From NCBI RefSeq assembly GCF_014267175.1, contig NZ_JACMTR010000002.1:5667501-5731500 (forward strand): a stretch of DNA of 64,000 nt. Direction: 5' to 3'. A model generated the notes under the pieces. That model saw only the letters and a program-made list of their open reading frames with translations. It searched no databases and had not been told where the DNA came from. The stretch comes from Pseudonocardia sp. C8 (GTDB lineage: Bacteria; Actinomycetota; Actinomycetes; Mycobacteriales; Pseudonocardiaceae). Both the position numbers and the translations under genes were made by a program. Below, one piece after another: positions 1 to 64,000 of the stretch (its first letter is position 1; each line of letters begins with the position of its first letter).

Positions 1-412
1 GCGGCAGGACGGCCACGCCGACCGCTGACCGGGCGTGCGCACCGGCGTCACCGAAGATCTCGCCGAGCAGGTCGGACGCGCCGTTGACGACACCGGGCTG
101 GCCGGTGAACGACGGGTCGGAGGCCACGAAGCCGACGACCTTCACGACGCCGGTCACGCTGTCCAGCCCGACCAGGCCGTCGACCGCGGCCAGTGCGTTC
201 AACGTGCAGATGCGGGCCAGGTCGTAGGCCTGCTCGGGGGTCACCGCGGCACCGACCTTGCCGGTCGCCGCGACCTTGCCGTCGACGAACGGGACCTGGC
301 CCGCGGTGAAGACCAGGTCCCCGCTGCGGCGCGCCGGGATGTAGGCCCCGGCGGGGGTCGCGACCGGGGGCAGGGTCAGCCCGAGCTCCTTCAGGCGGGC
401 GAGCGCGCTCAC
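1..412 (-). CDS. RidA family protein (YjgF/YER057c/UK114), 3' end outside window
   Basis: Enamine/imine deaminase-like protein of the RidA family, a small cytosolic trimer that removes reactive 2-aminoacrylate-type intermediates. The visible 137 residues read LKELGLTLPPVATPAGAY, then SGDLVFTAGQVPF and YDLARICTLNALAAVD, the usual N-terminal and central family segments; the C-terminus lies beyond base 1. The GTG start overlaps the TGA of the upstream DUF4177 gene by four bases (GTGA), so the two are translationally coupled. In Mycobacterium tuberculosis the same pair (Rv3678A, Rv3678c) lies beside Rv3679-Rv3682, as here. Function beyond the family is inference. Confidence 0.9.
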   Translation of the reverse strand, partial: MSALARLKELGLTLPPVATPAGAYIPARRSGDLVFTAGQVPFVDGKVAATGKVGAAVTPEQAYDLARICTLNALAAVDGLVGLDSVTGVVKVVGFVASDPSFTGQPGVVNGASDLLGEIFGDAGAHARSAVGVAVLP

Positions 413-579
413 TGCTGCACCGGCCGCTTGAAGAACGCGACGAGCTGCTCGGCGTTAGCGCCTGCCGTCACGGTGACCAGTTCCCAACCGTCCTGGCCGA
501 AGTTGTCCAGGATCGCCTTGGTGTTGTGGATCAGCAGCGGGGCGGTCAGGTATTCCCACTTCACGACCGGGGAGCTCAT
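409..579 (-). CDS. DUF4177 domain small protein
   Basis: A 56-residue protein beginning MSSPVVKWEYLTAPLLIHN and containing QDGWELVTVTAG, the core of the DUF4177 family (small cytosolic proteins of unknown function). It lies directly upstream of RidA with a 4-bp overlap. No Shine-Dalgarno sequence is visible; on the minus strand TAGAGT (586-591 on the plus-strand numbering) ends six bases before the ATG, which fits a leaderless transcript. The neighbouring divergent ATPase operon starts at 748, so 592-734 is a shared promoter region. Confidence 0.85.
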   Translation of the reverse strand: MSSPVVKWEYLTAPLLIHNTKAILDNFGQDGWELVTVTAGANAEQLVAFFKRPVQQ

Positions 580-747
580 GGCCGGACTCTAACCCGGACC
601 ACCGACGGCGCAACGAACTCCCGCGGCGGGTGGCCGTCCCGCTGCGACGGACGTCCCGAGAGAAGCTTGCGGAACGAGCATCGAGGCTGTGTGTGTCCCG
701 CCTCGTCACCGAGCAGACCCGCCGACCCGCTCCGTACGCTTGATCGC

Positions 748-1800
748 GTGACGACGACCGTCCACCCCGACACAGCGGCCCGACCCGCACCCTGGCCGGA
801 CGCACTGGCCCAGGCCCGGCTGCACGTGGTCTCCGGCAAGGGCGGCACCGGCAAGACGACCGTGGCCGCGGCCCTCGCGCTCGCCCTCGCCACCGGTGGG
901 AAGCGGGTACTGCTCGTCGAGGTCGAGGGCCGGCAGGGCATCGCGCAGGTCTTCGACAGCGCCCCGCTGCCCTACGAGGAACGGAAGATCGCGGTCGCGG
1001 CGGGCGGCGGCGAGGTGCGGGCGCTGGCTGTCGACACCGAGGCCGCGCTGCTCGAGTACTTCGAGATGTTCTACCGGCTCGGGGTCGCGGGCCGGACGCT
1101 GCGCCGGATGGGCGCGATCGAGTTCGCGACCACGCTGGCCCCCGGCCTGCGCGACGTCCTGCTCACCGGCAAGGCGAAGGAGTGCGTCACCCGGACCGCG
1201 GCCGACGGCCGCCCCGTCTACGACGCCGTCGTCCTCGACGCCCCGCCGACCGGCCGGCTGGTGACCTTCCTCGACGTGACCAAGGCGATGGCCGACCTCG
1301 CGAAGGCCGGCCCGATCCACGGCCAGGCCAAGGGCGTCGAGTCGCTCATCCACTCCCCGCGGACCGCGGTCCACCTGGTCACGCTGCTGTCCGACCTGCC
1401 GGTCACCGAGACCCTGGACGCGGCCGCCGAGCTGGACCGGGCGGGCATCCCGGTGGGGACGCTCGTCGTCAACCGGATGCGCGAGCAGTGGCTGCCGGAC
1501 CGGTCGGTGACGGCGGCCGCCGGCGGCCGGGTGGACGCCGGCCGGATCCGCAACGGCCTGCAGAGCGCCGGGATCGAGCTCGGCCGCGACGAGATCGACG
1601 GCCTGGTCGCCGAGACGGTGGAGCACGCCGTCGCCGTCGCAGGCGAGTCCGCGGCGCTGGGCAGGCTGGACAGCGAACCGGACCCGCCGCTGCCCCGGCT
1701 GACCCTCCCCAACCTGCTCGGCGGGGTCGACCTGGGCTCGCTCTACGAGCTGGCGGAGTCGATGACCGCCCAAGGCGTGTACCTGGAGGCCCGTCGGTGA
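748..1800 (+). CDS. Get3/ArsA-like ATPase, first of pair (Rv3679-like)
   Basis: A 350-residue ATPase of the anion-transporting/Get3 class, cytosolic. The deviant Walker A GKGGTGKT is at about residues 30-37, followed by VLLVEVEG and [10 protein letters not shown], the switch segments of ArsA/Get3/MinD proteins. Its partner is the next gene, which it overlaps by 4 bp (GTGA). The mycobacterial pair has been described as bacterial Get3-like A and B. The GTG at 748 was chosen because TACGCT (735-740) lies seven bases upstream and there is no ribosome binding site: a leaderless layout repeated exactly in front of the PonA2 gene. Substrate is not evident from sequence. Confidence 0.9.
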
Positions 1801-2930
1801 GCGAGCTGGAGATCGACGCGCTGGTCGACGACCCGGACACCCGGGTGATCGTCTGCTGTGGTGCGGGCGGGGTGGGCAAGACCACGACGTCCGCGGCGCT
1901 GGCCCTGCGGGCCGCCGAGCGGGGACGTCAGGTGGTCGTGCTGACCATCGACCCGGCCCGCCGGCTGGCCCAGGCGCTGGGCCTCGACGAGCTCTCGAAC
2001 GACCCGGCGCCGGTGGCGGAGGCCGGGGGCGAGCTCGCGGCGATGATGCTGGACATGCGCCGCACCTTCGACGAGATGGTGCAGGGCCACGCGCCGCCGG
2101 AGAAGGCCCGGAGGATCATCGAGAACCCGTTCTACCAGGTCATCTCGTCGTCGTTCTCCGGCACGCAGGAGTACATGGCGATGGAGAAGCTGGGCCAGCT
2201 CGTGGCGGCCGGGACGTGGGACCTCGTCGTCGTCGACACCCCGCCGTCGCGATCGGCGCTGGACTTCCTGGACGCCCCGCAGCGGATGTCCCGGTTCCTG
2301 GACGGCCGCATGATCAAGCTGCTGGCCGCGCCCGCCCGGGCCGGCGGCCGGGGCCTGCGCCGGATCGTGGAGGCGGGCTTCGGGCTGTTCGCCAAGGCCG
2401 TCGGGACGATCATCGGCGGCCAGATGCTGCAGGACGCGTCGGCCTTCGTGCAGGCGTTCGACACGCTGTTCGGCGGGTTCGCCGAGCGGGCCGAGAAGAC
2501 CTACGCGCTGCTCCGCTCGCCCGGCACCGCGTTCCTCGTCGTCGCCGCGCCGGAGCCGGATGCGCTGCGCGAGGCCGCGTACTTCACCGACCGGCTGTCG
2601 GCCGAGGACATGCCGCTGGCCGGGCTGGTGCTCAACCGGACCCACCCGGTGCTGGCGCCGGTGTCCGCGGCCCGGGCCCGGGCGGCCGCCGAGCAGGTCG
2701 GCGGGCCGGGCTCGCAGATCGCCGCGGCGGTGCTCCGCCTGCACGCCGACCGCGTCGACCTGCACGAACGCGAGGAGCACCTGCTGACCCGGTTCTCCGC
2801 GGCGCACCCGTCGGTGCCGGTCGTGCGGGTGCCCGCGCTGGCCGGTGACATCGCCGACCTCGACGGGCTCCGGCAGGTCGGGGACCTGCTGGCCGGGGAG
2901 GTCGAGCCGGGCGCCACGGCCACCGGCTAG
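1797..2930 (+). CDS. Get3/ArsA-like ATPase, second of pair (Rv3680-like)
   Basis: A 377-residue paralogue of the preceding gene, with Walker [10 protein letters not shown] at about residues 22-30, [16 protein letters not shown], and [17 protein letters not shown] as the switch II region. LVLNRTHPV and the C-terminal [12 protein letters not shown] segment are typical of the family. It begins with GTG inside the stop of the first ATPase gene, which strongly suggests co-translation and a heteromeric complex (inference from coupling and from the mycobacterial pair). It ends at 2930, just before a palindromic element at 2935-2978. Confidence 0.9.
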
Positions 2931-2934
2931 CGCC

Positions 2935-2978
2935 CCGTGAGTGGCGAGGAGGGCCAGGACCCTGCTAACCACTCACGG
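2935..2978. repeat. 44-bp palindromic element, copy 1
   Basis: Ten-base perfect arms CCGTGAGTGG (2935-2944) and CCACTCACGG (2969-2978) enclose a GC-rich loop. In reverse complement it matches the element at 37215-37258 at 37 of 44 positions, including the loop. It probably terminates both convergent genes; the stop codon of the minus-strand methyltransferase (2965-2967) lies inside it. Confidence 0.75.
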
Positions 2979-3657
2979 GCGGCATCGCGAAGAAGATCAT
3001 CGGGTTCGTCGTCGTCCCGCGTGCCCCGGTGATGCCCACCTCGGCCCGCACCGCGTCCAGCGCCCGCAGGTGCTCGCGGGCCGCGGGCCGGGCGGCGGTG
3101 AACCACGGCACCCCCCGCGCCCGCAGCCACCGCAGCACCTCGGCGCCCTCGGTGAACGGCCGCGCCCATCGCAGGTGGAACACGTCGTGCACGCTGGTGG
3201 GGGTGCCCGGCGCGATCCGCGGGAACAGGTTGGCCAGGTACCAGCGGCCGAACCGGCGCCCGTGGTCGGCGTCGACGAACAGGTAGCCGGTGCCGGCCGG
3301 GACGTCGCCGATCGTCTCCCGCAGGTCCCCCCGGTGGAACGTCCAGCGGTCCCCGGCCAGCGCGGGCGGGACCGTGCGGCGCACGTGGTCCACCCGGTCG
3401 AACGAGTGCAGGTGGCCGTGGCCGTTGTCGCGCAGCGCCGACAGGATCCAGGTCGTGGACCAGCCCCAGTACGTGCCGATCTCCACCACGTGCGACGGCC
3501 GGTGGTGGCGGAGCAGCAGGTAGGTGAGCTCGGCCTCGACGTCGTCGAGCTGCGGCGTGACGGTGGGCGACCCGGCCAGGAACGCCCGCTGCTGCGCGAC
3601 CACCTGGGCGAGGTCGCCGGCGTGCCTGCGGTAGAGGCCGGAGAGGAACTCGAGCAC
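2965..3657 (-). CDS. class I SAM-dependent methyltransferase
   Basis: A 230-residue methyltransferase resembling the catechol-O-methyltransferase/CmcI type. The SAM-binding motif I reads VVEIGTYWGWSTTW near residue 60, followed by LHSFDRVD (motif II acidic residue) and YLFVDADHGRRF. A conserved FPRIAPGTPTSVHDVF loop follows. The GTG at 3657 is preceded on the minus strand by TACCTT six bases upstream, consistent with leaderless expression. Substrate unknown. The last codons run into the palindromic element at 2935-2978. It sits between the ATPase pair and whiB4, where mycobacteria have no equivalent, so it is a lineage-specific insertion (inference). Confidence 0.8.
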   Translation of the reverse strand: MLEFLSGLYRRHAGDLAQVVAQQRAFLAGSPTVTPQLDDVEAELTYLLLRHHRPSHVVEIGTYWGWSTTWILSALRDNGHGHLHSFDRVDHVRRTVPPALAGDRWTFHRGDLRETIGDVPAGTGYLFVDADHGRRFGRWYLANLFPRIAPGTPTSVHDVFHLRWARPFTEGAEVLRWLRARGVPWFTAARPAAREHLRALDAVRAEVGITGARGTTTNPMIFFAMPPVSG

Positions 3658-3675
3658 GGGGCGAAGGTAGCCGGG

Positions 3676-4053
3676 TCAGGCCCCGCGCCGCCGTCCGGCG
3701 TAGTGGTCGCTGCGGGCCCGCCCGAGCAGCCCGGCCCAGTCGGTGACCTCGGGGCGCCTGCGCAGGACCGCGCGGCGGTCCCGCTCGGTCATCCCGCCCC
3801 ACACCCCGAACTCGATCCGCTGGTCGAGGGCGTGCGCGAGGCACTCGGTGCGGACCGGGCAGGCGTAGCAGAACGCGCGGGCCCGGCGCTGGTCGGCTCC
3901 GGTGACGAAGAGGGCGTCGGCGTCGTCGGTGCGGCACCGCGCCGCGACACGCCAGTTCCAGATCGGACCTGACGGCCGGCGCCCGGCGGGGCGCAGCCGG
4001 GGCTTGCCGGTGCGCCGGGCGTCGATCGAGGAGACGTTGTGCTGCTCGGACAT
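3676..4053 (-). CDS. whiB4: WhiB-family iron-sulfur transcription factor (WhiB4-like)
   Basis: A 125-residue WhiB protein. Cysteines at about residues 40, 62, 65 and 71 (C-x21-C-x2-C-x5-C) would bind a [4Fe-4S] cluster, and GVWGGMTERDRR (from about 83) is the WhiB turn and basic DNA-binding region. The assignment to WhiB4, a redox sensor linked to oxidative stress in mycobacteria, rests on position: divergent from a PonA2-type gene and next to the Get3-like pair, as in M. tuberculosis Rv3681c. The ATG at 4053 fits the family length and has GGAGGCCACCG upstream. Confidence 0.9.
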   Translation of the reverse strand: MSEQHNVSSIDARRTGKPRLRPAGRRPSGPIWNWRVAARCRTDDADALFVTGADQRRARAFCYACPVRTECLAHALDQRIEFGVWGGMTERDRRAVLRRRPEVTDWAGLLGRARSDHYAGRRRGA

Positions 4054-4189
4054 CGGTGGCCTCCCGGGGTCTGCGGCTGCTGACGATTCTCGGGAGGCAC
4101 CGGGGCCCGGGGCAGCGCGCAAAACTACGCAACCCGGGGGACCCCGGACCTGACGGGTTCCTGACTCCGTGGCCCGTACGCTTGGCCGC

Positions 4190-6601
4190 GTGAGGTTCCC
4201 CCGGCGCCTGCTCCGCCCGATCGGCGTGCTCGCGGGTTTGTGCGTCCTGCTCGGCGTGGTCTCCGCGGGAATGCTGTTCCCGGTGGTCGGAGGCCTCGGG
4301 ATCCTGTCGAACGAGGCCGGTGACAGCGTCACCTCCAGCTCGGTCGACCTGGTCAACAACCCGGCCCCGCGGACGACGACCCTCACCGACTCCGAGGGCC
4401 GCCCGATCGCCTACCTGTTCGACCAGAACCGCACCGAGGTCACCAACGACCAGATCTCGCCCGCGATGAAGGCGGCGATCCTGGCGATCGAGGACCGCCG
4501 GTTCTACGACCACCAGGGCGTGGACTGGCAGGGCACGCTGCGCGCGGTGGTCGCGAACTCGGCGTCCGGCGACGTCGTGCAGGGCGCATCGACGCTCACC
4601 CAGCAGTACGTCAAGAACTACATGCTCTACGTCGACGCCCAGACCGAGGCCGAGCGGCTCAAGGCGACCGAGCAGACCCCGGCGCGGAAGCTGAAGGAGG
4701 CCCGGATCGCCCTGCAGCTGGAGCGCCAGCTGTCCAAGGACGAGATCCTCAACCGCTACCTCAACATCGTCTTCATGGGCAACGGGTCGTACGGCGTCGC
4801 GGCCGCCGCGCGGACGTACTTCAACACGACCCCGGACAAGCTGACCGTGCCGCAGGCGGCGCTGCTGGCCGGCATGGTCCGCTCCACCACCCAGTTCGAC
4901 CCCATCCAGAACCCGCAGACGGCGATGGAGCGGCGCAACCTCGTCATCGAGGTCATGCGGATCCAAGGCATGATCAACGACCAGCAGGCGCGGGAGGCCG
5001 CGGCGTCGCCGCTGGGTGTCGCGAACCCGCTGGTCCGGGTGCCGAACGGCTGCATCGGCGCCGGGGACATGGGCTTCTTCTGCAAGTACGTCGTCCAGTA
5101 CCTCACCGAGGCCGGCTTCTCCGAGGAACAGATCAACCGGGGCGGCTACACCATCCGGACGACGCTCGACCGCCGGGCGATGACCGAGGTCAAGCGGTCC
5201 CTCGACAAGGAGGTGCCGCCGCACACCCGCAACGTCGCGAACGTGATGTCGCTGGTGCAGCCCGGGCAGGAGAAGCACCGGGTGCTGGCGATGGGCTCCA
5301 GCCGGACGTTCGGGCTCAACGGCGACGCCGAGGAGACCAGCTACGGGTTGCCGTACCAGCCGGTCAACCTGGGTGCGGGCTCCACGTACAAGATGTTCAC
5401 CGCGGCGACGGCGCTGGAGAAGGGCCTCGGCATCAACTACTCGATGCAGGTGCCGCCGTCCGGGTACGCCTCGCCGATCTACGTCGACGGCAGCGGCCGG
5501 CCGATCCCGGTCGCCAACGCCGGCGAGGGCCTGCCGGCGCGGATGAGCATGACCGACGCCCTCGCCCAGTCGCCGAACACCGCGTTCATCAAGCTCGAGG
5601 AGTTCACCGGCGTCCCGGACGTCGTCGACATGGCGGTCCGGCTCGGCATGAAATCGCTGGCGACGACGCCGTTCGTCGATCCGGGCTCCGGTGAGCGCAC
5701 CGACCGCTCGATCGCCGAGGTGATCAAGGAGCAGCAGCTGGCGTCGTTCACGCTGGGCGTGACGCCGACGTCGGTCCTGGAGCTGGCGAACGTCGGGGCC
5801 ACCTTGTTCTCGCAGGGCAAGTGGTGCCCGCCGACGCCGATCGACTCGATCACCGACGCGAACGGCCAGAAGGTCCCGATCACCGAGGAGCCGTGCCAGC
5901 AGGCCGTCGACCCGGCACTGGCGAACACCATGGTCCACGGGCTGAGCAAGGACGACATCAACGGCACGGCCGCAGCCGCCGCCCGGGCCGCGGGGTGGAA
6001 CCGGCCGATGGCCGGCAAGACGGGCACCACCCAGCAGCACAAGTCCGCGGCGTTCATGGGCGCGATCCCGGAGATGTCCGGCGCGGTCATCACCTTCGAC
6101 AACTCGAACTCGCCGCGCCCGCTGTGCGACGGCGGCGGCGCCCCGTTCCCGTGCGGTGAGGGCAACATCTTCGGCGGCAAGACACCGGCCCGGACCTGGT
6201 ACGGCGCGGTGTCCCCGCTGGTGGCGGGCACACCGCCGACGCCACTGCCGCCGGCCGACCCGCGGTACCTCGAGGGGGGCGCCGAGTCCCGGATCCCGGA
6301 CGTCGTGGGCCGCTCGGTCGACGACGCCCGCGCCGAACTCGAAGGCGCCGGCTGGCAGGTCACGACCCGGACGGTGGACAACCGGGCCACCGAGGGGACG
6401 GTCGTCGGGCAGGACCCGCGGGGCGCGGCGCTGCCGGGCGAGCAGGTGACGCTGCAGGTCAGCAGCGGTACCGTGCCGGCACCGCCCCCGCCGCCGGGGC
6501 AGCCGACCCCGGGCCGGCCGACGCCGGGTGGCCCGCCGCCTCCGGACGGGGCCGGGCCCCCGCCCGGGGAGAACGGCGGTGATCGGCCCGACGGCGGCTG
6601 A
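4190..6601 (+). CDS. ponA2: class A penicillin-binding protein (PonA2-like), bifunctional
   Basis: Peptidoglycan synthase of about 803 residues. N-terminal membrane anchor (about 8-35); glycosyltransferase 51 domain with EDRRFYDHQG near residue 101; transpeptidase domain with the active-site serine in STYK near 397, SPNTAF, and KTGTT near 609; one PASTA domain (about 700-757, IPDVVGRSVDDARAELEG); and a proline-rich tail. It acts outside the membrane on lipid II and peptide stems. The GTG at 4190 is favoured over GTG 4169 because TACGCT (4177-4182) lies seven bases before it, the same leaderless arrangement as at 735-748. Divergent from whiB4, as in mycobacteria. Confidence 0.93.
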   Translation: MRFPRRLLRPIGVLAGLCVLLGVVSAGMLFPVVGGLGILSNEAGDSVTSSSVDLVNNPAPRTTTLTDSEGRPIAYLFDQNRTEVTNDQISPAMKAAILAIEDRRFYDHQGVDWQGTLRAVVANSASGDVVQGASTLTQQYVKNYMLYVDAQTEAERLKATEQTPARKLKEARIALQLERQLSKDEILNRYLNIVFMGNGSYGVAAAARTYFNTTPDKLTVPQAALLAGMVRSTTQFDPIQNPQTAMERRNLVIEVMRIQGMINDQQAREAAASPLGVANPLVRVPNGCIGAGDMGFFCKYVVQYLTEAGFSEEQINRGGYTIRTTLDRRAMTEVKRSLDKEVPPHTRNVANVMSLVQPGQEKHRVLAMGSSRTFGLNGDAEETSYGLPYQPVNLGAGSTYKMFTAATALEKGLGINYSMQVPPSGYASPIYVDGSGRPIPVANAGEGLPARMSMTDALAQSPNTAFIKLEEFTGVPDVVDMAVRLGMKSLATTPFVDPGSGERTDRSIAEVIKEQQLASFTLGVTPTSVLELANVGATLFSQGKWCPPTPIDSITDANGQKVPITEEPCQQAVDPALANTMVHGLSKDDINGTAAAAARAAGWNRPMAGKTGTTQQHKSAAFMGAIPEMSGAVITFDNSNSPRPLCDGGGAPFPCGEGNIFGGKTPARTWYGAVSPLVAGTPPTPLPPADPRYLEGGAESRIPDVVGRSVDDARAELEGAGWQVTTRTVDNRATEGTVVGQDPRGAALPGEQVTLQVSSGTVPAPPPPPGQPTPGRPTPGGPPPPDGAGPPPGENGGDRPDGG

Positions 6602-6773
6602 CCCGGCCCCGGGGCCGTCTGCGGCACGTGCCGCCGGGGCGAGGCGGCGGGCGGCCCCGCGCCGTCGTCCGGTCGCCGGATGCGCTCCGACCCGGTCACC
6701 CGGGTGGGGATGGTTCCGCGGCAGGCCGTCGCGGGAGGCGGCGGTCGGCGCCGGTCCGCCCTAGCATGCGGCA

Positions 6774-7259
6774 ATGGCCGTGCGGTGGAGGACCAGGCGT
6801 ACCGCGCTGGCCCGCGCCGACGACGGGCGCTGGGGCGTGGCGCGGCTCGTCGCGCAGCGCGAGGCGGCTCGGTGCGCCGCTCGCTCCGCGGTCCCCGGGC
6901 CGGCCACCGGCGAGCCGGACGCCGCGGACCCGCCGGGGCAGCAGCCCGAGGACACCGTTCCGGACCCCCGCACCCCACGGCCCGCGTCACCGGGCAACCC
7001 GGTCCCCCCGAGCCCCCGGCGCGCCCCGGCCGGGCCCGCTCCCGACCTGCCGGTTCCGCGCCGCCCGCAGCGGCCGTCGGACGAGGGCCCCGTCTACCGT
7101 CCGCCCGCGGTGTCCGCACGCCCGCCGGTGGACCTCGAACCCGGCCTGCTCGGGTTCTCCCGGCTCACCCGCAGCCGCACGGGAGCCCGGGCGTTCACCC
7201 TGTTCTTCGTGGCGATCTACCTGGTCATCCTGGTCCAGACGCTGTTGACGATCGTCTGA
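6774..7259 (+). CDS. proline-rich protein with C-terminal membrane anchor
   Basis: A 161-residue protein of unknown function. The first about 45 residues are basic and alanine/arginine rich, the middle (about 45-110) is proline-rich and probably disordered, and the last about 22 residues (FTLFFVAIYLVILVQTLLTIV) form one transmembrane helix, predicting a tail-anchored or single-pass protein. TAGCAT (6762-6767) stands six bases before the ATG, so a leaderless transcript is likely. It separates ponA2 from the transporter-kinase gene. I do not recognise a family. Confidence 0.65.
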   Translation: MAVRWRTRRTALARADDGRWGVARLVAQREAARCAARSAVPGPATGEPDAADPPGQQPEDTVPDPRTPRPASPGNPVPPSPRRAPAGPAPDLPVPRRPQRPSDEGPVYRPPAVSARPPVDLEPGLLGFSRLTRSRTGARAFTLFFVAIYLVILVQTLLTIV

Positions 7260-7403
7260 CCCCGGGCCGGGTGTCGCGGGCGGCGTGTGGTGGTACGCCG
7301 GGCTGTCGGTGGCCCCGACTATCCTCGTCAGCGGACCGGCCGCCGTCGTGTCAGGGGGTGAGCAGCGATCGCGTCATCGCAGCCCACGTCGACCGCGCAT
7401 CGC

Positions 7404-9368
7404 GTGTCGTCGGTCCTGGCGATCCCTGCGTTCCGCCGCCTCTGGTCGGTCACCGCGCTGACCGCGACCGGCGAGTGGATGTCGCTGCTCGCGCTCACCT
7501 CCCTGGCCACGCACCTGACCGCGGAGTCCGGCTACACGGCGCAGAGCTTCGCGCTGGGCGGTGTCGTCGCGACCAAGCTGGTCCCGTCGCTGGTGTTCGG
7601 TCCGCTGGCCGGGGTGCTCGCGGACCGCTTCGACCGGCGCAAGGTGATGGTCACCTGCGACCTGCTGAAGTTCGGGCTGCTGGCGTCGATCCCGTTCGTC
7701 GAGTCGCTGTGGTGGCTGCTGGCGGTCACGCTGCTCATCGAGCTGTGCACGATGTTCTGGATCCCGGCGAAGGACGCGGCGGTCCCCAACCTGCTGCGCC
7801 GCCCGGATCAGATGGAGGCCGCCGCGCAGCTGGGTCTTGTGGTCACCTACGGCGTCGCGGTGATCGGCGGCGCCGGGCTGTTCGCCCTGGTCACGAAGTT
7901 CGCGCCGCTGATCGACGAGGGTCATCCGATCGCCGCGGTGAACGCTGCGCTGTTCCTCAACTCGTTCGTGTTCCTGTTCGCCGCGCTCGTGGTCTTCTTC
8001 CGGATCCCGGAGATCTCCGGACGGTCCGCGGCCGCGGACCGGCGGGAGGCCTCGCCGTCGATCCTGTTCCTGCTCCGGGACGGCTTCCGGTTCGTGGTCG
8101 ACACGCCGCTGGTCCGCGGGCTGGTCGTCGGTATCATCGGCGCGTTCGCGGCCGGGGGTGCTGTGATCGCCACCGCCAAGCTCTACGCGTCCAGCCTCGG
8201 CGGCGGTGACGCCGCGTACTCGGTGCTGTTCGTGTCGGTCTTCGCCGGGCTGGCGCTCGGGATGGCCATCGGCCCGCGCCTGGCGCAGCGGCTGCCGCAC
8301 AACCGGCTGTTCGGCACGGCGATCGTCGCGGCCGGGCTGTCGCTGGTCGTCGTCGCCGTCGCGGTGCACCTGTTCATGGCGATCGCCGCGGTGATGCTCG
8401 TCGGCGCGTTCGCCGGGATCGCGTTCCTCACCGGGCTGACGATCATCGGAACCCAGGTCGACGACCGGATCCGCGGCCGGATCAACGCGTTCGTCCAGTC
8501 CCTGGTGCGGCTGGTGCTGCTCGGGTCGATGTCGCTGGTGCCGGTCGTGGTGGGTGTCGTCGCCACCCGGACGATCACCATCGGTGACGTGCCCTTCGTC
8601 GTCGACGGCACCCGGTTCGTCCTGGCCGGAGGCGGGCTCGTCGCCGCGGTCGTCGGCACGATCGCCTACCGGCAGATGGACGAGCGCGGCCTCGAACCCC
8701 TGGTCAAGGACCTGGTCTCGGCCCTGCGCTCGGGCGAACGGCGGACCGGTGCGGGCGTGCTGGTGGCGGTCGAGGGCGCGACCCCGGAGGAGACGGTCAC
8801 CCAGGCCCGCCGGCTCGCGGCCACGCTGCGCGAGCACGGGTACCGGGTCGCCGAGCCCGGCCCGGGCACGCACGACGCCGCCCGCTGGATCGCCGCGACC
8901 CGCGAGGCCGACCTCGCCGGCCTGCGCGCGAAGGCACTCGCCGCGGCCGCCGTCCGGGCCGATCTCGTGGAGCGGGAGGTGCGCCCCGCCCTGGACGAGG
9001 GCGCGGTGGTCGTCATGGACCGCTTCATGGCCAGCCCGCTCGCCCGGTTCGGTGCCGCTGCCGAGCAGATCGGCGCCGGGCCGGACGACGGCGAGCTCGA
9101 GGACCTCGCCCGCTGGGCCACCGGCGGGCTGCGGCCGGACCTGTCCGTGCTGCTGGACCGGGCGCCCGCGTCCCGCCCGGACCCGGGTGTCGCGGGGGTC
9201 GAGCACGCCCGGGTGCAGCGGCTGCTGGCCCGCACGCTGGCCACGCAGGGCCCGCAGCGTTCGGTCGTGGTCGACGCCGACGGCAGCGAGGACGAGGTCG
9301 CCGGCCGGGTCCTCGAGCGGGTGCTGCCGCTGCTGCCGCCGGCCGGGATGCGGGAGGGCGCGTCGTGA
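7404..9368 (+). CDS. MFS transporter fused to thymidylate-kinase-like domain
   Basis: A 654-residue fusion. Residues about 1-430 form a 12-helix MFS transporter with the motif ADRFDRRKVM after the second helix. From about 448 a P-loop-kinase fold resembling dTMP kinase begins with VLVAVEGATPEETVTQ; the normal FEGxDGxGKST P-loop is lost, with no lysine or glycine-rich turn, while VVMDRFMASPLARFGAA still echoes the DR(Y/F)..S motif. Such MFS-Tmk fusions occur in Streptomyces beside the delta' gene. The gene overlaps the downstream delta' gene by 4 bp (GTGA). No other in-frame start lies downstream of the stop at 7359. The kinase half is probably inactive, so the main dTMP kinase must be elsewhere. 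Confidence 0.8.
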   Translation: MSSVLAIPAFRRLWSVTALTATGEWMSLLALTSLATHLTAESGYTAQSFALGGVVATKLVPSLVFGPLAGVLADRFDRRKVMVTCDLLKFGLLASIPFVESLWWLLAVTLLIELCTMFWIPAKDAAVPNLLRRPDQMEAAAQLGLVVTYGVAVIGGAGLFALVTKFAPLIDEGHPIAAVNAALFLNSFVFLFAALVVFFRIPEISGRSAAADRREASPSILFLLRDGFRFVVDTPLVRGLVVGIIGAFAAGGAVIATAKLYASSLGGGDAAYSVLFVSVFAGLALGMAIGPRLAQRLPHNRLFGTAIVAAGLSLVVVAVAVHLFMAIAAVMLVGAFAGIAFLTGLTIIGTQVDDRIRGRINAFVQSLVRLVLLGSMSLVPVVVGVVATRTITIGDVPFVVDGTRFVLAGGGLVAAVVGTIAYRQMDERGLEPLVKDLVSALRSGERRTGAGVLVAVEGATPEETVTQARRLAATLREHGYRVAEPGPGTHDAARWIAATREADLAGLRAKALAAAAVRADLVEREVRPALDEGAVVVMDRFMASPLARFGAAAEQIGAGPDDGELEDLARWATGGLRPDLSVLLDRAPASRPDPGVAGVEHARVQRLLARTLATQGPQRSVVVDADGSEDEVAGRVLERVLPLLPPAGMREGAS

Positions 9369-10516
9369 CGGTCTGGGCCGACGTCGTCGGGCAGCCGGCC
9401 GCCGTCGCGGAGCTGTCCGCCGCGGCCGCGGACCCGACCGCGATGACGCACGCGTGGCTGTTCACCGGCCCGCCCGGCTCCGGGCGGTCCAACGCGGCCC
9501 GGGCGTTCGCCGCGGCGCTGCAGTGCCGCTACGACGGGTGCGGCGAGTGCGCGGCCTGCCGGACCACGCTGGCCGGCACCCATTCCGACGTCCGGGAGAT
9601 CAACCCCGAAGGCCTCTCGATCAAGGTCGACGAGATGCGTGCCCTGGTCCAGCTGGCGGCCCGCCGCCCGGCCACCGGCGCCTGGCAGATCGTGATCATC
9701 GCCGACGCCGACCGGCTCACCGAGGGCGCGTCGAACGCGCTGCTCAAGGCGGTCGAGGAGCCGGCGCCGGAGACGGTGTGGCTGCTCTGCGCCCCGTCCG
9801 ACCATCCCGAGGACGTGCCGGTCACGATCCGCTCGCGCTGCCGCCCCGTCCACCTGCGCAGCCCGTCCCCCGATGCGGTCGCCGGGGTGCTCCGCGACCG
9901 CGACGGGATCGAGCCCGAGCAGGCGCGGTGGGCGGCGTCGGTGTGCGGCGGGCACGTCGGCCGGGCCCGGCGGCTCGCCCGCGACGCGCAGGCCAGGGCG
10001 CGGCGCGAGGAGATCCTGGCCGTGCCGACGAAGCTGCGCCGGCTCGGCGACGCGTTCTTCCACGCCGACGTGCTGATCCGGTCCGCGGAGGCGGAGGCCG
10101 AGGAGCTCCGGGCGTCCCGGGACGAGTCCGAGCGCGAGGAGCTCGCCGTCGCGATGGGCGCGGGCGGCACCGGCAAGGGTGCCGCCGCGGCGGCCCGGTC
10201 GGCGAAGGCGGCCGAGCGCGACCTGGAGAAGCGGCAGAAGAGCCGGGCCACCCGCACCCAGCGCGACGCGCTGGACCGGGCCCTGGTCGACCTGGCCGGG
10301 TTCTACCGGGACGCGATCGTGGCCGCGTCCGGGTCCGGGGTGCCGCTGACCAACCCGGACCGGGAACGGGAGGTCCGGGTCGCGGCCGCGGAGTGGGGGC
10401 CGGAGTCGTCGCTGCGCCGCCTGGAGGCCGTCCTGGCCTGCCGGGACGCCCTGGAGCAGAACGTGAAACCCCGGATCGCCGTCGAGGCGATGATGACCGC
10501 CCTGTACCGGGGGTGA
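9365..10516 (+). CDS. holB: DNA polymerase III subunit delta'
   Basis: Clamp-loader subunit of 383 residues in the AAA+ family. It has GPPGSGRS at about 35-42 (a P-loop with arginine in place of lysine, compatible with the non-hydrolysing role of delta'), the zinc-binding CRYDGCGECAAC with four cysteines, IADADRLTEGASNALLKAVEEP, and IRSRCRPVHL (the SRC arginine-finger motif). It starts with GTG inside the stop codon of the upstream fusion. The C-terminal third contains a basic, alanine-rich stretch (about 255-295) typical of actinobacterial delta'. It assembles with gamma/tau and delta to load the sliding clamp. Confidence 0.9.
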   Translation: MTVWADVVGQPAAVAELSAAAADPTAMTHAWLFTGPPGSGRSNAARAFAAALQCRYDGCGECAACRTTLAGTHSDVREINPEGLSIKVDEMRALVQLAARRPATGAWQIVIIADADRLTEGASNALLKAVEEPAPETVWLLCAPSDHPEDVPVTIRSRCRPVHLRSPSPDAVAGVLRDRDGIEPEQARWAASVCGGHVGRARRLARDAQARARREEILAVPTKLRRLGDAFFHADVLIRSAEAEAEELRASRDESEREELAVAMGAGGTGKGAAAAARSAKAAERDLEKRQKSRATRTQRDALDRALVDLAGFYRDAIVAASGSGVPLTNPDREREVRVAAAEWGPESSLRRLEAVLACRDALEQNVKPRIAVEAMMTALYRG

Positions 10517-10591
10517 CCGGCACCGACGCGGCCCGCGACCGCGCGGCGCCGTGATCCGGTGGGGGTCGGCGAGGCCGCGGCGGGCGGTCGC

Positions 10592-10597
10592 TACACT
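10592..10597 (+). promoter_or_regulatory. -10 element of tRNA-Thr
   Basis: TACACT ends 13 bases before the first base of the tRNA, the spacing expected for a short 5' leader removed by RNase P. Confidence 0.55.
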
Positions 10598-10610
10598 TGC
10601 CACGCACCAC

Positions 10611-10687
10611 GCCGCCTTAGCTCAGTCGGCCAGAGCGACGCACTCGTAATGCGTAGGTCGCGGGTTCGATTCCCGCAGGCGGCTCCA
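10611..10687 (+). tRNA. tRNA-Thr (anticodon CGT)
   Basis: A full cloverleaf: acceptor GCCGCCT paired with AGGCGGC, D stem GCTC/GAGC, anticodon stem ACGCA/TGCGT around the loop CTCGTAA (anticodon CGT, reading ACG), T stem GCGGG/CCCGC with loop TTCGATT, discriminator T, and an encoded CCA. It decodes the threonine codon ACG, which is frequent in this GC-rich genome. Confidence 0.97.
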
Positions 10688-10689
10688 CG

Positions 10690-10722
10690 AAGCCCCTGGT
10701 AGCACACCGCGCCAGGGGCTTT
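10690..10722 (+). terminator. intrinsic terminator after tRNA-Thr
   Basis: AAGCCCCTGG (10690-10699) pairs perfectly with CCAGGGGCTT (10712-10721), followed by TTCG. It lies three bases after the tRNA and also ends transcription from the convergent TetR gene. Confidence 0.85.
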
Positions 10723-10741
10723 CGCGTGTCCGGGTCGTCGC

Positions 10742-11326
10742 TCAGTGCGGTGCCGGGGTTCCGAGCACCGCGGCCACCGACGCGCGGACCGTGCGCTCGA
10801 CCGCCGAGGGGTCGGCGGCGTCGAACTTGCCGTCGAGGTGGAGGAAGGCGAGGCCGTGCGCGAGCGCCCAGAGCGTCCTGGCCATGGTCCCGGGCGCCGT
10901 CGTGGCGAGCACGCGGGCGACGGTCGCGTGCAGGTAGTCGTTGATCGCGGTGGCCGCGGCGACCCGCTCGGGACTGTTCGGGTCGCACGGCTCGGCGAAC
11001 ATCACCCGGAACATCGCCGGGTGGTCCAGGGCGAACCGGACGTAGGCGACCGCGATGTCGGCGAGGTCGCCGGGGCGTGCGGGTTCCGGGTGGGCGGCAT
11101 CCAGGGCCGCGGCCAGCTCGCGGTAGCCCTCGGCGGCGACGGCCGACAGCAGGGCCTCGCGGTCGTCGAAGTGGCGGTACGGCGCGGTCTGCGAGACACC
11201 GGCCCGCCGGGCCACCGCCCGGAGTGACAGCCCGGAGTCCCCGGTCTCCTCCAGCAGCTCCCGCGCCGCGCGGATGCAGGCGGCGCGCAGGTCGCCGTGG
11301 TGGTACGAGGCGGTCGCCTGCGACAC
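10742..11326 (-). CDS. TetR/AcrR family regulator with WHG-type C-terminus
   Basis: A 194-residue repressor. The N-terminal helix-turn-helix covers about residues 10-55 (ACIRAARELLEETGDSGLSL, RAVARRAGVSQTAPYRHF). The ligand domain includes YVRFALDHPAMFRVMFAEP, the signature of the TetR C-terminal WHG domain. GTG start with GGGAG upstream. It is divergent from the Old Yellow Enzyme gene; the palindrome GTGTGC-GGT-GCACAC between them overlaps the enzyme promoter and is the likely operator. It probably represses the OYE/PfpI operon in response to an electrophile or redox-cycling compound (inference). Confidence 0.85.
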   Translation of the reverse strand: MSQATASYHHGDLRAACIRAARELLEETGDSGLSLRAVARRAGVSQTAPYRHFDDREALLSAVAAEGYRELAAALDAAHPEPARPGDLADIAVAYVRFALDHPAMFRVMFAEPCDPNSPERVAAATAINDYLHATVARVLATTAPGTMARTLWALAHGLAFLHLDGKFDAADPSAVERTVRASVAAVLGTPAPH

Positions 11327-11343
11327 GGATCACGCTCCCAATG

Positions 11344-11386
11344 TTTACAGCGCTCACGCACCGTCGGTAATGTGTGCGGTGCACAC
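11344..11386 (+). promoter_or_regulatory. promoter and TetR operator of the OYE operon
   Basis: TTTACA (11344-11349) and TAATGT (11368-11373) with an 18-bp spacer form a good vegetative promoter. A perfect 6-bp inverted repeat GTGTGC/GCACAC around GGT (11372-11386) overlaps the -10 and start region, where bound repressor would block initiation. Confidence 0.6.
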
Positions 11387-11422
11387 ATCGTCTCACGTCG
11401 GTGACCGAGTATGGAGGACCGC

Positions 11423-12682
11423 ATGCCGTCCGAACTGTTCTCACCCCTGCACCTCCCCTCGGGGGCGGTGCTGCGCAACCGGATCGCCAAGGCCGCGATG
11501 GAGGAGAACCTGGCCGGGGAGGGTCAGCTGCCCGATCACCGGTTGTTCGAGCTGTACCGGCGCTGGAGTGCCGGCGGTACCGGGCTTCTCATCACCGGCA
11601 ACGTCATGGTGCACGCCGAGGCGCTGACCGGCCCGGCCGGTGTGGTGCTCGACGACGCCACGCCGCTGGAGCCGTTCCGCGAGTGGGCACGCGCCGGGCG
11701 CTCCGGCGGCGCCGCGGTGTGGATGCAGGTCAACCACCCGGGGCGGCAGATCGAGGCGGACATGCCGGGCGTGGTGTGGGGCCCGTCCGCGGTCGGTGTC
11801 GACCTCGGCCGGCAGAGCAGCCGGTTCGGCAGCCCCCGGGCGATGACGGCGCGGGAGATCGCCGACACCGTGCAGCGGTTCGCCGTCACGGCCGCCCGCG
11901 CGGAGGAGGCCGGGTTCGACGGCGTCGAGATCCATGCCGCGCACGGTTACCTGCTCTCGCAGTTCCTCTCCCCGCTGGCGAACCGGCGTACCGACGAGTG
12001 GGGCGGTTCCCTGGAGAACCGGGCCCGGATGTTGCTCGACGTGGTGCGGGAGGTCCGCTCCGCGGTGTCGCCGTCGTTCGCGGTGGCGGTGAAGCTGAAC
12101 TCCGCCGACTTCCAGCGGGGCGGGTTCGACGCCGACGACGCGCGCCGGGTCATCGGCTGGCTGGACCCGCTGGGCGTGGACCTGGTCGAGCTGTCCGGGG
12201 GCAGCTACGAGAGCCCCGCGATGACCGGGCGCCCGGCCGACGAGCGCACCCGTTCCCGCGAGGCGTACTTCCTCGACCTGGCCACGGATCTGGTCGCGAC
12301 CAGTCCGCTGCCGTTGATGCTCACCGGCGGGATCACCCGCCGCGCCACCGCCGAGCAGGTGCTCGCCGGCGGCGTCGCCGTCGTGGGAATGGGCACGTCC
12401 CTGGCCGTCACCCCGGACCTGCCGGACCGCTGGCGCCGCGGACAGGAGGCCGGCCGCGCGCTGCGGCCCGTGACCTGGTCGAACAAGCCGCTGGCCTCCG
12501 CCGCGAGCATGGCCCAGGTCCGGCGCCAGCTGCGGCGACTCGCCCGCGGAGCCCCGACCGCACCGGGCGTGTTCCCGGCCTACGCTCTGGCCGTCGAGCA
12601 GGTCCGGCGGCGACACGCCCTGCGCCGCTACCGCAGCTGGCTGGCCGCCCGGCCGTCCGCAACGAAGGAGTACGCACGATGA
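11423..12682 (+). CDS. NADH:flavin oxidoreductase, Old Yellow Enzyme family
   Basis: FMN-dependent ene-reductase of 419 residues with a TIM-barrel fold. Diagnostic segments are NRIAKAAMEENLA at the N-terminus, WMQVNHPGRQ, the HAAHGYLLSQFLSPLAN motif (substrate-binding His, FMN contacts), GGSLENRARMLLDVVREV, and LTGGITRRATAEQVL near the FMN phosphate. It would reduce activated C=C bonds with NAD(P)H. The start at 11423 is preferred over 11411 because GGAGG (11413-11417) is six bases upstream. It overlaps the DJ-1/PfpI gene by 4 bp (ATGA), so one operon under the divergent TetR. Confidence 0.88.
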   Translation: MPSELFSPLHLPSGAVLRNRIAKAAMEENLAGEGQLPDHRLFELYRRWSAGGTGLLITGNVMVHAEALTGPAGVVLDDATPLEPFREWARAGRSGGAAVWMQVNHPGRQIEADMPGVVWGPSAVGVDLGRQSSRFGSPRAMTAREIADTVQRFAVTAARAEEAGFDGVEIHAAHGYLLSQFLSPLANRRTDEWGGSLENRARMLLDVVREVRSAVSPSFAVAVKLNSADFQRGGFDADDARRVIGWLDPLGVDLVELSGGSYESPAMTGRPADERTRSREAYFLDLATDLVATSPLPLMLTGGITRRATAEQVLAGGVAVVGMGTSLAVTPDLPDRWRRGQEAGRALRPVTWSNKPLASAASMAQVRRQLRRLARGAPTAPGVFPAYALAVEQVRRRHALRRYRSWLAARPSATKEYAR

Positions 12683-13383
12683 CCTCGGTCCTGTTCGTGG
12701 TCACCGCGGCCGACCGCTGGACGCTCTCCGACGGGACCGTCCACCCGTCCGGGTTCTGGGGTGAGGAGCTCGCCGTCCCGCACCGGATCTTCACCGGGGC
12801 CGGCTGGGAGGTCACGATCGCGACCCCCGGCGGGATGCCGCCCACACTGGACAAGCTGAGCATGTCCCGTACCGCGGGACGCCCGTCGAAGATCCGTGAG
12901 GTCGCCGCGTACCTCGAGTCCATCCAGGACCGGCTCGACTCGCCCCGCTCCCTCGACGACGTCGACGAGGCCGCGTTCGACGTCGTGTTCTACCCGGGCG
13001 GGCACGGCCCGATGGAGGACCTCGCGGTCGATCCGGTATCCGGTGCCCTGCTGACCCGGCGGCTGCGTTCGGGCCTGCCGCTGGCCCTGCTCTGCCACGC
13101 GCCCGCCGCGACGCTGGCCGCTCGCGACGACGACGGCGGCTGGCCGTTCGCGGGCTACCGGATGACCGGGCTGTCCAACGTCGAGGAACGGCTCAACACC
13201 TTCGGTTGGAAGGCGCCCTGGTACCTGGAGGACCGCCTCAGGGAGAACGGCGCCGACTACTCCAAGGCGCTCGTTCCGCTGCGGCCGCACGTCGTGGTCG
13301 ACCGCAACCTCTACACCGGACAGAACCCGTTCTCGTCGGAGAGGCTCGCCGAGCGGATCGTGGCCGACGTGACCGGGCGCTGA
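12679..13383 (+). CDS. DJ-1/PfpI (Hsp31-like) family protein
   Basis: A 234-residue type 1 glutamine-amidotransferase-like protein. VFYPGGHGPMEDL and LALLCHAPAATLAA carry the nucleophile-elbow cysteine (about residue 138) of the DJ-1/Hsp31 group. Such proteins act as glyoxalase III, chaperones or deglycases; which applies cannot be said from sequence. It starts inside the OYE stop codon. Joint expression with an ene-reductase under a TetR regulator suggests defence against reactive carbonyls or enones (inference). Confidence 0.82.
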   Translation: MTSVLFVVTAADRWTLSDGTVHPSGFWGEELAVPHRIFTGAGWEVTIATPGGMPPTLDKLSMSRTAGRPSKIREVAAYLESIQDRLDSPRSLDDVDEAAFDVVFYPGGHGPMEDLAVDPVSGALLTRRLRSGLPLALLCHAPAATLAARDDDGGWPFAGYRMTGLSNVEERLNTFGWKAPWYLEDRLRENGADYSKALVPLRPHVVVDRNLYTGQNPFSSERLAERIVADVTGR

Positions 13384-13482
13384 GGGGCGGCCGGCCGACG
13401 ACGAGACGGCCCATCGGCGGGAGTGCCGGCTGTTCCGTTCCTCGCTGAGGCCCGTGAAAGCACACCAGCCGCGGCTGAAGCG

Positions 13483-14634
13483 CTACTCCGAGACTGGTGA
13501 CGGCTGCTTGTCGAACACGTGCCCGATGAACTGCAGCGCCGCGGGCAGGTTCTCCTCCCAGGTCGGCTGGATCTGGTCGGGTGGCAGGATGAAGCCACCT
13601 TCGGCCTGGGTGTCGGGCCGGAGCTCGATGGTGAACGAGGGCACCCCGTACTCGCCGTAGGTCCAGTCGGTGGTGTCTCCGGCGGTCGGGTAGAGCGCCG
13701 ACGACTGCTGGACGGTGTAGGTCTCGCCGTGGACCTGCCGGATCAACCGCGCCATGTCCTGGCCGAGGCCCTGCATCTCCCGCCGGTCGTGGGCGTCGGC
13801 GATCTGCGTGGAGGTGTAGCCCCACGGGTAGAGGATCAGCTGCGAGTAGCTGTGGTAGGTCAGCACCCCGGCCGGCAGTTCGCGGGCGACGAGGTTGCGC
13901 ACCGCGCGGACCTCGGGCTCGGAGAACGCCCTCGGCCCGACATAGGTCTCGTCGCGGGGTACGTGACTGGACGTGCTGATGTTGAGCGTCCCCCACATGT
14001 AACCGTAGTTGCGGTTCGGGTCGACGCCGCGGCTACCGTCGGGGTTCAGCCGTCGGTTCTTGCGCCACAAGCGGTCCTGGGTGCGGGTGTGCTCGTGTCC
14101 GTCCGGGTTGACCATGGGGGCGACCCAGATCTCGCCCTTGCGCAACCACTGCTGAACCGGGTCGGTGCCCGACCGGGTCACCAGGTGCTCGGCGAGCAGA
14201 TACGGCACCTCGACCGCGATCCACTCGCGAGCGTGATGGCAGCCCAGGAACACCATCTTGAGCGGGTTGCCGCGTCGTTCTCCGATCCGCAGGGCCCAGA
14301 TCGGCCGGTCCTCCACGCTCCGGCCGATCTCGTGCAGCTCGGCGACGTCGGGATGGTCGTCCGCCAGCCGTTGCAGGTCCGCAGTGAGTGTCTCGACGGT
14401 GTGGAAGCCGGCCAGTGCCTCGTCGGTGGCGAAGGTCGACAGGTAGGCCTGCGTCTGCTGCAGCTCCTCGACGGCGTAACCCATGTGTTCGAGCCGCTCG
14501 GCCTGCGCCGGAGCGGCCTGCAGGACCAGGTGCTCGGGTTTGACCTCCCACACGTCGAGACCCAGCGGCGAGGACAGCAGGTGCTCCAGTGGAGCCCGTG
14601 GACTGTCCGAGGTCACCTTCACGATCACCGTCAT
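13483..14634 (-). CDS. M14 zinc carboxypeptidase with N-terminal activation-peptide-like domain
   Basis: A 383-residue metallopeptidase. Residues 1 to about 65 resemble the M14 propeptide (Propep_M14): VIVKVTSD, GLDVWE at 25-30, then MGYAVEEL. The catalytic domain has the zinc ligands HARE at about 134-137 and the histidine in LTYHSYSQLILYPWGY, the substrate-binding NPDG and DPNRNY segments, and the catalytic glutamate in FTIELRPD. No signal peptide or Tat motif is visible, unusual for this normally secreted family. The start overlaps the stop of a small upstream gene by 4 bp (ATGA); that gene encodes a free copy of the propeptide-like domain. Confidence 0.9.
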   Translation of the reverse strand: MTVIVKVTSDSPRAPLEHLLSSPLGLDVWEVKPEHLVLQAAPAQAERLEHMGYAVEELQQTQAYLSTFATDEALAGFHTVETLTADLQRLADDHPDVAELHEIGRSVEDRPIWALRIGERRGNPLKMVFLGCHHAREWIAVEVPYLLAEHLVTRSGTDPVQQWLRKGEIWVAPMVNPDGHEHTRTQDRLWRKNRRLNPDGSRGVDPNRNYGYMWGTLNISTSSHVPRDETYVGPRAFSEPEVRAVRNLVARELPAGVLTYHSYSQLILYPWGYTSTQIADAHDRREMQGLGQDMARLIRQVHGETYTVQQSSALYPTAGDTTDWTYGEYGVPSFTIELRPDTQAEGGFILPPDQIQPTWEENLPAALQFIGHVFDKQPSPVSE

Positions 14635-14909
14635 CTCGGCCCGCCTTCCTGGTTGTCGTTGTCGCCCTCGCCGGTACCGGCGGCCCGACGCCGGGCCCGT
14701 TCCACGAACTCCGACTGGCGTGAGATCCGCACGACGACGGCCAGTCGCCGCCGCTCCACCTCGGACAGCTGGTTCTCGGTCGCGGCCACCACCAGCGAGT
14801 CGCCGTGGCGCTCCCACACGTCCAGGCCCGCCGAGGACGCGAGCACGTCGTCGACGCTGCCCTCACCCAGGGGGGTGAGCCGGGCGATCCAACGATCTTC
14901 CGCGATCAT
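14631..14909 (-). CDS. stand-alone M14-propeptide-like protein
   Basis: A 92-residue protein whose residues about 6-65 align with the N-terminal domain of the downstream carboxypeptidase: both have a hydrophobic strand, then L(A/S)S..GLDVWE (28-33 here), LVVAA and an ERRRLAVVVRI-like helix-strand. The tail (about 70-92) is charged and probably disordered. GGGGGAGGTC before the ATG at 14909 is a strong ribosome binding site, favouring this start over upstream alternatives. A 4-bp overlap couples it to the peptidase. I propose an in trans inhibitor or folding helper (inference); no published family is known to me. Confidence 0.7.
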   Translation of the reverse strand: MIAEDRWIARLTPLGEGSVDDVLASSAGLDVWERHGDSLVVAATENQLSEVERRRLAVVVRISRQSEFVERARRRAAGTGEGDNDNQEGGPR

Positions 14910-15217
14910 GACCTCCCCCGACGGCTCGGTGAGTGGTCCGTGTTTCCGCCTGCCACGTCGAGCGGGACCCGCGGGAACGGGATCTCTGCATCGAGACGCT
15001 GCTGGGACGAGCCGCGACACCGTCGGTTACGGATCGGTTCACCCGGATCCCTCGGTAGCCACTCGAAGCCGGAGCGTGACCATGCAGGTTCGCAATGGTC
15101 GCAGCCACGGGCGGTGTGACGCATCCATCGCATTGGGTATCGACAGGGCGGACGGGTCGAGCGGGAGTGCCGATTCGTCCAAGCCACACCCGCCACGGCA
15201 GGCCTAGCGTCCCGCCC
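14910..15217. other. 308-bp divergent intergenic region
   Basis: No credible gene. It holds the promoters of the propeptide/carboxypeptidase pair on the minus strand and of the 41-aa peptide gene on the plus strand, whose -10 TAGCGT is at 15205-15210. No repeat or RNA structure stands out. Confidence 0.5.
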
Positions 15218-15343
15218 ATGAGCACCGATCCGATCGTCCGTGACCCCAACTCCGAGCCACCGTTCCCGATCACCGCGCCCGGACCCGCCGGGACCGTTCC
15301 CGGCCGGCAGGGCGGGACCGACCGGGCGCAGGAGTCACCGTGA
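15218..15343 (+). CDS. 41-residue proline-rich peptide coupled to methyltransferase
   Basis: Short ORF beginning MSTDPIVRDPNSEPPFPITA and rich in Pro, Gly and Asp. Two features support translation: TAGCGT (15205-15210) stands seven bases before the ATG, the leaderless layout seen repeatedly here, and its TGA overlaps the GTG of the methyltransferase gene (GTGA). It has no cysteine, no signal peptide and no recognisable domain. It may simply ensure translation of the methyltransferase, or be a functional small protein. I do not recognise it. Confidence 0.55.
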   Translation: MSTDPIVRDPNSEPPFPITAPGPAGTVPGRQGGTDRAQESP

Positions 15344-16386
15344 CCGCCGCCGGGACGGCCGAGGCCGGCGCCGAACGTGAGCGGCTGTTCGGGCTGCTGT
15401 GGGGGTTCTTCCCCGCGCAGCTGCTCCGCACGCTGGCGCAGCTGGGAGTTCCCGACGCGCTCGCGGACGGGCCCGCCGACGTCACCACGCTCGCCGCGCG
15501 GACCGGGACGCACCCGCCGTCGCTGCGCCGGCTGCTCACGGCCGGCGTGGGGCTGCAGCTGGTGACCGCGGCCGGCGACGACCGCTACGAGCTCGCCCCG
15601 GCCGGGCACCTGCTCCGCACCGGGGCCCCCGGTTCGCTGGGCAACCTGGCGCAGCTGTTCTGCGGCGACGCCACCTGGCGCGCCTGGGGCGAGCTCGGGT
15701 GGAGCGTGCGAACCGGTGCCCCGTCGTTCGAGAAGGTGACCGGCCGGACGGCGTTCGCGCACATCGCGGCCGACCCGACGCTGTCCGCGGTGTTCACCGA
15801 GGCGATGGCCGAGGGCACCCGGGCCGGCGCGCCGGCGATCGTCGCCGCCTGCGACCTCGACGGCGCCGGCACGCTCTGCGACGTCGGCGGCGGCAACGGC
15901 ACGTTGCTGGCCGCGTTCCTCGCCGCCCGGCCCGAGCTGCGCGGCGTCCTGTTCGACACCGCGGACGGCCTCGGGGACGCCGCCACCGTCCTCGCCGGCG
16001 TCGCCGACCGCTGCCGGATCGAGGCCGGTGACTTCTTCGCCGAGGTCCCGAGCTGTGATGCCTACGTCGTCAAGAGCGTCGTGCACGACTGGGACGACGA
16101 CCGGGCGACCGCGCTGCTGGCCAGGATCCGGGCGGCCGCGCCCCCGAACGCCGCGTTGTTCCTGGTCGAGCCGGTGCTGCCCGCCGATCCGGCCGAGCTC
16201 ACGCAGGTGCCGACCATGCTGATGAGCGACCTGAACATGCTCGTCTGCACCGGGGGCCGTGAGCGCACCGCGGCGGACTTCACCGCGCTGCTCGTCGCGG
16301 CCGGCTGGCGGCTCGTCGACGTGGCCCCCACCGAACGGCACGGCTACTCGGTGCTGCGCGCCGCGCCGGACCGTCCTCGCGAGTAG
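15340..16386 (+). CDS. O-methyltransferase, COMT/acetylserotonin-type family 2
   Basis: A 348-residue SAM-dependent methyltransferase. The N-terminal winged-helix dimerisation domain spans about 1-105 (LRTLAQLGVPDALADGPADV, RRLLTAGVGLQLV). The C-terminal Rossmann domain has LCDVGGGNGTLLAAFL (motif I, near 180), GDFFAEVPSCDAYVVKSVVH and the catalytic His in VVHDWDDDRA, then LNMLVCTGGRERT. This layout is shared with methyltransferases of secondary metabolism and quinone-like substrates; the substrate is unknown. The GTG start overlaps the stop of the 41-residue peptide gene. Confidence 0.85.
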   Translation: MTAAGTAEAGAERERLFGLLWGFFPAQLLRTLAQLGVPDALADGPADVTTLAARTGTHPPSLRRLLTAGVGLQLVTAAGDDRYELAPAGHLLRTGAPGSLGNLAQLFCGDATWRAWGELGWSVRTGAPSFEKVTGRTAFAHIAADPTLSAVFTEAMAEGTRAGAPAIVAACDLDGAGTLCDVGGGNGTLLAAFLAARPELRGVLFDTADGLGDAATVLAGVADRCRIEAGDFFAEVPSCDAYVVKSVVHDWDDDRATALLARIRAAAPPNAALFLVEPVLPADPAELTQVPTMLMSDLNMLVCTGGRERTAADFTALLVAAGWRLVDVAPTERHGYSVLRAAPDRPRE

Positions 16387-16437
16387 CCGCGCCGGGTCGC
16401 GGGTAGGCGCCCGGCACGCGACGACCGAGGAGGAACG

Positions 16438-16481
16438 ATGCCGGAGCCGGGCAGGACGAACGGCGCACGGCCGGCAGGTGG

Positions 16482-16494
<13 letters not shown>
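16438..16494 (+). CDS. possible 18-residue leader ORF
   Basis: ATG at 16438 follows a strong GAGGAGG ribosome binding site and reads MPEPGRTNGARPAGGCRT before a TGA (16492-16494) that overlaps a GTG in the downstream gene's frame. Either it is a coupling leader or the true N-terminus of the next protein separated by a frameshift. Confidence 0.35.
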
Positions 16495-17792
<1,298 letters not shown>

Positions 17793-18141
17793 CCCGCGGG
17801 CTCGGGTATTGATCAGCGCGATTCCGTCCCGGGCTGGGCGAAAGGTGCGGGTCACCGTCCGACGGGGGTCGATCAGCACGTTGTCGTCTCGCCTGGGGCG
17901 GAAGCGTGCGGCTCGACGCTGGGTGAGGTGTTGATCAGCCGCAGAAGCAGGACCTGCAGGCGCAGCTCGACAGCCGTCCGGTCGTCCCGGTGCCCGCCCC
18001 GGTGGCACCGGCCGCACCGGTCGAGACCGGGCCGGCGAGGACCGCGGTGGGAAGCCCCGCCGGCGACCGCCCACCGCGCCCCGGCTCCAGGTCGACACAC
18101 CGGGGCGGGACGGGCGGCGGCCGCGACGGTGCCCTCCCCTC
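17793..18141. other. 349-bp intergenic region between convergent genes
   Basis: The left half carries the smaller array of the 62-bp repeat (17811-17940). The right half (17940-18130) reads open in one plus-strand frame as a Gln-rich then Pro/Ala-rich sequence, without a start or ribosome binding site; it may be a decayed coding remnant, but this is weak. Confidence 0.45.
17811..17940. repeat. 62-bp repeat array, locus 1 (2 units plus partial)
   Basis: GATCAG anchors at 17811, 17871 and 17933 give periods of 60 and 62 bp. Each unit contains (G/C)G.CCCG..TGGGGCG-like inverted segments followed by GTGCG, matching the larger array at 44177-44500. It lies between two convergent gene ends. Confidence 0.75.
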
Positions 18142-19317
18142 CTACAGCGACGCGTACAGCGCCGCCTCGAAGTCGCCGTACACCTTCCACGCCTCGTCCT
18201 TGGGGATGAACGGCAGCGAGTTCGTGTAGAGGGAGGCGCAGATTCCCGTGGTGCGGTCGACGAAGAAGTGCGTGTTGAACAGGCCGGCCCACGCCCCGGT
18301 CCACGCCCGCCGTGCACCGGGGAGGTCCAGCGTGTTGAGCAGGAGCCCGTAGCCCCAGGTCCAGCCGGGGCCGAGGGTGAGCGTGTCGGTGATCGGCGGG
18401 TCGACGGTGCGGATCTCGGTCGGCATCGGGATGCCACCCAGCTGGTCGGAGAACGCCGCGTCGACGGTCTCCTGAGTCAGGATGCGGGTGCCGTCGAGCT
18501 CACCACCGCGCAGCAGTGCGCGCTCGAAACGAATGAAGTCGCGCGGGGTCGAGTGCAGCCCGTGGCCACCGGGCCACCACTGCGGGTCGTCCGGGAGGAC
18601 GTTGCCGGCCGAGATCCACCCGCCGTCCTCGCCCTTGACGTGCACCGGGGTCTTGTTCGCCTGCCGGGCCTCGTCGAGGGCGAACATCGTGTCGTCCATG
18701 CCCAGGGGCTCGGTGACGTTCTCCTTGATCACGACGTCGAGCGTGGTGCCGGCGACCGCCTCGACCACCCGGCCGAGCCAGTCGGTGTTGATGCCGTACT
18801 CGAAACGGGTGCCCGGGTCGGCGACCATAGGCGCCTTGAACGCGGCCATGTCCCCGGGCACGACGTTCGGCAGGCCGGTGACCTCTTCGTACTTCTTGAG
18901 CTCGGCGTTCCAGAACCAGTAGCCCAGGCCCGAGGTGTGCGTGATCAGGTGCTTGACGGTCGCCGGTGTCTTCGGAGCCCGCAGCCTCGGGGTGTCGCCG
19001 TCGAAGCCCTCGAGAACCTGGACCTCGGCGAAGTCCGGGACGTAGCTCGCGACCGGGGCGGCGAGGTCGAGCGCACCGCGCTCGACTTGCTGGAGCGCCG
19101 CGACGGTCGCGACGATCTTGGTCATGGACATGATGCGGAAGTGGGTGCCGGTGCTGACCGGCTGCGGCCCGCTGTCCGTGTGGCGCACCCCGGCCGCGCC
19201 CTCGTAGACGACGCCGTCGGCGTCCGCGACGATCGCGGCCACGTGCGGCACCGCGCCGTTGTCGACCGCCTCCTGCAGCACCGTGTCGATCCCGCTCCCG
19301 TCGATCGTCCTCGCCAT
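18142..19317 (-). CDS. serine hydrolase of the class C beta-lactamase/esterase family
   Basis: A 391-residue protein with the penicillin-binding-like fold. The nucleophile motif SxxK is in FRIMSMTKIVATVAAL (Ser near residue 64), the YxN-type motif is in FEYGINTDWLG, and GPGWTWGYGLLLNT and WTGAWAGLFNTHFFVD occupy the third-motif region. Without a signal peptide it is more likely an intracellular esterase such as the EstB type than an antibiotic-inactivating enzyme (inference). AGGAGGCTCG precedes the ATG at 19317. An inverted repeat GTTCCCG/CGGGAAC (19371-19395) upstream may be an operator or the terminator of the preceding gene. Confidence 0.85.
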   Translation of the reverse strand: MARTIDGSGIDTVLQEAVDNGAVPHVAAIVADADGVVYEGAAGVRHTDSGPQPVSTGTHFRIMSMTKIVATVAALQQVERGALDLAAPVASYVPDFAEVQVLEGFDGDTPRLRAPKTPATVKHLITHTSGLGYWFWNAELKKYEEVTGLPNVVPGDMAAFKAPMVADPGTRFEYGINTDWLGRVVEAVAGTTLDVVIKENVTEPLGMDDTMFALDEARQANKTPVHVKGEDGGWISAGNVLPDDPQWWPGGHGLHSTPRDFIRFERALLRGGELDGTRILTQETVDAAFSDQLGGIPMPTEIRTVDPPITDTLTLGPGWTWGYGLLLNTLDLPGARRAWTGAWAGLFNTHFFVDRTTGICASLYTNSLPFIPKDEAWKVYGDFEAALYASL

Positions 19318-19370
19318 CGAGCCTCCTCCGGTTCGGTGCGCCCGCCACCGCGGACGTGGGGTGGGCGCGC

Positions 19371-19395
19371 GTTCCCGATCATTGTGACCGGGAAC
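19371..19395. promoter_or_regulatory. inverted repeat upstream of serine hydrolase
   Basis: GTTCCCG (19371-19377) and CGGGAAC (19389-19395) are perfect 7-bp arms around 11 bases. It lies between the end of the upstream minus-strand gene and the hydrolase start, so it may be a terminator or an operator. Confidence 0.4.
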
Positions 19396-19470
19396 ACGAG
19401 CGGCGGGAACTGGCGCGAGGGCGGGGTCCGGGTTCCTGGAGCCGCCGCCGGCTGGCGCCGGCCGGACCGA

Positions 19471-19950
19471 TCACGCCGTCACGGCCGTCCGGAGTCGGGC
19501 GCGGACGCGGCAGCGCCGCGCGGCCGGGGCGCCCGCCGCCCAGCGGGCCGGCACGTGCTCGGCGTGCAGCGGTGCACCGGCGAGACCGGACCGGGCCCGG
19601 TCGACCACACGGGCGTCCCGGACGGCCGGGTGGTCGGCATACCGGCGCAGGACCGCGTGCAGGGCCGGTAGCCGCCCGGCCAGGTCGGCGGTGATCCGCG
19701 CGGCCGCTCGCTCCCGGTCGTCCGGGGCCAGGTCGAACACGGGGTCCAGCACGGCGGCCAGCGTGCGTGACCAGCGTGCGGCCAGGTGGGTCAGCACGGC
19801 GTGGTCGTCGGCGAAGTCCTCGGCCAGCGCGGGCAGGGCGCGCCACGGGATCTCCGGGTGGCCGGTTGCCTCGACGTGCCGCAGGAGCTCGTCCACCAGA
19901 CGGCGCTGGCGCCGGTACTGCTCGGGCGTCGGACGCGGGGTCGGATCCAT
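19471..19950 (-). CDS. conserved-type hypothetical protein divergent from TetR gene
   Basis: A 159-residue cytosolic protein, helical and charged, with no domain I recognise (PTPEQYRRQRRLVDELLRHV near the N-terminus; ADDHAVLTHLAARWSRTLAAV in the centre). The ATG at 19950 is chosen because AAGGAGG lies five bases upstream; an upstream ATG at 19968 lacks one. The upstream region carries the highly symmetric operator 19965-19994 shared with the divergent TetR gene, so it is probably the regulated target. The C-terminal about 30 residues are arginine/alanine-rich. Confidence 0.65.
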   Translation of the reverse strand: MDPTPRPTPEQYRRQRRLVDELLRHVEATGHPEIPWRALPALAEDFADDHAVLTHLAARWSRTLAAVLDPVFDLAPDDRERAAARITADLAGRLPALHAVLRRYADHPAVRDARVVDRARSGLAGAPLHAEHVPARWAAGAPAARRCRVRARLRTAVTA

Positions 19951-19964
19951 ACTCGCCTCCTTGA

Positions 19965-19994
19965 ACATACTCAGAGTACGTACTGCGAGTATGT
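19965..19994. promoter_or_regulatory. nested palindromic operator between TetR gene and its target
   Basis: ACATACTC (19965-19972) pairs with GAGTATGT (19987-19994), and a central palindrome AGTACGTACT (19975-19984) shares the same dyad axis. It abuts the TetR -10 TATCCT (19997-20002) and lies just upstream of the minus-strand ribosome binding site, so one bound dimer pair would block both directions. Confidence 0.8.
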
Positions 19995-20009
19995 AATATC
20001 CTAGGCGTC

Positions 20010-20639
20010 ATGGAACCCGTCAAGTCGCGGCGCACGGAGTACACCGAGACGACCCGCGACGCGGTGCTGGACAGCGCGGCCGAGCTGTTCATCCGGCGCG
20101 GGTATCCGAAGACGTCGCTGGACGAGGTCGCGGCGGCCGCGCGGGTGACCAAGGGCGCGATCTACCACCACTTCTCCAACAAGGCCGCGCTCATGAAGGC
20201 CCTGATCGAACGGCTGGAACAGCGTGGGAACGACCGGATCCGGCAGACGTTCCTGCAGGTCCGGGAGGAGCACGGGGCCGCAGCCGGTGCACTGGCGGCG
20301 ATCGACGCGTTCCTGGACCAGTGCGCGGAACCGGTCTACAGCGGGCTGGTGTTCCGGGAGGCGCCGCTGGCCCTGGGCTGGCAGGAGTGGCGGGCGTGCG
20401 AGGAGCGGTACGCGGTCGCGGTGATCGAGGAGATCCTGCGCGTGCTGGCCGACGACGGTGTGATCCCGCGCCCGCTGATGACGCCGACGCTGGTCTCGGT
20501 GGTCTTCGGGATGCTCGGCACCGCCGGGCAGGAGATGGCCGGGGCGGGCGAGGCCGATCGGCCGCGGGTCCGGTCCGAGCTGCAGGCCACCTTCGGCGCG
20601 CTCCTGTCCGGCCTGCTCACGGCCGGTCCGGGGGCATGA
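20010..20639 (+). CDS. TetR family transcriptional regulator
   Basis: A 209-residue regulator. Helix-turn-helix at about residues 15-60 (VLDSAAELFIRRGYPKTSLD, VTKGAIYHHFSNKAALMKAL). The C-terminal domain has LVFREAPLALGWQEWRACEE, similar to the TetR_C_33-like group. TATCCT (19997-20002) is seven bases before the ATG, indicating leaderless expression, and the operator at 19965-19994 directly precedes this promoter, so autorepression is likely. The divergent hypothetical gene at 19471-19950 shares the operator. Confidence 0.88.
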   Translation: MEPVKSRRTEYTETTRDAVLDSAAELFIRRGYPKTSLDEVAAAARVTKGAIYHHFSNKAALMKALIERLEQRGNDRIRQTFLQVREEHGAAAGALAAIDAFLDQCAEPVYSGLVFREAPLALGWQEWRACEERYAVAVIEEILRVLADDGVIPRPLMTPTLVSVVFGMLGTAGQEMAGAGEADRPRVRSELQATFGALLSGLLTAGPGA

Positions 20640-20705
20640 CCCGCGTGCAGGACGGCGGACGAGACGACGGTCGTCGCGGCCGGAACCCCTGAGTACCGTC
20701 GGGTC

Positions 20706-21182
20706 ATGCGCACCCGGGGTGGCGCACGAGAACCCGGCCGGTCGCGCCCGTACGCGGCCGCCGCGCTGGGCGGTGCCGTCCTGGTCGCGCTGGTGCTCTC
20801 CGTCGTCGCCGTCGCGATGGGTGGGGCGGCCGGCGCGGCGCCGGGCCCGGCCCACACCCTCTCCGTGACCCTGGCGGGTACCGGGAACCCGTCGGCGGAC
20901 CGCACCTACCAGCTGAGCTGCGAACCGCCCGGCGGCGACCTCCCGGACGCCCCGGCGGCCTGCGCCCGGCTGGACGAGCTCGCGCGCGCCGGCTGGTCGG
21001 ACGCGTTCGACCCGGTGCCGCCGGGCACGATGTGCACCGAGATCTACGGCGGGCCGGAAACCGCCCGCGTCACCGGCACCTGGGGCGACCGGCCGGTCGA
21101 CGCCCGATTCAGCCGCGTCGACGGCTGCGAGATCGCGAGGTGGGACGCGCTGGACCCTGTCCTGCCCGCCCCGGTGTCGTGA
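20706..21182 (+). CDS. secreted subtilisin-inhibitor-like protein
   Basis: A 158-residue exported protein. An N-terminal basic stretch and hydrophobic helix (about 15-45) form a signal peptide or anchor. The rest resembles the Streptomyces subtilisin inhibitor (SSI) family: TYQLSCEPPGG, DAPAACARLDEL, MCTEIYGGPETARVTGTW and DARFSRVDGCEIARWDAL, with four cysteines placed for the two SSI disulfides. It would act outside the cell on serine proteases, though the reactive-site loop (PVPPGTMCTEIYGG) differs from classical SSI. TACCGT (20694-20699) six bases before the ATG suggests leaderless expression. Confidence 0.75.
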   Translation: MRTRGGAREPGRSRPYAAAALGGAVLVALVLSVVAVAMGGAAGAAPGPAHTLSVTLAGTGNPSADRTYQLSCEPPGGDLPDAPAACARLDELARAGWSDAFDPVPPGTMCTEIYGGPETARVTGTWGDRPVDARFSRVDGCEIARWDALDPVLPAPVS

Positions 21183-21200
21183 CGACCCCGCGCGGTCGGC

Positions 21201-21656
21201 TCACCCCGCGGAGCCGACCGGCTGCCGGGTGGCCGCGTTGAGCCGGTTCCAGGCGTTGATGGCGGCGATCGACACCAGCAGCGAGGCCAGCTCCTTCTCG
21301 TCGTAGATGTCGGCGGCCGCGTTCCACACATCGTCGGGGACCGGGTCGGAGCCGTCGGCCAGCCGGGTCACGCGCTCGGCCAGCTCCAGCGCGGCCCGCT
21401 CGGCGTCGGAGAAGTGCGGCGACTCCCGCCAGGCGCCGACGGCCCAGATCCGCTCGTCGGGTTCGCCGGCCTGCTTCATCTCGCGCGCGTGCATGTCCAC
21501 GCAGAGGCTGCAGCCGTTGATCTGGCTCACGCGCAGGTGCAGCAGGTGGTGCGTCGACGCCGGGACGGTGGTGGCGGCGGCCGCCTTGCTGAACTGCAGC
21601 AGGCCCGTCATCGCGTCCGGCAGCACCATCACGGGGTTGGTCATCCGCGGGTCCAT
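21201..21656 (-). CDS. carboxymuconolactone decarboxylase/AhpD-like protein (ECF41 partner)
   Basis: A 151-residue all-helical AhpD-like protein. GCSLCVDMHAREMK contains the CxxC plus His redox motif of alkylhydroperoxidase-like enzymes; LRVSQINGCS and INAWNRLNAATRQP are family-typical. It is divergent from an ECF41 sigma factor, exactly the genomic association that defines that sigma group (COE genes). A promoter with TGTCACA-N16-GGTC lies upstream on the minus strand, so it is probably the sigma factor's direct target. GAGAGGAGA precedes the ATG at 21656. Confidence 0.88.
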   Translation of the reverse strand: MDPRMTNPVMVLPDAMTGLLQFSKAAAATTVPASTHHLLHLRVSQINGCSLCVDMHAREMKQAGEPDERIWAVGAWRESPHFSDAERAALELAERVTRLADGSDPVPDDVWNAAADIYDEKELASLLVSIAAINAWNRLNAATRQPVGSAG

Positions 21657-21703
21657 CGTGTCTCCTCTCGTCACGACCGCGCGTTCCGGGCGGTCATGGA
21701 GGT

Positions 21704-21730
21704 GACCCACCGGAACGGGAAGGTGTGACA
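21704..21730 (-). promoter_or_regulatory. ECF41-type promoter for the AhpD-like gene
   Basis: On the minus strand TGTCACA (21730 down to 21724) is followed after 16 bases by GGTC (21707 down to 21704). The published ECF41 consensus is TGTCACA with a CGTC-like -10, so this differs at one -10 base. The -35 box sits right against the sigma gene start codon. Confidence 0.65.
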
Positions 21731-21731
21731 G

Positions 21732-22592
21732 ATGCGGGACACGGATTTCTGGGCGGCCCGGTTCGACGAGCACCGGCCCCGGCTGCGCGCCGTGGCCTAC
21801 CGCATGCTCGGCTCGCACGCCGAGGCGGACGACGCCGTGCAGGAGGCGTGGCTGCGGGTGACGAACGCCCGCGACGAGGAGATCGACAACATCGGCGGCT
21901 GGCTGACCACGATCGTGTCCCGGCAGTGCCTGAACATGCTGCGTTCGCGCAGCACGCGGCGCGAGGAACCGCTCGACGTGCGGGTGCCGGACCCGGTCGT
22001 GGTGACCGGCGACGGCGTCGACCCCGCGGAGCAGGGCGAGCTCGCCGACACCGTGGGGCTCGCCCTGCTGGTCGTGCTCGACGCGCTCGACCCGGCCGAG
22101 CGGCTGGCGTTCGTCCTGCACGACATGTTCGCGGTGCCGTTCGACCGGATCGCACCGATCGTGGGCCGCAGCCCGGCGGCGGCGCGGCAGCTCGCGAGCC
22201 GGGCCCGCCGCCGCGTGCAGGGCACCGTGCCGGACGGGCCGCCGGACCGGGCCCGGCAGCGCACGGTCGTCGAGGCGTGGCTGGCCGCGTCGCGCAGCGG
22301 CGACTTCGAAGGGCTGCTCGCCCTGCTCGACCCGGACGTCGTGCTGCGCGTCGACGCGGGCGGGCCGGCGTCGAAGCTGGTCCGCGGCGCGGAGGTGGTC
22401 GCGGGTCAGGCGCTCACCTACCGCGGTGGAGCGACCCGCGCGGGGATCGTCTCGGTCAACGGCCTGCCCGGGATCGCCTCCTGGGCCGGGGACCGCATGG
22501 TGGCGGTGCTCGCGTTCACCGTGGTGGACGGCCGGATCACCGAGATCGACATCCTGGCCGACCGGGACCGGCTGGCCTCGGTCGTGCCGTGA
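21732..22592 (+). CDS. ECF41-group RNA polymerase sigma factor with SnoaL-like C-terminus
   Basis: A 286-residue sigma factor. Region 2 is AYRMLGSHAEADDAVQEAWL, region 4 is LDPAERLAFVLHDMFAVPFD through SPAAARQLASRARRRV. From about 180 a SnoaL-like domain follows (VVEAWLAASRSGDFEGLLAL, LRVDAGGPASK), which in ECF41 proteins regulates activity in place of an anti-sigma factor; VDAGGPASK corresponds to the family DGGGK motif. The AhpD-like gene next to it is the characteristic partner. The ATG at 21732 lies immediately after the partner's -35 box. Confidence 0.88.
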   Translation: MRDTDFWAARFDEHRPRLRAVAYRMLGSHAEADDAVQEAWLRVTNARDEEIDNIGGWLTTIVSRQCLNMLRSRSTRREEPLDVRVPDPVVVTGDGVDPAEQGELADTVGLALLVVLDALDPAERLAFVLHDMFAVPFDRIAPIVGRSPAAARQLASRARRRVQGTVPDGPPDRARQRTVVEAWLAASRSGDFEGLLALLDPDVVLRVDAGGPASKLVRGAEVVAGQALTYRGGATRAGIVSVNGLPGIASWAGDRMVAVLAFTVVDGRITEIDILADRDRLASVVP

Positions 22593-22678
22593 CGCCGCCC
22601 GGGCCGGGCGCCGGAGCCCGCTCGGCGCGGCTGCCGTGCGCATTCACCGAACTGCCCCGAAAAGATGAACAACCACAC

Positions 22679-22707
22679 GGAAAGTAATGTCGCCGCACGA
22701 TGGTGGC
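22679..22707 (+). promoter_or_regulatory. conserved upstream box of chaplin-like gene 1
   Basis: CGGAAAGTAATGTCGCC followed by GCACGATGGTGG recurs as CGGAAAGTGATTTCGCC then ACCCGATGGTGG at 23331-23359 before the paralogous gene, at almost the same distance (157 versus 163 bases) from the start codon. Confidence 0.6.
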
Positions 22708-22835
22708 ACGGGTTTGAAATCGGCCGATTTCCGCAGTTACGTTGGCGCACAGCCGGCACGGGCTCCCCCGTTGTCGACGTGCCGGAAGGTGCCGGGTCCA
22801 CGGATCGTGGGCCTGTGACTCATCAGGAGAGAACT

Positions 22836-23177
22836 GTGCTGAAGAAGAAGGTCGGCCTCGTCGCTGCCACGTCCGTCGCGGGTCTGCTCGCCCTGTCGCC
22901 GATGGCGTTCGCGGGTGACGACGGCAACGCCATCGACAAGGACGCCAAGGGCGTCGTCGCCGGCGGCAACGGCAACAACATCAACACCCCGATCCAGGCG
23001 TGCAACAACAACGTCCCGGTCAACGCGCTGGGCGTGCAGGTCCCGGTCGAGGACGCGGCCGGCGGCAACGGCCTGACCGGTGCGGTCAACGGCAAGGCGA
23101 AGTCGGGCGACTCGACCACCGACCAGTCCGACAACTGCGCCCAGCAGGGCAACGCCGGCGACGCGATCGCCGACTGA
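22836..23177 (+). CDS. small secreted chaplin-like protein 1
   Basis: A 113-residue exported protein. VLKKKVGLVAATSVAGLLAL with SPMAFA is a signal peptide, leaving a mature chain of about 87 residues rich in Asn, Gly and Val with two cysteines. NGNNINTPIQACNNNVPVNA and the closing DNCAQQGNAG recall chaplins (surface-active cell-wall proteins with one disulfide), but hydrophobicity is lower, so the name is tentative. GTG start with AGGAGA upstream. Its 160-base leader is duplicated before the paralogue at 23494, and it is followed by a strong terminator. Confidence 0.75.
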   Translation: MLKKKVGLVAATSVAGLLALSPMAFAGDDGNAIDKDAKGVVAGGNGNNINTPIQACNNNVPVNALGVQVPVEDAAGGNGLTGAVNGKAKSGDSTTDQSDNCAQQGNAGDAIAD

Positions 23178-23196
23178 TCCACCCGGATCTCGACGC

Positions 23197-23223
23197 GCCC
23201 CGGGACCCCACGGGTCCCGGGGC
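23197..23223 (+). terminator. intrinsic terminator after chaplin-like gene 1
   Basis: Perfect 12-bp stem GCCCCGGGACCC / GGGTCCCGGGGC with the loop CAC, 19 bases after the stop codon. Confidence 0.85.
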
Positions 23224-23493
23224 ACGTTCGTGTCGGCACCCGGCCACGGCCGGTCACCCACCGTGGCCGTCCCGGCGCCGGCCGACGATTCCCACGGAAT
23301 CAGAACGACCCGATCGTGGGAATAACGGAACGGAAAGTGATTTCGCCACCCGATGGTGGTAGCGAAATTGTTTCGCCGCCGTGTGACGGTTAGATTGCAG
23401 GGCAGCCGGTGCGGGCTCCCCCCCTTTGTCGACGCCCCGGCAGGTAGCCGAGCCGTCCGTGCGCGGGCTCGAGACTCAAACAGGAGAAGGACT
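23224..23493. other. leader and promoter region of chaplin-like gene 2
   Basis: Between the terminator at 23223 and the GTG at 23494 lies a duplicate of the gene 1 leader: the GGAAAGT...CGATGGTGG box at 23331-23359 and a shared GGGCTCCCCC..TTGTCGACG segment about 80 bases further down. No separate gene is visible. Confidence 0.55.
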
Positions 23494-23889
23494 GTGCTGA
23501 AGAAGGCTGGAATCATCGTCGCGGCGTCCGCCGCGTCCCTGCTCGCCGCCTCCCCGCTCGCGTTCGCCGGGGACTACGCCGCCGACAGCTCCAAGAGCGG
23601 CGACCACCAGGGCTCCGACGAGGGCGGCCACATCCACAAGAGCTCGGAGGGCCTCCTCGGCGGTGTCGCGAGCGGCAACAACGTCAACGTGCCGATCCAG
23701 GTCTGCAACAACAACGTGCCGGTCAACGCGCTCGGCGTCCAGGCGCCGATCGAGGACCTCGGCCTGCTGAACGGCCTCACCGGCGCGCTGGGCGTCGCGG
23801 GCAAGGGCGAGGCCAAGTCGGGCGACTCGACGACGAACCAGTCGGACAGCTGCGCCCAGGGCTCCGGCTCGGGCGACTCGATCAACTGA
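23494..23889 (+). CDS. small secreted chaplin-like protein 2
   Basis: A 131-residue paralogue of the gene at 22836. The signal peptide is VLKKAGIIVAASAASLLAAS plus PLAFA; the mature part adds a His/Ser/Asp-rich segment (SGDHQGSDEGGHIHKSSEGL), then GNNVNVPIQVCNNNVPVNAL and KSGDSTTNQSDSCAQG, nearly identical to the first protein around both cysteines. GTG start with AGGAGAAGG upstream. Tandem duplication including the leader indicates recent local amplification. Probable role at the cell surface (inference). Confidence 0.75.
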   Translation: MLKKAGIIVAASAASLLAASPLAFAGDYAADSSKSGDHQGSDEGGHIHKSSEGLLGGVASGNNVNVPIQVCNNNVPVNALGVQAPIEDLGLLNGLTGALGVAGKGEAKSGDSTTNQSDSCAQGSGSGDSIN

Positions 23890-23904
23890 TCGTCGCGCCG
23901 CCCC

Positions 23905-23937
23905 GTGCCCCCGCCGACCGCCGGTCGGCGGGGGCAC
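23905..23937. terminator. bidirectional terminator
   Basis: Perfect 15-bp stem GTGCCCCCGCCGACC / GGTCGGCGGGGGCAC with loop GCC, between the second chaplin-like gene and the convergent hydrolase gene. Confidence 0.88.
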
Positions 23938-23956
23938 GCGCGTTCTGCAGGCCCCC

Positions 23957-24676
23957 TCAGGGCGTGGTCGACCCGGCGATCTCCGCGACGACCGCCTCCC
24001 ACGCCGCGGACCGCGGGTCGACGACGGCGAAGTGGTCCACCCCCGGCAGCACCACGAGCCGCGTGGCCGGGTGCCGCGCGACGTAGGACCGCGCGTTGCC
24101 GACCGGGACGCGGTCGTCGGCGTCGCCGTGCACGATCGTCACCGGGCCGGGCGGCGTGGCCAGCAGTGCCGGGTCCAGCTCCGGGTGCGCGGCGGCCGGC
24201 CCGCCGAGGTAGGCGCGGACCGCGCCGTCACCGAGGTTCTCGGCCTCGCCGCGGGCGAGGTCGGCGACCGGGGCCAGCGCGACCGTGCCGCGGACCAGGT
24301 CCGGCGCGGTCGCCGCGGCGTGCAGGACCAGGTGCCCGCCCGCCGAGTGCCCGACCGTGACGACCGGCCCGGAGTGCTCGTGCGCGGCCCGCAGCCCGGC
24401 CAGCACGTCCGCCGTCGCCGCCGCCGGGTCGCCCGGGACGCGGCGGTACTCCAGCGACGCCACGGGCCAGCCGAGCCCGTTCAGCTCCGTCGCCATCGGA
24501 CGGAGGTGCGTCCGGTCGAACCGCGGCCGCCAGAACCCGCCGTGCACCAGCACGACCAGCGGGCGCCCGGGCGCGCCGTCCGGCCACAGCTCCAGTACCT
24601 GGTCGGCGTGCTCGCCGACGGCGACCGTGCGCGGCGGCTCGGGCGCCGGCCGGGTCAGAATCGAATCCGCATCCAC
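23957..24676 (-). CDS. alpha/beta hydrolase (esterase/lipase type)
   Basis: A 239-residue hydrolase. LVVLVHGGFWRPRFDRTHLR supplies the oxyanion HGG motif, VTVGHSAGGHLVL the nucleophile elbow (Ser in GHSAG), VTIVHGDADDRVPV the acid, and LPGVDHFAVVDP the catalytic histidine. This layout fits the kynurenine formamidase/BD-FAE-like esterase group; the substrate is not predictable. It begins with GTG at 24676, close to AGACCT six bases upstream. It reads in the same direction as the ATPase gene but the 10-bp gap and the order (hydrolase downstream) make co-transcription likely. Confidence 0.82.
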   Translation of the reverse strand: MDADSILTRPAPEPPRTVAVGEHADQVLELWPDGAPGRPLVVLVHGGFWRPRFDRTHLRPMATELNGLGWPVASLEYRRVPGDPAAATADVLAGLRAAHEHSGPVVTVGHSAGGHLVLHAAATAPDLVRGTVALAPVADLARGEAENLGDGAVRAYLGGPAAAHPELDPALLATPPGPVTIVHGDADDRVPVGNARSYVARHPATRLVVLPGVDHFAVVDPRSAAWEAVVAEIAGSTTP

Positions 24677-24686
24677 ACCGACAGGT

Positions 24687-27233
24687 CTACCGCGCGCGCA
24701 ACAGCTTGCGCACCTCGATCCACGCCACCGCGACCACCGGCACCAGCACCGCCGCCACCCACTGCGGCGCGGTCAGCGGCACCAGACGGAGCGCCTCCCG
24801 CAGCACCGGCACCGTCATGATCACGACGACGGCGACCGCGGTGACCGCCGTCCACGCCGGCAGGAACCGGTTGGCCAGCAGCCCGGCCCGCAGCAGCGGT
24901 GTCCGATCGGTCCGCATCACCCAGGCCAGGGCCAGGTAGCCGGAGAGCCAGCCGACGAACGCGACCGTCTGCGAGCCGGTGACCAGGTACAGCCCACCGA
25001 CCGCGACGAACAGCGACGCCCCGCCGGCCAGCAGGTCGGTCACGAGCGCCCGGTTCAGGAACCGGGCCGTCGGGTCACGCGGCGGCCGGTCCATCGCGTC
25101 CCGCTCGGCGGGCTCGACGGCGAACGTCGCGCTGCCGGCGATGTCCATGAACATCTCCAGGACGACGATGTGGATCGGCGCGAACGGGATCGCCAGCCCG
25201 GCGACGACACCGGTCGCCGCCGTCGCCACCAGGCCGACCTTGCAGGCCAGGTAGTAGGTGACCCCCTTGCGCAGGTTGTCGTGCAGCGTGCGGCCCTCGC
25301 GCAGGGCCCGGGTGAGGGTGGTGACGTCGTCGTCGGCGAGGACGAGATCGGCGGCGTCCCGCGCGACGTCGGTGCCGGAGGCGCCCAGCGCGACGCCGAC
25401 GTCGGCGCGGGCCAGCGCCGGGGCGTCGTTCACCCCGTCACCGGTGACCGCGACGACCTCGCCGCGGGCCTGCAGGGCCTCGACCAGCCGCAGCTTGTGC
25501 TCGGGCGTCACCCGCGCGAACAGCGAGGTCGTCGCGACGGTGGCGGCCAGCTCGTGGTCGTCGAGCCGTTCCAGGTCCCGGCCGGTCAGCAGGGTGCCGT
25601 CGCCGATCCCGAGCCGGGCGGCGATCGCCCGGGCACACGCCGGGTGGTCGCCGGTCACCATCACCACCCGGATCCCGGCCCGGTGCGCGGCGGAGACGGC
25701 CTCGGCGGCCCCGGCCCGCGGCGGGTCGGAGAGCCCGACGAGCCCGGCCGGGACCAGGTCGCGCTCGGCGTCGTCGACGTCGGCCGGGATCCCGGACGCC
25801 TGCCGGGTCGCCACCGCGATCACCCGCAGGCCCTGCTCGGCCATCCGCTCGGCCCGGTCGAGCAGCGGCCGGTCCGCCGGGCGGCAGCGGGCGAGCACGG
25901 ACTCCGGCGACCCCGTGGTGATCACGGTGTTCATGCGCGATCCGCCGGCGCTACTCGCTGTGTTCATGCGCGATCCGCCGGCGCTACTCGCTGTGCCGCC
26001 GTCGAGCACCACCGTCATCGTCTCGCGGGCCGGGTCGAACGCGAAGCGCTGCACCGGTTCCCCGGGCACGGTCAGCCCGCGCTCGCGGGCCGCGACCAGG
26101 AACGCGACGTCGGTCGGGTCGCCGGACCAGCCGCCGTCCGGCTCCGGGCTGGTCTCGGTGCAGGCCGCTCCGAGCGCGATCAGCTCGTCGTCGCAGACCC
26201 CGGCCGGGACGGTCCGGGCGACCGCCATCCGGTTCTCGGTCAGCGTGCCGGTCTTGTCGGTCGCGAGCACGGTGACCGTGCCCAGGGTCTCGGCCGCCCG
26301 CAGCCGCCGGACCAGGCCGCGGTGCTGCGACAGCCGGTAGGCGCCGAGGCCGAGGACCAGGCTGATGATGATCGGCAGCTCCTCGGGCACGGTCGCGAAC
26401 GCGAGCGTCAGCCCGGTCAGGACCATCTCCCGCCACGGCTCGCCGGTGAGCGCGCCGACCAGCGGGACGAGCACGCTGAAGCCGATCGCCACGCTCGCCA
26501 GCGCCTTCGAGAGGTCCCGCATGGCCTGCTGCAGCGCCGTACGCGGCGGCCGCGCCGCGAGCACCAGCCCGGTGATCCGGCCGATCTCGGTGTCCGTCCC
26601 GGTGGCGACGACGACGCCGCGGCCCCGCCCGGCGGCCACCGTCGTCCCCGCGAAGGCCAGGTTCGCACGGTCGCCGAGGTCCGCGTCGTCGTCGACGACC
26701 CGGCGGGCGTCCTTCGGCACGGTGACCGACTCCCCGGTCAGCGCGGCCTCGTCGACCCGCAGCCCCCAGGTCTCGGTGAGCCGCAGGTCGGCGGGGACCC
26801 GCGCCCCCGCCGCGAGCGGGACGACGTCGCCGGGCACCAGCTCCTCGGACCGGATCGACCGGGTCCGGCCGTCGCGCAGCACCGGCGTGGTCGGGGCGGT
26901 GAGCTCGCCCAGCGCGGCGATCACCGACTTGGCGCGGAACTCGGCGAACACCTCCACCAGCACCACCGCCGCGATGATCACGACGATCGCGACCGTGTCC
27001 GACGGGGTGCCCCAGAGGCCGTAGAGCACCGCCACGGCGACCAGCAGCAGCATCATCGGCTCGGTGATCTCGTCGGCGAGCACGTGCCGGAACGTCACCC
27101 GGCGCGGTTCGACCCGCCGGTTCGGGCCGTGCCGGACGAGCCGGTCGGCCGCCTCCGCGCTGCTCAGCCCGGCCGCCGGGTCGGTGCCGTACTGTTCCGC
27201 GACCGCGTCCGCGGCCGCGGCGTGGGCGTTCAT
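24687..27233 (-). CDS. cation-translocating P-type ATPase (P2-like)
   Basis: Membrane pump of 848 residues. Actuator domain with DEAALTGESV; transmembrane helix 4 with ATVPEELP; phosphorylation site DKTGTLTENRMAV; hinge VVAVTGDGVNDAPALARADV; then six C-terminal helices with FAPIHIVVLEMFMDIAG. This is the architecture of Ca2+/Mn2+/Na+-type P2 ATPases, ion unknown. The nucleotide domain carries a perfect 33-bp in-frame duplication (TASSAGGSRMN twice) directly before TTGSPE, which occupies the position of the usual KGAPE and lacks its lysine. ATGA overlap couples it to the ChrB-like gene upstream. Confidence 0.88.
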   Translation of the reverse strand: MNAHAAAADAVAEQYGTDPAAGLSSAEAADRLVRHGPNRRVEPRRVTFRHVLADEITEPMMLLLVAVAVLYGLWGTPSDTVAIVVIIAAVVLVEVFAEFRAKSVIAALGELTAPTTPVLRDGRTRSIRSEELVPGDVVPLAAGARVPADLRLTETWGLRVDEAALTGESVTVPKDARRVVDDDADLGDRANLAFAGTTVAAGRGRGVVVATGTDTEIGRITGLVLAARPPRTALQQAMRDLSKALASVAIGFSVLVPLVGALTGEPWREMVLTGLTLAFATVPEELPIIISLVLGLGAYRLSQHRGLVRRLRAAETLGTVTVLATDKTGTLTENRMAVARTVPAGVCDDELIALGAACTETSPEPDGGWSGDPTDVAFLVAARERGLTVPGEPVQRFAFDPARETMTVVLDGGTASSAGGSRMNTASSAGGSRMNTVITTGSPESVLARCRPADRPLLDRAERMAEQGLRVIAVATRQASGIPADVDDAERDLVPAGLVGLSDPPRAGAAEAVSAAHRAGIRVVMVTGDHPACARAIAARLGIGDGTLLTGRDLERLDDHELAATVATTSLFARVTPEHKLRLVEALQARGEVVAVTGDGVNDAPALARADVGVALGASGTDVARDAADLVLADDDVTTLTRALREGRTLHDNLRKGVTYYLACKVGLVATAATGVVAGLAIPFAPIHIVVLEMFMDIAGSATFAVEPAERDAMDRPPRDPTARFLNRALVTDLLAGGASLFVAVGGLYLVTGSQTVAFVGWLSGYLALAWVMRTDRTPLLRAGLLANRFLPAWTAVTAVAVVVIMTVPVLREALRLVPLTAPQWVAAVLVPVVAVAWIEVRKLLRAR
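25927..25992. repeat. 33-bp perfect tandem duplication inside the P-type ATPase gene
   Basis: Two identical 33-bp units (25927-25959 and 25960-25992), starting GTGTTCATGCGCGATCC on the plus strand, keep the reading frame and add eleven residues (ASSAGGSRMNT) per copy. Confidence 0.95.
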
Positions 27234-27793
27234 CCGGCGGACGGCGGGACGTCGGGAGCGACGCCCTCGGCCTGGTAGACGCCCGCGGTGAAGGCCTCGA
27301 GCGCCCGGCGGCAGCGGTCGAGGAGCTCCTCGGCCTCCTTGAGCCGCTCGTCCGGGAAGAAGTCGCGCGCGGAGATCTTGGTGAACCAGGCGGCGAGCCG
27401 GTCGAGGCCCTGCTCGTTCTCCTCCAGCTCGGCGAAGGAGAAGTTGTCCCGCGCGGTCTCCTTCTCCAGCTCGGCCAGCAGGGCCCTGCCCCGTTCCTCG
27501 AACTCGGCGAACTCCTTGGCGCGCTCGGCGCGGAACCGGGCGACGATGTCGCCGCCTGCCCGGTCGTCGCGGTCGGTGACCTCGAGCGCGTAGGCCGTGC
27601 CGCCGTGCTCGCGCACGTACTCGGCCAGGCCCTCGAAGAACTCCCGGTGCTCGCGCGTGCCGGGCAGCACCCAGGCGCCGTTCTGCAGGCCGACGGCGCC
27701 CGCGGCCCTGGCCCGCCGCCAGAGCGTCACCCGCGGGCTCGACGGCGACGCCGGCAACTGGGCGAGCAGGAGGGCCCATCCGTCCGACGGCAT
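27230..27793 (-). CDS. ChrB N-terminal-domain protein
   Basis: A 187-residue protein resembling the N-terminal domain of ChrB, the chromate-responsive regulator: LLLAQLPASPSSPRVTLWRR, AVGLQNGAWVLP, then an acidic helical segment (LLAELEKETARDNFSFAELE) and a DERLKEAEELLDRCRRALEA helix. The C-terminal ChrB catalytic/sensing half is absent. TAGCGT is six bases before the ATG on the minus strand, suggesting a leaderless operon start. It overlaps the P-type ATPase by 4 bp; ChrB proteins normally accompany the ChrA chromate transporter, so this pairing is atypical. Confidence 0.75.
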   Translation of the reverse strand: MPSDGWALLLAQLPASPSSPRVTLWRRARAAGAVGLQNGAWVLPGTREHREFFEGLAEYVREHGGTAYALEVTDRDDRAGGDIVARFRAERAKEFAEFEERGRALLAELEKETARDNFSFAELEENEQGLDRLAAWFTKISARDFFPDERLKEAEELLDRCRRALEAFTAGVYQAEGVAPDVPPSAG

Positions 27794-27881
27794 GCCGGCA
27801 CGCTACCCGGAACCGGGGCCGGGTGAAACACGTGTTTACCCAGCCGGGCGGGTTCGGGCACGGGCGGGCAGGCTGGGGCCC

Positions 27882-28844
27882 ATGCCGCACGCCGTCTCCC
27901 GGCTGGGCCTCGGCCTGGCCGCGGTCGCCCGCCCCGCCTACATCACCGCCGGTCGCGCGTCCGCCCTCGGCGCGACCCGGGACGTCGAGACGCTCCGTAC
28001 CCGCACCCGCGAGCTGCTCGACGCCGGGTACGCGGCCGGCATCCGCTACCTCGACGTCGCCCGCAGCTACGGCCGGGCCGAGGAGTTCCTCGCCGGCTGG
28101 CTGGCCGACCACCCGGAGGCCGACGACGTCGAGATCGGGTCCAAGTGGGGCTACCGCTACGTGGGCGGCTGGCGGATGGACGCCGAGCGGCACGAGGTCA
28201 AGGACCACTCGCTGGAGGCGTTCACCGAGCAGTCCGCGCAGACCGGCGAGCTCCTCGGCGACCGGCTCGCGATCTACCACGTGCACTCGGCGACCGTGGC
28301 CACCGGCGTGCTCGACGACGGGGCGGTGCACCGCGCGCTGGCCCGCCTCCGGGACGGCGGTGTCCGGGTCGGGATCTCCACCTCCGGCCCGGCGCAGGCC
28401 GAGGCGGTCCGGCGCGCCCTCGACGTCCGGGTGGACGGGGAGCCGCTGTTCACCTCGTTCCAGTCCACCTGGAACCCGCTCGAGCCGTCGGCCGGGCCGG
28501 CGCTCGCCGAGGCCGCCGACGCCGGCGCCCGGGTGATCCTCAAGGAGGTCTTCGCGAACGGGCGGCTGGCCCCGGGCGGCGAGGACGGCACCGGCGGGGC
28601 CCGGGCCGCCGCGGCGCTGGCCGACCGGGTCGGCATCTCGCTGGACCGGATCGCCGTCGCCGCCGCGCTGGCCAACCCCTGGGCCTGGCGGGTGCTGCTC
28701 GGTCCGGTGGGGACGGACCAGCTGGAGTCCCATGTCGCTGCCGCCGGCCTCGTGCTTCCGTCCGGTGTGGACGGCGAGCTGGCCGCGCTGGCCGAGGAGC
28801 CCGAGGAGTACTGGGCGACCCGCTCGGCGCGGCCCTGGGCCTGA
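27882..28844 (+). CDS. aldo/keto reductase
   Basis: A 320-residue NAD(P)H-dependent oxidoreductase with a TIM barrel. AAGIRYLDVARSYGRAEEFL holds the catalytic Asp and Tyr, VEIGSKWGYRYV the lysine, and LAIYHVHSA the histidine of the AKR tetrad; FTSFQSTWNPLEPS and VILKEVFANGRLAP follow. The start ATG at 27882 is preceded by CAGGCT seven bases upstream, a variant of the leaderless -10. Closest in pattern to L-galactose-dehydrogenase-like AKRs; substrate unknown. Confidence 0.85.
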   Translation: MPHAVSRLGLGLAAVARPAYITAGRASALGATRDVETLRTRTRELLDAGYAAGIRYLDVARSYGRAEEFLAGWLADHPEADDVEIGSKWGYRYVGGWRMDAERHEVKDHSLEAFTEQSAQTGELLGDRLAIYHVHSATVATGVLDDGAVHRALARLRDGGVRVGISTSGPAQAEAVRRALDVRVDGEPLFTSFQSTWNPLEPSAGPALAEAADAGARVILKEVFANGRLAPGGEDGTGGARAAAALADRVGISLDRIAVAAALANPWAWRVLLGPVGTDQLESHVAAAGLVLPSGVDGELAALAEEPEEYWATRSARPWA

Positions 28845-28896
28845 CCCCCAGCACCGGGGGCCGGGCGACGGCACCCGAGCCCGGCCGCCGGGGCGG

Positions 28897-29856
28897 TCAG
28901 CGCCGCCAGGTCGCCCGGTACCGCGACGGCGACAGGCCGTACCGCTCCACGAACGCCGCCCGCAGCGTCTCCGCCGACCCGAGCCCGGACCGGCGGGCGA
29001 CCTGGGTCAGCGGCAGGTCGGTGGTGCTCAGCAGCTGGGCCGCCGCCTCGACCCGGATCCGGCGCACGACGCGGGCGGGGGTGTCCCCGAGCTCGGCGGT
29101 GAACAGCCGGGCCAGGTGCCGGGTGCTCACCCCGGCACGGGCGGCGAGCGCCGGGGCGCCGAGGTCGGCGTCCGGGTGCGCGGTGGCGTGCTCGACCAGC
29201 CCGCGGACCAGCGCGTCGTCGGTGCGGCGGACCGAGGTGAACAGGCTCGCCTGGGCCTGGTTCCCCGGGCGCTGCAGGTAGGTGACCAGCTCCCGGGCCA
29301 CCCGGCGTGCCAGCTCCGCCCCGTGGTCCTCCTCGACGAACGCCAGCGTCAGGTCCAGCGCCGAGGTCACGCCACCGGAGGTGACGACCCCGCCGTCGCG
29401 CAGGAAGATCGGGTCGGGGTCCACGGTGACCCGGGGGAACCGCTCGGCGAGCTCGGCGGCGAACCGCCAGTGGGTGGTCGCCGTCCGCCCGTCCAGCAGG
29501 CCGGCCGCGGCGAGCAGGGTCGCCCCGGTGCACACGCTCGCGGTGCGCCGGGCTCCGCAGGCGACCCGCCGCAGGTGGTGCAGGCTCGCCGGGTCGGCCG
29601 CGGCGTCCCGGTGGCCGGTGCCCCCGGAGACGACGACGGTGTCCACCGGTGCGTCCCAGTCCGCGAGCCGGGTCCGTGCGACCAGCTCGACCCCGCCGTC
29701 GCAGCGCACGACCGGGCCGGTGAGCGCCGCGACGGTCACCCGGTACGGCGGCCGGACCCGGTGCCGGTTCGCCATGGCGAGCGTGCTGGTCACCGAGCTG
29801 ACGTCGAGCGGCTCGACGTCGTCGTAGACGACGACCAGCACGGCCCGCTCCTCCAC
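28897..29856 (-). CDS. GlxA-type AraC-family regulator (DJ-1/PfpI + HTH)
   Basis: A 319-residue regulator. An N-terminal DJ-1/PfpI-like domain (about 1-190) has VVVSGGTGH and RTASVCTGATLLAAAGLLDG, with the cysteine at the usual elbow position, and TTHWRFAAELAERFP. The C-terminal AraC domain (about 215-319) contains LAARAGVSTRHLARLFTAEL and TQVARRSGLGSAETLRAAF. GTG 29856 is chosen because TACCCT is six bases upstream on the minus strand; a longer upstream reading has no start signal. Divergent from a membrane-protein gene, with a copper-regulator-like palindrome between them. Confidence 0.85.
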   Translation of the reverse strand: MEERAVLVVVYDDVEPLDVSSVTSTLAMANRHRVRPPYRVTVAALTGPVVRCDGGVELVARTRLADWDAPVDTVVVSGGTGHRDAAADPASLHHLRRVACGARRTASVCTGATLLAAAGLLDGRTATTHWRFAAELAERFPRVTVDPDPIFLRDGGVVTSGGVTSALDLTLAFVEEDHGAELARRVARELVTYLQRPGNQAQASLFTSVRRTDDALVRGLVEHATAHPDADLGAPALAARAGVSTRHLARLFTAELGDTPARVVRRIRVEAAAQLLSTTDLPLTQVARRSGLGSAETLRAAFVERYGLSPSRYRATWRR

Positions 29857-29943
29857 GTCCGCAGGGTAGGTCGTTGCGGACGGGAACCCCAGCGATCCGG
29901 ACGGACCGGCCGGGCGGGGGCGCGCCCGTGACCCCGGCCACGG

Positions 29944-29958
29944 TACCCCTGAGGGGTA
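29944..29958. promoter_or_regulatory. TACCC-N5-GGGTA palindrome (CsoR/RicR-like site)
   Basis: TACCCCTGAGGGGTA is a palindrome of 7-bp arms around one base. It matches the TACCC-N5-GGGTA operator described for the copper-responsive repressor RicR in M. tuberculosis. It lies 22 bases before the ATG at 29981 and 87 bases from the divergent regulator start. Confidence 0.55.
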
Positions 29959-29980
29959 TCTACGTCGGAGGGGGAACGTC

Positions 29981-30541
29981 ATGACCGACACCACCGCGCC
30001 CGGCCGCCGCCCGCTCGCCCGCCAGGTGCTGGACCGCTGGCCCGCGGCGGCCGGCGTCGTCGTCGCCGTGCTGAGCGCCGCCGCCGGTGACGGGGCCGCG
30101 CCGGTCCTGGTGGCGGCGGGCTTCGTCTACCTGGGCGCCGCCGCGGTGCGCCGCCGGGCAGCGGCGTGGCCGCTGTTCTGGGTGACCTTCGTGCTGATGG
30201 CGGCGTCCCGGTTCGTGCCCGGGCTGGACCCGGCCGGGGCGATGCTCGCGGTGGCGGCGGTGCTCGCCGTCGCCGGTCTCGCCCGGGGTGCGGCGCGGCC
30301 CGCGTACGGCCTGCCGCTGCAGGCGGCCGTGCTGCTGGTCATCGGCGCCGCCGCGCTGGCCGCTTCGGCGGCGTCGCCGCAGGTCGCGGCGCTGATCGTC
30401 GCGGCGGGACTGTTCGGGCACGCCGGCTGGGACCTGTGGCACCACCGGACCGGGCGGGTCGTCTCCCGGTCGCTGGCCGAGTTCTGCGGGGTGCTGGACG
30501 CGCTGCTCGCCGTGCTCGTCCTGTGGGCGACGTTCGGGTGA
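29981..30541 (+). CDS. multi-pass membrane protein, unknown function
   Basis: A 186-residue protein with six likely hydrophobic helices and short basic loops (VRRRAAAWPLFWVTFVLMAA; GLFGHAGWDLWHHRTGRVV). The HAGWDLWHHR segment, two or three histidines after the fifth helix, recurs in uncharacterised actinobacterial membrane proteins and could bind metal (inference). GGAGGGGGAACGTC before the ATG is a strong ribosome binding site. The CsoR/RicR-like palindrome just upstream raises the possibility of copper-dependent expression. Confidence 0.7.
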   Translation: MTDTTAPGRRPLARQVLDRWPAAAGVVVAVLSAAAGDGAAPVLVAAGFVYLGAAAVRRRAAAWPLFWVTFVLMAASRFVPGLDPAGAMLAVAAVLAVAGLARGAARPAYGLPLQAAVLLVIGAAALAASAASPQVAALIVAAGLFGHAGWDLWHHRTGRVVSRSLAEFCGVLDALLAVLVLWATFG

Positions 30542-30690
30542 CCCCCTTTCCGGCCGAGGGCCCCGCGTTTCCCGCGGGACGGACGCTCGTTTATCTTCCA
30601 GTCACCTGACGGCCACCGGCCCGATGTCCACCGTGTACCCGGCGGACGCGGTCGACCGGCTCGGTGATCGGCAGCGCAGAAGGAGGGGAC

Positions 30691-31530
30691 ATGACCGCCC
30701 AGCACCGCCTGGACCGGCAGCATTCGCACAGGGCGGACGACGACCCGGCCACCGAGGTGATCCCGCGCGTCCAGGAGTCCCCGTCCGCGGCCGCACCGGC
30801 CCCGGAGGAGCCCTCGCCGGAGCCCGAGGCGCCGGCCGGCGTGCCGCACCTCGCGCTGCTGCGCCCGGCGAGCGTCGTGAAGGTCGCGGCCGGGATCGCG
30901 GCGGTGCTCGCGCTCGCGCACTTCGCCGCCGCCGTCTACGGCCTCGGCCGTCCCGGGTTCCAGGTCCCCGCGGCGATCCGCCTCGGCAACGAGCTCAACG
31001 TCTCGACCTGGTTCAGCTCGGTGCTGCACCTGACCAACGCCGCGATCCTCGGCCTCATCGCGGCGAACTCGGTCCGCCGGGAACGGTGGAAGTGGGTCCT
31101 GCTGAGCGTCTCGTGCGCGGTCGTCGCGATGGACGAGGTCGCCGCGAACCACGAGCACGTCGGCTGGATCATCCACACCACGTTCGGCACGACCGGGTTC
31201 CTCACCTACGCCTGGATCATCCCCGCGGTGGTGCTCGTGCTCGTCGTCGCGGCCCTCTGCCTGCCGACGCTGCTGCGCCGGCCGGGTGCCGTGGTCGTCG
31301 TCGTGGGCGCCGCGGTGTTCCTGTTCGGCGCGGTCGGCCTGGAGTCGGTCGGTGGCGCGCTCTTCGAGCGGACCGGCGACGTGCAGGCCTTCGCCTACAA
31401 CGTCCTCGCCGGCACCGAGGAGACCTTCGAGATGGCCGGCCTGGTGATCGCGATGGCCGGGCTGCTGCGGATGGCCGGGGGTAGCGGGCTGCGGCTCGCC
31501 GGCGAGCGCTTCGTCGACGGGGCCCGCTGA
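30691..31530 (+). CDS. multi-pass membrane protein, unknown function
   Basis: A 279-residue protein. The first about 65 residues are hydrophilic and Pro/Glu-rich, followed by about six transmembrane segments. The second loop contains LLSVSCAVVAMDEVAANHEH, a DE...HE pattern seen in a family of uncharacterised bacterial membrane proteins. The ATG at 30691 is chosen over an upstream GTG because AGAAGGAGGGG ends two bases before it. Adjacent to a second membrane-protein gene, same direction, 149-bp gap. Function unknown. Confidence 0.7.
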   Translation: MTAQHRLDRQHSHRADDDPATEVIPRVQESPSAAAPAPEEPSPEPEAPAGVPHLALLRPASVVKVAAGIAAVLALAHFAAAVYGLGRPGFQVPAAIRLGNELNVSTWFSSVLHLTNAAILGLIAANSVRRERWKWVLLSVSCAVVAMDEVAANHEHVGWIIHTTFGTTGFLTYAWIIPAVVLVLVVAALCLPTLLRRPGAVVVVVGAAVFLFGAVGLESVGGALFERTGDVQAFAYNVLAGTEETFEMAGLVIAMAGLLRMAGGSGLRLAGERFVDGAR

Positions 31531-31552
31531 GCCCGGTCATCCCACCCGCGGG

Positions 31553-32023
31553 TCACTCCACCCGCGAGGAGCCCTCGATCCGCCTGCGGTCCGTGCGCTC
31601 CTCGGGCTCGGAGTCGGAGGGCAGGTGGACGTCGTCGACGGCGATGTTGACCTCGACGATCTCCAGCCCGGTCATCCGCTCCAGGGTGGTGATGACGTTG
31701 CGCCGCACGGCCCTGGCCACCTCGGCGATCGGGACGCCGTACTCGACGACGACGTTGAGGTCGACCGCGGCCTGCTTCTCACCGACCTCGACGTGCACGC
31801 CTTGCGCGACGTTGCTGGTGCCGCCCGGGATGCGCTCGCGCAGCGCGCCGAGCGCGCGGGCCGCGCCACCGCCGATGGCGTGGATCCCGTCGACCTCGCG
31901 GGTGGCGAGGCCGGCGATCTTCGAGACGACGGCGTCGGCGATCCGGGTGGTGCCGTGCTCGGACTGCAGGGCGGACGGGGCGCCGGTGGCCGTGGTGTCC
32001 TTCTGCTCGCTGCTGGTGCTCAT
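31553..32023 (-). CDS. Asp23/Gls24 family envelope stress protein
   Basis: A 156-residue protein. The Asp23 domain (about 22-130) includes TRIADAVVSKIAGLATREVD, VHVEVGEKQAAVDLNVVVEY and VRRNVITTLERMTGLEIVEV. In Staphylococcus Asp23 is membrane-associated and linked to cell-envelope homeostasis; actinobacterial versions often cluster with small membrane partners, absent here. The ends are charged and probably disordered. Confidence 0.88.
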   Translation of the reverse strand: MSTSSEQKDTTATGAPSALQSEHGTTRIADAVVSKIAGLATREVDGIHAIGGGAARALGALRERIPGGTSNVAQGVHVEVGEKQAAVDLNVVVEYGVPIAEVARAVRRNVITTLERMTGLEIVEVNIAVDDVHLPSDSEPEERTDRRRIEGSSRVE

Positions 32024-32129
32024 GGGTCGTTGCGCCTCCGAGTGCGTGGCCCGGGTTCCTCCGGGGTGGGTCCACAGGTGGGAGGCGCCGACCGGACGGA
32101 TCCTCACGCGCCACCGGGTGTGATGCTCG

Positions 32130-32603
32130 TCACTCCGGCGGCAGGCCGATCGTCCAGGCGGTGACATCGCGCAGCGCCACCTGCCAGCACGCCGGCTCGA
32201 CGTAGTTCGGTGCGGCCGCCTGGATCGGGACGATCAGCGCCTCGGTGAAGTAGATCCACCGGATGTCCTCGGGCCGGACCGCCCCGCCCGGCTGGTCCTG
32301 GGCCCACCGGTCGGCCATGTCGAAGAACATCTGGACCGTCGCGTCGACCGACGCGTTCGGCGTGTGCCCGAGGGTCAGGTGCCGGAGCTGCTCGCCGAGC
32401 CGGCGCAGCCAGGTCGCCGGGTGCACGGCGTTGCCGAAGACGAGGCCCGCCGGGGTCGCGACGGTCAGCGGCACGCTGTTGGGCTCGTCCTGGTACGCGG
32501 CCGCCAGCACCGCCTGCAGGTAGCTCGGTGCGATGAGCCCGGGGGGCGGCGTCACCGGCTGGGCGTTCGTCGTCCCGGTGGGCCCCTCGGCGTCGACGGT
32601 CAT
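32130..32603 (-). CDS. hypothetical protein
   Basis: A 157-residue cytosolic-type protein I do not recognise. After a Pro/Thr-rich start comes LIAPSYLQAVLAAAYQD, then ATWLRRLGEQLRHLTLGHTP and DIRWIYFTEALIVPIQAAAP. TAGCGT lies eight bases before the ATG (32603) on the minus strand, near the leaderless spacing. It follows the Asp23 gene's upstream region in the same direction. Unknown function. Confidence 0.55.
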   Translation of the reverse strand: MTVDAEGPTGTTNAQPVTPPPGLIAPSYLQAVLAAAYQDEPNSVPLTVATPAGLVFGNAVHPATWLRRLGEQLRHLTLGHTPNASVDATVQMFFDMADRWAQDQPGGAVRPEDIRWIYFTEALIVPIQAAAPNYVEPACWQVALRDVTAWTIGLPPE

Positions 32604-32712
32604 GACCGGTGACGCTAGCCCTGCCGCCCGACGCGCGAACAGGTCCACGTCGCCCTGACGAGAACCCCCGTACGGGGCAATGGCCTGTCGACCGTATGGG
32701 GGTATGCGGGTC

Positions 32713-33549
32713 TCAGGAACGCGGTGACGGTGCCGGGGTCCCGGTCACCGGACGGCGCGGCTCGGGCACGCCGGTCACCGGCCGGTCGCCGACCGGTGCC
32801 GGCGCGACGACCACGTCGAACCGGGCACCGGCCGCGCCCGGGCCGACCCCGTCCCGGGTCTCGTGCCGGGACACCACGTGCCCGCGCGCGGTCGCGGCGG
32901 CCCGCAGTGCCTCGTGCACGCGGTCGGCGGTGCCGGCCTGGCCGAAGTCGCCGCGGTAGTGGTAGGCCAGCAGCGTCCCGCCCGGACGCAGCCGGTCCAG
33001 CAGGGCCGCGATGCCCACCCGCAGGGTGACCGGCTCCCAGTAGTACAGGACGTCCGTGCAGACGATCAGATCGAACGTGCCGTCCGGCATCTCCCGGGGC
33101 AGCGTCCGCCGGGCGAACGTCGCTGACGGCACCCGGCGCGCGGCCCGCTCGACGGCGGCCGGGCAGATGTCCACGCCCACGAGCGCGTCGGTGTGCCCGG
33201 CCAGCCGGACCGAGAGGTCGCCCTCCCCGCAGCCGACCTCCAGGGCGCGGGCGAACCGGTGCCCGGCCAGGGTGTCCATCACCGTGCCGTACTTCTGCTG
33301 CTCGTACGGGCTCAGCCCGATGCCGTAGGGGTCGGGGCGCCGGTAGAGCCGGTCGTGTGCACCACGGCCCCAGCCCGGCTGCCACAGCCAGGCCGCCGCC
33401 GGCCAGCGCGGGTCGCTGTCGGGACGGCCCAGGCGGGCGAGGGCACGCAGCGGGGCGGTGGTCGTCCGGGCCGTGGCGCAGACGGTCAGGCGTGCGGTCC
33501 GGCGGGCTCGGTCGGACGGCGACGGTCGAGCGGGCTGCGGGTCGGCCAT
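32713..33549 (-). CDS. class I SAM-dependent methyltransferase (NodS-like)
   Basis: A 278-residue methyltransferase. The SAM motif I is ARALEVGCGEGDLSVRLAGH, followed by ALVGVDICPAAVERA and FDLIVCTDVLYYWEP. This pattern resembles NodS-type N-methyltransferases. The first about 70 residues are basic and Pro-rich, an unusual extension. CGGAGTGCCTG precedes the ATG at 33549. The C-terminal about 30 residues are Pro/Gly-rich. Substrate unknown. Confidence 0.8.
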   Translation of the reverse strand: MADPQPARPSPSDRARRTARLTVCATARTTTAPLRALARLGRPDSDPRWPAAAWLWQPGWGRGAHDRLYRRPDPYGIGLSPYEQQKYGTVMDTLAGHRFARALEVGCGEGDLSVRLAGHTDALVGVDICPAAVERAARRVPSATFARRTLPREMPDGTFDLIVCTDVLYYWEPVTLRVGIAALLDRLRPGGTLLAYHYRGDFGQAGTADRVHEALRAAATARGHVVSRHETRDGVGPGAAGARFDVVVAPAPVGDRPVTGVPEPRRPVTGTPAPSPRS

Positions 33550-33655
33550 CAGGCACTCCGGGCGGGGTGGGACGGGATGTGTGCTCCGTCCATCGCGCCG
33601 GCAGCCCGTTCGTTACTCCGGTCGTCCGAGCAACCCCGGATGCGGGGTGCGGTGG

Positions 33656-34201
33656 TCAGCCCGCCCGGCGGGCCGCGGCCTCCTCCGAGGCCCGGACCAC
33701 CTGGACCTGATCGCCGATCTGGAGGTTGTCGAAGTACGCCTTGGCGTCCGCCTCGGGCAGGTGGATGCACCCGGCCGAGGACCGGTTCGGGTCGCCGCTG
33801 TGGAAGGCGATGCCGCCGTCGTCGAAGAACACCGACCACGGCATCGGCGCCGGACTGCCGTCGCGCCGCCGCGATTCCTGGCTCTTGTGGTCGGCCTCCT
33901 TGCGGTAGACCCGCAGCGAGTGCCCGACCGGGGTCTCCTGCCCGTTGCCGCCGGAGGAGATGCGGATCGGGCCGCGGATCACCTTGCCGTCCTGGATCAG
34001 CCAGGAGCGCTGGGACTCGAGGTCCACGCAGGCGCGCGCGCTGACCGAGCACGGCGTCCCCGGGACCTGCGGCTGGGAGCGCGCCCGGTCCGCGGCCGGT
34101 GAGTCCGCGACCGCGGGCCCGGCCAGGGCGAGGCCGGCCGCGACGGCGAGGGCGAGGCCGGCTGCGGCGATCCGCCGCGGTCGCTGCCGGTCGGTGTCCA
34201 T
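33656..34201 (-). CDS. L,D-transpeptidase family (YkuD) secreted protein
   Basis: A 181-residue exported cell-wall enzyme. Signal peptide about 1-32 (AAAGLALAVAAGLALAGPAV, ADS). The YkuD domain has PVGHSLRVYRKE and the catalytic cysteine in IAFHSGDPNRSSAGCIHLPE; the usual SHGC sequence reads SAGC. It would form 3-3 cross-links in peptidoglycan or attach proteins to it. At this size it is a minimal catalytic domain without the Ig-like domains of mycobacterial Ldts. GAGGGAGCACGACCC precedes the ATG. Confidence 0.85.
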   Translation of the reverse strand: MDTDRQRPRRIAAAGLALAVAAGLALAGPAVADSPAADRARSQPQVPGTPCSVSARACVDLESQRSWLIQDGKVIRGPIRISSGGNGQETPVGHSLRVYRKEADHKSQESRRRDGSPAPMPWSVFFDDGGIAFHSGDPNRSSAGCIHLPEADAKAYFDNLQIGDQVQVVRASEEAAARRAG

Positions 34202-34313
34202 GGGTCGTGCTCCCTCGGTCCGCGCCGGCCGGTGGGCACGGCGCGTGGTCGGTCCGTCACTCTCAGGGACGCACCGGGTCGGGCGGGGTTGCGTGGAGGG
34301 CGGCCGGATCGCC

Positions 34314-34637
34314 CTACTGGGGGGTCACCTCGGCCATCTCGTTCCAGACGTCGCCGTCGACGTCCTGGTAGTTGATCTTCGGCTTCTCCGCGACGACGGT
34401 CGACATGAACGGGAAGAAGCGCTGGGCGTGGTCGGTGTTGACGTGCTCCTCGCCGGCCTTGCCGTCGCGGAACACCTCCACGATCACGAACTCGTTCTCC
34501 TTCTCGAGGTTCTCGTGGTAGTCGAAGGAGATGTTGCCGGGCTCCGAGTTGACGTTCTTCTTGTACTCGGAGATGCCGGCCAGCCACTCGTCGCGCTTGT
34601 CCGGGCGGATCTGCGCCTTGAGGACGATGAGGATCAC
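34314..34637 (-). CDS. antibiotic biosynthesis monooxygenase (ABM) domain protein
   Basis: A 107-residue dimeric alpha+beta barrel protein of the ABM/putative quinol monooxygenase group. IVLKAQIRPDKRDEWLAGI, SEPGNISFDYHENLEKENEF and VIVEVFRDGKAGEEHVNTDH are family-typical, with the paired histidine/Glu residues. GGAGGCCTCCGTG ahead of the start gives a ribosome binding site. Physiological substrate unknown. Confidence 0.85.
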   Translation of the reverse strand: MILIVLKAQIRPDKRDEWLAGISEYKKNVNSEPGNISFDYHENLEKENEFVIVEVFRDGKAGEEHVNTDHAQRFFPFMSTVVAEKPKINYQDVDGDVWNEMAEVTPQ

Positions 34638-34785
34638 GGAGGCCTCCGGTTCGCGGTCGTGGGGTCGTCGGTGCGGATCCTGCCACGGGCGGTGGGGTGT
34701 CGCGGGCGGGAGGGCGTCGTGTCCGGCGGGACCCGGTGCGTCCGCTGTGGACGGGCCGTGCGGCGCGCTGACCTAGGCTGGCCCG

Positions 34786-35301
34786 ATGCGACACGCCGAG
34801 ACCCGGCTCGGTCTGGCCGAGTGGACGGTGCTGGCGGTCACCGGCGAGCGGCCGGTGCACGGGTTCGCGATCGCCGCGCTCACCGCCGCGGACGGCGAGC
34901 TCGGCCGGGTCTGGCAGATCCCGCGCCCGGTCGTCTACCGGGCGATCGGGCGGCTGGTCGACACCGGACTGATCACCGCCGAGGCCGTCGAGAGCAGCGG
35001 TGGCCCGCCGCGCACGCTGTACGCCGCCACCGCGGAGGGCCGCAGGCGGGTCGATGCCTGGCTGGTCACGCCGGTCCCGCACGTGCGGGACCTGCGGTCG
35101 GAGTTCCTGCTGAAGCTGGCCGTGACGCACCGGCGCGGCGCCGACCCCGGCCCGCTGGTCGCCGCCCAGCGCCGGGAGCTGGAGCCGATCGTCGAGGCGC
35201 TGCGGGCCGAGCAGGAGGGCGCCGACGAGTTCGACCGGATGCTGGCCGCGTGGCGGCGGGTGTCCGCGGAGGCGGCGCTGGCGTTCCTCGACGAGCTGTG
35301 A
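34786..35301 (+). CDS. PadR family transcriptional regulator
   Basis: A 171-residue regulator. The winged helix (about 8-80) contains EWTVLAVTGERPVHGFAIAA and IPRPVVYRAIGRLVDTGLIT, followed by GGPPRTLYAATAEGRRRVDAW, the wing; a C-terminal helical dimerisation domain completes the PadR layout. TAGGCT (34774-34779) is six bases before the ATG with no ribosome binding site, again leaderless. Convergent with an SDR gene eleven bases downstream. Target unknown. Confidence 0.85.
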   Translation: MRHAETRLGLAEWTVLAVTGERPVHGFAIAALTAADGELGRVWQIPRPVVYRAIGRLVDTGLITAEAVESSGGPPRTLYAATAEGRRRVDAWLVTPVPHVRDLRSEFLLKLAVTHRRGADPGPLVAAQRRELEPIVEALRAEQEGADEFDRMLAAWRRVSAEAALAFLDEL

Positions 35302-35311
35302 GGGCCGGCCG

Positions 35312-36097
35312 TCACGTGTCGCCGTGCACCAGCGGGCGCAGGTCCGGGTAGTTCGAGATCTCCCACCCGCCGTCGACGACCAGGCTGGTACCGGTCACGT
35401 AGCTCGCGTCGTCGCTGGCCAGGTACAGGCACGGGCCGGCGATCTCCTCCGGCTCGGCGGCGCGGCGCTGCGGGATCCGGGACAGGAAGTCCGCGTTGAG
35501 GCCGGTGTGCGCGCGGAACTCGGCGGTCAGCGGGGTGGCGACCAGGCCGGGCAGCACGGCGTTCACCCGGATCTGGTCGCCGGCCAGCTCCAGCGCGGCA
35601 CTGCGGGCCAGGTTCTCGGTGCCGGCCTTCGCGGCCGCGTACGAGCTCGCGCCGTAGAGCGGCACGTGCGCGTTCAGCGACGACACCAGCACCATCGCGC
35701 CGCCGTCCCCGGTCTCCCGGATCGCCCGCGCGGCGTGCCGGACGGTCAGGTAGGACCCGTGCAGCACCAGGTCCACGGTCCAGCACCAGTCCGCGGTGTC
35801 GCCGTCGGCGATCGTGCCGAACCGGGCCGCGCCGGCGACGGCGAACGCCACGTCGAGGCGGCCGAACCGGTCCACCGCGGTCGCGACGGCGGAGCCCACC
35901 GCGGCCTCGTCGGTGACGTCGGCCCGCACCGCGACCACGTGCTCGTCGGAGTCCGGGGCCGGATCGGCGATGTCGGCCAGCACCACCCGCGCGCCCTCGG
36001 CGCGCAGCCGCCGGACGATGGCCGCCCCGATCCCGGACGCCCCTCCGGTCACCAGCGCCACCTTGCCGTCGAAGCGCCCGCCGTCCACCCGCTGCAT
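35312..36097 (-). CDS. short-chain dehydrogenase/reductase
   Basis: A 261-residue classical SDR. TGGASGIGAAIVRRL is the cofactor motif TGxxxGxG, ADIADPAP suggests NAD(H) preference at the acidic position, LVSSLNAHVPLYGASSYAAAK carries the Ser and YxxxK catalytic residues, and PGLVATPLTAEF the PG motif. GGGGAGG precedes the ATG at 36097. Reads toward the PadR gene, not in an operon with it. Substrate unknown. Confidence 0.88.
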   Translation of the reverse strand: MQRVDGGRFDGKVALVTGGASGIGAAIVRRLRAEGARVVLADIADPAPDSDEHVVAVRADVTDEAAVGSAVATAVDRFGRLDVAFAVAGAARFGTIADGDTADWCWTVDLVLHGSYLTVRHAARAIRETGDGGAMVLVSSLNAHVPLYGASSYAAAKAGTENLARSAALELAGDQIRVNAVLPGLVATPLTAEFRAHTGLNADFLSRIPQRRAAEPEEIAGPCLYLASDDASYVTGTSLVVDGGWEISNYPDLRPLVHGDT

Positions 36098-36150
36098 CGT
36101 GGCCTCCCCGAAGATGTGGTGAACCCGACGGTAAGGGGTATGACGGCAGC

Positions 36151-36540
36151 ATGGCCCGATGTGACCTGACCTGGATCCCGCGCCTGCTCGGCGCGGCCAC
36201 CGCCGCCTGCGGAGCGGTGATCACCGCGCGGCCCGACCTGGTCGTGGGCGCCGTGGCCCCGGCCGCAGGCGACGCCCGCGCCGAGTCCGGGCGGCGGGCG
36301 CTGGCCGTGCTGCTCGGCACCCGGGACCTGGCCTCCGGCCTCGCGATGCTGCTCGTCCCGGCCGGCGCCCCGCTGAGGACGGCGATCGCGATGCGGGTGG
36401 GCGCCGACGTCGCCGACGTCGCCGTGCTCGGCTCACGGCTGCCCGGGCAGGACGCCCGGGAGAAGGTGACGATGGCCGCGGCGGGCCGGGGCGCGCTCTG
36501 CGCGCTGGCGGTACTGGCCGCCGACCGGGCGACGCGTTGA
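36151..36540 (+). CDS. small membrane protein, DUF4267-like
   Basis: A 129-residue protein with about four hydrophobic segments (LGAATAACGAVITARPDLVV; ALAVLLGTRDLASGLAMLLV). The GTRDLASG motif with surrounding helices resembles the DUF4267 group. TATGAC stands six bases before the ATG. Divergent from the SDR gene and tandem with a methyltransferase gene 36 bases on. Function unknown. Confidence 0.6.
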   Translation: MARCDLTWIPRLLGAATAACGAVITARPDLVVGAVAPAAGDARAESGRRALAVLLGTRDLASGLAMLLVPAGAPLRTAIAMRVGADVADVAVLGSRLPGQDAREKVTMAAAGRGALCALAVLAADRATR

Positions 36541-36576
36541 CCTGACAGGCGCCCCGATCTCCACGATGATCGGCGG

Positions 36577-37209
36577 ATGGCCACGAGTACCGGGGGCGAC
36601 CCCCACCTGGAACGCGCCTACACGCTGAGCGGCCCGGACGACGCCCGCGACTTCTACGACGAGTGGGCGCCGACCTACGACGCCGACCTCACCGGGGAGA
36701 CGCAGGGCTACGTCGCGCCCTCGGTCACCGCGGACGCCGTCGTCGCCGCGGCCGGGACCGGCGGCGGGATGCTCGACGCCGGCTGCGGCACCGGTCTGGT
36801 CGGCGTGGAGCTGGCCCGGCGCGGGGCCGGCACGATCGACGGGCTGGACGTGTCGCCGGGGATGCTCGAGCGCGCCCGGGCGACCGGTGTCTACCGCGAC
36901 CTGCGCGAGGCCGACCTCACCCAGGTGCTGGACCTGCCGGACGACCGCTACGACGTCGTCGTCTGCGTCGGGACGCTGACCCACGGGCACCTCGGGCCCG
37001 CGGTGCTGTCCGACTTCGCCCGGGTGATCCGGCCCGGCGGCTTCCTGGTCGCGACCGTGCTCGACGACGTCTGGGAGTCGGGCGGCTACCGCGCCGAGGT
37101 CGACCGGCTGTGCGCCGGTGACGTGCTGGAAGCCGTGTCGATCGAGGTCGCGCCGTACCGCGCCGGGCAGGCGGTGGACTGCCGGCTGCTGGTCCTGCGG
37201 GTGCGGTGA
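36577..37209 (+). CDS. class I SAM-dependent methyltransferase
   Basis: A 210-residue methyltransferase with MLDAGCGTGLVGVELARRG (motif I), IDGLDVSPGMLERARATGVY and YDVVVCVGTLTHGHLGP. FYDEWAPTYDADL at about 27 is the typical N-terminal motif of the UbiE/Coq5-like and Williams-Beuren-type branch. A promoter CTGACA (36542-36547), 17-bp spacer, GATGAT (36565-36570) ends six bases before the ATG. It ends just before the second 44-bp palindromic element. Substrate unknown. Confidence 0.83.
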   Translation: MATSTGGDPHLERAYTLSGPDDARDFYDEWAPTYDADLTGETQGYVAPSVTADAVVAAAGTGGGMLDAGCGTGLVGVELARRGAGTIDGLDVSPGMLERARATGVYRDLREADLTQVLDLPDDRYDVVVCVGTLTHGHLGPAVLSDFARVIRPGGFLVATVLDDVWESGGYRAEVDRLCAGDVLEAVSIEVAPYRAGQAVDCRLLVLRVR

Positions 37210-37214
37210 ACCGC

Positions 37215-37258
37215 TCGTGAGTGGAAAGCAGGGCCCTGGCCCTCGTTTCCACTCACGG
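37215..37258. repeat. 44-bp palindromic element, copy 2
   Basis: Twelve-base perfect arms CGTGAGTGGAAA (37216-37227) and TTTCCACTCACG (37246-37257). It matches the element at 2935-2978 (reversed) at 37 of 44 positions, loop included, and likewise sits within a few bases of a stop codon. Confidence 0.8.
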
Positions 37259-37272
37259 GCCAGACTGGCCCG

Positions 37273-37656
37273 ATGGGTAACGAGCGCGGCCCGGTCGTCG
37301 GGCGCCGCATCCTGATCGCGCTGCTGGTGCCGGCCGTGGTGGTGCACGCGCGGCTGGCCGTCGGGACCACGTGGCCGCTGCTCGCCGTGCTCGAGGTGGC
37401 CGTGGCGATCGCCGCCGTCGCCGCGCTGGCGCTGGTCGTCCGGCGGGCCGACGGGCGGGCGTTGCTGGCCGCCGCCGTCGCCGGAGGGCTCGGGGTCGCG
37501 CTCTTCCTCGTCCCGGGTCTCGTCCGGCTCGTCCAGGGACAGGACGCGGCGGGGTGGCTGGACCCGTGGGCGTTCGGTGCGCTGCTGGTGGACGCGATGG
37601 TGGTCCGGATCGCGTTCTTCACACTGCGCAAGCTCGATGAGCCCTCCGTCACGTGA
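37273..37656 (+). CDS. DUF3054-like membrane protein
   Basis: A 127-residue protein with four probable transmembrane helices (ILIALLVPAVVVHARLAVG; VAVAIAAVAALALVVRRADG; LLAAAVAGGLGVALFLVPGL; ALLVDAMVVRIAFFTLRKL). The layout matches the small DUF3054 family, unknown function. CAGACT is six bases before the ATG; the promoter is squeezed between the palindromic element and the gene. Confidence 0.65.
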   Translation: MGNERGPVVGRRILIALLVPAVVVHARLAVGTTWPLLAVLEVAVAIAAVAALALVVRRADGRALLAAAVAGGLGVALFLVPGLVRLVQGQDAAGWLDPWAFGALLVDAMVVRIAFFTLRKLDEPSVT

Positions 37657-38045
37657 CGCCTTGCACGACGGGCTCGGAAACCTCTCCGGATCGGAAGCAA
37701 CAATCGTCGCCATAGATCGTTCGTAACCTTCGAAATTGGCCTCCGACCTGCGGCAACGTCTGTTACCGTTATACGGGTGTGATAGCTCACCGGCTGTCGT
37801 CTTGACCCGATCTCGGTCTTTCGGCGAGCTTTGGAGTCGCTCTCGGCCGTCCACGGCCGGGGCGCGCACCGAAGCGCCGGAACCGCCACGCCAGCACGGC
37901 CCCGTCCCACGGTTTCCGGCCAGTCGACCTGCACGGACGGGACGGGGCCGCGGGCTGCGAGGACCACCTCGCACAACAACCGGACGGCGCTCCCCGCGCG
38001 GCCGGCCGCCCGGAAAGTCGTGGGTCCGGAACCAGGTGAGAACAG
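37657..38045. promoter_or_regulatory. 389-bp leader region of the rpf gene
   Basis: No gene. The left part holds low-GC promoter-like sequence (GTAACCTTCGAAATTGG, then GTTACCGTTATACGGG near 37760-37777); the remaining about 260 bases form a GC-rich, structured leader ending in AGGTGAGAACAG before the ATG. Long regulated leaders are known for rpf genes in actinobacteria; I could not match this one to the c-di-AMP (ydaO) riboswitch consensus. Confidence 0.45.
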
Positions 38046-38450
38046 ATGAGCAGCACGCGCATGTCCATCCGTGGGCGTTTTGTCGGGACTCTGACCGCCG
38101 GCATCCTGGCGTTCGGGGCTCCGCTCGCCCTGGCCGGCACCGCGAACGCCGCCCCCGAGACCTCCGCGCCGGTCGCGCCGACCGCGGCCGTGGCGCCGAC
38201 CCAGTCCGTCTCCACCGCGACGTGGGAGAAGCTCGCCGAGTGCGAGTCCGGCGGGGACTGGAACATCAACACCGGCAACGGCTTCGGCGGTGGCCTGCAG
38301 TTCACGCAGTCCACGTGGAAGGCGTTCGGCGGTAAGGGCAAGCCCCAGAACGCCAGCAAGGCCGAGCAGATCCGCGTCGCGGAGAACGTGCTCGAGGGCC
38401 AGGGCTGGGACGCCTGGCCGGCCTGCTCCAAGAAGCTGGGCCTGCAGTAA
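38046..38450 (+). CDS. resuscitation-promoting factor, transglycosylase-like domain
   Basis: A 134-residue secreted muralytic protein. Signal peptide about 1-37 (FVGTLTAGILAFGAPLALAG, TANA), a short Pro/Val/Thr linker, then the Rpf domain: WEKLAECESGGDWNINTGNG (catalytic Glu in CESGGDW), GGLQFTQSTWKAFGG, QIRVAENVLEGQGWDAWPAC. It cleaves peptidoglycan and supports exit from dormancy. It lacks the DUF348/G5 or LysM domains of larger Rpfs, so it corresponds to the small Rpf class. A long leader precedes it and a terminator follows. Confidence 0.92.
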   Translation: MSSTRMSIRGRFVGTLTAGILAFGAPLALAGTANAAPETSAPVAPTAAVAPTQSVSTATWEKLAECESGGDWNINTGNGFGGGLQFTQSTWKAFGGKGKPQNASKAEQIRVAENVLEGQGWDAWPACSKKLGLQ

Positions 38451-38460
38451 GACCCTCGAC

Positions 38461-38493
38461 GGCGGGCGGCGACCCTGGTGGTCGTCGCCCGCC
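38461..38493. terminator. intrinsic terminator after rpf
   Basis: GGCGGGCGGCGACC (38461-38474) pairs with GGTCGTCGCCCGCC (38480-38493) with one mismatch; it separates rpf from the convergent oxidoreductase gene. Confidence 0.75.
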
Positions 38494-38501
38494 GCCGCGT
38501 G

Positions 38502-39512
38502 TCAGGCCGCCCGCAGCCGGGTGACGACGTCGAGCACCAGTGCGGGGTCGGCGTCGTACGGCGTGTTCAGCGAGACCCGGTCCACCAGGTCGCCGTAGCG
38601 GGCTGCGATCCCGGTGGCGACCTCCTCCGGCGAACCGGCGACGGCGAGCACGTCGAGGAGCTCGTCGTCGACCAGGCCGGCCATCTCGTCCCAGGCCTGC
38701 TGCCGGGACAGCGCGTTGAGCCGGTCCGCGAGCTCGCCCCGGCCGTGGAGGTCCAGCACCGGCCGGTACGGCGGCGTCGAGGCGTAGAACGCGATCTGCC
38801 GCCGCACCCCGGCCTCCGCGGCGGCGCGGGCCTCGGCGTCCGCACCGAGCACGGTGAACACCGGCAGGCAGACGTCGAACCCGGAGAGGTCGGCACTCCC
38901 GCGTCCGCGGCGCAGCGCGGGCAACGTCACCTCCGCGAGGTACGACGGCGAGGTCAGCGAGTGCGCGAGCAGCCCGTCGGTGACCCGGCCGGCGACCTCC
39001 GTCATCCGCTCACCGACCGCCGCCAGCATGACCGGCGGCGGACCGTGCGGGTTCGGCCCCGGCGAGAAGAACTCGGTCATCAGCGTGTGCGAGTAGAACT
39101 CCCCCTGGTGGCGGAGCCGCTCACCGGTGGCCCACGCGTCCTGGATCGCGCGCAGTGCCCGGACGAAGTCCTCCATCCGCGCGGCCGGGCGGCTCCACGG
39201 CATCCCGAACCGCCGCTCGATGTGCGCGCGCACCTGCGAGCCGATGCCGAGCTCGAACCGCCCGCCGGAGATCAGCTGCACGTCGTTGGCCTGGTAGGCC
39301 AGCGTCATCGGGTTGCGGGCGAAGGCCACCGCGATCGCCGACTGGAGCCGGATCCTGCTGGTCGCGCGGGCGGCGAGGCCGAGCGCGACGAACGCGTCGT
39401 GCGCGGTCTCCGGGACCGAGACGGCGTCGTATCCGTCCTTCTCGGCCGCGACCGCGGTCGCCTCGGTCTCCAGCGGGTCGGCGGAGAACGGCCCCGTGGT
39501 GTCGACGCGCAT
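38502..39512 (-). CDS. LLM-class F420-dependent oxidoreductase
   Basis: A 336-residue luciferase-like (TIM-barrel) oxidoreductase. GYDAVSVPETAHDAFVALGL, IAVAFARNPMTLAYQANDVQ, SGGRFELGIGSQVRAHIERR and PPPVMLAAVGERMTEVAGRV are typical of the MSMEG_2256-like F420-dependent subfamily (TIGR03617). The ATG overlaps the stop of the alpha/beta hydrolase gene (TGATG), indicating an operon. Substrate unknown; F420 use is inferred from the family. Confidence 0.85.
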   Translation of the reverse strand: MRVDTTGPFSADPLETEATAVAAEKDGYDAVSVPETAHDAFVALGLAARATSRIRLQSAIAVAFARNPMTLAYQANDVQLISGGRFELGIGSQVRAHIERRFGMPWSRPAARMEDFVRALRAIQDAWATGERLRHQGEFYSHTLMTEFFSPGPNPHGPPPVMLAAVGERMTEVAGRVTDGLLAHSLTSPSYLAEVTLPALRRGRGSADLSGFDVCLPVFTVLGADAEARAAAEAGVRRQIAFYASTPPYRPVLDLHGRGELADRLNALSRQQAWDEMAGLVDDELLDVLAVAGSPEEVATGIAARYGDLVDRVSLNTPYDADPALVLDVVTRLRAA

Positions 39513-40387
39513 CAGGCGTTCCCCGCCGGCACGACCCGGTCCAGCCAGGCCAGCAGGTCGGCGACGACCTCGTCCCGGTTGGTCTCGTTGAACACCTCGT
39601 GCCGCGCACCCGGCCAGATCCGCAGGCTGACGTCCTCCAGTCCGGCCGCCGCGTAGCGCTCGGTGAGCGGCCCGACGAGCTGCAGGCCCGCGTTCACCGG
39701 GTCCTGGTCGCCCACGACGATGTAGACCGGGAGGCCGGCCGGGATCGGCTTCAGCGTCGCGACCTCGGCCAGCGGCCGGGCGGCGGCGAACATCGCCTGC
39801 GACCCGGGCAGGTCGAGGCCGAACCCGCAGCGTGCGTCGGCGACGTACGCGTCGACCTGGGCGGGATCGCGGGAGAGCCACTCGAACCCGGTGCGCTGCT
39901 CGAACCGCTCGTTGAACGACGACAGGTCCAGCGGCCCGGACAGGTCCAGGCCCTGCTCCATCACGTCGAGCGCGGCCGTCCCGGACAGGACGACGGCGTC
40001 CGGCGGGGTCCCGTCGGCGACCAGGTGCTGCTGGACGGCGAACGACCCCATGCTGTGCCCGAGGAGCACCAGCGGGACGCCCGGGTGCTCGGCCCGGGCC
40101 AGGCCGGAGAGCACGCCGATGTCGGCGACGAGCTGGCCCCAGCCGTCGTCGCCGAGCACGCCGTGGTTCTCCGGGCCGCCCGCGGTGGCGCCGTGCCCGC
40201 GATGGTCCTGGGCGTAGACGGCGAAACCGCGCCCGGTGAGCGCGCCGGCCAGCGCCTCGTACCGCAGGGCGTGCTCGCCCATGCCGTGCGTGAGCTGGAC
40301 GATCCCGCGCGGCGGCCCGTCCGGGAGCCAGCGGTAGGCGGTGACGGCGGTGCCGTCGCGGCCGGTGAAGGTGAACGTGTCGGTCAT
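39512..40387 (-). CDS. alpha/beta hydrolase, monoacylglycerol-lipase type
   Basis: A 291-residue serine hydrolase. VQLTHGMGEHALRYEALAGA (HGMGEH is the monoglyceride-lipase oxyanion motif), YAQDHRGHGATAG, VLLGHSMGSFAVQQHL (nucleophile Ser), VVGDQDPVN (acid) and WPGARHEVFNETNRDEV (His). It would cleave monoacylglycerols or similar esters. TGATG overlap with the F420-dependent oxidoreductase gene downstream. Divergent from a second alpha/beta hydrolase. Confidence 0.87.
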   Translation of the reverse strand: MTDTFTFTGRDGTAVTAYRWLPDGPPRGIVQLTHGMGEHALRYEALAGALTGRGFAVYAQDHRGHGATAGGPENHGVLGDDGWGQLVADIGVLSGLARAEHPGVPLVLLGHSMGSFAVQQHLVADGTPPDAVVLSGTAALDVMEQGLDLSGPLDLSSFNERFEQRTGFEWLSRDPAQVDAYVADARCGFGLDLPGSQAMFAAARPLAEVATLKPIPAGLPVYIVVGDQDPVNAGLQLVGPLTERYAAAGLEDVSLRIWPGARHEVFNETNRDEVVADLLAWLDRVVPAGNA

Positions 40388-40526
40388 GCGCTGCACCGCC
40401 AGTGGTGTCGGTCGATCTTCGCCCGGATCGTCCGGCACGGTGTCACGGGCGGTCAATGCCGGGCTCGGCTCCCGCCGGCGCGGTGCCGCGGTCGGCCGTG
40501 GCCGACGGGCGTGCCAGGCTGCCGGC

Positions 40527-41237
40527 ATGACGACGTTCGTGCTGGTCCACGGCGCCTGGGGTGGCGCGCACGGGTTCCACCTGCTGCGCCCGCGGTTGCG
40601 GGCGGCCGGGCACGAGGTGGTGACACCGGCGCTCACCGGGATCGGCGAGCGCTCGCACCTCGCCGGGCCGTGGATCGGCCTGTCCGTGCACGTGCGCGAC
40701 GTCGTGAACGCGGTGCTCTACGAGGACCTGCGCGACGTGGTACTGCTCGGGTTCTCCTACGGCGGCATGGTCGTGACCGGGGCGCTCGACGCGATCGGCG
40801 ACCGGGTGGCCGAGCTGGTGTACCTGGACGCGTTCGTCCCGTCCGACGGCGACACCGTCGTCGCGCTCGCCCCGGGGATGGGCCGCGCCGTCCCGCCGCC
40901 GGGTGTGGACGGCCTCGGCGCGTCCTGGCTGCTGGCCGGCCCGGAACGGCACTACGACGATCCGGCCGAGGCCGCCTGGTCGGCCCCGCGGCGTTCGCCC
41001 CAACCGGTGCGGACGTTCACCGAGCCGGTGGCCCTGTCCCGGCCGCTGGAGGAGTGGCCGTTCGGGCGGACCTACGTGCGGGCCACTCGGGAGGACGTCA
41101 CCGGCGGGGCGTTCACGGCCGCCGCCCGGCGGGCCGAGGAATCAGCGGCCTGGCGGTACGCCGAGATCGACTCGACGCACCTGGTGCCGCAGAATCGGCC
41201 GGACGAGCTGGCGGAGATCCTGCTCGACCTGGCCTGA
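40527..41237 (+). CDS. alpha/beta hydrolase, methylesterase-like
   Basis: A 236-residue hydrolase resembling the plant-type hydroxynitrile lyase/methylesterase fold. FVLVHGAWGGAHGFHLLRPR, VTPALTGIGERSHLAGP, VVLLGFSYGGMVVTGALD (nucleophile in GFSYGG) and IDSTHLVPQNRPDELAEILL (catalytic His). CAGGCT (40515-40520) is six bases before the ATG. Substrate not predictable. Confidence 0.82.
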   Translation: MTTFVLVHGAWGGAHGFHLLRPRLRAAGHEVVTPALTGIGERSHLAGPWIGLSVHVRDVVNAVLYEDLRDVVLLGFSYGGMVVTGALDAIGDRVAELVYLDAFVPSDGDTVVALAPGMGRAVPPPGVDGLGASWLLAGPERHYDDPAEAAWSAPRRSPQPVRTFTEPVALSRPLEEWPFGRTYVRATREDVTGGAFTAAARRAEESAAWRYAEIDSTHLVPQNRPDELAEILLDLA

Positions 41238-41264
41238 GCCGAGGTCGCAATGGCGGGCGGCGGA

Positions 41265-43355
41265 TCACCGGTGTCGCCGGGTGCCTCGGCCGGCGAGCCG
41301 GGTGGCGAGCACGCGGGTCAGCGGATCCGGTGCGACCCAGCTCCCGGCCAGGGTGCCGCCGTCGTGCACCTCCCGCACCCACTCGATCCCGCGCAGCGCG
41401 TTGACCAGGAAGAACCCGTCGGCGTCGGCGAGCGCGCCGACCGGCAGCGGTGCGATCCGGACCGCGCCGGGCCCCAGCAGGTCCAGCACCGCCCGCCGCC
41501 CGGTCCCGGGAAGGATGCGGCCGTCCAGCGGGGGCACCCACAGCCGTCCATGGTGGACGGCCGCGATCGCGGAGCGGGTCGTCTCCCGCAGGAGCCCGGC
41601 CGGGTCGGCGAGCAGCGGGGTGCGGTCCGGACCCGTCGCGGCCTCGTGGGCGTCCAGCCAGCGCCGGTCGGCGAACTTGTGGGCCTCGGCGTCGGTACCG
41701 CGGCGGACCTCGAGGACCAGCCCGGGTTGCTCGTCGAGCGGGACCGCTCCGGGCCATGCCGCGATCCGCACGTCCACCCGGGACGGATCGCGCACGTCCG
41801 CCTCGACCCGCATCCGGTGGTGCCCGGTCAGGCCGGCGGCGGCCCGGGCGACCGTGCTCTCGACCGGGGCGGTCAGCACCCGGCCGGTCACCGCGAGGTA
41901 GGAGCGCCGCAGCCGGGCCGCGTGCTCGCCGACCCGGGCCGGGACGCCGTCGGTGCAGGCCAGCGTCTCGAACAGGCCGGCGTCGCGGTCGGCGGGCCGG
42001 GTCACGGCGGGCGACGGTGGCCGCCCGGGGCCGTCCAGCGCGGCGAGCACCGGGGCGGCCTTCGTGAGGCACTCGCCGTACTCCTCGGCCGGGTCGGAGT
42101 CCACGGTGATCCCGCCACCGACCCCGAGCCGCCCGTCGCGGGACCCGTCGGGGCGCACCGGACCCAGGTCGAGGGTCCGGATGGCGACGTTGAACTCCAG
42201 CCCGGCAAGCGGGCTCACCCCACCGACGGCCCCGGTGAACAGGCCCCGCTCGCGACCCTCGCAGTCGGCGATCACCTCGCAGGCCCGGACCTTGGGTGCG
42301 CCGGTGACCGAGCCGGGCGGGAACGCGGCGGCGAGCAGGTCCCCGTCGGTGACGTCGTCGCGCAGCGTGGCGTGCACCCGCGAGACCAGGTGCCAGACCC
42401 CCGGATGCGGCTCGACCGCGAGCAGCCGGCCGACCCGCACCCCACCCGGGACCGCGACCCGGGCCAGGTCGTTGCGCATCAGGTCGACGATCATCACGTT
42501 CTCGGCGGCGTCCTTCACCGACACGGCCAGCTGGCCGCGCTGGTGCTCGTCACGCTGCGGGTCGCCCGTGCGCGGGCGGGTCCCCTTGATCGGCGCGGTG
42601 CCGACCTCGGTGCCGGCACGGTGCAGGAACAGCTCCGGGCTCGCGCTGACCGCCGCCCGGTCCGGCCCGGCGACGAGCGCGGCCCGCGCGGGTGGCACGG
42701 CGGCGGTCAGCCGTGCCCAGGCCTCGTGCGCGTCGCCGTGCAGCCGAACGTCCAGCCCGGTGGCGATGTTGGCCTGGAAGATCTCCCCGCGCCGGATCTC
42801 GGTGACGCAGCGCTCCACGGCGGCCAGGTGCGTGTCCCGGTCCGGCCACCGCAGCACCTCGAGCCGCGCCGCCCGGCGGGGCGCCGGGCGGCCGAGGTCG
42901 CGCCGCAGGTCGGCGAGCCGTTGCTCGGCCGAGGCGACGTCCGGGTGCACCGGCAGCTCCGCCGGCCGGCCGGCGCCGGCCACCAGGGCCTCGAACCACC
43001 AGCGCTCGCCGTCGTGCCGCAGGACGTCGCGGTACCAGGCGAGCACCGCGCCCGGCCGGGTCTCCGGCAGCGCGTGGTCGAGGAACCCGAACCAGCCGCC
43101 GCCCACCGCGCCGGGCCGGGCCGGGTCGGCCGGCAGCCGGGGGACCGCCGCGAGCAGCGCGAACGGGTCGGAACCCGACGGCGCCACCCGCACCGGGTCA
43201 CAGGTCACCACCGCCCCCCACGCCCATCCGCCGGCGAACGCGGCCACCCGGTCGCGGTGCGCGAGCCGGCGCACCAGCTCGCCGGGTTCGCCGCCGGTCG
43301 CGAGGGGCACGGCGTACAACCGGGGCCGGACGGGTGCGGAGGCGGTCGACGTCAC
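41265..43355 (-). CDS. pabBC: aminodeoxychorismate synthase/lyase fusion (PabB-PabC)
   Basis: A 696-residue bifunctional folate enzyme. Residues about 1-450 are the chorismate-binding PabB domain: IFQANIATGLDVRL, TAPIKGTRPRTG (PIKGT motif of aminodeoxychorismate synthase), ENVMIVDLMRNDLARV, FPPGSVTGAPKVRACEVI. Residues about 460-696 are a class IV PLP aminotransferase, PabC-like, with DAGLFETLACTDG and the likely PLP lysine in AHKFADRRWL. It makes 4-aminobenzoate from chorismate with a PabA partner found elsewhere. GTG 43355 is chosen because CATGCT lies six bases upstream. Confidence 0.9.
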   Translation of the reverse strand: MTSTASAPVRPRLYAVPLATGGEPGELVRRLAHRDRVAAFAGGWAWGAVVTCDPVRVAPSGSDPFALLAAVPRLPADPARPGAVGGGWFGFLDHALPETRPGAVLAWYRDVLRHDGERWWFEALVAGAGRPAELPVHPDVASAEQRLADLRRDLGRPAPRRAARLEVLRWPDRDTHLAAVERCVTEIRRGEIFQANIATGLDVRLHGDAHEAWARLTAAVPPARAALVAGPDRAAVSASPELFLHRAGTEVGTAPIKGTRPRTGDPQRDEHQRGQLAVSVKDAAENVMIVDLMRNDLARVAVPGGVRVGRLLAVEPHPGVWHLVSRVHATLRDDVTDGDLLAAAFPPGSVTGAPKVRACEVIADCEGRERGLFTGAVGGVSPLAGLEFNVAIRTLDLGPVRPDGSRDGRLGVGGGITVDSDPAEEYGECLTKAAPVLAALDGPGRPPSPAVTRPADRDAGLFETLACTDGVPARVGEHAARLRRSYLAVTGRVLTAPVESTVARAAAGLTGHHRMRVEADVRDPSRVDVRIAAWPGAVPLDEQPGLVLEVRRGTDAEAHKFADRRWLDAHEAATGPDRTPLLADPAGLLRETTRSAIAAVHHGRLWVPPLDGRILPGTGRRAVLDLLGPGAVRIAPLPVGALADADGFFLVNALRGIEWVREVHDGGTLAGSWVAPDPLTRVLATRLAGRGTRRHR

Positions 43356-43461
43356 CGGCAGAGCATGCTGATCCCGGCCGTTGCCGGGAAGGGGCCGGTG
43401 GCGTAGTGCACGTACGGGCCCGCCGCGCCGCGGGCACGGTCCCGCTATTGACAAGATCCCC

Positions 43462-44109
43462 TCAGGTCCAGGCCTCGGGGCGGCGGGCGACCCCGTGGAT
43501 CCGCTCGACCTCGGCGGGGTCCAGGACGGCTGCCAGCCCGCGCAGGGCGTGCACCAGCGCGCCCTCGGTCGCGACCACCACGTCGTCCGGCCAGCGCCGG
43601 ACCCGCATCGGCGCCCCGATCACCGCGATCACCGGCCGGACCGGCACCCGGGCCCCGTCCGCACCGAGCCGGGGTAGCAGCAGCTCGCGCACCCGCTGCG
43701 CCTCGAGCCGAGCCCGCGGGACCGCGTCGGTGGACACACCGGACACGACCAGCCGGTCGCCGTCCAGCAGCACCGGGCGGCGCCGGTGGTGCCGAGAGTT
43801 GATCACGCAGATCCCCGGTGGCCCGACCAGGACGTGGTCGAGGTCGGCCGCGCCCCCGTCGAGTGGCACGGAGTGGAGCACCCGCCAGCGTGGCGGCCGG
43901 CCGAGCAGCCGGTCACGGCGGGTCCGGCCGGTCAGGGACGCCAGCAGTTGCGCGGTGCGCAGCTCGCCGTCGGCCCCGAGGCGCCAGTTGCGGTCCGGGC
44001 CCCCGGCGCCGCGGACGTGGGCGGCCACGTGCCCGGCCCGGCGCCCGGGATAGTGCCGGGCGAGGTCCAGGGTGCGGGAACGGTCGACGGTCTCGTCGGT
44101 GCGTGTCAT
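43462..44109 (-). CDS. NERD domain-containing protein
   Basis: A 215-residue protein with a NERD (nuclease-related) domain: LGADGELRTAQLLASLTG, WRVLHSVPLDGGAADLDHVL and VGPPGICVINSRHHRRRP, i.e. the conserved E and DxD-like acidic positions followed by a strand where K is replaced by SR. Such proteins are suspected nucleases of unknown role. CACACT is six bases before the ATG at 44109. It is divergent from the 62-bp repeat array. Confidence 0.78.
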   Translation of the reverse strand: MTRTDETVDRSRTLDLARHYPGRRAGHVAAHVRGAGGPDRNWRLGADGELRTAQLLASLTGRTRRDRLLGRPPRWRVLHSVPLDGGAADLDHVLVGPPGICVINSRHHRRRPVLLDGDRLVVSGVSTDAVPRARLEAQRVRELLLPRLGADGARVPVRPVIAVIGAPMRVRRWPDDVVVATEGALVHALRGLAAVLDPAEVERIHGVARRPEAWT

Positions 44110-44560
44110 GGACGGAGTGTGGACCCGGCCACCGACAGGAACGGGCGGCCACGTGCCTCTCACCCGCGCTCCGATCGATCAGCACCTTGTGGCCCCGGGC
44201 GGGGCGGGAACGTGCGCGTCGAGCGTCGCTGGTGGGTTGATCAGCGCGTTCTGGCCCCGCGTGGGGCGAGATCGTGCGTGCCAGAGGCTGTGGCCGGGTC
44301 GATCAGCAGGTTGGCGCCGTCGGTGGGGCGTGAAGGTGCGTCTCGAGCAGCGCACCGGGGGGTGATCAGCACGTTCTCGGCGCGAATGGGGCGGGAACGT
44401 GCGCGTCGAGCGTCGCTGGCGGGTCGATCAGCGCGTTCTGGTCCCGAGCTGGGCGAGATCGTGCATGCCGGGCGCTGCGGCCGGGTAGGTCAGCACGTCG
44501 TTTCCCAGAATGGTCGTGCGCCGGCCGGGCGCCGGTAACCTCGGCCGGGGGTGAGCGGTG
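44110..44560. other. 451-bp intergenic region dominated by a repeat array
   Basis: Contains the divergent promoters of the NERD gene (left) and the DUF1992 gene (TAACCT at 44536-44541) and between them the 62-bp repeats. No credible gene; short open frames across the array merely reflect the repeat period of 62-63 bp. Confidence 0.6.
44177..44505. repeat. 62-bp tandem repeat array, locus 2 (five units plus partial)
   Basis: Units begin with GATCAGC at 44177, 44239, 44301, 44364 and 44426, with a partial sixth at 44488: periods 62, 62, 63, 62, 62. Most units contain an imperfect palindrome; the fourth has perfect 8-bp arms GCACGTTC (44369-44376) and GAACGTGC (44395-44402). Units 1 and 4, and 2 and 5, are most alike, giving a higher-order period of 187 bp. 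Confidence 0.92.
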
Positions 44561-45058
44561 ATGAACCCGGTGGATCCACGTTTCGAGTCCCCGGTCGACC
44601 GGGCGATCCGGGAGGCCGCCGAGCGCGGGGAGTTCGACGACCTGCCCGGCAAGGGCCGCCCGTTGCCGGGAGCCGGCACCATCGGCCCGGTCGACGAGAA
44701 CTGGTGGGTCCGCGGCTACCTGGAGCGTGAGGGGCTCTCCGGCGAGGCGCTGCTTCCGCCGTCGATCCAGCTGCGCAAGGAGCTCGACCGGGTCGACGCG
44801 ACCGTCGCGCGGTTCCCCGACGAACGTCTGGTCCGGGAGCACGTCGACGAGGTGAACTCCCGGGTCGTCGACCACATCCGGAACCCGGTCGGGCCGCGGG
44901 TCCCGATCCGCAAGCTGGACGCCGACGAGGTCGTCGGGCGCTGGCGGGCAGCTCGGGAGCGGCTCCGGTCCGGGGCGCCGGGTCCCGCGGAAGCAGCGCC
45001 GGTGCTGCGGCAGCGGAACCGCCGCAGCTGGTGGGCCCGTCTCCGCCGTCGACGGTGA
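44561..45058 (+). CDS. DUF1992 (DnaJC28-like) domain protein
   Basis: A 165-residue protein. The DUF1992 core spans about 6-80: FESPVDRAIREAAERGEFDD, LPGKGRPLPG, ENWWVRGYLEREGLS and LPPSIQLRKELDRV. The family includes the C-terminal part of human DNAJC28 and bacterial YdhD-like proteins, function unresolved. The ATG at 44561 follows GGGGGTGAG. It reads away from the repeat array and ends before the palindrome at 45147-45199. Confidence 0.83.
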   Translation: MNPVDPRFESPVDRAIREAAERGEFDDLPGKGRPLPGAGTIGPVDENWWVRGYLEREGLSGEALLPPSIQLRKELDRVDATVARFPDERLVREHVDEVNSRVVDHIRNPVGPRVPIRKLDADEVVGRWRAARERLRSGAPGPAEAAPVLRQRNRRSWWARLRRRR

Positions 45059-45146
45059 GGCCGGGCTCGGATGAAGCCCTCGACGTGCCGTCGCCCGGAG
45101 CGGCATCGCCCCGGCGTCGCCGGAGCGCGGCCCGGCCCGGCGGTGC

Positions 45147-45199
45147 CCCACGAGCGGGTCGTTCGTGGCGTTCCTTCCGACGAAGGGTCCGCTCGTGGG
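45147..45199. terminator. long inverted repeat, left of nitrile hydratase island
   Basis: Perfect 11-bp arms CCCACGAGCGG (45147-45157) and CCGCTCGTGGG (45189-45199) around 31 bases. Probably a terminator between the DUF1992 gene and the SRPBCC remnant; its right arm shares GTCCGCTCGTGG with the palindrome at 48988-49008. Confidence 0.55.
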
Positions 45200-45244
45200 A
45201 CAGCTGCAGCGCCCCTGACGCCGCCCGGGCGGCGCGTGTCCGGA

Positions 45245-45520
45245 TCAGCTCCGGGCCGGGATCCGGGGCGCGAAGTGGCCCGGGGCGGCCAGCGGCCGGT
45301 CGGTCTCCAGCAGGGTCTTGAGGGCCGCGAGGATCGCGGGCCAGCCCTCGCCGACGTCGCTGCGGTCCTGCTCGCCCTGTGCGTCGTCGGTGAAACCCGT
45401 GTGCAGGACCTGCAGTTTCACCGCCTCGTCGCCGAACGGGGAGATCGTGAACTCGACGACCGTCGGAGGCCGCCCCGCGGCTTCCTCTGCCCGGCCGGTG
45501 AAGGTGTACGACAGCCGGGC
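45245..45520 (-). pseudogene. C-terminal fragment of an SRPBCC/AHSA1 domain gene
   Basis: The minus strand encodes LSYTFTGRAEEAAGRPPTVV, EFTISPFGDEAVKLQV, and EGWPAILAALKTLLETDRPL, which is the C-terminal half of an AHSA1-type SRPBCC (START-like) protein. The upstream sequence in this frame (past 45520) no longer resembles the family, and no start signal is present. About half the usual 150-residue domain is missing, so this is a truncated remnant at the left border of the nitrile hydratase island. Confidence 0.7.
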
Positions 45521-45895
45521 ACCGTGCAGCCCGCACGGTCGAGTGGGCCGGTGGCCTCGACAGCCTCGGGGAACGGTCAGCATGTCGCAGCAGACGACGA
45601 GCACGTCGCGCACGCCGCGGTTGAGCACGGAAGGCACCCCGCGCCACTCCCTGCCGACCCCACGACATGACATAGTTCCATGTGGAAGCGAGAGTGGGTC
45701 ACACGCCACAACCGATGGCACCCGGACATCCCACCGCTCTACGAGTGGGGCCCCGGTGATGAGGTCATTCCCACTGACATCTTGACCAGGACATGATGCC
45801 GAAGTGACAGGGGCGAGCGTAGCCGTCTCGCTCGGCGAGATCAGCGCCGATGGACAAGCAGCAGAACCCACTCTTCGAAACCTTTGGAGGCAGTA
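45521..45895. other. 375-bp region upstream of nitrile hydratase operon
   Basis: Apart from the formamidase fragment (45680-45796) I see no gene. The last about 100 bases should hold the nitrile hydratase promoter; TTTGGAGGCAGTA (45883-45895) is its ribosome binding site. The sequence is less GC-rich than the flanking chromosome. Confidence 0.5.
45680..45796 (+). pseudogene. N-terminal fragment of acetamidase/formamidase
   Basis: ATG at 45680 opens a 38-codon frame containing HNRWHPDIPPLYEWGPGDEV, which matches the N-terminal signature of FmdA/AmdA-type formamidases, then stops after TDILTRT. The remaining about 370 residues are absent. The amidase normally acts on the amide produced by nitrile hydratase, so this is a plausible remnant of a once complete nitrile-amide pathway. 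Confidence 0.6.
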
Positions 45896-46594
45896 ATGGA
45901 TGGCGTCCATGACGCTGGCGGAATGCATGGATATGGGTCCGTGCCGTACCAGAAGGACGAGCCCTACTTTCACCATGAATGGGAAGGTCGGGTGCTGTCC
46001 ATTCTCACCTGGATGCACCTCAAGGGGATCTCCTGGTGGGACAAGTCCCGAATCTACCGGGAGAAGATGGGAAACGAGAACTACGTCAACGAGCTCCGGA
46101 AATCCTACTACACGCACTGGCTGAGCGCGGCAGAGCGTCTGCTGGTCGACTCGAACATCTTCACCGAGCAGGAGCGCCGGCATCGAGTGGGCGAAATTCT
46201 CGACGGCACCTACAGGGATAGGGTTCCGACCAAGGAGTTCGATGAGTCTGAGATCGAGGCGGCGATCTCGACCATGCACGAGCCGCACTCACTGGTTCTG
46301 CCGGGACCGACGCCGTCCTACGAGCCCGGGGATCGAGTTCTGGTGAAGAATATGAATCCGAGCGGACACACTCGCTGCCCGAAGTACGTTCGTAACCGGG
46401 TCGGCGAGGTAGTCATGTCTCATGGACCCCAGATCTATCCAGAGAGCAGCTCGGTCGGAGCGGGCCCGGACCCCAAGCCATTGTACACCGTCGGGTTCAA
46501 GTCCAAGGACCTCTGGGGAGACGACGGGAATGAGAACGATGTCGTCTATGTCGATCTCTGGGAGCCCTACCTGTCCTCGCCGAATGCGGCCTGA
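45896..46594 (+). CDS. nhhB: nitrile hydratase beta subunit, high-molecular-weight cobalt type
   Basis: A 232-residue subunit of the enzyme that hydrates nitriles to amides. [14 protein letters not shown] at the N-terminus, [43 protein letters not shown] and [20 protein letters not shown] are family-typical; from memory the sequence is closest to the H-type enzyme (NhhB) of Rhodococcus rhodochrous J1. Beta precedes alpha, the order of cobalt-type operons. The ATG at 45896 follows GGAGG; an alternative at 45884 is less well placed. Codon usage is less GC-biased than in the neighbours, suggesting acquisition. Confidence 0.93.
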
Positions 46595-46607
46595 AAGGAA
46601 ATAAGGC

Positions 46608-47225
46608 ATGAGCGAGCACGTCGAAACGTACACCGAGTACGAGGCCCGCACGAAGGCAATCGAGACCCTGCTCTACGAGCGTGGCATCGTGTCGCCGAAG
46701 GCGGTCGATCGAGTGGTGTCCTACTACGAAAACGACCTCGGGCCCATGGGCGGCGCGAAAGTCGTGGCGCGGACGTGGGTAGACCCCGAGTACCGCGACT
46801 GGGTTGCGCGAGACGCGACCGCGGCCATGGCCTCACTGGGCTACGCCGGGGAACAAGCCCACCAGATCACGGCGGTGTTCAATGACAGCAGCACCCATCA
46901 TGTCGTCGTCTGCACCCTCTGCTCGTGCTATCCGTGGCCGGTGCTGGGACTTCCGCCTGCCTGGTACAAGAGCATGGAGTACCGTTCCCGAGTGGTCGCT
47001 GATCCGCGAGGGGTGCTGGGTCGTGATTTCGGTCTGAAGATCGTGGACGACGTCGAAGTCAAGGTGTGGGACAGCAGCTCCGAGATTCGCTATATCGTGA
47101 TCCCGGAGCGCCCGGCAGGAACAGACGGTTGGACCGAGGAACAGCTCATCAGGCTGGTCAGTCGAGACTCCATGATCGGCGTCAGTAAGGCCCTCTCCCC
47201 GGACGACATTGGAGCGTTGGCGTGA
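46608..47225 (+). CDS. nhhA: nitrile hydratase alpha subunit, cobalt type
   Basis: A 205-residue catalytic subunit. The metal-binding motif CTLCSC is at residues 102-107, in VVCTLCSCYPWPVLGLPPAW; threonine in this motif marks the Co(III) type, and the second and third cysteines are normally oxidised to sulfinic and sulfenic acids. AKVVARTWVDPEYRDW and RYIVIPERPAGTDGW are conserved. It lies 13 bases after beta and overlaps the accessory gene by 4 bp (GTGA). Close in pattern to NhhA of R. rhodochrous J1 (recall, not computed). Confidence 0.94.
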   Translation: MSEHVETYTEYEARTKAIETLLYERGIVSPKAVDRVVSYYENDLGPMGGAKVVARTWVDPEYRDWVARDATAAMASLGYAGEQAHQITAVFNDSSTHHVVVCTLCSCYPWPVLGLPPAWYKSMEYRSRVVADPRGVLGRDFGLKIVDDVEVKVWDSSSEIRYIVIPERPAGTDGWTEEQLIRLVSRDSMIGVSKALSPDDIGALA

Positions 47226-47533
47226 GCGGGGTGTCGGTAGAACTTCCCATCTCAGGAGAGGAGGCGCCGCCGCGGGACAATGGCGAACTCGTGTTCACTG
47301 AACCGTGGGAGGCCACTGCCTTCGGAGTTGCCGTAGCCCTCTCTGACCAAGGTAGCTACACCTGGGAGCATTTCCGTCAGCGGTTAATGCGGGTTATCGC
47401 GGCATCCGAGGGGTGCGAGGCGTACTATGAGAGCTGGGCGAAGGCACTCGAGGCGAGTGTGATCGATGCTGGGCTGATCAGCGAGTCGGATGTGCGAGCG
47501 CGGATGGACACGCTGCTCCACCACCACGATTGA
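47222..47533 (+). CDS. nhhG: nitrile hydratase accessory protein (NhhG/NhlE-like)
   Basis: A 103-residue protein resembling the N-terminal half of the beta subunit: LVFTEPWEATAFGVAVALSD, YTWEHFRQRLMRVI and YYESWAKALEASVIDAGLIS. In cobalt-type systems this small protein escorts alpha and exchanges for beta to deliver the cobalt-loaded, cysteine-oxidised subunit (self-subunit swapping, described for NhlE/NhhG). It overlaps the alpha gene by 4 bp, completing the beta-alpha-accessory operon. No cobalt transporter gene of the NhlF type follows. Confidence 0.88.
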   Translation: MSGVSVELPISGEEAPPRDNGELVFTEPWEATAFGVAVALSDQGSYTWEHFRQRLMRVIAASEGCEAYYESWAKALEASVIDAGLISESDVRARMDTLLHHHD

Positions 47534-47644
47534 TCCCGCCCGGGCTGGTGCTCTAGCTGCGCAGGACCAGCAGGTCGCGGTCCGTCTGTCTTCCGTCCTC
47601 TGAGGGCGGACCGCGATCTCGGTCCGGTATTCAACTGCTTCGTC

Positions 47645-48069
47645 GTGACACGAGATGTCGACAAATCTGGTCGGCGCTCGGGGGTGAAGATGGTACGGAT
47701 CGGACAGGACTGCTACGAGCTGCGTGCGATAGTTTCGTTTGCTAATGCGGTGAAGGAGGTCGTCGCGACTTCACCGCAACTCAGACTGCTTCCGCTTGGT
47801 CACGGGCTCGCCATCGTACTGCTAGTTGATGATCTGGCCGAGACCGCGTTCTGTACGCGCACGACGTCCCGGAGCAGATGCCGGATTACCCCATCTTTGA
47901 GCATCTGCTCGTCGGCCACGATGGTGTCCGGGTAACTGTCCGGTCCAGCCCTCTCGTCAGTGTCGACTCGAGCACCCTCGACACAATTTGCACACTTGAA
48001 GGAATCAGACTCCGAGTGGCCGAAACGATGACCGAACGACTGGAAGATCGTCCCCGCTCTCGGCGATGA
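47645..48069 (+). pseudogene. frameshifted ORF after nitrile hydratase genes
   Basis: Two overlapping frames read as one interrupted protein of about 140 residues. The first (47645 to about 47850) gives YELRAIVSFANAVKEVVATS through AIVLLVDDLAE; the second, offset by one base and open from 47833 to 48069, continues RVLYAHDVPEQMPDYPIFEH, LLVGHDGVRVTV and LRVAETMTERLEDRP. Joining them at about 47835-47855 restores a continuous sequence. I do not recognise the family. Either a real frameshift mutation or a sequencing error; position between accessory gene and MarR gene suggests it belonged to the nitrile operon. Confidence 0.5.
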
Positions 48070-48136
48070 CCACAGGAACGCACTGTTGGCCGCTCCCGGG
48101 TCACGTAATTTCCGAATGGACTACCGGGGGTGGTAA

Positions 48137-48586
48137 GTGTTGGAGGCGAGCGAGCCGCTCTCCCTGCTCCTCACGACGCTGGAGCGCTTCGCGAATCAGC
48201 GGATCAGAACGACGGTGCTGGCATCTGAAGGATTATCAGTCGACCAGTGGCGAGTGATGTGGTCCATTTATCGTGGTGGCGGTTGCTCGATGAGTGAGGT
48301 CGCCGAACGGGCCGTCGTTTCGACCACCACATTAACACGAATAATCGACAAGCTCACCGCGCAGTCGGTTCTCTATCGGCATGTCGACACCAGTAACCGG
48401 CGCCGTACGCCGCTCTATCTTTCGGATCGTGGTGCCAGGCTGACGGAACGTGTCCGGGCAAGGGTTGACGAAGTGGAAAGTGAAATCTTCGGCAATGGCG
48501 GCAACTCACCTGAGTGCCTACAGGGTGTGATGCGACGTGCAGGCGCGGCGTGGTCGCAGTCGTTCGAGAATTCACATCTCTCTTAG
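48137..48586 (+). CDS. MarR family transcriptional regulator
   Basis: A 149-residue winged-helix regulator. LSVDQWRVMWSIYRGGGCSM, SEVAERAVVSTTTLTRIIDK (recognition helix) and VDTSNRRRTPLYLSDRGARL (wing) define the family. GTG start preceded by GGGGGTGGTAA. As I recall, the H-type nitrile hydratase locus of R. rhodochrous J1 also includes a MarR-like regulator (NhhD), so control of the nitrile hydratase operon is likely here; the AmiC-like partner of that locus is not seen. GC content and codon use match the island rather than the flanks. Confidence 0.82.
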   Translation: MLEASEPLSLLLTTLERFANQRIRTTVLASEGLSVDQWRVMWSIYRGGGCSMSEVAERAVVSTTTLTRIIDKLTAQSVLYRHVDTSNRRRTPLYLSDRGARLTERVRARVDEVESEIFGNGGNSPECLQGVMRRAGAAWSQSFENSHLS

Positions 48587-48659
48587 TTCGTCATTGTGTT
48601 CCTCCGATCGCGGACGATCGCCCGGATCATCTTCGAGACCGGCGCCCGCCGCAGCCTGC

Positions 48660-48833
48660 CGACCTAGCCATCCCTGCCTCGCCGTGTTTGCGGTAGCGGT
48701 CGGACCACGGTCTGTCGTCGTCCAGGCCACCTGGAACCGCTCGGCGGCCTGCGCTACCGCCGCAGGCCGTTCTCGACGGTCAGGCGGGCAACGGTGCAGT
48801 CGGTCCTTCTGGGCCGGCGGTTGGCGTAAGCAC
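48660..48833 (-). pseudogene. remnant of an IS481-family transposase (N-terminal part)
   Basis: The minus strand reads, in two shifted frames, ARLTVENGLRR then VAQAAERFQVAWTTTDR then WSDRYRKHGEAGMA, which together follow the helix-turn-helix start of IS481-type transposases (...RW.DRYR..GEAGMADRSSRPH). At least one frameshift and a stop interrupt it, and the catalytic DDE domain is missing. It marks the right border of the nitrile hydratase island. Confidence 0.65.
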
Positions 48834-48987
48834 GATGACACCTCCTGTGGTTGTGGTGCGGTTGCCTTCGACAGCTTCACACCTTCCGCAGGAGGTCGTT
48901 CCCATTCGAGATCAGTCAGATCGTGCCGTCACACGACATCGACCAGTGTCCATGGTCGGTACAGCCACAACCCGCGGGCGCGGTCCA

Positions 48988-49008
48988 CCACGAGCAGTCC
49001 GCTCGTGG
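48988..49008. terminator. palindrome right of nitrile hydratase island
   Basis: CCACGAGC (48988-48995) and GCTCGTGG (49001-49008) are perfect 8-bp arms around AGTCC. It shares the 12-mer GTCCGCTCGTGG with the inverted repeat at 45147-45199 on the other side of the island. Confidence 0.5.
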
Positions 49009-49135
49009 CGAACGTGCGGGACCGCCGTTGCGCACCGGTCTCGTCCCGGCTGCGCTCCTGCGGGTCAGTGGCGCCGGCCCGGTGGGTTCGCCCCGGAATG
49101 GTCGTCGGCTGCGACGGGCCGGGTGGCGGAGGCGG

Positions 49136-49819
49136 TCATCGCAGCTCGTCGGGGACGGTGTCGTCGGGCGACGGCTCGCGCTCGGCCCGTCGCGAGTGGA
49201 CGAACAGGAGCAGGCCCAGCCAGAACGCCGGTCCGATCGGCATGAACAGCGGCGCCGGTCCCAGGATCGCCACCACCATCAGGAACAGCAGCACGGCGGC
49301 GGTCACCCCGGCGTGCACGGCGAGGTTGCGGCGGGCCCGCGGGGTCAGCGGCCCGCGGTGGGGACGGCGTGGCCGCGGCGGCCGGGGCAGGCCGGCCAGC
49401 AGCGGGACCAGTTCGGTCCGGGTGCGGGCGGCGTAGGCGGCGGCCTGCCGCTCGTCGGCCTCGTCCAGGGTCAGCCGACCCTCGGCCGCCGCCTGGCGGA
49501 GCCGGCCCGCGACGTGCTCGCGCTCGGCGTCCGAGGCGAGGACGGCGTCGTCGCCGGGCGGGATCGTGCGGCGTCGCGCCGGGGGCGACACCGAGGCCGG
49601 GACCGGCGGGGTGTGCGGGGCCGGCGCGGTGTCCGGGGTTGGCGGGGCGCTCATGGTGAGCGGCGTGGTGGCGGTGTCGATGGCGGTGGTGGCGTCGGCT
49701 CCGGTGGCGTCGGCAGCGCCAGTGGCGCCGGTGGTGGTGGCCCCGGTCACGCCGGTGGTGTCGGCGGCGGTTGCCCCGGTGGTAGCGGTGTCGGTGGTGG
49801 TGCCGGGTGTGGTCGTCAT
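49136..49819 (-). CDS. DUF1707 domain membrane protein with Thr/Ala-rich N-terminus
   Basis: A 227-residue protein. Residues about 1-50 are a low-complexity Thr/Ala/Gly/Asp stretch (TTGATAADTTGVTGATTTGA), then a Pro-rich linker; about 95-140 is DUF1707 (LASDAEREHVAGRLRQAAAE, GRLTLDEADERQAAAYAART), a SHOCT-like module; two transmembrane helices close the chain. CACGCT lies seven bases before the ATG at 49819; a shorter start at 49653 would remove the repeat. It is divergent from a two-component system, a frequent arrangement for DUF1707 proteins. Confidence 0.7.
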   Translation of the reverse strand: MTTTPGTTTDTATTGATAADTTGVTGATTTGATGAADATGADATTAIDTATTPLTMSAPPTPDTAPAPHTPPVPASVSPPARRRTIPPGDDAVLASDAEREHVAGRLRQAAAEGRLTLDEADERQAAAYAARTRTELVPLLAGLPRPPRPRRPHRGPLTPRARRNLAVHAGVTAAVLLFLMVVAILGPAPLFMPIGPAFWLGLLLFVHSRRAEREPSPDDTVPDELR

Positions 49820-49985
49820 GCCGGAAAGCGTGTCCGCCCACGCGCCCTCGCGCGTCCGCCCGCGGTCGGCGGTTCCGGTGCCGCCCCGGTGGCAGCGCTT
49901 CGCCCCGTCGTACTCCCGGGGCGGTACCCCGCCCGCCTCCGCGCGGAGGACGTCGGTTGTCGGTGCCCCGGTCTACCGTGGCGCC

Positions 49986-51311
49986 GTGCGCACCGAGAGC
50001 AGCCCGAGCTGGTGGGGCGGGGTCCTGCGGACCCTCGTCCTGCCGGCCGTCGTCGCGCTGCTCACCGTGGGCGGGACGGCGTTCGGCCTGGCCCGCCGGT
50101 ACTGGGGGCCGGGGCCGCCACCGGCGGTCCCGCCCGAGATCCCGTTCGACGGCCTGGCCGTGGCCCTGCTCGCGGTCGGGCCCCTCGCGCTGGTGTTCCG
50201 GCGGGCGAACCGGATCGCGGCACTGGCGGTGATGGCCGGCGCCGTCGTCGGCTACCTGGGGCTCGGCTACCCGCCGACACCGCCGGTGGGGCTCGCGCTC
50301 GCCGTGGCGATCGTCTCCGCGGTGGCCGCCGGCCTGCACCACCGGGCGTTCGCGGTGGTCGTGGTGGCTGCGGTCGTGCTGGCCGGCTGGCTGCTGGTGG
50401 CCGGGCGCCCGGTGCCGTGGAGCGCCACCGGTCCGGCGCTGGCCTGGCTGGTCGCGTTGTTCGCCGCCGGTGCGCTGTGGCGGGTGCGACGGGAGCGGAT
50501 CGAGCAGGTCCGCCGCGCGGCGGAGGAGGAGCGACGGCGACGCGCGGGCGAGGAGCGGCTGCGGATCGCGCAGGAGCTGCACGACGTGCTCGGCCACCAC
50601 GTCTCGTTGATCAACGTGCAGGCGGGGGTGGCGTTGTTCCTGATGGACGACGACCCGGAGCAGGCCCGCACCGCGCTCACCGAGATCAAGCGGGCCAGCC
50701 GGGACCTGCTCCGGGAGATGCGCTCCACGCTGGGTGTGCTGCGCGGGGTGGACGAGCAGGCACCGCGGCTGCCCACGCCGGGCCTGGACCGCCTCGACGC
50801 GTTGCTCGACGAGGTTCGCGCGGCCGGGCTGCCGGTGGATCGCCGCACCGACGGGGCACCGCGGCCGCTGCCGACCGGGGTGGACCTGGCCGCGTACCGG
50901 ATCGTGCAGGAGTCGCTGACCAACACCCGCCGGCACTCGGGGGCGGCGGCCGCGGTCGTCACGCTGCGGTTCGGTGCGGACGAGCTGGAGCTGACCGTGG
51001 ACGACGACGGCAGCGGCCCCGCCGACGGCGTGGCCGAGGGGGCCGGGCTGACCGGGATGCGGGAGCGGGCCCGGTCGGTGGGCGGCACGCTCGAGGCGGG
51101 ACCCGGCCCGGAGCGGGGCTTCCGGGTGCACGCCCGGCTCCCCGCGCCCCCGACGGCCGGTGGGCCGGAGCCGGCGGCCGCGGCGCCGCCGGACACTGCC
51201 CCGGCCGCCGGCGCGCCGGTCCCCGCCCCGTCCCCGACCGGCGCCCCGGTACCGGACGCGCCGGGAACCGCCCCGCCGACCGGCCCGGACGACGGGACGG
51301 TGGAGCGGTGA
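49986..51311 (+). CDS. sensor histidine kinase, NarL-type (HisKA_3)
   Basis: A 441-residue kinase. Five or six membrane helices occupy about 15-165, then a coiled segment, HisKA_3 with the phosphorylatable His in RIAQELHDVLGHHVSLINVQ, and an HATPase_c domain (VQESLTNTRRHSGAAAAVVT; LTVDDDGSGP; GLTGMRERARSVGGTLEAG). The last about 60 residues are Pro/Ala-rich. GTG 49986 is chosen since TACCGT (49974-49979) lies six bases upstream. It overlaps its response-regulator gene by 4 bp. Signal unknown. Confidence 0.9.
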   Translation: MRTESSPSWWGGVLRTLVLPAVVALLTVGGTAFGLARRYWGPGPPPAVPPEIPFDGLAVALLAVGPLALVFRRANRIAALAVMAGAVVGYLGLGYPPTPPVGLALAVAIVSAVAAGLHHRAFAVVVVAAVVLAGWLLVAGRPVPWSATGPALAWLVALFAAGALWRVRRERIEQVRRAAEEERRRRAGEERLRIAQELHDVLGHHVSLINVQAGVALFLMDDDPEQARTALTEIKRASRDLLREMRSTLGVLRGVDEQAPRLPTPGLDRLDALLDEVRAAGLPVDRRTDGAPRPLPTGVDLAAYRIVQESLTNTRRHSGAAAAVVTLRFGADELELTVDDDGSGPADGVAEGAGLTGMRERARSVGGTLEAGPGPERGFRVHARLPAPPTAGGPEPAAAAPPDTAPAAGAPVPAPSPTGAPVPDAPGTAPPTGPDDGTVER

Positions 51312-51976
51312 TCCGCGTGCTGCTCGCCGACGACCAGGCCCTCGTCCGTTCCGGGTTCCGCGCGTTGCTCGGTTCCCAGCCCGACCTCGAGGTCGTCGCC
51401 GAGGCCGCCGACGGCGCGGAGGCGCTGGCCGCGACCCGCGAGCACGCGCCGGACGTCGTGCTCATGGACATCCGGATGCCCGGCACCGACGGCCTCACCG
51501 CCACCCGGTCGATCACCGACGATCCCGCGCTGGCCGGCACGAAGGTGATCGTGCTGACCACCTTCACCGACGACTCGTACGTGTTCGAGGCGATCCGCGG
51601 CGGCGCGAGCGGGTTCCTGGTGAAGGACTCCGAGCCCGGTGACCTGATCCACGCGATCCGGGTGGTGCACGGCGGCGAGGCGCTGCTCGCGCCGGCGGTC
51701 ACCCGCACGCTGATCGCCGAGTTCGCGGCCCGTTCCCGGGGTGGCCCGGCCGGCGCGGCGCGGCTCGACGTGCTCACCGAGCGGGAACGGGAGGTGCTCG
51801 CCGAGGTGGCCGCCGGGCTGTCCAACGACGAGATCGCCGTCCGCCTGCACATGAGCCCGACGACGGCGAAGACGCACGTCAGCCGCACGATGACCAAGGT
51901 CGGTGCCCGGGACCGGGCCCAGCTGGTGGTGCTGGCCTACGAGTCCGGCCTGGTCCGGCCGGGCTGGGCGGGCTGA
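51308..51976 (+). CDS. NarL/FixJ-type response regulator
   Basis: A 222-residue two-domain regulator. The receiver has VLLADDQALVRSGFRALLG, the phospho-acceptor Asp in DVVLMDIRMPGTDGL, VIVLTTF and the conserved Lys in FLVKDSEPGDL. The C-terminal LuxR-type HTH is LTEREREVLAEVAAGLSNDE, IAVRLHMSPTTAKTHVSRTM. Translationally coupled to the kinase gene (GTGA). It ends shortly before aroQ, which may be co-transcribed. Confidence 0.93.
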   Translation: MIRVLLADDQALVRSGFRALLGSQPDLEVVAEAADGAEALAATREHAPDVVLMDIRMPGTDGLTATRSITDDPALAGTKVIVLTTFTDDSYVFEAIRGGASGFLVKDSEPGDLIHAIRVVHGGEALLAPAVTRTLIAEFAARSRGGPAGAARLDVLTEREREVLAEVAAGLSNDEIAVRLHMSPTTAKTHVSRTMTKVGARDRAQLVVLAYESGLVRPGWAG

Positions 51977-51993
51977 ATGGGAGGATCCGGCGG

Positions 51994-52458
51994 GTGACGA
52001 CCGTCTTCGTGTTCAACGGCCCGAACCTCAACCTGCTCGGCACCCGCAACCCCGAGGTGTACGGCACGAAGGTCCTCGACGACGTCGAGGCCCTGTGCCG
52101 GGACTCCGCCGCCGGGCACGGACTGGAGCTGGACTTCCGGCAGACCAACCACGAGGGCACCCTCGTCGACTGGATCCATGAGGCCGGGGCCGCGGTCAAG
52201 CGGGGCGAGGCGCTCGGCCTGGTGCTCAACGCGGCGGCCTACACCCACACCTCGGTGGCGCTGCACGACGCGATCGAGGGCACCGAGCTCCCGACCGTCG
52301 AGGTGCACATCTCGAACGTGCACGGCCGGGAGACGTTCCGGCACCACTCGTTCGTCTCGCCGGTGGCCATCGGGATCGTCGTCGGCTTCGGCGTCGACGG
52401 CTACGCCCTGGCGATCGACGGGCTGGTCCGGAAGCGGCGCCCGGCACGGTCCGTCTAG
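51994..52458 (+). CDS. aroQ: 3-dehydroquinate dehydratase, type II
   Basis: A 154-residue dodecameric enzyme of the shikimate pathway converting 3-dehydroquinate to 3-dehydroshikimate. FVFNGPNLNLLGTRNPEVYG (N-terminal motif), FRQTNHEGTLVDWIHEA, LNAAAYTHTSVALHDAI and VEVHISNVHGRETFRHHSFV (catalytic His and substrate loop) are all conserved. GTG start with GGAGG ten bases upstream. It stands apart from other aro genes, behind the two-component system and before a strong terminator. Confidence 0.94.
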   Translation: MTTVFVFNGPNLNLLGTRNPEVYGTKVLDDVEALCRDSAAGHGLELDFRQTNHEGTLVDWIHEAGAAVKRGEALGLVLNAAAYTHTSVALHDAIEGTELPTVEVHISNVHGRETFRHHSFVSPVAIGIVVGFGVDGYALAIDGLVRKRRPARSV

Positions 52459-52474
52459 ATTGCGCCGGACGACA

Positions 52475-52511
52475 CCGGGCCGCCGCGGACCCCTCGCGCG
52501 CGGCGGCCCGG
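52475..52511. terminator. bidirectional terminator between aroQ and VOC gene
   Basis: Perfect 13-bp stem CCGGGCCGCCGCG (52475-52487) / CGCGGCGGCCCGG (52499-52511) between convergent genes. Confidence 0.85.
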
Positions 52512-52519
52512 GAGCCTGC

Positions 52520-52927
52520 TCAGCCCTCGACGGCCGACGGGTCCATCCAGACGAACTCCCAGCGGTGACCGTCCGGGTCGTCGACGCTGCGGCCGTACAT
52601 GAAGCCGTGGTCCTGGGTGTCCCCACCCTGGGTGCCGCCGGCGCCCAGGCCGGCCTCGGCGATCCGGTCGACCTCGTCCCGGCTCTCCACGCCCAGCGCG
52701 TTGATGACCTCGCGGGCGGTGCCGGTGTCGGCGGTGCCGGACTGCTTGGTGAACTCGGTGAACCGCTTCTCGGTCATGACCATGACGACGATCGCGTCGC
52801 TGATCACGAAGGACGCCGTCTGCTCGTCGGAGAACTGCTCGTTGAGCGTGAACCCGAGGGCGGAGTAGAACGCCTTGGAGGTGTCGAGGTCGGCGACCGG
52901 CAGGTTCACGAAGATCATGTTCGGCAT
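52520..52927 (-). CDS. VOC family (glyoxalase/bleomycin-resistance fold) protein
   Basis: A 135-residue protein with two beta-alpha-beta-beta-beta modules. MIFVNLPVADLDTSKAFYSA, GFTLNEQFSDEQTASFVISD and DPDGHRWEFVWMDP are typical of the COG3607-like VOC group (YdeN/PhnB-like). Metal ligands are incomplete, so it may bind rather than transform a ligand. CAGGAGCCAGAC precedes the ATG at 52927. Convergent with aroQ. Confidence 0.83.
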   Translation of the reverse strand: MPNMIFVNLPVADLDTSKAFYSALGFTLNEQFSDEQTASFVISDAIVVMVMTEKRFTEFTKQSGTADTGTAREVINALGVESRDEVDRIAEAGLGAGGTQGGDTQDHGFMYGRSVDDPDGHRWEFVWMDPSAVEG

Positions 52928-53055
52928 GTCTGGCTCCTGGGTTGTGGTGTGGCGCCGGGGTTCCGGTGCCGTTCGAGAGGGGTGACCGCAGGCCGGGCGA
53001 GAACTCATCGCCCGGCCCCCAGGTTCGTCCCGGGCGTCCGGCAGGATCACCGTCC

Positions 53056-54045
53056 ATGACCGTGAAGTGGGGAATCATCGGGCCGGGCCGGATCGCCGGG
53101 AAGATCGCTCCGGACTTCGGGCACGTTCGCGACGCCGAGCTGGTCGCCGTCGCGTCCCGGTCCACCGAGCGCGCCGAGGCCTTCGCCCGCAGCCACGGCA
53201 TCGGGCGGGTGCACACCGGCTACCGGTCGATCATCGACGACGACGGCGTCGACGTCCTCTACATCGCCACCCCGCACCCGCAGCACCGCGCGCTCGCACT
53301 GGCCGCCCTCGAGGCCGGCAAGGCGATCATGGTGGAGAAGGCGTTCACGGTGAGCTCGGTCGCCACCCGGGAGATCGCCGCGGCCGCGCGCAACCGTGGC
53401 GTCTTCGCGATGGAGGGCATGTGGACGCGGTTCTTCCCGGCCGTCGTCCGGCTCCGCGAGCTGCTCGCCGAGGGCGCGATCGGCGAGGTCCGCTCGGTGC
53501 AGGCCGACCTCGGCGTCCGGAACCGGTCCGCCGTCGACGACCGCTTCTTCTCCCCGCAGCTCGGCGGCGGCGCCCTCTTCGACGTCGGCGTCTACGTGAT
53601 CTCGTTCGCCCAGATGATCCTCGGCAGCCCGTCGGTGATCGCCGCGTCGGGCGCGCTCGCGCCGTCCGGTGTGGACCTGGAGGAGTCGATCCTGCTCGGC
53701 TGGCCGGACGGGCGCAGCGCCGCCCTGCAGGTCAGCCTGCAGTGCGCGATGCCCGGCTCGGCCCGGGTGATCGGCACCGAGGGCTGGATCGAGGTCCCGC
53801 CGCGCTTCCACCACCCGGACCGGATCGTCGTGCACCGGTTCGGTGCCGAGCCCGAGGAGATCGTGCTGCCGGCCACGGGCGCCGGGTTCACGCACGAGAT
53901 CGAGGAGGTCACGCGCCGGGTCGCGGCCGGCGAGACCGAGAGTCCGGTGATGCCGCTGGCCGACACCGTCGCTGTCCAGGACGTGATGGCTGCGGTCGCC
54001 GACCAGGTCGGGATGGTGCCGGAGGAGGGGCCGGCGATGCTGTGA
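53056..54045 (+). CDS. Gfo/Idh/MocA family oxidoreductase
   Basis: A 329-residue NAD(P)-dependent dehydrogenase. The Rossmann motif is WGIIGPGRIAGKIAPDF, then LVAVASRSTERAEAFA, DVLYIATPHPQHRALALAAL, and the catalytic lysine in AIMVEKAFTVSS (EKP motif reads EKA). The C-terminal domain has GGALFDVGVYVISFAQMILG with the expected Asp. Family members act on sugars, inositols or trans-dihydrodiols; this pattern is closest to the dihydrodiol dehydrogenase branch (inference). Confidence 0.86.
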   Translation: MTVKWGIIGPGRIAGKIAPDFGHVRDAELVAVASRSTERAEAFARSHGIGRVHTGYRSIIDDDGVDVLYIATPHPQHRALALAALEAGKAIMVEKAFTVSSVATREIAAAARNRGVFAMEGMWTRFFPAVVRLRELLAEGAIGEVRSVQADLGVRNRSAVDDRFFSPQLGGGALFDVGVYVISFAQMILGSPSVIAASGALAPSGVDLEESILLGWPDGRSAALQVSLQCAMPGSARVIGTEGWIEVPPRFHHPDRIVVHRFGAEPEEIVLPATGAGFTHEIEEVTRRVAAGETESPVMPLADTVAVQDVMAAVADQVGMVPEEGPAML

Positions 54046-54192
54046 CCATTCCCGGATTTCACCTGATCGTACCGCCGGTGCCTCTTGACGGGGGTTTCCG
54101 AAATTGGTTCCGTGTGAGAGGCAGCTGAGATTCAAATGAGCCTCCGTGAGCGTTCTTGTGGACGCGCGGGTGCGTATTCGAAGGAGAGTAAG

Positions 54193-54549
54193 TTGCTTGT
54201 CACCAAACCCATGGCTGGCGCGATGACGTTACTGGCCGTTGCCGCATTCATAGTCACGCTATTCGGAGGCGTGGCGTCGGCCGGGCCTTCCTATCCTCCC
54301 ATTCCGAGCGACCTGTTGAGGAGTCACTGCACGGTGGAGTCGGTCGCGGGGGTGAGCAGTGGTGTCAAAATTACTTGCAATGGTCTTCCGGTGAAGGAGC
54401 GCGAGTTCCGTGCTATTGCAGTATGTAACTCCCCGAAGAAGTCTAAGGTATATGGGTTTGGGAACTGGGCGCCGACGGGGAGTGGGGCGTCAACTGCGGT
54501 ATGTCCGGTTGGCTTTGGTTTCCAGCTTTTTGAAACTGGGATGCGCTGA
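54193..54549 (+). CDS. small secreted four-cysteine protein
   Basis: A 118-residue exported protein of unknown function. TTG 54193 is chosen because AAGGAG (54181-54186) lies six bases upstream. The signal peptide (about 1-31, GAMTLLAVAAFIVTLFGGVA, SA) precedes a mature chain with four cysteines (HCTVES, ITCNGL, AVCNSP, AVCPVG), suggesting two disulfides, and a C-terminal GFGFQLFETGMR. The DNA is noticeably less GC-rich than around it and an aminotransferase fragment follows, so the patch looks acquired. No family recognised. Confidence 0.6.
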   Translation: MLVTKPMAGAMTLLAVAAFIVTLFGGVASAGPSYPPIPSDLLRSHCTVESVAGVSSGVKITCNGLPVKEREFRAIAVCNSPKKSKVYGFGNWAPTGSGASTAVCPVGFGFQLFETGMR

Positions 54550-54724
54550 GCGTAGACCCAACCTTCGTACCGGGAACGGGGTCGGCCGGGTTCCGCTGCC
54601 ACGCATGTCGGGGCAGGTCGCCGGCATCCTGGTCGGCGCGCATCAGGCCGTTTGGGGGTCGGGATCCGGTGGGCCCAGGTTGGTCGCCAGCATGTAGCTG
54701 ATCCGATAGTACTGCTCTCCGCGC

Positions 54725-55122
54725 GCAGGTCGGGATCCAACGGCAGTGGGCTCCTGCAAGCCGCCGCACTCGATGTCGTCACCCAGCCCGGCTGGCAGAC
54801 CCATCTGCGCGCCCTGCGCAAGCAGCTTCGCGCTCGGCGCGATCTCCTCGTCGGCGCGATCTCGACACACGTTCCCAGCGCCACGGTCTGGGCAGTACCG
54901 CCCGGCGGGCTCAACCTTTGGGTGCGGCTGCCCGATGCGGTCGACCTCGATCGGCTCACGAAGGATGCCGAAGCCAGGGGTCTCGTCCTCGCTGGTGGCG
55001 ATGAATGGTTCCCCGCGGAGCCCACCGGCCGCTACCTACGCCTCAACTTTGCCGGACCTGTCCCCGCCGCCTACAAACAAGCCGCCACACTACTCGACGA
55101 GTCGCTTCGGGCACAGCAGTAG
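54725..55122 (+). pseudogene. C-terminal fragment of a MocR/PLP aminotransferase-like gene
   Basis: The frame reads LLQAAALDVVTQPGWQTHLR, LRARRDLLVGAISTHVP, WAVPPGGLNLWVRLPDAVDL and YLRLNFAGP, which is the last third of a class I/II PLP-dependent aminotransferase domain as found in MocR (GntR-aminotransferase) regulators. The N-terminal HTH and the PLP-lysine region are missing; sequence before about 54725 is unrelated. A 5'-truncated remnant. Confidence 0.72.
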
Positions 55123-55235
55123 CCGGCAACAACCTTCTGGCCAGCAACAGCTGGCGTTCTTTCGAACGCGGGTTCGAGTTGTCCCCAGCGCCGTCCACAC
55201 CTGTGGACAACTCGCCGTTCCTGTGGACGGATCCG

Positions 55236-55517
55236 TCACCGGCGACGGGTGCGCCGGACCGTGGGCCGGTCCATCCCGTCGCCGGTCATCTCCCGGGCGA
55301 TCCGCACGACGTGGTCGCGGACGTGCGGGTCGAGGTCGGCGGTCCGCAGTGCGAGCAGCTCGAGGATCGACGCCATGCCGAACGCCTGCTCGGGGCGGGC
55401 CAGCAGGCCGGTGTGGTGCGCCTGGATCGCGTCCCGGCGCAGCGCCGCCGCGGCCGCGAGGATCGTCTCGCGATCGGCCCGCAGCGCGGAGAGCCGGCGT
55501 CGTTCGTGAGCGTTCAT
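55236..55517 (-). CDS. hypothetical protein
   Basis: A 93-residue, helical, charged protein without a recognised domain (RRLSALRADRETILAAAAAL; QAFGMASILELLALRTADLD). GGGGGACC before the ATG at 55517 is a weak ribosome binding site. Same direction as the DUF1772 gene upstream. Confidence 0.5.
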   Translation of the reverse strand: MNAHERRRLSALRADRETILAAAAALRRDAIQAHHTGLLARPEQAFGMASILELLALRTADLDPHVRDHVVRIAREMTGDGMDRPTVRRTRRR

Positions 55518-55638
55518 GGTCCCCCGGGCGGTCGGGCGGTCGGTCGGTCCGCCCGGGGGAGCGGGCGCGGGACCAGGGTGCGCCCTGCATCCGCCCCGGG
55601 GCCAGCGGAGTCCCCGAGATGTCGCACACATGTTCGAC

Positions 55639-56109
55639 TCAGAGGTACAGCAGCACGACGGTGAGTACCGACGTCGCGGCCCGCACGTGGTTCGCCACCG
55701 TCCACCGCGGTGCGAACGAGTCCCACTCCCCGCCCCGGTCGAGGGCGGTGTTGAGCGGGATGTTCACCGCGACCGTCACCACGAAGGCGGTCAGTCCGGT
55801 CACCGCGCCGGCGATCCGGAGCGGGTCCCCGGCGAGCACCCCGGCGAGCAGCAGCGCGGCACAGGTGAGGGCCGTCCCGGCGAACAGGGCCCCGAACACC
55901 GGGTTCAGGATCACCCGGTTCACCTCCCGCATGGTCGCGGCCGCCTCGCCGGCCGGTCGCCGGCGCAGCGCCGGCAGGACCGCGACCGAGAACGCCAGGT
56001 AGATCCCGCCGAGCAGGCCGGACCCGATGCCGGCGACGCCACCGAGGACCCCGCCGCTCGCCGCCCAGTCCACCGCGATGCCCTGGAACCCGTCCCGAGC
56101 AGTGGTCAT
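55639..56109 (-). CDS. DUF1772 (anthrone-oxygenase-like) membrane protein
   Basis: A 156-residue protein with four hydrophobic helices: GIGSGLLGGIYLAFSVAVLP, NRVILNPVFGALFAGTALTC, VTGLTAFVVTVAVNIPLNTA and ATSVLTVVLLYL. The NIPLN motif followed by WDSFAPRWTVANHVRAA is diagnostic for DUF1772. Bacterial members are of unknown function; fungal ones include anthrone oxygenases. GGGAGCGCGAC precedes the ATG. Divergent from an AraC-type regulator that may control it. Confidence 0.8.
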   Translation of the reverse strand: MTTARDGFQGIAVDWAASGGVLGGVAGIGSGLLGGIYLAFSVAVLPALRRRPAGEAAATMREVNRVILNPVFGALFAGTALTCAALLLAGVLAGDPLRIAGAVTGLTAFVVTVAVNIPLNTALDRGGEWDSFAPRWTVANHVRAATSVLTVVLLYL

Positions 56110-56243
56110 GTCGCGCTCCCGTCGTCGATGGTCCATCCATCGTGGCGCGACAACGCTGGACGCAGAATCATTCGTCATCCACAATCATTGCTCGATCATC
56201 CACAGCTGGGGACGAGCTGTGGATCGGCTGGCATGCTGTGCCC

Positions 56244-57224
56244 GTGCCCGCCCCGCCGTTCCCGGTCGCCGACCCGCTCGGCGAGGCGCTGCACGTCCTG
56301 CGGATGGACGGCGTCTTCTACTGCCGGTCCGAGCTCGGCGAGCCGTGGGGGATGACGCTGCCCGCGACCCCGGGCTGCCTCTGGTTCCACGTCGTCACCT
56401 CCGGTGGGTGCCGGCTGACCGTGGACGGCGGCGAGCACGTCCTCCGCCCCGGGGAGCTGGCCCTCGTCCCGCACGGCACCGGGCACGTGCTGCGCAGCGC
56501 GCCGGACGCCCTCGCGCCGGACATCCGGGCGATCCCGCACGCGATGCTCGACGGCCGCTACGCCCTGCTCCGGCACGGCGGCGCGGGCCCGGCGACCCGG
56601 ATGGTGTGCGGCGCCGTGCGCTTCGGGCATCCCGCGGCGCGCGACCTCGTCGACCGGCTGCCGGAGCTGATCAGGGTCGAGCCGTCACCGCTCGGCGACC
56701 GCGTCCAGGACACGCTCCGGCTGATCGCCGCCGAGGTCGAGGACGGCAGACCCGGCAGCGATGCGGTGATCACCCGGCTGGCCGACGTGCTGGTCATCCA
56801 GGCCGTCCGCGGCCGGCTGGAGCGCGACGCGGGCGCCCGGACCGGCTGGCTCGGCGCGCTGGCCGACGACCGCATCGGCCGCGCGCTCGCCGCGGTGCAC
56901 CGTGAACCGGAGCGCGACTGGACGGTCGCGTCCCTCGCCGCGACCGCGGCGATGTCCCGGTCGGCGTTCGCGGCGCGGTTCACCGAGCTGGTCGGCGAGC
57001 CCGCGATGGCATACGTGACGCGGTGGCGGATGCAGGCCGCCGTCGACGTCCTGTCGGGGGGAGATGCGACGGTGGCCGAGGTCGCCCGCCGGTTCGGCTA
57101 CCGCTCCGAGGCGGCGTTCACGCGGGCCTTCACCCGGGTCGTCGGCGAGCCGGCCGGCCAGGTACGGCGGCGGGCCACGGCGCGCGGCCCGGCCGGGCTG
57201 GAGGCGTTCGCCGGGCCGGGATGA
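56244..57224 (+). CDS. AraC family regulator with cupin sensor domain
   Basis: A 326-residue regulator. The N-terminal cupin_6-type domain (about 1-185) includes LHVLRMDGVFYCRSELGEPW, CLWFHVVTSGGCRLTVDG and LRPGELALVPHGTGHVLRS. The C-terminal double HTH (about 210-310) includes VASLAATAAMSRSAFAARFT and VAEVARRFGYRSEAAFTRAF. GTG 56244 has CATGCT six bases upstream, the same leaderless variant seen before the PabBC gene. Divergent from the DUF1772 gene. Confidence 0.87.
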   Translation: MPAPPFPVADPLGEALHVLRMDGVFYCRSELGEPWGMTLPATPGCLWFHVVTSGGCRLTVDGGEHVLRPGELALVPHGTGHVLRSAPDALAPDIRAIPHAMLDGRYALLRHGGAGPATRMVCGAVRFGHPAARDLVDRLPELIRVEPSPLGDRVQDTLRLIAAEVEDGRPGSDAVITRLADVLVIQAVRGRLERDAGARTGWLGALADDRIGRALAAVHREPERDWTVASLAATAAMSRSAFAARFTELVGEPAMAYVTRWRMQAAVDVLSGGDATVAEVARRFGYRSEAAFTRAFTRVVGEPAGQVRRRATARGPAGLEAFAGPG

Positions 57225-57687
57225 CGACACCCGAGGGCGTCGTACGCATGTTCGACCCAAGGGTGGTACGCTGCGACGACAGCACAAAGAGTCGCCTCGA
57301 TGTTCTCGTATCGAGCACCATCGTGGCAGCGCAAGAGATCGGTAGACGACGTCATGGACGGGTATCGATGGCGTCGTATCGAGCATGCTCGGAAAGGAGC
57401 TAGAAAGCGGTAGACGGGCCGATCGGGGCCCGGCGATGCCGCGGTATCGGCGTGTCTCGGGGTCATCCGAGATTCCGGTAGACGGCGGCATCGATCGGTC
57501 ATGGCGTTGTATCCCGCCGTCTAGCCGATGGGCGAGACGGGTGGAGACATCAGGATGGCCCCGTGCCCGCTCGGGCTCTCTGCTGCGCTCTCGCGAATTT
57601 CCTAGAACGGCGGAGACAGCCGGATCGTGCGTGCTCACGGCCCTTGCCCCGCGGCCTAGTCTGGCTGTGGCCAGGGAGGGGCGACCG
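57225..57687. other. 463-bp intergenic region with repeat array
   Basis: No credible gene. It contains a degenerate 68-bp repeat array (57299-57560) and, at its right end, the lipoprotein promoter: TAGTCT at 57657-57662 and an AGGGAGGGG ribosome binding site. Confidence 0.55.
57299..57560. repeat. degenerate 68-bp tandem repeat array
   Basis: GATG..CTCGTATCGAGCA-type starts at 57299, 57367, 57435 and a shifted copy at 57500, and CGGTAGACG at 57340, 57408 and 57476, all 68 bp apart. A weaker copy may begin near 57233. Units share about half to two thirds of their bases by eye. Confidence 0.75.
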
Positions 57688-58236
57688 ATGGGCGGGAGAC
57701 GTGCGGCGAGCGGCGCAGCGGCGGCGGTGCTGCTCGCCGTCCTGACCGGGTGCGGGGAGCCGGCGCCACCCGCCGCGCCGGCCGCACCACCCGCGCCCGC
57801 CGCACCGGCAGCACCGCCCGCCCCACCCCCGGCACCCGGTAGCCCGACATCGGCACCGGTGCCGACCGGAACGGTCGTCATGCTGGGCCCCAGCCAGTTC
57901 GGCGACGTGCTGTTCGACGGGGACGGACGGGCGATGTACATGTTCGCGCCCGAGAAGGGGGCGGCTCCCGCCTGCTACGGCGAGTGCGCCGCCGCCTGGC
58001 CACCCGCCGTCACCGACGGCCCGCCGCAGGCCTCCGGCGGGACCCGGCAGGAGCTGCTCGGCACGACCCTCCGCACGGACGGCACGACCCAGCTGACCTA
58101 CGCCGGTCATCCGCTCTACGCGTACCGCGGCGAGCCGCCCGGGGTCGTGCGCTGCCACAACGTCGACCTGCACGGCGGGCTGTGGTACGCGCTCACCGCG
58201 TCCGGCGAGATCGCTCCGCTGGAGCCACGCTCCTGA
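57688..58236 (+). CDS. lipoprotein with COG4315-type repeats
   Basis: A 182-residue cell-surface lipoprotein. The signal ends in the lipobox LTGC (Cys near residue 22), followed by a Pro/Ala-rich linker to about 60 and two copies of the secreted repeat: GDVLFDGDGRAMYMFAPEKG with ACYGECAAAWPP, and TQLTYAGHPLYAYRGE. These domains occur in many uncharacterised actinobacterial lipoproteins, sometimes linked to heme or redox. ATG with AGGGAGGGGCGACCG upstream; -10 TAGTCT at 57657-57662. Confidence 0.85.
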   Translation: MGGRRAASGAAAAVLLAVLTGCGEPAPPAAPAAPPAPAAPAAPPAPPPAPGSPTSAPVPTGTVVMLGPSQFGDVLFDGDGRAMYMFAPEKGAAPACYGECAAAWPPAVTDGPPQASGGTRQELLGTTLRTDGTTQLTYAGHPLYAYRGEPPGVVRCHNVDLHGGLWYALTASGEIAPLEPRS

Positions 58237-58428
58237 AGGGCGAGCACCGCGGAGCGATCCACCGCACGGTGGTTCGGGGCACGAGGCAGCAGCCCGTTCC
58301 GCCGAACCCACGCTCCGGCCCGTTCCCGCCGAGATGCAGCCCAGGGTTCGGTAAAGACCGAGACAATTCGCGCTGAGCTGCATGTCGGCGGGGGTGATCC
58401 CGGCACGGACCGTTCGCGTCGGGCGCGA

Positions 58429-58460
58429 GGGGCCACCGTCGCCGCGCCGGCGGTGGCCCC
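58429..58460. terminator. bidirectional terminator
   Basis: Perfect 10-bp stem GGGGCCACCG (58429-58438) / CGGTGGCCCC (58451-58460) between the lipoprotein gene and the convergent GH65 gene. Confidence 0.8.
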
Positions 58461-58489
58461 CCGCGACACCGCGCCGGAAAGCGAACGGA

Positions 58490-60832
58490 TCAGTGCTTGG
58501 TCGGGACCGTCACCGGGTCCCCGGCGACCAGCAGCACCTCGGCCCCGTCGACGAGGATCCCCTGGGTGGTCCCGGGGCTCGCGTCCAGGACGAACGACGA
58601 CTCGTCGTGCCCCAGGTCGACCCGCACCGGGTGGCCACGCCACCGGACGGTGAACCGCAGCCGTTCCCACCGCTCCGGCAGCCGGGGCGCGAACGTCAGG
58701 CGGCCGCCCAGCATCCGCATCCCGCCGAAGCCGTGCACCGCGATCTGCCAGGTCCCGGCCGCCGCGGCGATGTGCATGCCCTCGATGGTGTTGCCCTGGT
58801 TGTCGTCGAGGTCGACGTAGGCCGACCGCTCGAAGTAGCGCACGGCCATCGTCGGGTCGCCCACCTGCAGGCCCAGGATCGCGTGGATCGACGGGCTCAG
58901 CGACGACTTGTGCAGCGTCCGGGCCTCGTAGTACTCGAAGTTCGCCCGCTGGGTCTCCGGCGGGTACTCGTCGGGCAGCAGGTACATCAGCATGAGGACG
59001 TCGGGCTGCTTGAGCAGCTTCGTGTCCTCGCAGTTGAAGTGGTGGTAGCCCGGTGGATAGCGGGGCATGTCGTTCTCGTCCCACGACTCGATCGGCACGT
59101 CGAGCCGGTCGAAGTAGCCGTCGAACTGCTCGATGACCCCGTCGGGGCGGGCGACGGGCCGGCGCACCCGGTCGGCCACGTCGGCCCAGCCGGCGACCTC
59201 GTCCGGGTCGAGGCCGATCGCGTCCCCGATGCCGGCGAGCCGGTCGGGCGCGGTCGCGGCGAGCGTGCGGTGCACGTCCACGGCCTCGGTCAGGTGCCAG
59301 CGCACCAGCCGGTTGGTGAACGCGTTCTCCGCGACGTGGCTGTGGAACTCGTCCGGGCCCATGACGTTGCTCAGTCCCAGCGAGCCGTCCGCACGTTCCT
59401 CGAGCCGGGACACCCAGAACCGCGCCGTCTCGAAGAGGATCTCGGCTCCCGCGTCGAGCAGGAACCGCTCGTCACCGGTCACCGCGACGTACTCCCGGAC
59501 CGCGTAGGCGACGTCGGCGGTGACGTGCAGCTCCTCCTCCCGCGTCCAGAACCGGTCCTTGCCGTCGGGGGTCCACCGCGGGCACTCCTCGCGACCGGTG
59601 TCGGCGGCCTCCCAGGCGTAGCGCGCGCCGCGCGTCCCGTTCTCCGCGGACAGTGCCCGGGCCCCGGGCAGCGTGTGGTGCCGGTAGCAGAGCAGCGACC
59701 GGGCGGTCTCCGGCCGGGTGTAGAGGTAGAAGGGCAGCAGCAGGATCTCCGAGTCCCAGAACACGTGGCCCCGGTAGCCCTCCCCGGAGAGCGACTTCGC
59801 CCCGATGCTGACCGTCGGGTCGTCCGGGTTGGCGGCGATCAGCAGGTGGTAGGTCCCGAACCGCAGCGCCAGCGCGTCCTTCTCGTGCCCGACGACCTGC
59901 AGCTCGCTGTCCCGCCACAGCTCCGCCCAGGCCTCGGTGCTGGCCCGGACGGCCCCGTCGACGCCGCCCGCGGCGTGCGCCGCGACGGTCGCCGCCGCCC
60001 GCGCGCCCGGATCGTCCGGCCGGCCGGGGTCCCGGGACGTCGCGATGCCGACGAGCTTGTCGACCGTGACCGTCTCCCCGTCCGGCACCCGGAACTCGAG
60101 CCGCCGCGCCACCCGCTCACCTTCGACGAGGTCGGTGCTGCGGTCCGCGGCCCGGCCGGCCGTCACCGCGAAGGCGAAGGCGAGCCGGGTGCCGCGGTCG
60201 ATCGTGTCGGCGTGCAGGAACCCGGTGCCGTCCGCGGCGAACCCGAGCTCACGGACGTCGAGATGCGTCGAGCGGGCCCACTTGTCCCACCGGCGCTGCG
60301 GCGGGAGGTCGAGGCCGTCCGGGTAGCGGGGCAGGCGGTCGAGGTTGCGCCGGTGGCCGTCCACCCCGGCCACGACCACGACCTCGGCGTCGTGGCCGAG
60401 CGGGGTCACCTCGACCCGCAGGGCGCACAGGTCCCGGTCGGCCATGCTGGCCAGCCGCACGCTGCGCAGCCGGGTGCACCGGCCGGCCCGGTCGGCGAAC
60501 GTGGTGCTGCGGTGCAGCAGCCCGGTGCGCAGGTCGAGGACGCGCTCGTGCTCGACGATCTCGGCCGCGTCCGGGTCGAGCCGGACGCCGTCCACCCACA
60601 CCGCGGTGTGCAGCCAGTCCGGGGCGTTGACCAGGTCGATCACCGGCGAGTCGTGGGCGTCGTAGACACCGGCGAGGTAGGTGCCCGACAGCGCCCCGAG
60701 GTGGCCCTCCTCGAGGGAGCCGCGGGTGCCGAGGCGGCCGTTGCCGACGGTGAAGACCGTCTCCCGGTAACCGGCCCGGGCCCGGTCGAAGCCGTGCTCG
60801 ACGAGCGTCCACTCCGGATCGTGCCCGCTCAT
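58490..60832 (-). CDS. glycoside hydrolase family 65 protein (disaccharide phosphorylase-like)
   Basis: A 780-residue GH65 enzyme, the family of maltose, trehalose and kojibiose phosphorylases. The N-terminal beta-sandwich (about 1-260) contains ETVFTVGNGRLGTRGSLEEG; the (alpha/alpha)6 barrel contains GYRGHVFWDSEILLLPFYLY, and VMGPDEFHSHVAENAFTNRL with the general-acid glutamate in GPDE, then KQPDVLMLMYLLPDEY and YVDLDDNQGNTIEGMHIAA. It would release beta-glucose 1-phosphate. ATGA overlap with the PfkB gene upstream. No beta-phosphoglucomutase gene is visible in the window. Confidence 0.9.
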   Translation of the reverse strand: MSGHDPEWTLVEHGFDRARAGYRETVFTVGNGRLGTRGSLEEGHLGALSGTYLAGVYDAHDSPVIDLVNAPDWLHTAVWVDGVRLDPDAAEIVEHERVLDLRTGLLHRSTTFADRAGRCTRLRSVRLASMADRDLCALRVEVTPLGHDAEVVVVAGVDGHRRNLDRLPRYPDGLDLPPQRRWDKWARSTHLDVRELGFAADGTGFLHADTIDRGTRLAFAFAVTAGRAADRSTDLVEGERVARRLEFRVPDGETVTVDKLVGIATSRDPGRPDDPGARAAATVAAHAAGGVDGAVRASTEAWAELWRDSELQVVGHEKDALALRFGTYHLLIAANPDDPTVSIGAKSLSGEGYRGHVFWDSEILLLPFYLYTRPETARSLLCYRHHTLPGARALSAENGTRGARYAWEAADTGREECPRWTPDGKDRFWTREEELHVTADVAYAVREYVAVTGDERFLLDAGAEILFETARFWVSRLEERADGSLGLSNVMGPDEFHSHVAENAFTNRLVRWHLTEAVDVHRTLAATAPDRLAGIGDAIGLDPDEVAGWADVADRVRRPVARPDGVIEQFDGYFDRLDVPIESWDENDMPRYPPGYHHFNCEDTKLLKQPDVLMLMYLLPDEYPPETQRANFEYYEARTLHKSSLSPSIHAILGLQVGDPTMAVRYFERSAYVDLDDNQGNTIEGMHIAAAAGTWQIAVHGFGGMRMLGGRLTFAPRLPERWERLRFTVRWRGHPVRVDLGHDESSFVLDASPGTTQGILVDGAEVLLVAGDPVTVPTKH

Positions 60833-61836
60833 GCCGTCGCCACCGGGCCGTAGGCGTCCTCGATCTGCTTCGCGGTCCGGTCGAACGGCAGGTAGACGCT
60901 CAGGTCCGAACCGGACGCGCGCTGGGCGCCCATCGCGTTCCCGTAGTACGCGGCCGTCACGAAGTCCCCGAACTGGAGGTGCCCGAACGCCATCCCGGCC
61001 GCGAACGAGTCGCCGCAGCCCGTGGTGTCGACGACGTGCTCGACCGGGATCCGGGGCACGAGGTGCTCCTCCACGGACCCGTCCGGGCCCGGGAAGTACA
61101 GCGCGCACCCGTCCTCGTCGAGGGTGACGCAGACCGCCTGCACGCCCCGGTCGATGCAGTGCGCGGCCAGCTCGGGCAGCTGCTCGCGGTCCAGCGGGCG
61201 GCCGATCGCGTCCGGGTCGCCGCCCGGGGGCGGGAACCAGGTGCAGCCGGCCTCCTCCAGGTTCATCTTCAGGATGTCGATGTTCGGCAGCCAGGCGTCG
61301 CGGTCGATCCAGAGCCGCTTGGTCCGGACCCCGCGGGGCGCCAGGCTGACGCACGGACCGTGCGCGTCGAGCAGGATCGTGCCCGTGCCGTGGGTCTTGA
61401 GGTACGCCAGCGTCGTCGCCGGGACCTCGTAGTCGGTGATGGGGACGCAGACGAACGCGTCGGCGTCCACGACCTCCTCGACGTCCCCGGGCACGATCGG
61501 GTGCATGAACCCCGACTGCCGCTCGTTGCGGACGTTCTGGTCGACGTAGGTCAGGTCGATGACATCACCCCGGTCGGTGTGCGACCGGACCAGGGACAGG
61601 TCGACGTTGCCGAGGTGCCCGAGCAGGGCCTCGATCGGCTCCCGGTCCCGCTCGCGCACGTGCACGACCGGGACGACGACGTCGTCGTCGCCGAGCAGGG
61701 CGGCGAGCGCGGCCGTCGTGTAGAGCACGCAGCCGTACTTGTCGAAGACCTCGCCGCGGTGGGTGGTGATGTGGTCGCGGGGGATCGGGCCGAGCACGGC
61801 GACCTTGCGGCCGGTGGCCGGGTTCGTGGAGGTCAT
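60829..61836 (-). CDS. PfkB family sugar kinase
   Basis: A 335-residue ribokinase-like kinase. KVAVLGPIPRDHITTHRGEV at the N-terminus replaces the usual glycine pair region; the C-terminal signature DTTGCGDSFAAGMAFGHLQF holds the catalytic Asp and anion hole. NIDILKMNLEEAG is the family ENE-like segment. It sits between the sugar porter and the GH65 gene, 1 bp after the porter and overlapping GH65 by 4 bp, so it likely phosphorylates a sugar from this pathway; the substrate is unknown. Confidence 0.87.
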   Translation of the reverse strand: MTSTNPATGRKVAVLGPIPRDHITTHRGEVFDKYGCVLYTTAALAALLGDDDVVVPVVHVRERDREPIEALLGHLGNVDLSLVRSHTDRGDVIDLTYVDQNVRNERQSGFMHPIVPGDVEEVVDADAFVCVPITDYEVPATTLAYLKTHGTGTILLDAHGPCVSLAPRGVRTKRLWIDRDAWLPNIDILKMNLEEAGCTWFPPPGGDPDAIGRPLDREQLPELAAHCIDRGVQAVCVTLDEDGCALYFPGPDGSVEEHLVPRIPVEHVVDTTGCGDSFAAGMAFGHLQFGDFVTAAYYGNAMGAQRASGSDLSVYLPFDRTAKQIEDAYGPVATA

Positions 61837-61837
61837 C

Positions 61838-63316
61838 TCAGCTCGCCTCCGGGGTCGGCTTCGGGTTCCGTGGGGCGATCTCGCCGCCCATGCTCTCGAG
61901 GTCCATGCCCTTGGTCTCGCGGACGAAGCGGCTCACGAACAGCAGCGACAGGACCGCGAACAGCGTGTAGAGGCCGTAGGCGAACCCGAGCGAGAACGCG
62001 GCCAGTGCGGGGAACGACACCGTGATCACCCAGTTCATCGCCCACTGGCCCGCGGCGGCGAGCGAGAGGGCCGCGGCCCGGATGCGGTTCGGGAACATCT
62101 CCCCGAGCAGCACCCACACGATCGGTCCCCAGGACATGCCGAACCCGATCACGAACACGTTCGCGGCGACGAGCGCGATCGGCCCGGCGACCCCGGACAG
62201 CACGAGGTCGCCTTCGGCGTCGACACCGGCGGTCACGAAGCAGAGGGCCATCGCGCCGAGCGAGAACGTCATCGCGGTCGAGCCGATGGTCAGCAGCGGC
62301 TTGCGCCCGAGCTTGTCGACCAGCGCGATCGCGATCAGCGTCGTCAGGATGTTGATGACGGAGGTGAAGACGCTGATGCCGAACGCGGCGCTCTCGCCGA
62401 ACCCGACGGCCTGCCACAGGTCGTTCGAGTAGTAGAAGATGACGTTGATGCCGACGGCCTGCTGGAAGATCGACAGGAACAGGCCCACCCAGACGATCGG
62501 CCAGATCCCGCCGGTGGGCCGCCGCAGGTCGCTCCAGGACGGTTTCGTGCTGGCCTCCAGGGTCGCGCGGATCCGCTCGATCTTGATCTCGAGGTTCCGC
62601 TCCCCGAGGAGCGCCGTGAGCACCTTGCGCGCCTCGGGGATGCGCTGCTGCGCGACGAGGAACCGCGGGGACTCGGGGATGGTCGTCGCGAGCACGCCGT
62701 AGACGACGGCCGGCACGGCCATGGCCAGGAACATCCAGCGCCAGGCGGCCATGCCGAGCCACAGCTCGTTGCTCGCGCCGCCCGCCAGCTCGGCCAGCAC
62801 CCAGTCGACGAGCAGCGACAGGAAGATGCCGGTGACGATGGCCAGCTGCTGCAGCGAGCCGAGCCGGCCGCGGATCCGGGCCGGGGAGGTCTCGGCGATG
62901 TAGGCCGGTGCGATCACCGAGGCGATGCCGACGCCGAGCCCGCCGATGATCCGGCCGATCACGAGGAGCTCGAGGTTCGTGGCCGCCCCGGTGACCACCG
63001 CGCTGGCGAAGAACAGCACGGCGGCGATCTTCATGACCTGGAGCCGGCCGATCCGGTCGGCGATGCGGCCCGCGGACATCGCCCCTGCGGCGGCGCCGAG
63101 CAGCGCGGACGCGACGGCGAAGCCCAGCCCGGCCTCGCTGGTGCCGAACACGTCCTTGATCGAGCTGGTCGCCCCGTTGATGACGGCGCTGTCGTAACCG
63201 AACAGGAGCCCGCCGAGTGCGGCGACCGACGCGATCCGGATGACGCCGGAACCGCTGCCCTCCTCGTCGTCGTCGAAGACGGACGGCACGTCGTCGACTG
63301 GACCGTGTTCGCTCAT
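61838..63316 (-). CDS. MFS sugar porter
   Basis: A 492-residue, 12-helix sugar/H+ symporter of the XylE/GLUT type. ALGGLLFGYDSAVINGATSS (helix 1), AGRIADRIGRLQVMKI (RxGRR-like loop), PAYIAETSPARIRGRLGSLQ, ESPRFLV, QQAVGINVIFYYSNDLW (helix 7 QLS-type region), VDKLGRKPLL and FPNRIRAAALSLAAAGQWAM are sugar-porter signatures. GAAGGGGGCCACCG precedes the ATG. It is the first gene of the porter-PfkB-GH65 operon, with its own promoter and nested operators upstream. Confidence 0.92.
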   Translation of the reverse strand: MSEHGPVDDVPSVFDDDEEGSGSGVIRIASVAALGGLLFGYDSAVINGATSSIKDVFGTSEAGLGFAVASALLGAAAGAMSAGRIADRIGRLQVMKIAAVLFFASAVVTGAATNLELLVIGRIIGGLGVGIASVIAPAYIAETSPARIRGRLGSLQQLAIVTGIFLSLLVDWVLAELAGGASNELWLGMAAWRWMFLAMAVPAVVYGVLATTIPESPRFLVAQQRIPEARKVLTALLGERNLEIKIERIRATLEASTKPSWSDLRRPTGGIWPIVWVGLFLSIFQQAVGINVIFYYSNDLWQAVGFGESAAFGISVFTSVINILTTLIAIALVDKLGRKPLLTIGSTAMTFSLGAMALCFVTAGVDAEGDLVLSGVAGPIALVAANVFVIGFGMSWGPIVWVLLGEMFPNRIRAAALSLAAAGQWAMNWVITVSFPALAAFSLGFAYGLYTLFAVLSLLFVSRFVRETKGMDLESMGGEIAPRNPKPTPEAS

Positions 63317-63432
63317 CGGTGGCCCCCTTCGGCCCGGGCCCGGACACGCCGCGGCCGTCCCGGAGCGAGGCTCCGGGACGTGCGGAGTGGCGCGGGCTAC
63401 TCGTGGAGGGCCGCGACGGTCGGCCCGGTGTG

Positions 63433-63497
63433 ACCGTAGACACACGCGAAGCAATAAACAAGACTGCAGCGGAATGCAGTTTATATCTCTATTGCTT
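63433..63497 (-). promoter_or_regulatory. promoter and nested operators of the sugar operon
   Basis: On the minus strand TTGTTT (63461 to 63456), a 17-bp spacer and TACGGT (63438 to 63433) form the promoter. Around and upstream are nested inverted repeats: AAGCAATA (63449-63456) with TATTGCTT (63490-63497), and ACTGCA (63463-63468) with TGCAGT (63475-63480). The outer repeat overlaps the -35 box, fitting repression, plausibly by the adjacent ROK protein. Confidence 0.65.
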
Positions 63498-63503
63498 GAA
63501 CAA

Positions 63504-64000
63504 TCAGTGGTCGATCGTGATGACCGAGTCCAGCGCCGCAGCGACCGCGCCCAGCACGGGGGCCTGCGCGCCCAGCGACGCCGTCGCGATCCGCAGGCCC
63601 TCGACGGCGCCCGGGATGCCACGGCGGGCGACGGCCCGCCGCATCGGGACGAGGAGGAGCTCGCCGGCCTGCGCGAGCTCGCCGCCGACCGCGACCAGCT
63701 CCGGGTTGAAGACGTTGCACATGTCCGCGATGGCCCGCCCGGCCTCCTCGCCGGTGTCGGCGAGCACCCGGGCGCACCCGCGGTCCCCGTCCCGGGCCCT
63801 GGCGACGATCTCGCCGATGGTCAGCTCGCGGCCGACGACCGGCCGCAGCAGGTCGACGACGTGCCGGGCCGCGACCCGGGTCTCCAGGCAGCCCCGGTTG
63901 CCGCAGCGGCACAGCGCGCCGAGCTCGTCGACGGTCGTGTGCCCGAACTCCCCCGCGGTGCCGGACGGGCCCCGGAAGAGCCGGCCGTCGGTGATCAGGC
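63504..64000 (-). CDS. ROK family protein (regulator or kinase), 5' end outside window
   Basis: The visible 165 C-terminal residues contain GTAGEFGHTTVDE, the ROK zinc motif CRCGNRGCLET (CxCGxxGCxE), then NVFNPELVAVGGELAQAGEL, a standard ROK C-terminal segment. The N-terminus, which would show whether it is a winged-helix repressor (NagC/XylR type) or a glucokinase, lies beyond base 64000. Its position directly upstream of the sugar operon, with operator-like repeats between, favours a sugar-responsive repressor (inference). Confidence 0.85.
   Translation of the reverse strand, partial: LITDGRLFRGPSGTAGEFGHTTVDELGALCRCGNRGCLETRVAARHVVDLLRPVVGRELTIGEIVARARDGDRGCARVLADTGEEAGRAIADMCNVFNPELVAVGGELAQAGELLLVPMRRAVARRGIPGAVEGLRIATASLGAQAPVLGAVAAALDSVITIDH

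Follow-up and report, generated by a model that had tools for sequence, protein, structure and literature searches.

Stand-alone copies of protease propeptides that regulate their proteases are known for subtilisins and cathepsins. Passages of one source name the stand-alone subtilisin propeptides (MEROPS family I9) POIA1, yeast proteinase B inhibitor, and Arabidopsis SPI-1, together with SUB1-ProM and TgMIC5, and describe SUB1-ProM as encoded beside subtilisin genes and as a potent inhibitor of SUB1 (PMC6993865). An excerpt of another presents the stand-alone cathepsin propeptides (MEROPS family I29: CTLA-2, crammer, and BCPI) as free propeptide copies that act as inhibitors (PMC4089206). Our search of open-licence PMC papers found no description of an M14 propeptide acting as a separate protein, which suggests that such a case is new in the searched literature and agrees with a sequence-only reading of the DNA analysed here, whose author had not seen one described.

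The usual picture of bacterial A/T-type carboxypeptidases is one of secreted zymogens. Here we describe a gene pair from Pseudonocardia sp. C8 that encodes an M14 carboxypeptidase and a small protein related to the enzyme's N-terminus. The pairing of the small gene with the M14 enzyme is real, conserved, and not ordinary.

An overlapping gene pair encodes an M14 carboxypeptidase and a small protein

The window, the whole 64,000-nucleotide stretch of DNA that was analysed, carries the pair on its minus strand. Our analysis confirmed the coordinates, strand, and ATGA coupling that had been read from the sequence:

14631-14909, minus strand: small gene, 92 aa, encoding a putative free-standing propeptide-like protein (core at about residues 5-64, variable tail)
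13483-14634, minus strand: gene for the M14 carboxypeptidase (383 aa), in which no signal peptide was seen
14431-14634, minus strand: attached propeptide-like domain (M14 protein residues 1-68), a homologue of the small protein
13486-14412, minus strand: M14 catalytic domain (residues 75-383)
14631-14634, minus strand: ATGA overlap of the M14 gene start with the small gene stop

The ATG start of the small gene agrees with the N-termini of its relatives (MxxxExRWIARL). Since the flanking genes on either side, as read from the open reading frame list, are on the plus strand, the pair looks like a two-gene unit. A scan for leaders gave best 19-residue Kyte-Doolittle means of 0.57 and 0.42 within the first 45 residues of the two window proteins, and no hydrophobic N-terminal stretch was found in 17 pairs (the window's and 16 others; mean ≤1.28 anywhere), which upholds the earlier view that neither protein has a signal peptide.

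The Peptidase_M14 profile (PF00246) matches the larger protein with E 6e-75 over profile positions 3-285 of 286, the full catalytic domain, and this is the sole M14 match in the 6.24 Mb genome. By sequence, the nearest solved relatives are carboxypeptidases A4 and T; the catalytic domain matches the carboxypeptidase T structure 3qnv with E 6e-49, and many relatives carry the source name carboxypeptidase T. An alignment of close relatives (33 rows) shows no variation at H134, E137, H261, R191, N207, R208, Y315, E337, and R136. By carboxypeptidase A numbering we take H134, E137, and H261 to be the zinc ligands and R191, N207, R208, Y315, and E337 to correspond to catalytic groups, and, as judged from this alignment, the enzyme has intact catalytic residues. 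Its AlphaFold2 model is weak in parts (mean pLDDT 74.7, with several stretches of the catalytic domain below 50), probably because the input alignment was shallow and close. Alignment of the whole model with procarboxypeptidases is compatible with a propeptide that covers the cleft. The linker is very short, with about six residues between the predicted helix of the attached domain and the start of the catalytic match.

The free and attached domains resemble protease propeptides

Residues 17-58 of the small protein and residues 14-55 of the M14 protein are identical at 15 of 42 positions (E 5e-6 as a single comparison), and a profile-profile comparison of 30 free proteins with 17 attached domains gave E 6.2e-16 at a probability of 98.6%. 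On these sequence comparisons, the small protein and the N-terminus of the enzyme belong to one domain family. AlphaFold2 predicts an identical order of elements in both, an open-sandwich beta-alpha-beta-beta-alpha-beta arrangement plus a connecting helix, as in M14 propeptides; this predicted order is that of procarboxypeptidase and subtilisin propeptides. Profile comparison and structure prediction both recover the common layout that had been noted by eye, with folds that are predicted to be alike rather than different. The best matches in a structure search are subtilisin prodomains and related proteins, including POIA1, tied in Z with others, and the pro-segments of procarboxypeptidases are also among the best matches, tied with other folds. 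The small protein is a separate gene product with a predicted fold like that of a protease propeptide, as in stand-alone propeptides.

The resemblance to the M14 propeptide in particular, which the sequence-only reading had also proposed, holds in part. An LD(V/F)W motif is common to both domains and to animal procarboxypeptidases; its residues include Asp30 and Trp32 in the free domain and Asp27 and Trp29 in the attached domain, and the Asp and Trp are invariant. A profile search against Pfam Propep_M14 (PF02244), the check proposed with that reading, matched neither N-terminal region of the window proteins, even at E up to 10, and PF02244 found no match among the 30 free and 17 attached domains. 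This absence says little, because the pro-region of a secreted carboxypeptidase-T-like protein of a relative is missed by Pfam too. Comparison of the two domains with a profile of animal pro-segments (5 rows only) gave hhalign probabilities of 0.6 and 0.7% (E 0.098 and 0.088), and the non-significant stretch takes in LD(V/F)W. Homology to the animal M14 propeptide would rest on the predicted fold topology and this motif, the profile similarity being not significant.

Searches of Pfam, NCBIfam, PADLOC, and PHROGs with the small protein gave nothing above a curated cut-off. A weak match to Se-cys_synth_N, seen in 3 of 30 members (E 0.0046; 17.5 bits, below the cut-off of 22), was taken as chance. 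PDB sequence profiles gave no relevant match to either domain, and no PADLOC model of anti-phage defence matched either protein at E ≤ 1. A phage origin was rejected, phage records holding no M14 match at E 1e-30. Relatives of the small protein, 'hypothetical protein' genes, comprise 1267 matches at E ≤ 0.001 among 7990 candidates scored.

The small gene is kept beside orthologous M14 genes

A scan with the small-protein alignment, one genome per species, found 17 loci, 16 of which have a full-length M14 orthologue (61-78% identity) adjoining on the same strand. The remaining locus (L022, Geodermatophilus tzadiensis, 5001-5252) holds a decayed second small gene with an internal stop and no M14 match; G. 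tzadiensis also has an intact locus, L021. In the other direction, a survey of 397 genomes of the order gave 12 M14 matches at E ≤ 1e-60 (the window's own and 11 more), with the small gene adjoining in 11 of 11 others. Among 112 genomes of one family (Geodermatophilaceae, as judged by overlap with named loci), 13 have the M14 orthologue, and in 13 of 13 it is accompanied by the small gene. Because 11 of these 13 genomes are those of the order survey and most are species of the first scan, the forward and reverse linkage tests are not independent samples. Across a phylum sample of 396 genomes, the own genome alone matched the M14 enzyme at E ≤ 1e-60.

Of the 60 genomes around the window's (own included), four have small-protein matches at E ≤ 0.01. 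One is the window's own genome and one is G018 (1.1e-19); two matches at 0.008-0.009 lie inside open frames of more than 400 aa and were taken as chance. M14 matches at E ≤ 0.001 occur in 13 of the same genomes, the only orthologues being those of the own genome and of G018 (5.9e-173), where the small gene adjoins the M14 orthologue at a locus that is the same as that of the Pseudonocardia MAG record L007. No small gene was found at 17 loci with weaker M14 matches in 11 other genomes, bar one match at E 0.007.

When 72,556 plasmid records were searched, the small protein (E ≤ 0.001) and the M14 enzyme (E ≤ 1e-60) matched the same five Sinorhizobium meliloti megaplasmids. The genes are side by side by coordinates on all five, small gene first, and two of these loci (L055 and L056) were read in sequence. 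The M14 match in S. meliloti strain GR4 (NC_019848.2) is in two pieces and may be interrupted. Among the best 120 matches listed for each protein, five small proteins share an exact longest-contig size with an M14 protein (13170, 5224, 4841, 4504, and 3602). The small gene is thus kept beside every orthologous M14 match examined, also in alphaproteobacteria, and conservation of the pair in relatives, a point on which the sequence-only reading had staked its proposal, is borne out.

The small gene precedes the M14 gene in the window and at L008, L010, L014, L016, and L019, with the 4-base overlap in five of these six arrangements (all but L019); it comes second, after the M14 gene, in 11 of the 17 arrangements (window plus 16 loci). 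This difference needs one change on the M14 tree (support 90/91, 88% of bootstrap trees), and adjacency of the pair survives the swap of gene order. In a domain tree of 47 rows and only 70 columns, the free and attached domains fall on opposite sides of a single branch (100/100), which makes the split old and, in these rows, a single event; the duplication proposed earlier is therefore supported, as an old event. For the free core, codon counts put dN/dS between 0.33 (six close pairs) and 0.38 (136 pairs); the attached domain has 0.21-0.46, the catalytic domain 0.23-0.29, and the free tail about 1. Core and tail were counted apart because full-length values for the small gene reach up to 2.25 in close pairs (L014/L016, with very few changes). 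The core of the free domain is under purifying selection.

A probable stand-alone propeptide may act on the enzyme in trans

We favour, with modest confidence, the reading that the small protein is a stand-alone M14 propeptide, an in-trans binder that would keep the leaderless enzyme off in the cytosol. By analogy with free propeptides of other proteases, it would act in trans, most likely as an inhibitor of the M14 enzyme. The small protein would fold like the attached domain and dock over the active-site cleft of the co-made enzyme, binding after the attached domain has been cut off or has swung aside. The Asp and Trp of LDVW would dock on Arg136, an invariant residue of the HHARE motif, in the manner of the pro-region Asp of procarboxypeptidase, and the exopeptidase would stay harmless up to the removal of the small protein; a folding role could accompany inhibition. 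Physical binding, inhibition, the Asp30-Arg136 contact, and cytosolic location are the parts of this reading that we infer. Net charge is negative for both domains and for the enzyme in nearly all of the 17 pairs, so a complex finds no support in charge complementarity. The main problem for this reading is that the M14 protein retains its own lid with almost no linker; at a guess, a lid swap or clipping by a neighbouring protease would solve it.

That same retained domain could already be the inhibitor, and in the main rival reading the small protein is an in-trans foldase, or a permanent regulatory subunit that perhaps pairs with the attached domain, with no block of activity. The near-obligate linkage and the frequent overlap of small-gene-first pairs suit such a role, and subtilase propeptides are described, in the relevant passages of the source, as intramolecular chaperones (PMC6993865). 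We nonetheless think this rather unlikely, since the free domain keeps LDVW, the motif whose Asp points to the active site in procarboxypeptidase, as an inhibitor would be expected to do, and the frequent second position of the small gene suits a foldase less well.

Peptidases and transporters neighbour some pairs

No third constant gene emerged when open reading frames of at least 80 aa were clustered across 16 loci and 11 kb of the window; the remaining large clusters overlap the pair in different frames. This clustering missed divergent S8 genes, which were found by eye and by tblastn. An S8 subtilase, leaderless by eye, lies directly beside the pair on the same strand at five of the 16 loci (L006, L010, L014, L016, and L019), whereas tblastn searches with three of the subtilases gave no match in the flanks (about 5 kb or less) of the other 11 loci and none in the window. 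A longer stretch of the L020 genome (L062) has an S8 gene about 7 kb from the pair. The subtilases at L019:2916-4430, L014:3032-4564, L010:6557-7834, and L006:5385-6959, from different bacteria, are about 25-29% identical.

These adjoining genes, and the presence of subtilisin prodomains and POIA1 among the tied best fold matches, raise the idea that the small protein is an I9-like inhibitor of another protease, such as the neighbouring subtilase of some lineages. With most flanks and the window lacking an S8 match, this seems improbable; the constant neighbour is the M14 gene, not S8, and the small protein is sequence kin of the M14 domain.

Other hydrolase neighbours without an obvious leader, as judged by eye, are M43 and M28 peptidases at L006, M43 at L017 and L057, and M28 and an esterase at L020. 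Lipases neighbour the pair at L013 (Tle1-like) and L018 (patatin); elsewhere the neighbours are genes of no clear link. On some megaplasmids, peptide-type ABC transporter genes lie upstream of the pair (S. meliloti pSymA, L055:46-5140). A neighbourhood of hydrolases and transporters fits intracellular peptide handling. A neighbouring endopeptidase is a candidate activator in some lineages; no S8 was found in the window. As a more tentative extension of the trans-propeptide reading, which we hold to be possible but doubtful, the pair would form a two-protein zymogen in which the attached and free propeptides compete for one cleft, the ratio of free lid to enzyme sets activity, and in some lineages a co-encoded leaderless endopeptidase (S8 or M43) clips the attached lid.

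Several further genes were observed near the pair. Geodermatophilus aquaeductus has a same-strand run (L006:329-6959) of mostly peptidase genes lacking obvious leaders, in the order M43, a 208-aa protein, M28, M14, the small gene, and S8. The 208-aa protein lies between M43 and M14 (or M28) in three Geodermatophilaceae genomes (L006:1241-1867, L057:8278-8904, and L065:8639-9262); the L006 copy has no Pfam or NCBIfam match, and it is possibly another accessory protein. A 658-aa protein occurs near the pair in two Geodermatophilaceae genomes (L017:6367-8343 and L057:11503-13467), the L017 copy being without a Pfam or NCBIfam match. Actinomycetospora lutea has a contractile tail sheath gene near the pair (L016:629-2632). 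A role as contractile injection system payload was rejected as a rule, the sheath family PF04984 having matched 3 of the 15 pair-bearing genomes searched and not the window's own.

It is very improbable that the small gene is a functionless relic of duplication: the fast-evolving tail and the one decayed orphan copy at L022 would suit this, but the core is under purifying selection in one old lineage that stays beside its M14 partner through the order swap and in alphaproteobacteria too.

Comparison with known systems

If the two-protein zymogen holds, the small protein would be the first case of a stand-alone propeptide that regulates an M14 enzyme, and part of an intracellular peptidase module moving between actinobacteria and rhizobial megaplasmids. 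The shared travel of both genes in other bacteria suggests intracellular control of the enzyme by the loose lid. A leaderless enzyme with a loose pro-domain offers a direct test of how cells handle a broad cytosolic exopeptidase, and the pair lets one ask whether metallopeptidases, too, took the route from propeptide to inhibitor. For 'hypothetical protein' genes of soil bacteria and metagenomes, the pair supplies both a partner and a test.

The described inhibitors of M14 carboxypeptidases PCI, LCI, TCI, NvCI, and latexin would share the target of the small protein, and several are PDB partners of enzymes that align structurally with the M14 model; they come from plants and animals and have unrelated folds. 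Bacterial M14 enzymes of the carboxypeptidase T type have a like catalytic domain. Carboxypeptidase T is secreted, and no small gene was found at L025 and L026, whose homologues have leader-like N-termini. The activation domain of procarboxypeptidases A/B (PF02244) is similar in predicted element order, in LD(F/V)W, and in its place before the M14 catalytic domain. In animals, however, it belongs to a secreted zymogen that has an activation loop, whereas the window domain is leaderless, shorter, and also present as a separate protein.

The I29 propeptides are likewise free copies of protease propeptides, but they act on cysteine proteases, and their fold is helical. Like the stand-alone subtilisin propeptides, the small protein is the free product of a small gene and has a (predicted) propeptide fold. 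Subtilisin propeptides target S8 serine endopeptidases, whereas the constant partner and sequence kin of the small protein are an M14 metallocarboxypeptidase. SUB1-ProM may be regarded as the analogue of a small protein that acts in trans.
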